IMG/VR virus record: IMGVR_UViG_3300021963_000723
Location: 1-22,173 of that record
From: a virus
Direction: 5' to 3' (one strand)
DNA: 22,173 nt
Shown here piece after piece: positions 1-22,173 of this stretch (position 1 is the first letter of the stretch; each line of letters starts with the position of its first letter). The translations under genes were made by a program, and so were the position numbers. A model generated the notes under the pieces. It ran no database searches and was not told the origin of the DNA. It worked only from the letters and a program-made list of their open reading frames with translations.

Positions 1-68
1 TCAGGCCACTCAATTACTTCGCAGACAATCTCTTCACCAGATGATAATTTAAACTGTTTGATTTCCAT
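1..68 (-). CDS. small conserved phage protein, N-terminus only (possibly LSm-like)
   Basis: Only the first 22 codons lie in the window; the gene runs off the left edge. Its ATG overlaps the uvsW stop (TAATG), so it belongs to the same operon and is probably translationally coupled. The visible start reads MEIKQFKLSSGEEIVCEVIE, a 'lysine/phenylalanine-x-L-S-S-G-E-E-I-V' opening that I associate with small Sm-fold-like phage proteins. That family link is a weak recollection; the function is unknown. Confidence 0.6.
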   Translation of the reverse strand, partial: MEIKQFKLSSGEEIVCEVIEWP

Positions 69-1540
69 TATTCTATATTCACCTGCTTAATATTAAAGTT
101 AAATTGCTCTTTTTTGTATATCTTTACGCGCTCAAAACAATGTAGCAGTGTAAAGTTTTTATGGGTTCTCCAATGAAGGTCGTCAGCTATATCAAACAGC
201 TTAGTAGTACTTCCATCATCAGATTTACGTAAACCTCGACCAATAGACTGCAAAACTTTAATCTGCGATTTGCTTGGAGATGCAAACACAATGTTGTGGA
301 GGTTTCTTATATTTATCCCTGTAGAAAACGTGCCCATTGACGCTACAATCACAGCATCCTTTTGAGTCTCTACAATACGACGAATAGCTTCACGATCCTC
401 AGTATCAACTTCACCAGAGACGTAGAATATCTGTCTTCCTTGCTCAGCCTTATCTCTAATCAGATCCACCAGAACCTTTCCGTGCTTCTCAACACGGTGG
501 AACAGTACAAGTGTGTTGCCAGTCTGAGACAAAGCTAGATTACGGATAAACTTATTGCGTTTCTCATGCTTAACAATAAAGTCAATCTCTTCTTGGTATG
601 TCTTGGATCCAAATGCTTGTCTGGTTTCTTCACTATAGAGTAGGTTGAGCACGGTGATATCTAATGGAGCTAGTGTTCCATCATCCTGCAGTTTCTTTGT
701 GGCTGTCACTTGATATACGGGGCCAAATAAGCCCTCCAGTACTAACTTGTGCGTCTGGGTCCCATCTAACGTACCAGTAAGTCCAAAGCGGTATTTTGCT
801 TCTGTAGACTTGTTCATAATAGACGAAAGAGACTTCGACTTGAAGCCGTGACACTCGTCGCCAATCACACCATCAAACTGTTCAAACCAAGCCTTTGGAA
901 ATTTATAGATCGACTGCCACGTTGAAATGATCACACGCTTCTTGGTAGTCTTATCCTTACCAGAATAGATCTTGTGAACCTTCTCACCATCCCAACCATA
1001 GTCGACAAAGTCTTTGTGCATCTGTTCAACCAGTGAAGTAGTTGGAACGATGATCAGCACCTTACCCTTCTCAGCTCCAATAATGAAACGAGTCAAGCAA
1101 TACGCGATTAACGACTTGCCAGACCCCGTAGGACTAACGAAAACACCGCGTCTTCTGTTCACAGCGGTGCTGATAGCATCGTGCTGATAGTCACGCACTT
1201 CATACGGCAATTTTAGGTGCTCATAGAGCTGCTTTAGGAAGTCGTCTTCTATCTGAGCTTTGGGGATAGGAAAGCCGTAGTCAGTCTCTTCGATGTCAAC
1301 TGTGTAACCGTGATTCTTACAGAACTCTATTAGATAGACAAACAAGCCAGCATTAAGCTCACCCTGCAGAGCGTTGAACAGTCTAATCTTACCGTCCCAC
1401 GCTTTGTTCTTGTATGCTGGCATAAACTTGTAGCCAGGTACGAAAAAAGAGAAATAGTCGCTCAATTCAGCGGCTATTCCTCTTTCACAAGAAACACTCA
1501 ACATACTATAGTCTTTTAGACCTACGGTAATGTCACTCAT
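68..1540 (-). CDS. uvsW: UvsW-type recombination DNA/RNA helicase
   Basis: Superfamily 2 helicase of 490 residues, close to T4 UvsW. In T4 it unwinds branched recombination intermediates and R-loops and helps switch replication from origin-dependent to recombination-dependent. The N-terminal ~110 residues match the UvsW N-domain. Motif I is SPTGSGKS (136-143), motif II is DECH (228-231), motif III is the GLTGT stretch (253-257), and the C-terminal motif VI reads QSIGRGLRKS, so the ATPase looks intact. A TTG codon one position upstream could extend it by one residue; I chose the ATG at 1540, which overlaps the uvsY stop (TGATG). It sits last but one in an operon with a gp19 paralogue and uvsY behind a late promoter. 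Confidence 0.95.
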   Translation of the reverse strand: MSDITVGLKDYSMLSVSCERGIAAELSDYFSFFVPGYKFMPAYKNKAWDGKIRLFNALQGELNAGLFVYLIEFCKNHGYTVDIEETDYGFPIPKAQIEDDFLKQLYEHLKLPYEVRDYQHDAISTAVNRRRGVFVSPTGSGKSLIAYCLTRFIIGAEKGKVLIIVPTTSLVEQMHKDFVDYGWDGEKVHKIYSGKDKTTKKRVIISTWQSIYKFPKAWFEQFDGVIGDECHGFKSKSLSSIMNKSTEAKYRFGLTGTLDGTQTHKLVLEGLFGPVYQVTATKKLQDDGTLAPLDITVLNLLYSEETRQAFGSKTYQEEIDFIVKHEKRNKFIRNLALSQTGNTLVLFHRVEKHGKVLVDLIRDKAEQGRQIFYVSGEVDTEDREAIRRIVETQKDAVIVASMGTFSTGINIRNLHNIVFASPSKSQIKVLQSIGRGLRKSDDGSTTKLFDIADDLHWRTHKNFTLLHCFERVKIYKKEQFNFNIKQVNIE

Positions 1541-1983
1541 CAACCCCCACTTTCAAATTGCTTCCACTTGATGATATTGCCAATCGTCTGGTGGCGCCAT
1601 TTGATATTTTCCATAATGTCACTTAGTGTATCTATAATGGTTTTCCAGTATGCAATTTTCTCGATAGATTGCTGGATCTCTGGGTCAGAGTCGTAGTAGT
1701 AATCCATATCACCTTTGAGGATCTTGAGTCCGTCGAAGGGATCTGCAACCCAACCCTTCTTATCAAGCTGGTCACGATCCATCTTACCGTTGTAATAAAG
1801 CCACTTGTCACGAAGCAGATTCTTCTGCTCGAACTCAGCCTTCTTGTACATCATCTTAGCTTCTGATAGAAGGTGCAGATACTTCGAATGGAGCACAGGA
1901 GTCTGCTGCGATGCTTCATCTAGCTTGCCACCGATAACACAGTCTTGCTTCCACATACTGTGGATTAAATTCAATTCTTTCAT
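1540..1983 (-). CDS. uvsY: UvsY recombination mediator
   Basis: 147 residues against 137 in T4. UvsY loads the UvsX recombinase onto single-stranded DNA covered by gp32 and so starts recombination-dependent replication. The protein is basic and mostly helical, with the family's K-W-L-Y-Y-N-G pattern near the middle and a C-terminal helical part containing YWKTIIDTLSDIMENIKWRHQTI as separate short conserved blocks, matching the T4 layout of a central YYSGRG and a C-terminal oligomerisation helix. ATG at 1983 has an AGGG ribosome-binding site about ten bases upstream. The stop overlaps the uvsW start by one base. In T4 uvsY is mainly a middle gene; here the nearest visible promoter is a late one. 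Confidence 0.9.
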   Translation of the reverse strand: MKELNLIHSMWKQDCVIGGKLDEASQQTPVLHSKYLHLLSEAKMMYKKAEFEQKNLLRDKWLYYNGKMDRDQLDKKGWVADPFDGLKILKGDMDYYYDSDPEIQQSIEKIAYWKTIIDTLSDIMENIKWRHQTIGNIIKWKQFESGG

Positions 1984-1998
1984 AACGAACCCTAGTTG

Positions 1999-2496
1999 TT
2001 AGACTACTTTAAAGTAAGAAAACTGGAAAGTCACATTGAAGGTTAGGAACTGGACGTCTTGTGTTGTAGCTTCAAACTCAATACCACCCACATCTGTTGG
2101 CACACAATCGATGTATCTAATAGCCTTTACCTGATTATTCTGGCTATTCAATATTGATACTGTGATATCCACAGCTGTTGGAAATTCCTCGTCTACAACG
2201 ATAGATCTTGTGGTATTGTTCTCTGTGACTAGACGCTGAACCCAATCATAGATCTCGGTATATGACTGCATGTTTTCATCAACAATAATTCTAGCACTAA
2301 GTGTGCCATAAGTCAACTTGTCACCTGCTACATGCAGATTAACGCGTCGAAATGGTATTTCTGCGGCTGTGATGTTGACTTCTGGATGAGATACAGTCTG
2401 TGCAAAGTACTCTAGGTTGCCAAACTTCTTGCGGTCTATAACCAACTTGAACGCTGTTGGCTGTAAGTAGTTGATATTTGTAGTCAGCTCTGCCAT
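1999..2496 (-). CDS. gp19-like tail tube paralogue
   Basis: 165 residues, related to the tail tube protein encoded at 12663-13190. Shared marks are an N-terminal F-x-x-x-I/V-x-R strand, the block IPFRRVNLHVAGDK (compare IPFRGRELKIAGDR in gp19) and a final beta strand ending FNVTFQFSYF (compare FTVEFQVQYW). It may be a minor tube, tube-initiator or completion protein; the exact role is inference. I take the ATG at 2496 rather than a TTG 20 codons upstream, because the upstream stretch would run through the late promoter box. A late promoter lies 30 bases upstream. It leads the uvsY-uvsW operon, an unusual pairing of a virion gene with recombination genes. Confidence 0.75.
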   Translation of the reverse strand: MAELTTNINYLQPTAFKLVIDRKKFGNLEYFAQTVSHPEVNITAAEIPFRRVNLHVAGDKLTYGTLSARIIVDENMQSYTEIYDWVQRLVTENNTTRSIVVDEEFPTAVDITVSILNSQNNQVKAIRYIDCVPTDVGGIEFEATTQDVQFLTFNVTFQFSYFKVV

Positions 2497-2525
2497 GAAA
2501 AAAATCCAAAATAATTTGTTTCTTC

Positions 2526-2533
2526 TATTTATA
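2526..2533 (-). promoter_or_regulatory. T4-type late promoter for the gp19-like/uvsY/uvsW operon
   Basis: Perfect TATAAATA on the minus strand, the -10 box read by the gp55-containing late polymerase in T4. It sits 30 bases before the ATG at 2496. It is only four bases away from the -35 box of a plus-strand promoter, so the two are back to back. Confidence 0.85.
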
Positions 2534-2537
2534 CCTG

Positions 2538-2572
2538 TTGACTTTACTGTGATCAAGCACTATATCTATAGT
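2538..2572 (+). promoter_or_regulatory. sigma70-like early promoter for the plus-strand small genes
   Basis: TTGACT (2538-2543), a 17-base spacer, then TATATC (2561-2566). A second reading is TTTACT (2543-2548), an 18-base spacer and TATAGT (2567-2572). Both lie just upstream of the 78-aa gene, whose GAGG ribosome-binding site follows. The box pair resembles host-type early promoters and not the late consensus. Confidence 0.7.
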
Positions 2573-2593
2573 ATAGAAAAGAGGAACACGACC

Positions 2594-2830
2594 ATGATGA
2601 CCTTCAAAGCTATCAACGAGACCACCGCAGTTGCAACGAACTCGCTCCGCAAAGTTGAGATTGTTCGCCAAGTGAGCAACAAGTTTGATCGTAATGAGTG
2701 GATGGTTTACACTCCCAACGGCCGTCTGCTTGATGATATCAAAGTTGCTGGTCCGTTTGAGAGCTTTGAGCGTGCAAAGCGTGATGCTGAATGCACTGTA
2801 GGTATGGCAATGAACTGGAGTGACTTCTAA
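2594..2830 (+). CDS. small hypothetical protein (78 aa), early-type cassette
   Basis: I do not recognise the family. The protein is 78 residues, mixed charged and hydrophobic, with no membrane segment or signal peptide. It has a W-x-V-Y-x-P-N-G-R patch and a final MNWSDF. ATG at 2594 has GAGG nine bases upstream; the ATG directly after it (2597) is a weaker choice because the spacing grows to twelve. It is the first of three overlapping plus-strand genes, opposite in direction to every late gene here, and follows a sigma70-like promoter. Such small early proteins often act on the host, but nothing in the sequence shows a target. Confidence 0.75.
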   Translation: MMTFKAINETTAVATNSLRKVEIVRQVSNKFDRNEWMVYTPNGRLLDDIKVAGPFESFERAKRDAECTVGMAMNWSDF

Positions 2831-2919
2831 TGACTGCTGCAATTATCCCTGTTGTCTTTTTGGTAGTAATCGTGTTTGCTGGTGCTATCATCGAAACCTT
2901 CCTTGAGGAGAAGAACTAA
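2830..2919 (+). CDS. 29-aa single-span membrane peptide
   Basis: Starts inside the previous stop (TAATG) and ends inside the next start (TAATG), so it is held on both sides by coupled genes. The peptide is a short polar start, an uninterrupted run of about 17 hydrophobic residues (from AAIIPVV to AIIE), then a charged tail TFLEEKN. This looks like one transmembrane helix. No family is recognised. The tight overlaps are the main reason to believe it is translated. Confidence 0.65.
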   Translation: MTAAIIPVVFLVVIVFAGAIIETFLEEKN

Positions 2920-3095
2920 TGACTTTTAGCGAATACTTCAACAACATCATCAAGTTTATTGTACTTGTTGTTACTGTGATTGCGTTAGACCATCCTGAAA
3001 AGATTGGTCAATGGAAAGCTCGGATGGATATTGGCTACGATTCCGTCTGGTCTGAGTATATTTCAGACTGTGACTGCACAGATGCTCTAGAATAA
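2919..3095 (+). CDS. 58-aa small protein with one hydrophobic segment
   Basis: Overlaps the preceding stop by TAATG. An amphipathic start (MTFSEYFNNI) leads into about 13 hydrophobic residues (IKFIVLVVTVIAL), then a polar domain with a C-D-C pair near the end (SDCDCTDALE). It is probably a small membrane-associated protein with the larger part on one side. A ribosome-binding site, GGAG, lies within the tail of the 29-aa gene. The stop codon overlaps the A-tract that forms the U-run of the opposite-strand terminator. No family recognised. Confidence 0.7.
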   Translation: MTFSEYFNNIIKFIVLVVTVIALDHPEKIGQWKARMDIGYDSVWSEYISDCDCTDALE

Positions 3096-3117
3096 AAAAG
3101 GGCAGCCGAAGCTGCCC
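3091..3117 (-). terminator. intrinsic terminator of the gp23 operon
   Basis: Read on the minus strand: GGGCAGC, loop TTCG, GCTGCCC (3117-3100), then TTTTTT (3099-3094). The seven-pair stem closes a C(UUCG)G tetraloop, an unusually stable loop known from T4 transcripts. It lies about 45 bases past the gp23 stop. Confidence 0.9.
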
Positions 3118-3127
3118 AGTTTGTGTT

Positions 3128-3157
3128 GGGGGTGGTTGATCCACCCCCTATTTTTAT
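3128..3157 (+). terminator. intrinsic terminator of the plus-strand small-gene cassette
   Basis: Plus strand: GGGGGTGG (3128-3135), loop TTGAT, CCACCCCC (3141-3148), then TATTTTTAT. An eight-pair GC-rich stem with a U-rich run on the plus side. It lies 33 bases past the stop of the 58-aa gene and just before the gp23 stop. Confidence 0.8.
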
Positions 3158-3162
3158 ACCGA

Positions 3163-4479
3163 TTAGGATACGAGGATGTTGTCCACGCGGAAGATACGGT
3201 AGTACTGGTTGGTACGAGCGGTTGCAAGACCGTTTGCTGGGGTAGCACCAACGAATGGGTTGGTAACCATGCCGTAGCGAGTCTTGAAGCCGATCTTTGG
3301 CTGGAAGTCATCTTCACCAACAGCACGAACCATGGTCAATGGAACGTATGGGCAGTAGAAGAGACCAGCGTCATAGGCGTTTGAACCCTTGTAACCAACA
3401 GTGATGAAGTCAGAGACTGCATATGGGTCGATGTACACGCGGAGCTTGCCGTTAAGCACACCAGCGAAGGTGTTGCCGGTGTCGTCAACGTTTAGGTTGG
3501 TTGAAAGAGCTGGAGCGTAGTCAAGAGCACCAGAAGCTGCAAGAGCAGAAGCAACATCGCTTGAGCAAAGGATGAAGTTACCCTTACCACGACGAGTTTC
3601 TTTTGCAATTACGTTTGCTTCACGGTCAAGCTGGAATAGAAGACCCTTGAACTTTTCAACTGACCAACGGCCGTCAGCATCGACTGAAAGGTTGAAGATA
3701 CCGCGGTTCTGAAGAGCTGATTGCTGAGCACCAGTCTTAGCTTGGCTGTTGATTGTACGAATAACTTCACGGTTGATTTCCGCAAGGATTTCAGTCTGAA
3801 GGATATTCGCAAGTTCGGTTTCAGCGTCAAGACCGTGAATTGCTTTAAGGTCCTGTGCCAATTCCATTGAGTATTCAGCCTTTAGCGCGCGTGAACGTGC
3901 GGTAACGGTTGCTTTTTCAATGGTGAAGCCCATGTTGCGGAATGCACCAGCGTCTTCCGCCTTAGCGGTGTTCATACCTTGTGCGAATGCTGGGTTACCA
4001 GAACGCTCGCCGTTGATGTTGCTGTCTGAACCACCGGTTAGACCGTATAGACCAGCTGGATCTGAGTCTTGTGCGGAGTCAGAGTTACCGGAGAATGCAG
4101 TGTTAGCTTCGTTGAAGAGAGCTTCGGTGTTTGCAGTTGTACCAGCTGTGTAGCGTGACTTCATTGCGAAGATCAAGCCAGTTGGACCAGTCATTGGCTG
4201 AACGCCGCAGAGATCGTATGCAATCATGTTAGGCATTGCACGACGAACTAGGGAGATCAGAACTGGATCCCAGTTAGCTACAGAAGCGTTACCAACAGAT
4301 GTTGCTGGGGATTCTGATAGATAACCCATTTGTGAACGCTCTTCGCGAAGAGCCTTTTCTGTGTTCTCAAGAACAACAGCGGTTACTGAGCGGCGGTGAG
4401 AATCTTTGATTGCGCCAGCAGTTTCTTCATTAAGAACTGGGGCCCACTTCTTCACCAAATTGTCGTAAGATTCCATCAT
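3163..4479 (-). CDS. 23: gp23 major capsid protein
   Basis: 438-residue precursor of the main head shell subunit (T4: 521), forming the hexamers. The conserved T4 block LVRRAMPNMIAYDLCGVQPM followed by T-G-P-T-G-L-I-F-A is present at about residues 74-105. A gp21-protease site of the L-x-E type is visible as LSE|SP after Glu56, so about 56 residues would be removed on maturation (T4 removes 65). ATG at 4479 has GGAG nine bases upstream; the next codon is also ATG but is spaced less well. It is the last gene of the gp68-21-22-23 operon and is followed by a strong terminator. No vertex homologue gp24 follows. Confidence 0.97.
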   Translation of the reverse strand: MMESYDNLVKKWAPVLNEETAGAIKDSHRRSVTAVVLENTEKALREERSQMGYLSESPATSVGNASVANWDPVLISLVRRAMPNMIAYDLCGVQPMTGPTGLIFAMKSRYTAGTTANTEALFNEANTAFSGNSDSAQDSDPAGLYGLTGGSDSNINGERSGNPAFAQGMNTAKAEDAGAFRNMGFTIEKATVTARSRALKAEYSMELAQDLKAIHGLDAETELANILQTEILAEINREVIRTINSQAKTGAQQSALQNRGIFNLSVDADGRWSVEKFKGLLFQLDREANVIAKETRRGKGNFILCSSDVASALAASGALDYAPALSTNLNVDDTGNTFAGVLNGKLRVYIDPYAVSDFITVGYKGSNAYDAGLFYCPYVPLTMVRAVGEDDFQPKIGFKTRYGMVTNPFVGATPANGLATARTNQYYRIFRVDNILVS

Positions 4480-4492
4480 TTGAGAGGACTCC

Positions 4493-5521
4493 TTAGTTAT
4501 TTGATTTACGGATTGCTTTGAGGTACTGAGCCATTGTGCCAGATACTTCTTCTGATAGATCAGTTTCAGTGTCTTCTACAATAGTTGGCGCAGCGGTTTT
4601 CTTAGAGAAGTATGATTCTTTGATGGTCTTTACTTTTGCAGCAAATGATGACTCATCCTCGAATGCAATTCCTTCTGCGAGGGATGCTAACTTAGCAACT
4701 TGAGTTTCTGCTAGGTCACGTGAAGCTTCACGAATCACTGATTCGCGCTTGTATGATTCTAGCTCTTCTGCAAGTTTGATGCTCTTAGCTACAGCGCCAT
4801 TGAGTTGCTCTTCGAGCTCGTCGTTAGCTGCTGAAAGTTCGTCGACTAGGTCAACTTTGGATTCTGGTACATCAACATAAGACTCTACGAATAGATCCTT
4901 TAGTTTTGCCATGAAGGTTTCAGCAATCTCAGTACGAAGACCTGCTTGTACTGCGAGCTTGTTTTCTTCCATCCAAGTTTCTACCACGTAGTTGAGGTAG
5001 CTATCAACCTTCTCTACAAGCTCTGCCTTGTGAGCAGCAACTTCTTCTTGTAGTTCGGTTGCATATGCTTCTTCCAGACGATCAATTTCTTCTGAAAGTT
5101 TGCTCTTGACCGCAGCTTCAAAGATAATAGCTGTTTTGGACTTGAACTCTTCGGAAAGAGTAGCCTCAGATTCGACCAACGCATTAAGGTCAGCAGTAAA
5201 GTCGATGTTAACATCGACGGTACGTGCTTCGGCAATAGCAGCTTCATCAGCTACTTCATCCATAAGACGAGAAAGAGCTACAGCAAGTTCTTCTGTTTTA
5301 AGAGAAGACATATACTCATAGCCTGCGTTAATCATGCCAGCTTTAGACTTTGGCATTGGTTCGCTGTTTGACTTGTCGCCCTTGCGAGATTTAGCAGTTG
5401 GACCTGCCTTCTCTGCAGCTTTGACTGAGTCAACAGATTGCTGTTCAGCATTTTTAGGATCGTGAGCTTCAACTACATCGTTGTCATCGAGCTCAACATC
5501 CTGAACATTTTTATCAGTCAT
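4493..5521 (-). CDS. 22: gp22 prohead core scaffold protein
   Basis: 342 residues (T4: 269). The main internal scaffold around which gp23 assembles, later cut into peptides by gp21. The protein is very acidic with long helical, coiled-coil-like stretches (about residues 110-290) rich in Glu, Lys, Ala and Leu. It has several L-x-E type protease sites such as LAE and LVE. The C-terminus AQYLKAIRKSNN is basic, as expected for the shell-contacting end of a scaffold. It lies one base after the gp21 stop and 13 bases before gp23. Identification rests on position between gp21 and gp23 plus composition. Confidence 0.9.
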   Translation of the reverse strand: MTDKNVQDVELDDNDVVEAHDPKNAEQQSVDSVKAAEKAGPTAKSRKGDKSNSEPMPKSKAGMINAGYEYMSSLKTEELAVALSRLMDEVADEAAIAEARTVDVNIDFTADLNALVESEATLSEEFKSKTAIIFEAAVKSKLSEEIDRLEEAYATELQEEVAAHKAELVEKVDSYLNYVVETWMEENKLAVQAGLRTEIAETFMAKLKDLFVESYVDVPESKVDLVDELSAANDELEEQLNGAVAKSIKLAEELESYKRESVIREASRDLAETQVAKLASLAEGIAFEDESSFAAKVKTIKESYFSKKTAAPTIVEDTETDLSEEVSGTMAQYLKAIRKSNN

Positions 5522-5522
5522 G

Positions 5523-6191
5523 TTAGACTCCTATATTGGATTTTTTCAGCAACGAGAGGAAATTCTTGAACTCACGAGCCTGGGCCTCGTAAAGACCCTT
5601 ACGTGGAGCTTTCTTAATTTCAGTCTCCATTTTTTCAATTACTTGAGGTTGAATAATGCCGTTATTCCAAACCCACTCTACACCTTCCATGATTCCATTT
5701 ACGAAGGCTGTTGGTGCAGATGGATCTTGCACAATATCAACTGTGCTAAGAATAAAGTCGTCTTTAACGTACATCACGCCATTCTTTTCCTCAAGGCTAC
5801 CCATACCACGAGTTGACACGCCTAGACGAACACCCCCATCAAGAAGACCTTTTACAATCATTCCCATTGGAGTCTCTAGAATACGTGCTTTACCCACAAT
5901 ATCGTTACCCTGCCATTGCAAGTTTTCGATAATGTGGGAAACCTTGTCAAGGTTAATCGAAGGGCCTTCTGGGTGATTTAATTCACCAACAGCGCGCTTC
6001 GTGTTAACCATTTCAGTAACATACTTACCTACTGCCTTCTCCATTACTGGCTTAGGATAGATACGTCCGTTACGATTTCTTTGTTCTGATTGCGCAAAGA
6101 TACCTTCGATGAAGTGATTCTTACCACCGCCAGCCTTAGCTTCGGTGATCACTTCGATCTCGTTCTCTACATATTCAGCAATCAGCTTCAT
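5523..6191 (-). CDS. 21: gp21 prohead maturation protease
   Basis: 222 residues (T4: 212). Serine protease of the herpesvirus-assemblin-like fold that digests the scaffold and trims gp23 in the prohead. The family blocks are FIEGIFAQSEQRNRNGRIYP (27-46), GELNHP with catalytic His73, GVSTRGMGS with catalytic Ser126, and VDIVQDPSAP (151-160), probably supplying the third residue. Likely self-cleavage sites are ITE|AK after Glu17 and LYE|AQ after Glu202. The start overlaps the stop of the gp68-like gene by four bases (ATGA), so translation is probably coupled. Confidence 0.96.
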   Translation of the reverse strand: MKLIAEYVENEIEVITEAKAGGGKNHFIEGIFAQSEQRNRNGRIYPKPVMEKAVGKYVTEMVNTKRAVGELNHPEGPSINLDKVSHIIENLQWQGNDIVGKARILETPMGMIVKGLLDGGVRLGVSTRGMGSLEEKNGVMYVKDDFILSTVDIVQDPSAPTAFVNGIMEGVEWVWNNGIIQPQVIEKMETEIKKAPRKGLYEAQAREFKNFLSLLKKSNIGV

Positions 6192-6382
6192 TGTTTTACC
6201 TTTAACTGTTTAATGAACTCAGTTGCAAATTTGGTAGCTTGCTGTTCGTTTGGATAAACGTCTAACAAGTCTCCCTCTATATTAACAGCTACACCCGCTT
6301 TGACCTTTTGGAATTCAACTTTCATTCCATCGATCTTTTTTACAGTAGGTTTTACCTGTCTAATTGATGCAAAAGTTTTCAT
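6188..6382 (-). CDS. 68: gp68-like prohead core protein
   Basis: 64 residues, basic, between gp67 and gp21 exactly where T4 has gene 68, which affects head shape. T4 gp68 is about 141 residues, so this is a short version. Identification is mainly by position and size class. The N-terminus MKTFASI resembles the start of T4 capsid-targeting peptides but lacks the following Glu cleavage residue. A late promoter ends 18 bases upstream, and the stop overlaps the gp21 start. Confidence 0.65.
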   Translation of the reverse strand: MKTFASIRQVKPTVKKIDGMKVEFQKVKAGVAVNIEGDLLDVYPNEQQATKFATEFIKQLKVKQ

Positions 6383-6400
6383 TAATTTCTCATTTAGAAT

Positions 6401-6408
6401 TATTTATA
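6401..6408 (-). promoter_or_regulatory. T4-type late promoter for gp68-21-22-23
   Basis: Perfect TATAAATA on the minus strand, in the 48-base gap between gp67 and gp68. The predicted leader before the gp68 ATG is only about 12 bases, with a GAGAAAT ribosome-binding site inside it. Confidence 0.85.
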
Positions 6409-6430
6409 AAAGTTTTATTTTTGAGAAATA

Positions 6431-6655
6431 TTATTCCTCATCGTCTTCTTCATCAATGATTTGTTCGATTTCTTCGTCAGAAATTTCTTCTAGATCTTCA
6501 TCTTCTTCATCGTTAAACATAACACCAGCAACCTTGATCTTTTCTTGATCAAGTGAGTCAGCCAATTTCTGCTGCATAAGTTCGCTGAACATCGGACCTG
6601 CTTTTGCAAAGTCTTGGTCCATGACGCTGTTAATTAAGTCTTCAATATTAGTCAT
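6431..6655 (-). CDS. 67: gp67 prohead core protein
   Basis: 74 residues (T4: 80). A small internal head-core protein that is digested during maturation. The layout matches T4 gp67: an N-terminal helix with I-x-x-x-x-x-D-x-A pattern, a middle E-K-I-x-V-A block (KIKVAGVMF), then an almost wholly acidic tail of Asp and Glu from residue 49 to the end. A GGGAG ribosome-binding site lies eight bases before the ATG. A late promoter lies 36 bases upstream, just outside the LamG gene. Confidence 0.88.
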   Translation of the reverse strand: MTNIEDLINSVMDQDFAKAGPMFSELMQQKLADSLDQEKIKVAGVMFNDEEDEDLEEISDEEIEQIIDEEDDEE

Positions 6656-6690
6656 AATCTGCTCCCACAGTATATAATTTGTGTAATAGT

Positions 6691-6698
6691 TATTTATA
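6691..6698 (-). promoter_or_regulatory. T4-type late promoter for gp67
   Basis: Perfect TATAAATA on the minus strand, six bases past the LamG gene stop and 36 bases before the gp67 ATG. It separates head-core expression from the upstream surface-protein cassette. Confidence 0.85.
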
Positions 6699-6703
6699 AC
6701 ACA

Positions 6704-7630
6704 CTAAAATTCTACATTTTCATATGCTTCTTCTGGATTAATAATATTCCTATCTACTAAAGGATCTAAAGGAATTAGCAAGGTTTTTGATACTGTCTGT
6801 TTAAGGTTTGCTTGAATACTTTCGTAAGTGCCCCAATACGTATCAGAAGTATCGTCTCCTGGTGGTAAGTATTGATATGTGTTATATCCAGCAGCTTCTG
6901 CTATAGAATAAATTTCACTTCTCAATAAGACTCTGTCCCAAATTGCAAAGTGTCCTAAACTTATATTAAATCCAGGTCTATCATCCCAGATTGTGTTTAT
7001 GTAAAACGTAGTTACGCCACTACCGTCCGTAGGATAGTCTACTATACCTGTAAATCTTAAAACACCATTTACATAAATTTTTTCTTTAACTATGCCCGAA
7101 ATTTCATCCGGGCCTCTCGTAATAGCTATATGGTATACTGTGTTTGAAGAGTAGAAATTTCCAGGGTATATTACGCCATAAGTGTTTACTGAATCAATTC
7201 CAGTGCCCGATTCAGAGAGAGTAGAAATATATCTTTCGTTTGGGGCGGTAAATCTTAAAGAAGTTTGGACGTTGCTATTAGAACTCGCGTCACCAAACGC
7301 ACCTAAAGTGTAAATATACGGGGCAAGAGTATAGTCATTAAAATCTGCCTTCATTTTCATTAAAAAACTAACAGAAGTTGTTGTTGTGGGAACAGTAAAG
7401 TTACCTTTAGATGCAGTTCCTTTCCCATCTGTGCCAAATGTAATAAATCTTGCAGCGTCTCCAATAATTAATTCGTCATTGGCTAATGTATAAGTGCCTG
7501 ATAAAGAAATTGCTCCAGTTGTAGCAGTACCATTCTGAGGAATTGTGGTACCGCTTGTCTGGTTCATTTTCCAATAAATTTCTGGACTTAATCCATTTAT
7601 TGTAGATTCTACTAACGCATTAGATGGCAT
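6704..7630 (-). CDS. LamG/concanavalin A-like lectin-domain virion protein
   Basis: 308 residues. A beta-rich jelly-roll of the LamG/ConA-like type fills about residues 10-245. It opens with P-E-I-Y-W-K-M-N and ends with the typical G-H-F-A-I-W-D-R-V-L-L-x-S-E-I-Y-x-I-A-E-A-A strand-helix signature. The C-terminal ~60 residues are a separate tail with YESIQANLKQTV. Such domains bind carbohydrate, and in phages they often sit on the head or fibres. No signal peptide. It is the last gene of a five-gene cassette between portal gp20 and gp67 that T4 lacks. The virion location is inference from position and late transcription. Confidence 0.75.
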   Translation of the reverse strand: MPSNALVESTINGLSPEIYWKMNQTSGTTIPQNGTATTGAISLSGTYTLANDELIIGDAARFITFGTDGKGTASKGNFTVPTTTTSVSFLMKMKADFNDYTLAPYIYTLGAFGDASSNSNVQTSLRFTAPNERYISTLSESGTGIDSVNTYGVIYPGNFYSSNTVYHIAITRGPDEISGIVKEKIYVNGVLRFTGIVDYPTDGSGVTTFYINTIWDDRPGFNISLGHFAIWDRVLLRSEIYSIAEAAGYNTYQYLPPGDDTSDTYWGTYESIQANLKQTVSKTLLIPLDPLVDRNIINPEEAYENVEF

Positions 7631-7632
7631 TG

Positions 7633-8661
7633 TTAACCCGTCTGCATAGCAACACCGAAGCCAGTGCCACAGTGGAAAAATGTATATGAATCCCCATTAA
7701 CGTCAATGTTATCGCCCGTAGCTGCAATATCCGGGGCGGTCCAATATATTGGAACAATACCGGTTATAAACTGAACTGGATAACCTAAACTTCCCATATG
7801 AACAAACACAGGAGAAACTTGATATCTAGGAAGGCCTTGTGTATTAATTGATGTTTGTCTTGCAGTAATTGTTGATTGTGCAAAATATCCAGTATTCAAA
7901 AGCATTCCTGATGTGGGATCATGAACTCCACTATTCACACCAGTGTTTACGTTATACACGTTAAACGCTGCTGCCATAATTGAGTTGTCTTGAGTTATCG
8001 TGTAATTTGTAGGCGCAAGAATTGCTTGTCTTGTAACAATACTAGAGTTACAATGGTTGTACTGTACAAACGGAGCAGTTCCGTAAAAGGTGTGTACATC
8101 AGTCTGTGATGTTTCCCAAACCGCAGACAACCCTCTTTGTTCATTAATAAGAGTTATGTGTCTTTCATTTGCAATCAAATGAATAATATCCCCAGCAGCA
8201 CAACGAGTGCTAATGTTTGTCCCTTCGTTGACTGTTTCTGTATTGGGCCAGAATCCTCTAGGACCTTCGTTTGTTAGTACACCTTGGTCAGTTGCTCCTG
8301 AAGCACCAGTTAAGGCAAAGTGTGTGCTAGTAGTAACACTGTTTCGCCAAACAATATTTAAGGCTATGTATTTTAATACTGATGGGTCATAATCTGTCGG
8401 CGCGCTAAAAACCAAATTAAAATGAGTATTGGTTGTTGGTAGTGCTGCACCTGCGGCTGCGATTGAAGGTCTATCGTCGGCATTGACACTACCAACATAA
8501 GTCCATCCTGCCGGAGTGTCATCTACTATAATTGAAGAAACTGAGCTAAAAGCTTCTAATAAAGAGGTGGACGGAGTCGCACTAGTAATTAACCTTCCAA
8601 TGTCCCGCATGGCTCTGTATGCCATAATTGACGATCCACCTACAACCAGTTTCGCGTACAT
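7633..8661 (-). CDS. putative structural/surface protein, 342 aa
   Basis: Beta-rich protein with Thr, Ser and Asn-rich strands and no membrane segment. The C-terminal block ends YTFFHCGTGFGVAMQTG, an ending I recognise from virion proteins of aquatic T4-like phages; the function is not known. An open frame continues upstream to a TTG at 8703, but I take the ATG at 8661. It has GGAGAA five bases upstream and comes directly after the 70-aa gene stop, whereas the TTG start would overlap that gene by about 40 bases. The N-terminus (KLVVGGSSIMAYRAMRDI) is helical and may be an anchor. Confidence 0.7.
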   Translation of the reverse strand: MYAKLVVGGSSIMAYRAMRDIGRLITSATPSTSLLEAFSSVSSIIVDDTPAGWTYVGSVNADDRPSIAAAGAALPTTNTHFNLVFSAPTDYDPSVLKYIALNIVWRNSVTTSTHFALTGASGATDQGVLTNEGPRGFWPNTETVNEGTNISTRCAAGDIIHLIANERHITLINEQRGLSAVWETSQTDVHTFYGTAPFVQYNHCNSSIVTRQAILAPTNYTITQDNSIMAAAFNVYNVNTGVNSGVHDPTSGMLLNTGYFAQSTITARQTSINTQGLPRYQVSPVFVHMGSLGYPVQFITGIVPIYWTAPDIAATGDNIDVNGDSYTFFHCGTGFGVAMQTG

Positions 8662-8662
8662 A

Positions 8663-8875
8663 TTATTCTCCGATATTTTCTGTAGGAGTATAGAACAATT
8701 CAACTTGAGAATGGTTTGGATTTACTTCACAGATGAAGTAAATATCTTTTTCGCTCATAACGTAATTATAACTCAAGGATTGTGAAAACAATATCTGTTC
8801 CAAATCGGATCTCTTTCCATTATAGTGATAAATGGTTCTATTTCCAAATATATTTATTAATTCTTCTAATGACAT
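8663..8875 (-). CDS. hypothetical protein, 70 aa
   Basis: I do not recognise this family. It is a compact acidic protein with no membrane helix: an N-terminal helix (SLEELINIF) followed by alternating strand-like parts. It lies three bases after the preceding gene and two bases before the ATG of the next, in the direction of all late genes here, so it is probably real. It could be a chaperone or small partner for one of the flanking surface proteins, but there is no direct evidence. Confidence 0.65.
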   Translation of the reverse strand: MSLEELINIFGNRTIYHYNGKRSDLEQILFSQSLSYNYVMSEKDIYFICEVNPNHSQVELFYTPTENIGE

Positions 8876-8878
8876 GGT

Positions 8879-9364
8879 TTATCCAAAGAATGATGTTGTT
8901 ACTGTGAGTCCATGCCCAGGCTTCGACGAGCCTGTAGCTGTAACATCGTAGAATAAAGAATCCGTTGATGTTATATTAAAGGAAACCGAAGTCGATGAAG
9001 CTGTAGTGCCCGTACCTAAAGAAAATGTTCCAAGGGTTGACTCTGCTCCTGCGGCTGTTACTTTTCTTAATCTAACAGTTATGCCACTTCCTGTTGGTGC
9101 TGCTGTGACTCCTATACGTCCTGATCTATCAAGCACTGTTAGAGAAACACCATTGATAAGAACGTTTCTGCCAAAATTAATAGGTTTATTTCCATTTACA
9201 ACAACAACGTTTCTTCCTGGGGATGTAATAGTAGTCTTTAATATTTTAGGAGACACACCTGCAGAAATATTAGATGGCGTTGCATTAGCTATGTTATCAA
9301 TGTTTGAATACACTGTGCCTGTTGTGTTATCTATGAGAAATTTTCTTGTTCTTCTAGCCATCAT
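8879..9364 (-). CDS. beta-rich putative virion protein, 161 aa
   Basis: 161 residues, Thr/Ser/Gly-rich, predicted almost wholly beta, with an N-terminal basic tag (MMARRTRKF). The second half (SGITVRLRKVTAAGAE through SLFYDVTATG) looks like an immunoglobulin-like or carbohydrate-binding sandwich. The ATG overlaps the collagen gene stop (TAATG), so it is probably made together with the collagen-like fibre and may cap or attach it. The next codon is also ATG. No family can be named. Confidence 0.65.
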   Translation of the reverse strand: MMARRTRKFLIDNTTGTVYSNIDNIANATPSNISAGVSPKILKTTITSPGRNVVVVNGNKPINFGRNVLINGVSLTVLDRSGRIGVTAAPTGSGITVRLRKVTAAGAESTLGTFSLGTGTTASSTSVSFNITSTDSLFYDVTATGSSKPGHGLTVTTSFFG

Positions 9365-10977
9365 TAAACCTCTATAGTCTGTACAACAGCTTTCCAGTCA
9401 ATTGTATGACCAGATACACCTGTTACATAAACGTTTACTGAATTGTTTGTATCGTCGGCTCTAACGTCAACTAGATAACCAGCATTTGTTCTTGCAACAA
9501 CAACTTCATATACTGAGCCAATGTCGGTAACAACTCCTGCACTATTTGCAGCTACGCCTCTTACTTCAAACATAGCATAGTCGCCCTGTGTGTCAGTTCG
9601 TCTTGCAGCAATTTGTACAATGTAATTAACTGATGTGTTTGTCGCCACTGCAATTCTAGTAGTACCACCAACTAGCAATTCGGTTTCAGTGTTATTATTA
9701 GTAGTGGTAGTCAACAGATACTGGTTTGAGAATACATTAGATCCGCTAGATCCCGTATAACCAATAGACCCTTGCGAACCTGTATAACCTATTACGGTTG
9801 ATGCAGAACCTGTGAAGCCTATATTACCTTGCGAGCCTGTATAACCTATTACGGTTGATGCAGACCCTGTAAAGCCTATATTACCTTGCGAGCCTTGAGA
9901 ACCTGTGAAGCCAACATCACCTTGAGACCCTTGCGAGCCTGTAAAGCCTATATTACCTTGCGAGCCTGTATAACCTATAACGGTTGATGCAGAACCTGTA
10001 AAGCCTATACTGCCTTGTGATCCCGTATATCCTATATTACCTTGCGAGCCTTGTGATCCAGTGTAGCCGACCACAGTTGATGCAGACCCTGTAAATCCAA
10101 TAACACCCTGAGAGCCCGTATAACCAATAACTGTTGACGCAGATCCAGTGAAACCGGTTGCACCTCGTGAACCTGTATAGCCTTCACCTGTAGATCCATT
10201 ACTAGAGGAACCGCCCAGTTCATTTATTAGCTTAACAACATCATTTTTACCAAGACCGCCGCCTCCTATAGATGCTAACGATTTATTAACATTGGATCGC
10301 CATCTGTTAAAATCATCTTGGGCTTTGGCAACACCCTTTTCAACGATAGGTATAATGTCTGGTATTACAGCATCTTTACCAGGTGGCCCTTGGTCGCCTT
10401 TATCGCCTTTATCACCCTTTGGTCCTTGCAGACCATCTTTTCCATCACGCCCGTCTTTACCATCAGTGCCATCTCGGCCGTCATTGCCCTGATCACCTTT
10501 GTCACCTTTTGGACCTTGGGCGCCATCAATTCCATTTAAACCGTTGGATCCATCTCGACCGTTTTTACCATCATCGCCTTTTGGACCTCGATCACCTTTG
10601 TCACCCTTAGCACCATTATATCCATTGATGCCGTCCTTGCCAGGATCGCCCTTATCGCCCTTTAGACCATCCTTACCATCAACGCCGTCCCGGCCGTCTT
10701 TACCATCAACACCATTACGTCCATTCTCACCAGGATCGCCCTTATCACCCTGACGTCCTGGAGCTCCAGGATCACCCTTATCTCCTTTATCGCCCTTGAT
10801 GCCACGGGGGCCATCTTTACCATCACGACCATTGGAGCCATCGCGGCCAGATGCACCGCGATCGCCCTTAGGACCAGGAATAGATTCAATTAAGGGAGTT
10901 TCTTTAAGCTGATCAATCTCTTCGAAGACCTTCTTAAAGTTAAGGGCTACGAGAGCATCGCTGATGGATTTATCCAT
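9364..10977 (-). CDS. collagen-like fibre protein
   Basis: 537 residues in five parts. Residues 1-34 are helical (FKKVFEEIDQL), possibly an anchor or trimer starter. Residues 35-202 are about 56 unbroken Gly-X-Y triplets rich in Lys, Asp and Arg (GPKGDRG, GKDGRDG). Residues 203-264 are a helical then Gly/Ser linker. Residues 265-413 are a second, uncharged Gly-X-Y stretch (GYTGSQG, GFTGSAS) broken several times by the insert SASTVI or SASTVV. Residues 417-537 are a beta-rich C-terminal head. The protein should trimerise into a long thin fibre ending in a globular domain. Collagen-like repeats are common in phage virion fibres; location on head or neck is inference from its place after portal gp20. 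Confidence 0.85.
   Translation of the reverse strand: MDKSISDALVALNFKKVFEEIDQLKETPLIESIPGPKGDRGASGRDGSNGRDGKDGPRGIKGDKGDKGDPGAPGRQGDKGDPGENGRNGVDGKDGRDGVDGKDGLKGDKGDPGKDGINGYNGAKGDKGDRGPKGDDGKNGRDGSNGLNGIDGAQGPKGDKGDQGNDGRDGTDGKDGRDGKDGLQGPKGDKGDKGDQGPPGKDAVIPDIIPIVEKGVAKAQDDFNRWRSNVNKSLASIGGGGLGKNDVVKLINELGGSSSNGSTGEGYTGSRGATGFTGSASTVIGYTGSQGVIGFTGSASTVVGYTGSQGSQGNIGYTGSQGSIGFTGSASTVIGYTGSQGNIGFTGSQGSQGDVGFTGSQGSQGNIGFTGSASTVIGYTGSQGNIGFTGSASTVIGYTGSQGSIGYTGSSGSNVFSNQYLLTTTTNNNTETELLVGGTTRIAVATNTSVNYIVQIAARRTDTQGDYAMFEVRGVAANSAGVVTDIGSVYEVVVARTNAGYLVDVRADDTNNSVNVYVTGVSGHTIDWKAVVQTIEV
9739..10185 (-). repeat. second collagen-like domain, GYTGSQG/GFTGSASTVI repeats
   Basis: Codes residues 265-413 of the collagen-like protein. 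Uncharged Gly-X-Y triplets with Tyr/Phe-Thr and Ser-Gln in the X-Y sites, interrupted at intervals by SASTVI, which shifts the triplet register by one residue. Confidence 0.85.
9779..9892 (-). repeat. 57-base tandem direct repeat, two near-identical copies
   Basis: Copies at 9779-9835 and 9836-9892 differ at two bases. A third related copy starts near 9965. Each unit codes 19 residues of the GYTGSQG/GFTGSASTVI domain. The near identity at DNA level suggests recent duplication and possible copy-number change by recombination. Confidence 0.8.
10372..10875 (-). repeat. first collagen-like domain, charged Gly-X-Y triplets
   Basis: Codes residues 35-202 with Gly at every third position and no break. 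Triplets are dominated by GDK, GKD, GRD, GPK and GDP. The DNA is repetitive but more diverged than the second domain. Confidence 0.85.
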
Positions 10978-10985
10978 AACAAACC

Positions 10986-12611
10986 TTATCTGTTAAGATT
11001 TTCAGTCAACGACTTTAACACTTGAAGCTCTGCATCATCTTTTGCAAATGACATTTCTTCTGTTTGTACTGGAGCTTGTCTTTGTGGAAGCTGAGGTGCA
11101 TTCTGTTCACCAGGCTGAATAATGCTATCATATTCACCTTGGCGACCTTCAACATCCATTTGTTTCTTCATTTGTTTAATGTTGTCGTCATCCATATGTA
11201 GCACGTTCTTCATTACCCATTCTCTGGAGAAGTATGTGCCAACATACTGTTGGATCTCATCCATAAGCTGCAGGCGGCCCATTAGAAGTTCGTTATTCTT
11301 TAGCTCTGTGAAATGGTTGTCGCGAGCATAGTCAACAACAATATCATTTTTCCATTCATCCCAATCCTCTTGAGTGATAATCTGCTTGAGGATTAATTGC
11401 TTCTTGAGAATGTTGTAGAATAGGTGGTTAAACTTTGAACGAAGTCTGTCAATAAACTTTTGGAATGACAATTCATCTCTGGAGATTTCTGTAGAACGGC
11501 CAAGAGAGAATTGCGCTTCCTGTTCCAATCTATTGATAGGAACGTTAAGAGATCTGTAGAGTCTCTTCTGGAAGTAAATGATGTCTTCAATCTGGCCGAG
11601 GTTTTCACCACCAGCTAGAGTTGTAATCTCTGTTCCTCTGCCACCCTCACGACGTGGGAGCCAGAAGTCTTCAAGCATTGACATATGCTTACGGTCGTCT
11701 CTGATAGCACCAGTCTCAGCATCATAAACCAACTTGTTACGATACTTGGCCATAATGCCTTTCATATATTCTTCCGCTTTACCCTTTGGAAGGTTGCCAA
11801 CATCGATATAGAAGATGCGGCGTTCAGGAGCACGAGCAAGACGATAGATGACCAGTGAGTCTTCCATCATACGAAGCTGGTTGATAGGCTTTAGAGCCTT
11901 TTGTAGGTGTGATACAACCTTTTGACGATTCTCATCGAGTAGGCCAGATGTAACATAACTAACAGAGTCAGCGCTGAGCTTAACGCCAGTGTTTGTTTGA
12001 CCAGGCTTATCTTGATAGATGTAGAACTCATCCACTTTCTCGATAATGGATGCGCCAGTCTGCTGATCTTTTTTCTTTTGGATCTGCTTTACTTTGCGAA
12101 CCTTGGCAGCATCGATAGGACGGATCTCTTGGATACCAGCTTTGAGGTTCTTCTCGTCAACCACAAGATGATGATACATTCTTCCGTCGATATACCAACG
12201 CTTGAACATATCGTGGCCCATTTCTTGGAATGCCATCATTGAAACAATGTTGTCAAATTCCTCAGTCATAGCCTTTTTAATATTGTCAGGAGCTTTTACC
12301 TTATCAAGAACAAGAGTCACAGACTGTTCGTTCTCATTAGATACAATTGCTTCATTGACAATATTTTCAATCGCGCCATCAACTTCTGGATGGGTTGATA
12401 CTGCTCTGTATTGTTTAATTAACTGATGATCATCTTTAACGTTAGTATCACCATTAATATCAACATATGTTCCGTAGTGAGCAGCAGAAGCTGTCACATA
12501 GCCCGCACCATCTTCATCGACGGGTGGAACAATTGATGGTAGTAATGGTTTCTCAGTACGTGTAGCACGCTTAATCTGAAAACCAAAAATATTTAAACCT
12601 TCATCAGCCAT
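10986..12611 (-). CDS. 20: gp20 portal protein
   Basis: 541 residues (T4: 524). Twelve copies form the head-tail connector, the site where the head starts and through which DNA passes. Family blocks are visible: Y-R-x-x-S-T-H-P-E-V-D-G-A-I-E-N-I-V-N-E near residue 70, R-W-Y-I-D-G-R-M-Y-H-H near 142, F-Y-I-D-V-G-N-L-P-K-G-K-A near 268, the M-L-E-D-F-W-L-P-R-R-E-G-G-R-G-T-E-I block near 313 and L-G-R-S-T-E-I-S-R-D near 368. AGGAA precedes the ATG. It follows gp19 after a strong hairpin, which may lower its output relative to the abundant sheath and tube proteins. Confidence 0.97.
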   Translation of the reverse strand: MADEGLNIFGFQIKRATRTEKPLLPSIVPPVDEDGAGYVTASAAHYGTYVDINGDTNVKDDHQLIKQYRAVSTHPEVDGAIENIVNEAIVSNENEQSVTLVLDKVKAPDNIKKAMTEEFDNIVSMMAFQEMGHDMFKRWYIDGRMYHHLVVDEKNLKAGIQEIRPIDAAKVRKVKQIQKKKDQQTGASIIEKVDEFYIYQDKPGQTNTGVKLSADSVSYVTSGLLDENRQKVVSHLQKALKPINQLRMMEDSLVIYRLARAPERRIFYIDVGNLPKGKAEEYMKGIMAKYRNKLVYDAETGAIRDDRKHMSMLEDFWLPRREGGRGTEITTLAGGENLGQIEDIIYFQKRLYRSLNVPINRLEQEAQFSLGRSTEISRDELSFQKFIDRLRSKFNHLFYNILKKQLILKQIITQEDWDEWKNDIVVDYARDNHFTELKNNELLMGRLQLMDEIQQYVGTYFSREWVMKNVLHMDDDNIKQMKKQMDVEGRQGEYDSIIQPGEQNAPQLPQRQAPVQTEEMSFAKDDAELQVLKSLTENLNR

Positions 12612-12630
12612 ATTAATTCCTAACTAGTGG

Positions 12631-12652
12631 GGGAAGGGCCGTAGCCCTTCCC
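12631..12652 (-). promoter_or_regulatory. stable hairpin between gp19 and gp20 (UACG loop)
   Basis: In the minus-strand transcript GGGAAGGGC, loop UACG, GCCCUUCCC: nine perfect pairs closing a C(UNCG)G-type tetraloop. It starts about ten bases past the gp19 stop. There is no U-run after it on the minus strand, so it is not a standard terminator; it may protect the gp18-gp19 message 3' end or act as a partial attenuator. Confidence 0.75.
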
Positions 12653-12662
12653 TATATTTAGA

Positions 12663-13190
12663 TTAGCTAGTTGTATTGGATTCCCAGTACTGAACTTGGA
12701 ATTCTACTGTGAATCTTTCAATTTCATTAGCTGTTGCATAACTTAGATCAATCTGTGATACAGCTGTTGGGAAGCAACCACGGAAGTTATACTTCTTAAT
12801 TGACTTGCCATCTTTATCAAGCTGATCAACAATCAAGTCAGCCTGGTAGTCAACTGGATTAACTAGACCTGTGTTGCTTGAATGACCGTTGATACCATTC
12901 ATCCAACGTTCCATAGCATTACGGATTTGGAAGTCTGTATCGTTGATGATAGTTACTGTCCAGTTATCGAATGTACGATCACCGGCAATTTTAAGCTCAC
13001 GACCACGGAAAGGGATTGTGATTGGAGCGATGTTGGAAGCTGGAAGGGCTGCTGCTTCGCAAAGGAACGATGTCAATTCAACATCACCACCAGCATATCC
13101 TGGAAAGTTGATTGTTGCTTTGAACAGGTTAGCGCGAGCACCACCACCTCTTAGCTTTGACTTGAAGTCATCTACGCCTAGATTAGCCAT
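12663..13190 (-). CDS. 19: gp19 tail tube protein
   Basis: 175 residues (T4: 163). Hexamer rings of this protein form the inner tube through which DNA is ejected. It has an N-terminal arm, a conserved A-N-L-F-K-A-T-I-N-F-P block, IPFRGRELKIAGDR around 79-92, a W-x-V-T-I-I-N-D strand, and the final strand FTVEFQVQYWE. A strong AAGGAG ribosome-binding site lies eight bases before the ATG, fitting high output. It follows the sheath gene by 25 bases. A diverged paralogue is encoded at 1999-2496. Confidence 0.95.
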   Translation of the reverse strand: MANLGVDDFKSKLRGGGARANLFKATINFPGYAGGDVELTSFLCEAAALPASNIAPITIPFRGRELKIAGDRTFDNWTVTIINDTDFQIRNAMERWMNGINGHSSNTGLVNPVDYQADLIVDQLDKDGKSIKKYNFRGCFPTAVSQIDLSYATANEIERFTVEFQVQYWESNTTS

Positions 13191-13215
13191 TGTGTTATCT
13201 CCTTACTAGCGCCGA

Positions 13216-14955
13216 TTATACCAAGCCTACTACTTCTTCAAACTCAACACCTGTTCTTACAGCTACGAAGTTTAGAGTTACGTAGTTGATTGAACGTGCA
13301 GGCTTGATGAAGATGTTGGCAATGAATTCATTACGATCAATTACAGCTGGTGTATTGTTTGTTTCGTCGCAGACAACACGGAAGTCTGTGATACCACGGC
13401 GGCCCTGTACTTCACGTAGGAAAGGCTCGACAATGTTAACAAACTCGGCACGTGTGAACTCGTCGTTGAATTCAAACATTACGTTTCTTGCTGCGATTGA
13501 AATCGCTCTTTCAAGAACCAAGAACAAGCGACGAACGTTGATACGATCGAACGCAGATGGACGGCTCATGTGGGTCTTGTCACCAAATAGAAGCACACCA
13601 GATCCTGGAATGTTTGCAATTGGGTTGATACCAGCTTTGTAGAGAGTATCACGCTCAGCTTTAGTTGGTGAGTATGATAGAGCTGTAATACCCAAGTAAG
13701 CACCACGGCGCTGGCCAGCTGGTGAATACCATGGAGCATTGTTAAAGTCAGTTGCTGCCATAATACCAGCAGTAGAAGACGCTGCAGGAATAAACACATA
13801 CTGATCGTTATACTTATCGTAGACTTTTAGATAGTTGTTGTCTACAACAAGGTATGATGAGAAGGTAAAGGTGTTTCCTGTTGTTACTGCAGAAGTAACT
13901 GGAGTAGAGCTATTTACAACTGCTGAACGGTTTGGAGAGGTTACAACGATACAATCTTTACGGATGCTGCTAGCAATGGAGAGCATGTCGTTGACAACTG
14001 TTGTCTGGTTGCCCTGTGAAGCCATTCCAGGAGCAATCATAAAGTCAACTGTTAGAGTATCAACATCTTCAAAGACATCAAAACCGGTTGCATATTCAGC
14101 TGTTGTTAGAGTAGCAGAATCTGCGCCACCAACCATTGAGAAGTTGAACACGCCAGTTGCAGATGCAGAGTATGTTGTACCGCTAGCTGCTGTGCCAGCG
14201 TTTGTTAAATCTTGTAGGTCGTAGTCAAACTGTGCAAGCCAGACCCACTGAGACGAGTTGTTGATAACGTCTTTTGCATAGTTTGAAGAGCCATCTGAGG
14301 TCTTAGCATCTGATGCAAGAGATAGGTAAGCAAAGCGCTCCAACACCGTGTTTGGAGTACCAGTGATCGAACCATCTTCATCGACAACAACAATATGAAC
14401 TTCATCGCGAACACCGCTACGAGCTGATGCATAAGCAGAAGTGCCTGGTGCACCGTCGAACGAACCTTTATAAGTCCATCCGGTGAAGTATGCATCACCT
14501 GCCACTGCTGGGCATAGGGATACTTTTAGTGAGTTACCAAGAACGCCTGGATAACGTGCAATAAACGCACCAGCGTTGGTTCCACCAGCACTAAAAGAGT
14601 CAACCAAGGTCAACCAGTGATCGGAGTTGCGAACAGTGACGTTGGGCGCGCCTGCGTCATTGTTTGAAATAGAGTTGTATGCTGCTGCTGTAGCTTCACG
14701 CACAACATACATTGAATTGGAATACTTTAGGAAGTATGCGGCTGACAAGAAGTCAACAGCGGTGGTTGCGGTTGGGGTAGCAAACGTAGCAGCAAGACTC
14801 GCTTCTGTGTCGATGAGTGTTGCCTTACGAACTGGGCCCCAGCGGAAGTTTCCTACAAATGCGCCAGTTGTAGATTGAACGTTTGGCACAACGCCAGTTA
14901 GATCAATCTCTTTTACGACTACTGCAGGAGACTCAGAAGGAGAAAAAATTGCCAT
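13216..14955 (-). CDS. 18: gp18 contractile tail sheath protein
   Basis: 579 residues (T4: 659), forming the outer sheath whose contraction drives the tube into the host. The N-terminal MAIFSPSESPAVVVKEIDLT and T-G-A-F-V-G-N-F-R-W-G-P-V block, and the C-terminal domain with the R-A-I-S-I-A-A-R-N-x-M-F-E-F-N-D-E-F-T-R and F-R-V-V-C-D-E-T-N-N blocks, are typical of phage sheath proteins. The shorter length reflects a smaller variable protruding middle domain. AAAGGAAA precedes the ATG. It is the first gene of its operon, about 60 bases after a late promoter. Confidence 0.97.
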   Translation of the reverse strand: MAIFSPSESPAVVVKEIDLTGVVPNVQSTTGAFVGNFRWGPVRKATLIDTEASLAATFATPTATTAVDFLSAAYFLKYSNSMYVVREATAAAYNSISNNDAGAPNVTVRNSDHWLTLVDSFSAGGTNAGAFIARYPGVLGNSLKVSLCPAVAGDAYFTGWTYKGSFDGAPGTSAYASARSGVRDEVHIVVVDEDGSITGTPNTVLERFAYLSLASDAKTSDGSSNYAKDVINNSSQWVWLAQFDYDLQDLTNAGTAASGTTYSASATGVFNFSMVGGADSATLTTAEYATGFDVFEDVDTLTVDFMIAPGMASQGNQTTVVNDMLSIASSIRKDCIVVTSPNRSAVVNSSTPVTSAVTTGNTFTFSSYLVVDNNYLKVYDKYNDQYVFIPAASSTAGIMAATDFNNAPWYSPAGQRRGAYLGITALSYSPTKAERDTLYKAGINPIANIPGSGVLLFGDKTHMSRPSAFDRINVRRLFLVLERAISIAARNVMFEFNDEFTRAEFVNIVEPFLREVQGRRGITDFRVVCDETNNTPAVIDRNEFIANIFIKPARSINYVTLNFVAVRTGVEFEEVVGLV

Positions 14956-15013
14956 GACTCGTTTCCTTTTAGAGCTATATGATAAGGTTCATAATACGAA
15001 ATTCAATTATCAT

Positions 15014-15021
15014 TATTTATA
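15014..15021 (-). promoter_or_regulatory. T4-type late promoter for gp18-gp19-gp20 and the surface cassette
   Basis: Perfect TATAAATA on the minus strand, seven bases past the gp17 stop and about 60 bases before the gp18 ATG. No terminator is visible before it, so read-through from gp17 is possible too. Confidence 0.85.
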
Positions 15022-15027
15022 AGATCC

Positions 15028-16626
15028 TTAATTTGACCATTCATTACGCCAGTCTTTGTCAACTGACCATACACTCTTAGGATCTACGATTGGTTCTGGA
15101 TCCAGATCTAATCCGTCTTCTATGAAACCAAAAGGAACAACATCATCTTCAATCTCTTTCATGCGGTTCTCAAACATAACTTGCTTCAAGTTAATATCTG
15201 TTAGCGTAGCAAAAGATGTTTGAACAGCATAGTATCCAAACATGACAAGGTTCATCATTAGGTCGTCGTGGTTGCCTTCTGATGCCTCAAAGCTCTGACC
15301 ATGAGCAATAAACGTAGACATCTCGAGAATAGTCTGAGCGTCTTGTACATGCAGCTTCTTGTTTTCAACAATATCCTTGATTGCTGAACAGCCAATACGT
15401 TTGACCTTCTTATTCATCTCGACGCCAAGTCTAGACTTTACAGCAGACTCCATGTGGACGTTTTCATACTCAAGATCATTGTAGAGACCGTTTAACACTA
15501 GACCGCCCTGATCGTTAGCTTCAACAACTACGTATGCTTCATTGTATACGTTGGCATACTTGAAGATGATATCTGGAAACAGCAGTGGTGAGATACGATT
15601 GTTTCGATACACAGCCACCTGTTTAAACGGCCGTGTACTGATATCGATTATGTTGAATGTAGAATAGTCTTGGTCTCGACCCTTACTAACGTCTACTGTC
15701 ATTATATAGTTGTGGTTTTTCTCGGTCTCTTCATAGACAAGAAGAGTGCCACCTTCTAGTATACGCTTTGGGTTGTTAGCTCTTTGCTCAAGTAAGGCCC
15801 AAGCAGAGATAAGTGTATCACCAGTGCCGAAGAACGTATTACCAAATTCTTGGTCAAACTGTAGCTGAGAAGTGTTGCCAATTGTTTCTTCTTTCCACTT
15901 TTCATCACGACCAGGAACGTCCCACCAATCAACGCGGAATGGTTTAAACTGATTGGTTCCTTGAATAGCACCTTCCCAGATCTTGTGGAACATATTACCA
16001 ATGCCATTAGCAGTAGAGGTAATAATGACCTTTGTGTCCTTACCAGATGAAATAACGGGGTAGGTTGATGTATAGAATTCTGCTGCACGTTCAACGAATG
16101 CAAATTCGTCAAGATAAAGCAAGTTAACAGACATACCACGAATCGATGAGCCAGAAGTAGCTGCAGCAATGATGCGACTGTTGTTAGAGAATTCTATCGA
16201 GCCCTTGTTAAGAGCTTTACATCCGGGCTGTAAGAAGAACGGAAGGTTCTCAAGCATCAGTGTAACACGTGCAAGCATTTCGCGAGCAGTTGCACCTTTG
16301 TTAGCTAGAACAGCAATTGTTTTATCAGGATGGAAGATGGCAAACCAAAGAAGATAAGCAACTGATGAGATAGACTTACCTGACTGACGACACGCAAGAA
16401 CAATGTTGAAACGGTTCTCATTGAAGTGACCAAACATCTTTTCCTGATACGGATAAAGATCGAACGGCACTAAACCTCTATCAAGAGAGATAACTTTACA
16501 ATACTTCTTTGCAAAGTGCGCTGGATCTTGCATGCACCTGGCATACTCCAACACCTGTTCGTGAGTGAATTGTTGTACGATACCATCACGTTTAACGTTG
16601 ATGTTACCTAAGTATGTGTCATTCAT
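15028..16626 (-). CDS. 17: gp17 large terminase (packaging ATPase/nuclease)
   Basis: 532 residues (T4: 610). This motor pumps DNA into the prohead and cuts concatemers. ATPase domain: Walker A CRQSGKS (79-85), Walker B LLYLDEF (169-175) with catalytic Glu174, and coupling motif TSTANG (203-208). Nuclease domain: MTVDVSKGRDQDYS with Asp312 as the first metal ligand, VVVEANDQGG, and near the C-terminus HDDLMMNLVMFGYY. All key motifs are present. The N-terminus is shorter than in T4. The start overlaps the gp16 stop by eight bases. Confidence 0.97.
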   Translation of the reverse strand: MNDTYLGNINVKRDGIVQQFTHEQVLEYARCMQDPAHFAKKYCKVISLDRGLVPFDLYPYQEKMFGHFNENRFNIVLACRQSGKSISSVAYLLWFAIFHPDKTIAVLANKGATAREMLARVTLMLENLPFFLQPGCKALNKGSIEFSNNSRIIAAATSGSSIRGMSVNLLYLDEFAFVERAAEFYTSTYPVISSGKDTKVIITSTANGIGNMFHKIWEGAIQGTNQFKPFRVDWWDVPGRDEKWKEETIGNTSQLQFDQEFGNTFFGTGDTLISAWALLEQRANNPKRILEGGTLLVYEETEKNHNYIMTVDVSKGRDQDYSTFNIIDISTRPFKQVAVYRNNRISPLLFPDIIFKYANVYNEAYVVVEANDQGGLVLNGLYNDLEYENVHMESAVKSRLGVEMNKKVKRIGCSAIKDIVENKKLHVQDAQTILEMSTFIAHGQSFEASEGNHDDLMMNLVMFGYYAVQTSFATLTDINLKQVMFENRMKEIEDDVVPFGFIEDGLDLDPEPIVDPKSVWSVDKDWRNEWSN

Positions 16627-16993
16627 CTTTACGATAGTCGCTTATATCAATCACGTTTGGATCTTTTGGCTTCAGTTGATCCATTAACATTTTCTGTAAA
16701 TCAGTAGTAGAGCCTACAAACAAGTTGTTATTAGTAACAGGAGTTGATGGTAAACTCAACGGGCTCTTTGCTCTGATATCTTTCTTCTTCTTATGAAGAT
16801 CGAGAAGGTTGCTAGTAACATCAGCCATCGTCTTCATTGTAGTTGCAAGCACTTCAAACGCACGAGGGTGCTCGGTTGAACGAGCTACTTCCATCATATC
16901 ATCCATCGCCTCAGAACCTTTGGCTAAGATATCATGATATGTTCGGCGAGCATATTCAAAGTCGTTGTCAACATTGCCATCAGAATCATTCAT
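16619..16993 (-). CDS. 16: gp16 small terminase subunit
   Basis: 124 residues (T4: 164). Ring-forming subunit that recognises DNA for packaging and stimulates gp17. The central pair of helices, with P-R-A-F-E-V-L-A-T-T-M-K-T-M-A-D-V-T-S-N-L-L-D-L-H-K-K-K-K-D-I, matches the T4 coiled-coil block, and N-N-N-L-F-V-G-S-T-T-D-L-Q matches the conserved F-x-G-S-T-x-x-L tail. A GTG at 17002 would add three residues; I prefer the ATG at 16993, which falls right after the gp15 stop. Neither start has a strong ribosome-binding site, so it probably depends on coupling. Confidence 0.92.
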   Translation of the reverse strand: MNDSDGNVDNDFEYARRTYHDILAKGSEAMDDMMEVARSTEHPRAFEVLATTMKTMADVTSNLLDLHKKKKDIRAKSPLSLPSTPVTNNNLFVGSTTDLQKMLMDQLKPKDPNVIDISDYRKDE

Positions 16994-16994
16994 A

Positions 16995-17774
16995 TTATGC
17001 ACTATCTATCAAGGTTGTAATTGTTGTTGTGAACCCAAAGTCGCTGTCTGGGCTTGCACCGAAAGGATCCGGAACGACTCTAATGCGTTCTGCAATAACG
17101 TCAGAATCGTTCAAACCAATTCCTATAAACCCAACGTTAGCATCAACTTGACGAATAATTTCACCAGTATTGGTTGGTCCATAGAAGTTAATCTTCATTT
17201 CAAATTCAAGACTGTAGATGATCGTGCGGCGCTGTTCCATTGCGCCTTCGTAATCATCACTAAATGACACGCTCGAAATTGTAATAGGAACGTCTTCTGT
17301 TATAGAAGGATAATCGTCCACTGGTCTAATTGTTATAGTATATTGTGGGCTAAAATATGGTAAAATTTGCTCCACAACTTGTAATGCATCGTCCTGCGAC
17401 TTAGCATATATGTTAAGCTGGAATGATATAATGTATGGGGTTGGCGCAAAGAATTTTGTCTTCAACGTGTTAGTGCTAGGCAAAATCTTTTGGTTAACTT
17501 TAGCCAACTGTCTTGTTGGATCATAGTTAATAGATGTAACTTCAAAAGACATTCTAGGTAGCTTAACAGCAACCTTAGCATCAGTATCCAAATCAGGATT
17601 CTCTAACAAACGTTCCATATACTTGCGCTTTGGAGCATATGACAATGGAACCTTAATAGTGCTGTTGCCATCGCCGTTAGCCAATGTTCTCATAATGTAT
17701 ATGTTATTGAATAGGCGGCCAAATAAGGCAACGCTTTTTCTAATTCTCTGATGATAAAAATACGTTCCTAACAT
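16995..17774 (-). CDS. 15: gp15 tail completion/sheath terminator protein
   Basis: 259 residues (T4: 272). A hexamer that caps the finished tail and joins it to the neck. The N-terminus L-G-T-Y-F-Y-H-Q-R-I-R-K-S-V-A-L-F-G-R-L-F-N-N-I and the following I-K-V-P-L-S-Y-A-P-K-R-K-Y-M-E-R-L block align well with T4 gp15. Its ATG overlaps the gp14 stop (TAATG). Confidence 0.95.
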   Translation of the reverse strand: MLGTYFYHQRIRKSVALFGRLFNNIYIMRTLANGDGNSTIKVPLSYAPKRKYMERLLENPDLDTDAKVAVKLPRMSFEVTSINYDPTRQLAKVNQKILPSTNTLKTKFFAPTPYIISFQLNIYAKSQDDALQVVEQILPYFSPQYTITIRPVDDYPSITEDVPITISSVSFSDDYEGAMEQRRTIIYSLEFEMKINFYGPTNTGEIIRQVDANVGFIGIGLNDSDVIAERIRVVPDPFGASPDSDFGFTTTITTLIDSA

Positions 17775-18661
17775 TAGTTGCCCTCCACAGTGCCAAACGG
17801 ATTGCTTTCTGAGAAGTCAATAAAGTCTGTATTGTCACTAAACTCTTCATTCTGAGCACCAGGGGCATTCAGCTGTTCATCAATTACAGTAACCATGCGA
17901 CGAATGATATTGTCGCTGCTATCTGCTGAAGTAATAACACGAGAAGTGACAAACTCATGGAAATCGCTGTCATTTGAACCCATATGAGAAATTGATATAA
18001 CGTTATCAGAATCGTTATAATCAACAATGTCGCCGGATACAATAACACCAGAGGCCAACGTTTGAGAAGCAGTGTTGCCAATTATAAATCCTGTCGCTGA
18101 TGAATCTTGTAGGGTTAGTTTTACAACATACCCAGTCTTTTCAATTGAATCGATAACCTCAATACCAGTGTCGAGATCTTCGTCGTTGTATTCAAACTTC
18201 TCACAACGTAGCTTGTAGGTTGGGAGATTGCTTAGTTGATAGAATGGTTGTTCATGCTCAACATGCATAATCTCAAACATTGTGTTGCTAAGTGTGAGGT
18301 ATATTAAGTCACCTTCTCTAGGTCTGACGCTGGTGATCTCGTTGTCATATCTTTTAATAGTTTGCTGCCAACGGCGTCTAGCTACAACAAATGTAGCCTG
18401 ATCTCTTAGCTCAACACCAAACTTAGTAAAGATATCCCCTTCTCCGTCAAAGCCTTCTGGATTGTCGATATACATTTCAACAATATAAGCAGAGTTAAAT
18501 CTGGATGGAATATCGTCACCAAAGATCGGATCCTTGTTGACGATATCGCGAGGAATGTAGTATACATCCTGACCATACATCTTTAATGATTCTATAACGA
18601 TATCCTCGTATAGACTCTGCTCAGATTTAACTTTTTGTGAGAAATATAGATTAGTGGCCAT
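17774..18661 (-). CDS. 14: gp14 neck protein
   Basis: 295 residues (T4: 256). Neck component that links head and tail with gp13. The blocks E-S-L-K-M-Y-G-Q-D-V-Y-Y-I-P-R-D and D-P-I-F-G-D-D correspond to the T4 blocks E-S-I-Q-M-R-G-V-E-C-Y-Y-V-P-R-E and D-L-I-F-G-E-D. The C-terminal third is acidic and strand-rich and longer than in T4, ending with SNPFGTVEGN. The start overlaps the HAD gene stop (TAATG). Confidence 0.94.
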   Translation of the reverse strand: MATNLYFSQKVKSEQSLYEDIVIESLKMYGQDVYYIPRDIVNKDPIFGDDIPSRFNSAYIVEMYIDNPEGFDGEGDIFTKFGVELRDQATFVVARRRWQQTIKRYDNEITSVRPREGDLIYLTLSNTMFEIMHVEHEQPFYQLSNLPTYKLRCEKFEYNDEDLDTGIEVIDSIEKTGYVVKLTLQDSSATGFIIGNTASQTLASGVIVSGDIVDYNDSDNVISISHMGSNDSDFHEFVTSRVITSADSSDNIIRRMVTVIDEQLNAPGAQNEEFSDNTDFIDFSESNPFGTVEGN

Positions 18662-19269
18662 TAAACTTTCCTTATTGACCCATCAGGTTGAACATGATAA
18701 GCCTCAAAGCTAATGTCCGGGTAACGTTTTTGCAAAGACTTAAACATTGTAACGTTTGATAATGCATCATCAAAAAACCTTACACGTGCATAATTACCAC
18801 TTCGAAGATATTTGTGGAATAGGAATCTTTTGTTTTTTGCGCTGGAATTACCAGATCCAAAATTGCCTGCACGTTCAACATAGACCTTATCAATGTCAAT
18901 TCCGTGATCTTTAAACGTTTGTAAGAATTCTTTTTTGTTATCAAAATCAGCGCGGGCGGTCATAATAATAACCTTAGATCCTGCTCTATTAGCGTTTGAT
19001 ATAATTGCTCTAGCTTTACTAATCATGCTAGTAATTGGTTTAGAAGTTTTTCTAAAGTTAGCAGCATCTTTAAACTGACCAAAATCAAAGGATTCGCCAG
19101 GCTTTAATTTGTATGTGTTAAACTCTTGATTAGTAAGTTGTTTAACCTCCTTTCCATCTTTCATCACTTTTATCTTGGCAAATGTGTGGAATAGGGTGTC
19201 ATCAATGTCAAACACTGTTAACCCTCGTCCTTCCTTTGCTTCTGTGATAAACGAATAAAAAGATTTCAT
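18661..19269 (-). CDS. HAD-family phosphatase with capsid-targeting N-terminus
   Basis: 202 residues. HAD-type Asp-dependent phosphohydrolase with intact motifs: nucleophile motif FDIDDT (Asp21, Asp23), motif II MTAR (Thr104), a likely motif III Lys near 147, and motif IV FFDDA (Asp167, Asp168). The first residues, MKSFYSFITE followed by AK, match the T4 capsid-targeting peptide MKTYQEFIAE|A found on internal head proteins and cut by gp21. The enzyme may therefore be packed inside the head and injected with the DNA. The open frame begins at a TTG (19275), but ATG 19269 restores the targeting peptide exactly. T4 has no gene here between 13 and 14. Substrate unknown; nucleotide, sugar phosphate or nucleic acid ends are possible. 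Confidence 0.88.
   Translation of the reverse strand: MKSFYSFITEAKEGRGLTVFDIDDTLFHTFAKIKVMKDGKEVKQLTNQEFNTYKLKPGESFDFGQFKDAANFRKTSKPITSMISKARAIISNANRAGSKVIIMTARADFDNKKEFLQTFKDHGIDIDKVYVERAGNFGSGNSSAKNKRFLFHKYLRSGNYARVRFFDDALSNVTMFKSLQKRYPDISFEAYHVQPDGSIRKV
19240..19269 (-). other. predicted capsid-targeting peptide with gp21 cleavage site
   Basis: Codes residues 1-10 of the HAD protein, MKSFYSFITE, with cleavage expected after Glu10 before Ala-Lys. The gp21 encoded in this window carries the same ITE|AK junction at its own residues 15-19. Confidence 0.65.
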
Positions 19270-19275
19270 TGCCAA

Positions 19276-20031
19276 TTACCCTACAAAGAAATCAATTGGC
19301 ATTTCGTGAGTCAGTCTCATGCTATCCATGATCTGTTCTAACTCAGCAGTTGCATCTTCATAAAACTGACGACCGTTAAGAGTGACTCCACCAGGAAGCT
19401 GCATCCCTTCAAACTTCATAAGGTTCATGCCCCACTGCTGCTTAATTAGAGCAGTGGTGTAATCTTTCATGAACGTATCGCTCCACACAGCAGTGTATGT
19501 GGTTGGATTAATCTTCATTAGAACTTCTGCTACAATGAAGTCATTTACCTTTACATCACCATCGACGAAATCGCCATGAACATACAATCTGTTCTGGCGT
19601 CTTGAGAATGTTGTTTGGGGAGTGCCATTGAGCTGCATATCAAGCAGAGAGATATACTGATTGATCTGGTCATAGTATGCAAGATCGCCAATGTAGCTAT
19701 GCATATCTGTGATGTCGTTTAGCGCAAGCTGGTATTTGATATCAAAGAAGTTGCGTGATGCACCTACACCAGTCGAAATTGGAAACAGCTTAGTGACATA
19801 GATAATGTCCGTACTTAGAGTAATATAACCATTGGTCAAGTCTTGTGATGTCACTTGATGCTTTAAGTAGGTGCGAAGAGTGCCCTCTGAATGATAGTCG
19901 TGGTACTTTGACAAAGCATCATCAACTTTATCCTCAATCTGATCTGGATCAACGTTGACCTCAATCACAGGAGAGCCTAGACGGCGTAAGCAATAGTCAA
20001 TGAGAGATTGTCTAGATGTTGGTATTGCCAT
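19276..20031 (-). CDS. 13: gp13 neck protein
   Basis: 251 residues (T4: 309). Binds the portal after packaging and, with gp14, forms the collar to which the tail attaches. The N-terminal block L-I-D-Y-C-L-R-R-L-G-S-P-V-I-E-V-N-V-D-P-D-Q-I matches the T4 gp13 block L-R-R-L-G-A-P-I-I-N-V-E-L-T-P-D-Q-I. It lies behind a late promoter and heads the gp13 to gp17 operon. Confidence 0.95.
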   Translation of the reverse strand: MAIPTSRQSLIDYCLRRLGSPVIEVNVDPDQIEDKVDDALSKYHDYHSEGTLRTYLKHQVTSQDLTNGYITLSTDIIYVTKLFPISTGVGASRNFFDIKYQLALNDITDMHSYIGDLAYYDQINQYISLLDMQLNGTPQTTFSRRQNRLYVHGDFVDGDVKVNDFIVAEVLMKINPTTYTAVWSDTFMKDYTTALIKQQWGMNLMKFEGMQLPGGVTLNGRQFYEDATAELEQIMDSMRLTHEMPIDFFVG

Positions 20032-20058
20032 AATGTTACCCTTATACAGTGTTAACAG

Positions 20059-20066
20059 TATTTATA
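20059..20066 (-). promoter_or_regulatory. T4-type late promoter for gp13 to gp17
   Basis: Perfect TATAAATA on the minus strand, five bases past the stop of the GT-FkbM gene and 28 bases before the gp13 ATG. Confidence 0.85.
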
Positions 20067-20070
20067 AGGT

Positions 20071-21327
20071 TCACACTTTGGTAAAATGATAATCCCCATC
20101 TACTTCATTTTTGCAGAAGTTGACAACTAACTTAAAGCCTTTTGTGCTTAAATAGTCTACAATTTCCTGGATTTGTGGCGCACCTTTGTTATATTCTACA
20201 TGTTGTGCTTCTAGAATAATATCTGAGGCGTGCTCAATACATGTATTGGCACCTCTTAAAACATCTAGCTCTGCGCCCTGGATATCCATTTTGATTAGAT
20301 CTGGAAGCTGCCATTTGTTATAAGAAACAACAGTATCAAGTGTCCATGCAACCTTCTTTACAGCATGTTGTTCCGTAAAGTGACCTGTTGTTTCAATGTA
20401 GTAAGAATTACCACCAGGATTTTCTTTGTCTTCATAGAAAGTCAGCTCGTGATTGTCTTTGTCGCTAAGCACTCCAATGTACCAGCTATCACCACTACGC
20501 TCAAAGAATTGTTTTGAAGAATCCGCTGCGTCAAACAGATAATACTGAGCTGATGGCCACACTTCTTTAGCCTTGCGAGTCCAATGAAGAACACATGCAC
20601 CAATATCATAAACAACTTTAGGTTTTATGTTCATCGACTTTAAATAATTAGCATGGGTCGTTGGTAATAGATCCTGCTCAGCTATTCTTTCAATGTGGCT
20701 TTTTTGGCTTGCAACAACAAACTTAGTTTGACCAATATGCTCACAAATGATGCTGGTATCAGCCCACACAGTAAACCCAGCATTGACAGCTTGATCGCAG
20801 AAGTAAACGTCTTCCGATACTGTATCGCTGTGAGATAACGCCGACTTATAAACAAAATGTGGATATTCAAGTGTGTTGAAGACTTGAGATTTAATTAAAC
20901 AGCAACCCATTCCACAAGCAGATATTTGAACAATACCTTTGCCTTCGATTTTACTATAGTCGATATTCTTATGACCAATATTAATAGTGTCAAGACCTCT
21001 TTTAACGGTGGTTACTGGTTCATAAACCTCAAGAGTGTGTTGACCAGGCTTGCGTTGAATATACAAGCCAGATATAATATCTTTGTCGGCTTGAATCATT
21101 TTAGCTAACGCATCATTTGGTAAAACAATATCACTGTCTACTGAAAACAAATAATCATAATGTCTTGCCCAATCCGCAATTAGATTGCGGATCTGGTCAA
21201 TCTGATAGCCGTAAAAGAACTGGAAGTGAGTTTTATAGCCTACAGGAACATGTAAATCATATATCGACTTGAATGTTTCTGGTTCAATATATTTGTTGGT
21301 TGGAATAGCAATTAGAATGGTTTTCAT
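20071..21327 (-). CDS. glycosyltransferase/FkbM-type methyltransferase fusion
   Basis: 418 residues in two catalytic parts. Residues 1 to about 220 form a GT-A-fold glycosyltransferase: strand ILIAIPT, the metal-binding DSD at 64-66 (FSVDSDIVLP), a glycine/cysteine-rich acceptor region GMGCCLI, SEDVYF (171-176) with the likely base, and CEHIG with the late His at 197. Residues about 235-405 form an FkbM-type SAM methyltransferase: SAM loop VVYDIGACVLHWT, FDAADSS (265-271) and the family signature DLIKMDIQGAELDVLRG (343-359). It would add a sugar and methylate a sugar hydroxyl, on a virion protein or host surface glycan; the acceptor is not visible. The start overlaps the upstream glycosyltransferase by four bases (ATGA). 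Confidence 0.88.
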   Translation of the reverse strand: MKTILIAIPTNKYIEPETFKSIYDLHVPVGYKTHFQFFYGYQIDQIRNLIADWARHYDYLFSVDSDIVLPNDALAKMIQADKDIISGLYIQRKPGQHTLEVYEPVTTVKRGLDTINIGHKNIDYSKIEGKGIVQISACGMGCCLIKSQVFNTLEYPHFVYKSALSHSDTVSEDVYFCDQAVNAGFTVWADTSIICEHIGQTKFVVASQKSHIERIAEQDLLPTTHANYLKSMNIKPKVVYDIGACVLHWTRKAKEVWPSAQYYLFDAADSSKQFFERSGDSWYIGVLSDKDNHELTFYEDKENPGGNSYYIETTGHFTEQHAVKKVAWTLDTVVSYNKWQLPDLIKMDIQGAELDVLRGANTCIEHASDIILEAQHVEYNKGAPQIQEIVDYLSTKGFKLVVNFCKNEVDGDYHFTKV

Positions 21328-22173
21328 TTGTAAGATAATCCTGCATTACGATTTTGTTCTTCACCACGGATCTTATAGTCGTTTAAAGGATTTATATCAT
21401 TATACATTACCACAATTTCTTTCACCGCAACTGGATTCTTTGCCTCTTCAAGAGTTGCATAGAATAATGGGTTATCAGCCCCAGCGCGCATCCACTCACC
21501 ATTTTCATCTGTAAAGATGTCTTCATCTATATGCCTAATTAAACCTTTACGAAAAGTTCTTAGGTGAGTGTAAGGAACACCCCAATTAAACTTATGCTTG
21601 CGATAAGACTTATCTTTGATTACTTGCTTGGGGTATGATTGAGCGATTAGAGGAATGTTATCAGCAAGACTCCACATTGAACCATATGTAAAATCATGGC
21701 CTTGGTGGTATAGCTCATTGTATAGATGAAAGATTGTATTGTTGTTGACTAACCAATCGTCCCCATCTAACAACATAATAATTGCCTGATCGTTCCACTC
21801 CCAAATGTTTCTAAGCTGATTCCAGATTGCGCCCATATTATCCTTGTTGGAGATTAGCTTACAACGGCATCGGGATGCATAAGACAAACTATCGTAAGTA
21901 TCCCGAGCAACTTGATATGAATCGTCTGTTGATGCATCATCAATCAGAATGTGGTAGTAGTTATTATAATCCTGTTGCGCCACTGATAAAATGTTGTTAG
22001 CAATATACTTTTCAGCATTCCAGAATGGTGATACAACAATAATCTGTTGTTGTACACCGGAGCTGGTATAGGTCTTACGATCCACTTCATTGTTGAATCG
22101 ACGGCCAAACACTCTAGCCACTTTGTTATTGATTTGAGTGACTTTGCGATAGTCTTCAGCTGATAAAAACTTA
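21324..22173 (-). CDS. GT2-family glycosyltransferase, 5' end outside window
   Basis: At least 282 residues; the frame stays open to the right edge. A GTG at 22121 is possible, but no ATG occurs before the edge, and the 17 extra codons (from KFLSAEDYRKV) look coding, so I treat it as truncated. GT2 features: strand IIVVSPFWNAEKYI, nucleotide-binding IDDASTDDSY, metal-binding LLDGDDWL (Asp-Gly-Asp-Asp) and, further on, D-E-N-G-E-W-M. It probably transfers an activated sugar. With the overlapping GT-FkbM gene it suggests a short glycan-building pathway on something made late in infection. Confidence 0.85.
   Translation of the reverse strand, partial: KFLSAEDYRKVTQINNKVARVFGRRFNNEVDRKTYTSSGVQQQIIVVSPFWNAEKYIANNILSVAQQDYNNYYHILIDDASTDDSYQVARDTYDSLSYASRCRCKLISNKDNMGAIWNQLRNIWEWNDQAIIMLLDGDDWLVNNNTIFHLYNELYHQGHDFTYGSMWSLADNIPLIAQSYPKQVIKDKSYRKHKFNWGVPYTHLRTFRKGLIRHIDEDIFTDENGEWMRAGADNPLFYATLEEAKNPVAVKEIVVMYNDINPLNDYKIRGEEQNRNAGLSYK

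Follow-up and report, generated by a model that had tools for sequence, protein, structure and literature searches.

Between the neck genes gp13 and gp14 of an uncultivated T4-like phage lies a gene for a phosphatase-like protein, whose first ten residues resemble the peptide that targets internal head proteins of phage T4 to the capsid, which raises the question of whether this enzyme is packed into the phage head and delivered to the host. The window, i.e., the whole 22,173-nucleotide stretch that we analyzed, is an IMG/VR virus fragment (∼22 kb) in which the T4-type head genes gp21, gp22, and gp23 are all present, and the closest annotated relative of the phage is C48C1 (Kyanoviridae). We consider it likely that the gene encodes a T4-type internal head protein with a HAD phosphatase as its cargo, probably cut by gp21 and injected.

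A HAD gene between gp13 and gp14

The translation of the minus-strand open reading frame starts MKSFYSFITEAKEGRGLTVFDIDDTLF. Translation and the alignment of relatives confirm the first-pass annotation in that the protein begins with MKSFYSFITE/AK and carries the full set of HAD residues, and the PHROG 211 and T4_neck-protein matches of the two neighbors do the same for its placement (Table 1). The HAD stop codon overlaps the gp14 start codon (TAATG). In C48C1, Melnitz, HTVC008M, and S-SZBM1, gp13 directly adjoins gp14. Possible signs of late expression are the coupling to gp14 and the T4-type late element TATAAATA upstream of gp13, which occurs five times in the window, compared with 1.15 copies expected; in other clades, the HAD gene is found in replication clusters. 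Two further genes of the window were recorded in passing: a collagen-like protein with Gly-X-Y repeats (positions 9364 to 10977, minus strand), directly downstream of the portal gene (10986 to 12611), and, upstream of gp13, a protein that combines a glycosyltransferase-like part at its N terminus with an FkbM methyltransferase at its C terminus (20071 to 21327, minus strand).

Table 1. Positions of the HAD gene, its motifs, and the neck and head genes in the window
Feature	Position	Strand	Remarks
gp23 major capsid protein	3163..4479	-	Candidate gp21 cut at YLSE/S
gp22 scaffold (T4_CASP)	4493..5521	-	PF25623; presumed docking partner of the leader
gp21 prohead protease (Peptidase_S77)	5523..6191	-	PF03420, 2.7e-41
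ITE/AK junction near gp21 N terminus	6135..6149	-	Residues 15-19; identical to the HAD junction
gp14-like neck protein (T4_neck-protein)	17774..18661	-	PF11649
HAD-family phosphatase gene	18661..19269	-	202 aa; N-terminal capsid-targeting-type leader
HAD motif IV, Asp167-Asp168	18766..18771	-	Invariant, 37 relatives
HAD motif III, Lys147	18829..18831	-	Invariant, 37 relatives
HAD motif II, TAR (T104-R106)	18952..18960	-	Invariant, 37 relatives
HAD motif I, DIDDT (D21, D23, T25)	19195..19209	-	Invariant, 37 relatives
Leader peptide MKSFYSFITE	19240..19269	-	Codons 1-10; gp21 cut predicted after Glu10
gp13-like head-tail adaptor	19276..20031	-	PHROG 211; upstream neighbor of the HAD gene
T4-type late promoter element	20059..20066	-	Upstream of gp13

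Residues D21, D23, T25, T104, R106, K147, D167, and D168 are identical in all 37 relatives. The protein scores 20.9 bits with PF03767, under the gathering score of 27, related HAD models also stay below their cutoffs, and PHROG 415 ("polynucleotide kinase") matches it at 1.6e-9. An AlphaFold2 model built from 37 sequences (pLDDT of 86), which replaced a weaker one from 9 sequences (pLDDT of 78), adopts a Rossmann-like HAD fold, and residues 1 to 10 form a short predicted helix apart from the core (pLDDT of 55, compared with ∼80 to 94 in the core). When this model was searched against the PDB by fold, all 13 matches at E ≤ 0.001 were chains of the HAD phosphatase AphA (best E, ∼5e-5), with a modest TM score of ∼0.45; at the sequence level, the HAD profile found no real relative in the PDB. 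Judged by sequence and model, the protein is an intact HAD-fold candidate phosphatase. It shares the HAD motif I FDIDDT with the class B acid phosphatase AphA (PF03767), its best PDB fold match, but differs in its low TM score, its score below the Pfam cutoff, the lack of an export signal, and its cap region. It resembles the phosphatase domain of T4 Pnkp (PHROG 415) as a predicted HAD phosphatase of a phage, and some of its relatives are paired with ligase-like genes; however, it has no kinase domain, and its motif I is DIDDT as in AphA.

Conservation of the leader among HAD relatives

The leader shares with T4 IPI, IPII, and IPIII a length of about 10 residues, an aromatic residue at position 4, F7, I8, and E10, followed by Ala. 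The sequence MKTYQEFIAEA, which had been ascribed to all three T4 proteins at first, is common to IPII and IPIII, while that of IPI is only similar (PMC9026906). In T4 IPIII, residues 4 and 7 govern targeting, and residues 8 and 10 govern processing (PMC9026906). In contrast to the T4 proteins, which are small restriction inhibitors, the cargo here is an intact HAD enzyme, position 4 is F instead of Y, and the gene is found in the gp13-gp14 gap. The phage also resembles T4 in its gp21, gp22, and gp23, and its gp21 does carry the junction ITE/AK near its own N terminus, as had been noted earlier.

To assess the conservation of the first 11 residues, as the first-pass annotation had proposed, we scanned viral contigs and obtained 109 HAD relatives, of which 80 were kept; 37 nonredundant ones, from uncultivated phages, were used for the leader statistics. 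Most of them start with M-x-x-F-x-x-[FY/I/L]-[IL]-x-E, and the strict leader pattern [FL]xx[FYIL][ILM]xE was found in 32 of the 37, compared with a mean of 0.49 and a maximum of 4 in 2,000 rounds of residue shuffling, showing that the leader peptide is more than chance. E10 is conserved in at least 90% of the relatives. Among eight close sequences of the window clade, codons 4, 7, 8, and 10 show zero amino acid changes, although two of them vary synonymously; amino acid changes do occur at four of the remaining five leader codons. The targeting residues F4 and F7 are fixed in the window clade, and they are kept in most relatives; the leader ends in the gp21 consensus [LI]xE at positions 8 and 10 (FITE/A). 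Its spacing is constant, while the linker to the HAD core differs in length between relatives.

The HAD gene itself moves. It occupies the gp13-gp14 gap in the window clade, follows gp3 in L042, lies directly after gp23 in L043 to L057, and elsewhere adjoins baseplate genes or replication genes of the uvsX/gp41 type (some gene identities were assigned by eye). Given that most relatives are located elsewhere, we rejected the notion that the HAD gene is specific to the gp13-gp14 gap. The leader persists across these locations, and a T4-type gp21 (S77) is present in every HAD-bearing contig larger than 60 kb. Directly behind the HAD gene, two loci (L085:6618-7926 and L090:4009-5317) carry a cargo cassette of four small leader-tagged genes in a row.

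Intact HAD domains with a Glu-less N terminus had been named as evidence that would speak against targeting. In phages, these are rare exceptions: the leader is missing from the HAD of L086, and I8 and E10 are lost in L103/L104, which retain F4 and F7. Leaderless forms also occur in bacteria, where the homologs (41 to 48% identity) are C-terminal domains of other proteins. These are no counterexample to targeting, since bacteria have no head to pack, and they indicate that the leader was added in phages and is dispensable for the HAD fold. Among annotated phages, a sequence search with the HAD protein returned only LR756500, which is 30% identical and has no leader in the reading that matched. 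The HAD-bearing proteins of three bacterial metagenome-assembled genomes (L351 to L353) look phospholipase D-like by eye, a hint at phosphodiester end processing. One 3.3-kb contig titled as a Thermoplasmata genome (L350, JAHWGK010000096.1) has the leader and resembles phage locus L105; its presence in an archaeal assembly is probably binning contamination.

In some large phages, the HAD domain is fused to a GH19 lysozyme/chitinase domain behind a leader-like N terminus, MKILDIITER (L073:5968-8130 and L087:5986-7806, the latter on a contig of 365 kb). These fusions, the HAD genes beside baseplate genes, and a leader-tagged glucosaminidase would fit a leader that directs proteins to another virion site, such as the tail tube, baseplate, or portal, or that is incorporated uncleaved, with the enzyme working during DNA ejection or envelope crossing. 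We find this highly improbable, since the leader agrees with the T4 head core peptide at all four of the mapped positions, the gp21 consensus stands at its end, and nearly all remaining cargo has no link to the tail.

The leader on unrelated proteins and in virion proteomes

At least 120 stretches in viral contigs matched a DNA pattern encoding MK[x]FxxFIxEA, and their open reading frames fall into at least 44 clusters starting at the pattern, with more than 40 clusters of unrelated proteins. The cargo includes CTP_transf_like, SAM lyase, adenylate kinase, AAA_33, GNAT, glucosaminidase, DUF5661, and DUF6267 proteins, as well as another HAD-like protein recognized by eye (L125). As a spacing control, we shifted the first Phe by one place and searched the whole collection: this gave 90 stretches, and among the 82 new ones retrieved, all matches also had an aromatic residue at position 4 except for a single family (MKSGFEFIDEA) and one stray peptide. 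A variant with Tyr at position 4 matched the start of the C48C1 helicase, likely by chance, and F4 was therefore required in later scans. S77 was found in 12 of the 30 long contigs of the leader set; its lack in the others is uninformative, because most of these fragments are smaller than T4-like genomes. Two single cases were also recorded: a SAM lyase (PF23780) with the leader MKTFSQFISEA, which is a candidate injected antirestriction enzyme (L221:7160-7690, plus strand), and T4 gp61.1, an uncharacterized 54-residue protein that starts with the targeting-type leader MKTFKEFIKE (gene 61.1; L026:1467-1631, minus strand).

As an independent test, we looked for the leader in cyanophages whose virion proteins have been identified by mass spectrometry in published work. 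The genome of S-CREM2 (OR473000) encodes exactly four proteins with a strict leader, open reading frames 6 (SAM hydrolase), 14 (APH-like kinase), 136 (unknown), and 154 (cytidylyltransferase). In its virions, 52 of 221 proteins were detected, and all four leader proteins are among them (P = 0.0028) (PMC10665884). The single leader protein of S-SM1, SSM1_190 (cluster T4-GC190), was likewise detected (Sullivan et al. 2010, PMC3037559), as was one of the two in S-SCSM1, an NMNAT, the other being a 106-residue protein without a virion annotation in that source (PMC9602691). A kinase of S-CRM01 that starts with MISFDQFLSE is also reported in virions. These virion enzymes share the N-terminal leader (MKDFDSFLEE, MKRFDAFLTE, MKNFSSFLTE, MKKFSAFLNE, MKSFLQFLKE, and MISFDQFLSE) with the HAD protein, whereas their folds are different (SAM hydrolase, APH-like kinase, and cytidylyltransferase/NMNAT). 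The proteome authors caution that enzymes associated with virions may be contaminants, and the accessible text of the S-CREM2, S-SM1, S-SCSM1, and S-CRM01 papers mentions no targeting peptide; a literature search for "capsid targeting sequence" and "cyanophage" returned only a T4 review. The leader would account for most of the puzzling enzymes of S-CREM2 virions.

Two other S-CREM2 proteins reported in virions deserve mention, the Cas9-like ORF12, with a displaced leader (RFASFMAE/A, residues 18 to 25), and ORF13, a near match. Behind the leader, some proteins that otherwise differ share a second module (approximately xxRLGLxxDGHGGWYDxxGxFVAKTxxGxLKFY), namely those of cluster 0 of the leader pattern (e.g., L216), S-CREM2 ORF12 and ORF14, and PSSM2_194 of P-SSM2. 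It is seen on a cytidylyltransferase and the Cas9-like protein, more weakly on the kinase, and is possibly a second packaging domain.

The PHROG 415 similarity to polynucleotide kinase-phosphatases (1.6e-9), the replication clusters around the HAD gene in some clades, and the short predicted N-terminal helix could all be expected of an ordinary cytoplasmic phage phosphatase, a nucleotidase or polynucleotide 3′-phosphatase, whose helix is structural or regulatory and resembles T4 by coincidence. Such an enzyme is very unlikely, given that dozens of unrelated proteins have the same leader, that its spacing is fixed while linker length varies, that leaderless homologs show the HAD fold to be independent of it, and that leader proteins appear in the virion lists cited above. 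Capsid targeting of the HAD protein, as first suggested for this gene, is well supported at the sequence level, by position-specific conservation, varied loci, and co-occurrence with gp21, together with the leader's presence on unrelated proteins and in virion proteomes. The exceptions L086 and L103/L104, the replication gene settings in several clades, the S-SCSM1 leader protein that lacks a virion annotation, the contamination caveat of the proteome authors, the weak AphA fold matches, and the Pfam scores under the cutoff count against the reading as a whole.

Predicted packaging and a possible role in end healing

The HAD protein joins a known kind, the T4 internal head proteins, with an enzyme as cargo. 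For this phage, we predict that the protein is packaged, cleaved after Glu10, and injected, and that it acts as a phosphatase. Late in infection, F4 and F7 of the leader would dock the HAD protein on the gp22 core, and gp21 would cut after E10, releasing residues 11 to 202 within the head, although the leader may also target without being cleaved. The enzyme would then be ejected with the DNA and act at once in the host. Injection is proposed by analogy with T4 (PMC9026906, PMC12373910). A T4 enzyme that is loaded into the head, processed by gp21, and injected is the ADP-ribosyltransferase Alt; it differs from the HAD protein in being another enzyme, cut at ITE-6 and at its C terminus, with a leader that is not of the MKxF..FIxE type.

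Docking on the prohead core could also serve the producing cell or head assembly, e.g., by action on core proteins, rather than a host-directed injected effector. T4 IPIII influences head assembly (PMC9026906), and the HAD gene lies among head-neck genes in the window clade and directly after gp23 in another. We regard this as unlikely, since the same leader is found on HADs beside baseplate or replication genes in other clades, SAM lyase, GNAT, and adenylate kinase as cargo fit the host cell and not assembly, and T4 Ip1-3 block host GmrSD restriction enzymes, showing that cargo of the leader type can be antirestriction (PMC12373910).

If the HAD protein is injected, it might take phosphate off nucleic acid ends or nucleotides, a weaker guess than its delivery, and in many relatives, it might act together with a neighboring leader-tagged RNA ligase or ligase-like protein. 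The HAD gene lies directly beside a leader-tagged RNA_ligase in L037 and L040, a leader-tagged DUF6267 protein with KWDG in L041, L060, and L066, and a leader-tagged KYDG protein in L069; C48C1 and Melnitz have leader-tagged DUF6267-type proteins with no HAD at gp13-gp14. Joint packing of a phosphatase with a ligase-like protein would suggest the healing and sealing of nucleic acid ends, and end healing is our leading guess for the role of the HAD protein, judging from these sequences. DUF6267 is listed as unknown in Pfam, and its members (L041:6612-7838; C48C1, L345:1325-2548; Melnitz, L346:1773-2501) combine the leader with KWDG, EGFV, and KLV motifs resembling nucleotidyltransferase ligases. 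When aligned with RNA_ligase by hhalign, the KxDG region matched with a negligible probability of 1.4%, and we do not claim common descent.

The broader pattern of leader-tagged enzymes outweighs the single HAD gene, for which the prediction is that heads contain a mature phosphatase with Ala11 as its first residue. The leader offers an explanation for the SAM hydrolase, kinases, and cytidylyltransferases of cyanophage particles, which the original authors could not separate from contaminants. Tentatively, and with some doubt, we propose that the T4-type leader could be a general delivery tag for dozens of enzyme families across the wider T4 superfamily, with the HAD protein and its leader-tagged ligase neighbor as a packaged end-healing and sealing kit that would repair nucleic acid, such as damaged tRNA or nicked DNA, at infection, before phage gene expression. 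Injected phage proteins are mostly unknown outside T4, and a tag of ten residues that is recognizable in the sequence and consistent with published virion proteomes opens a direct search for them.
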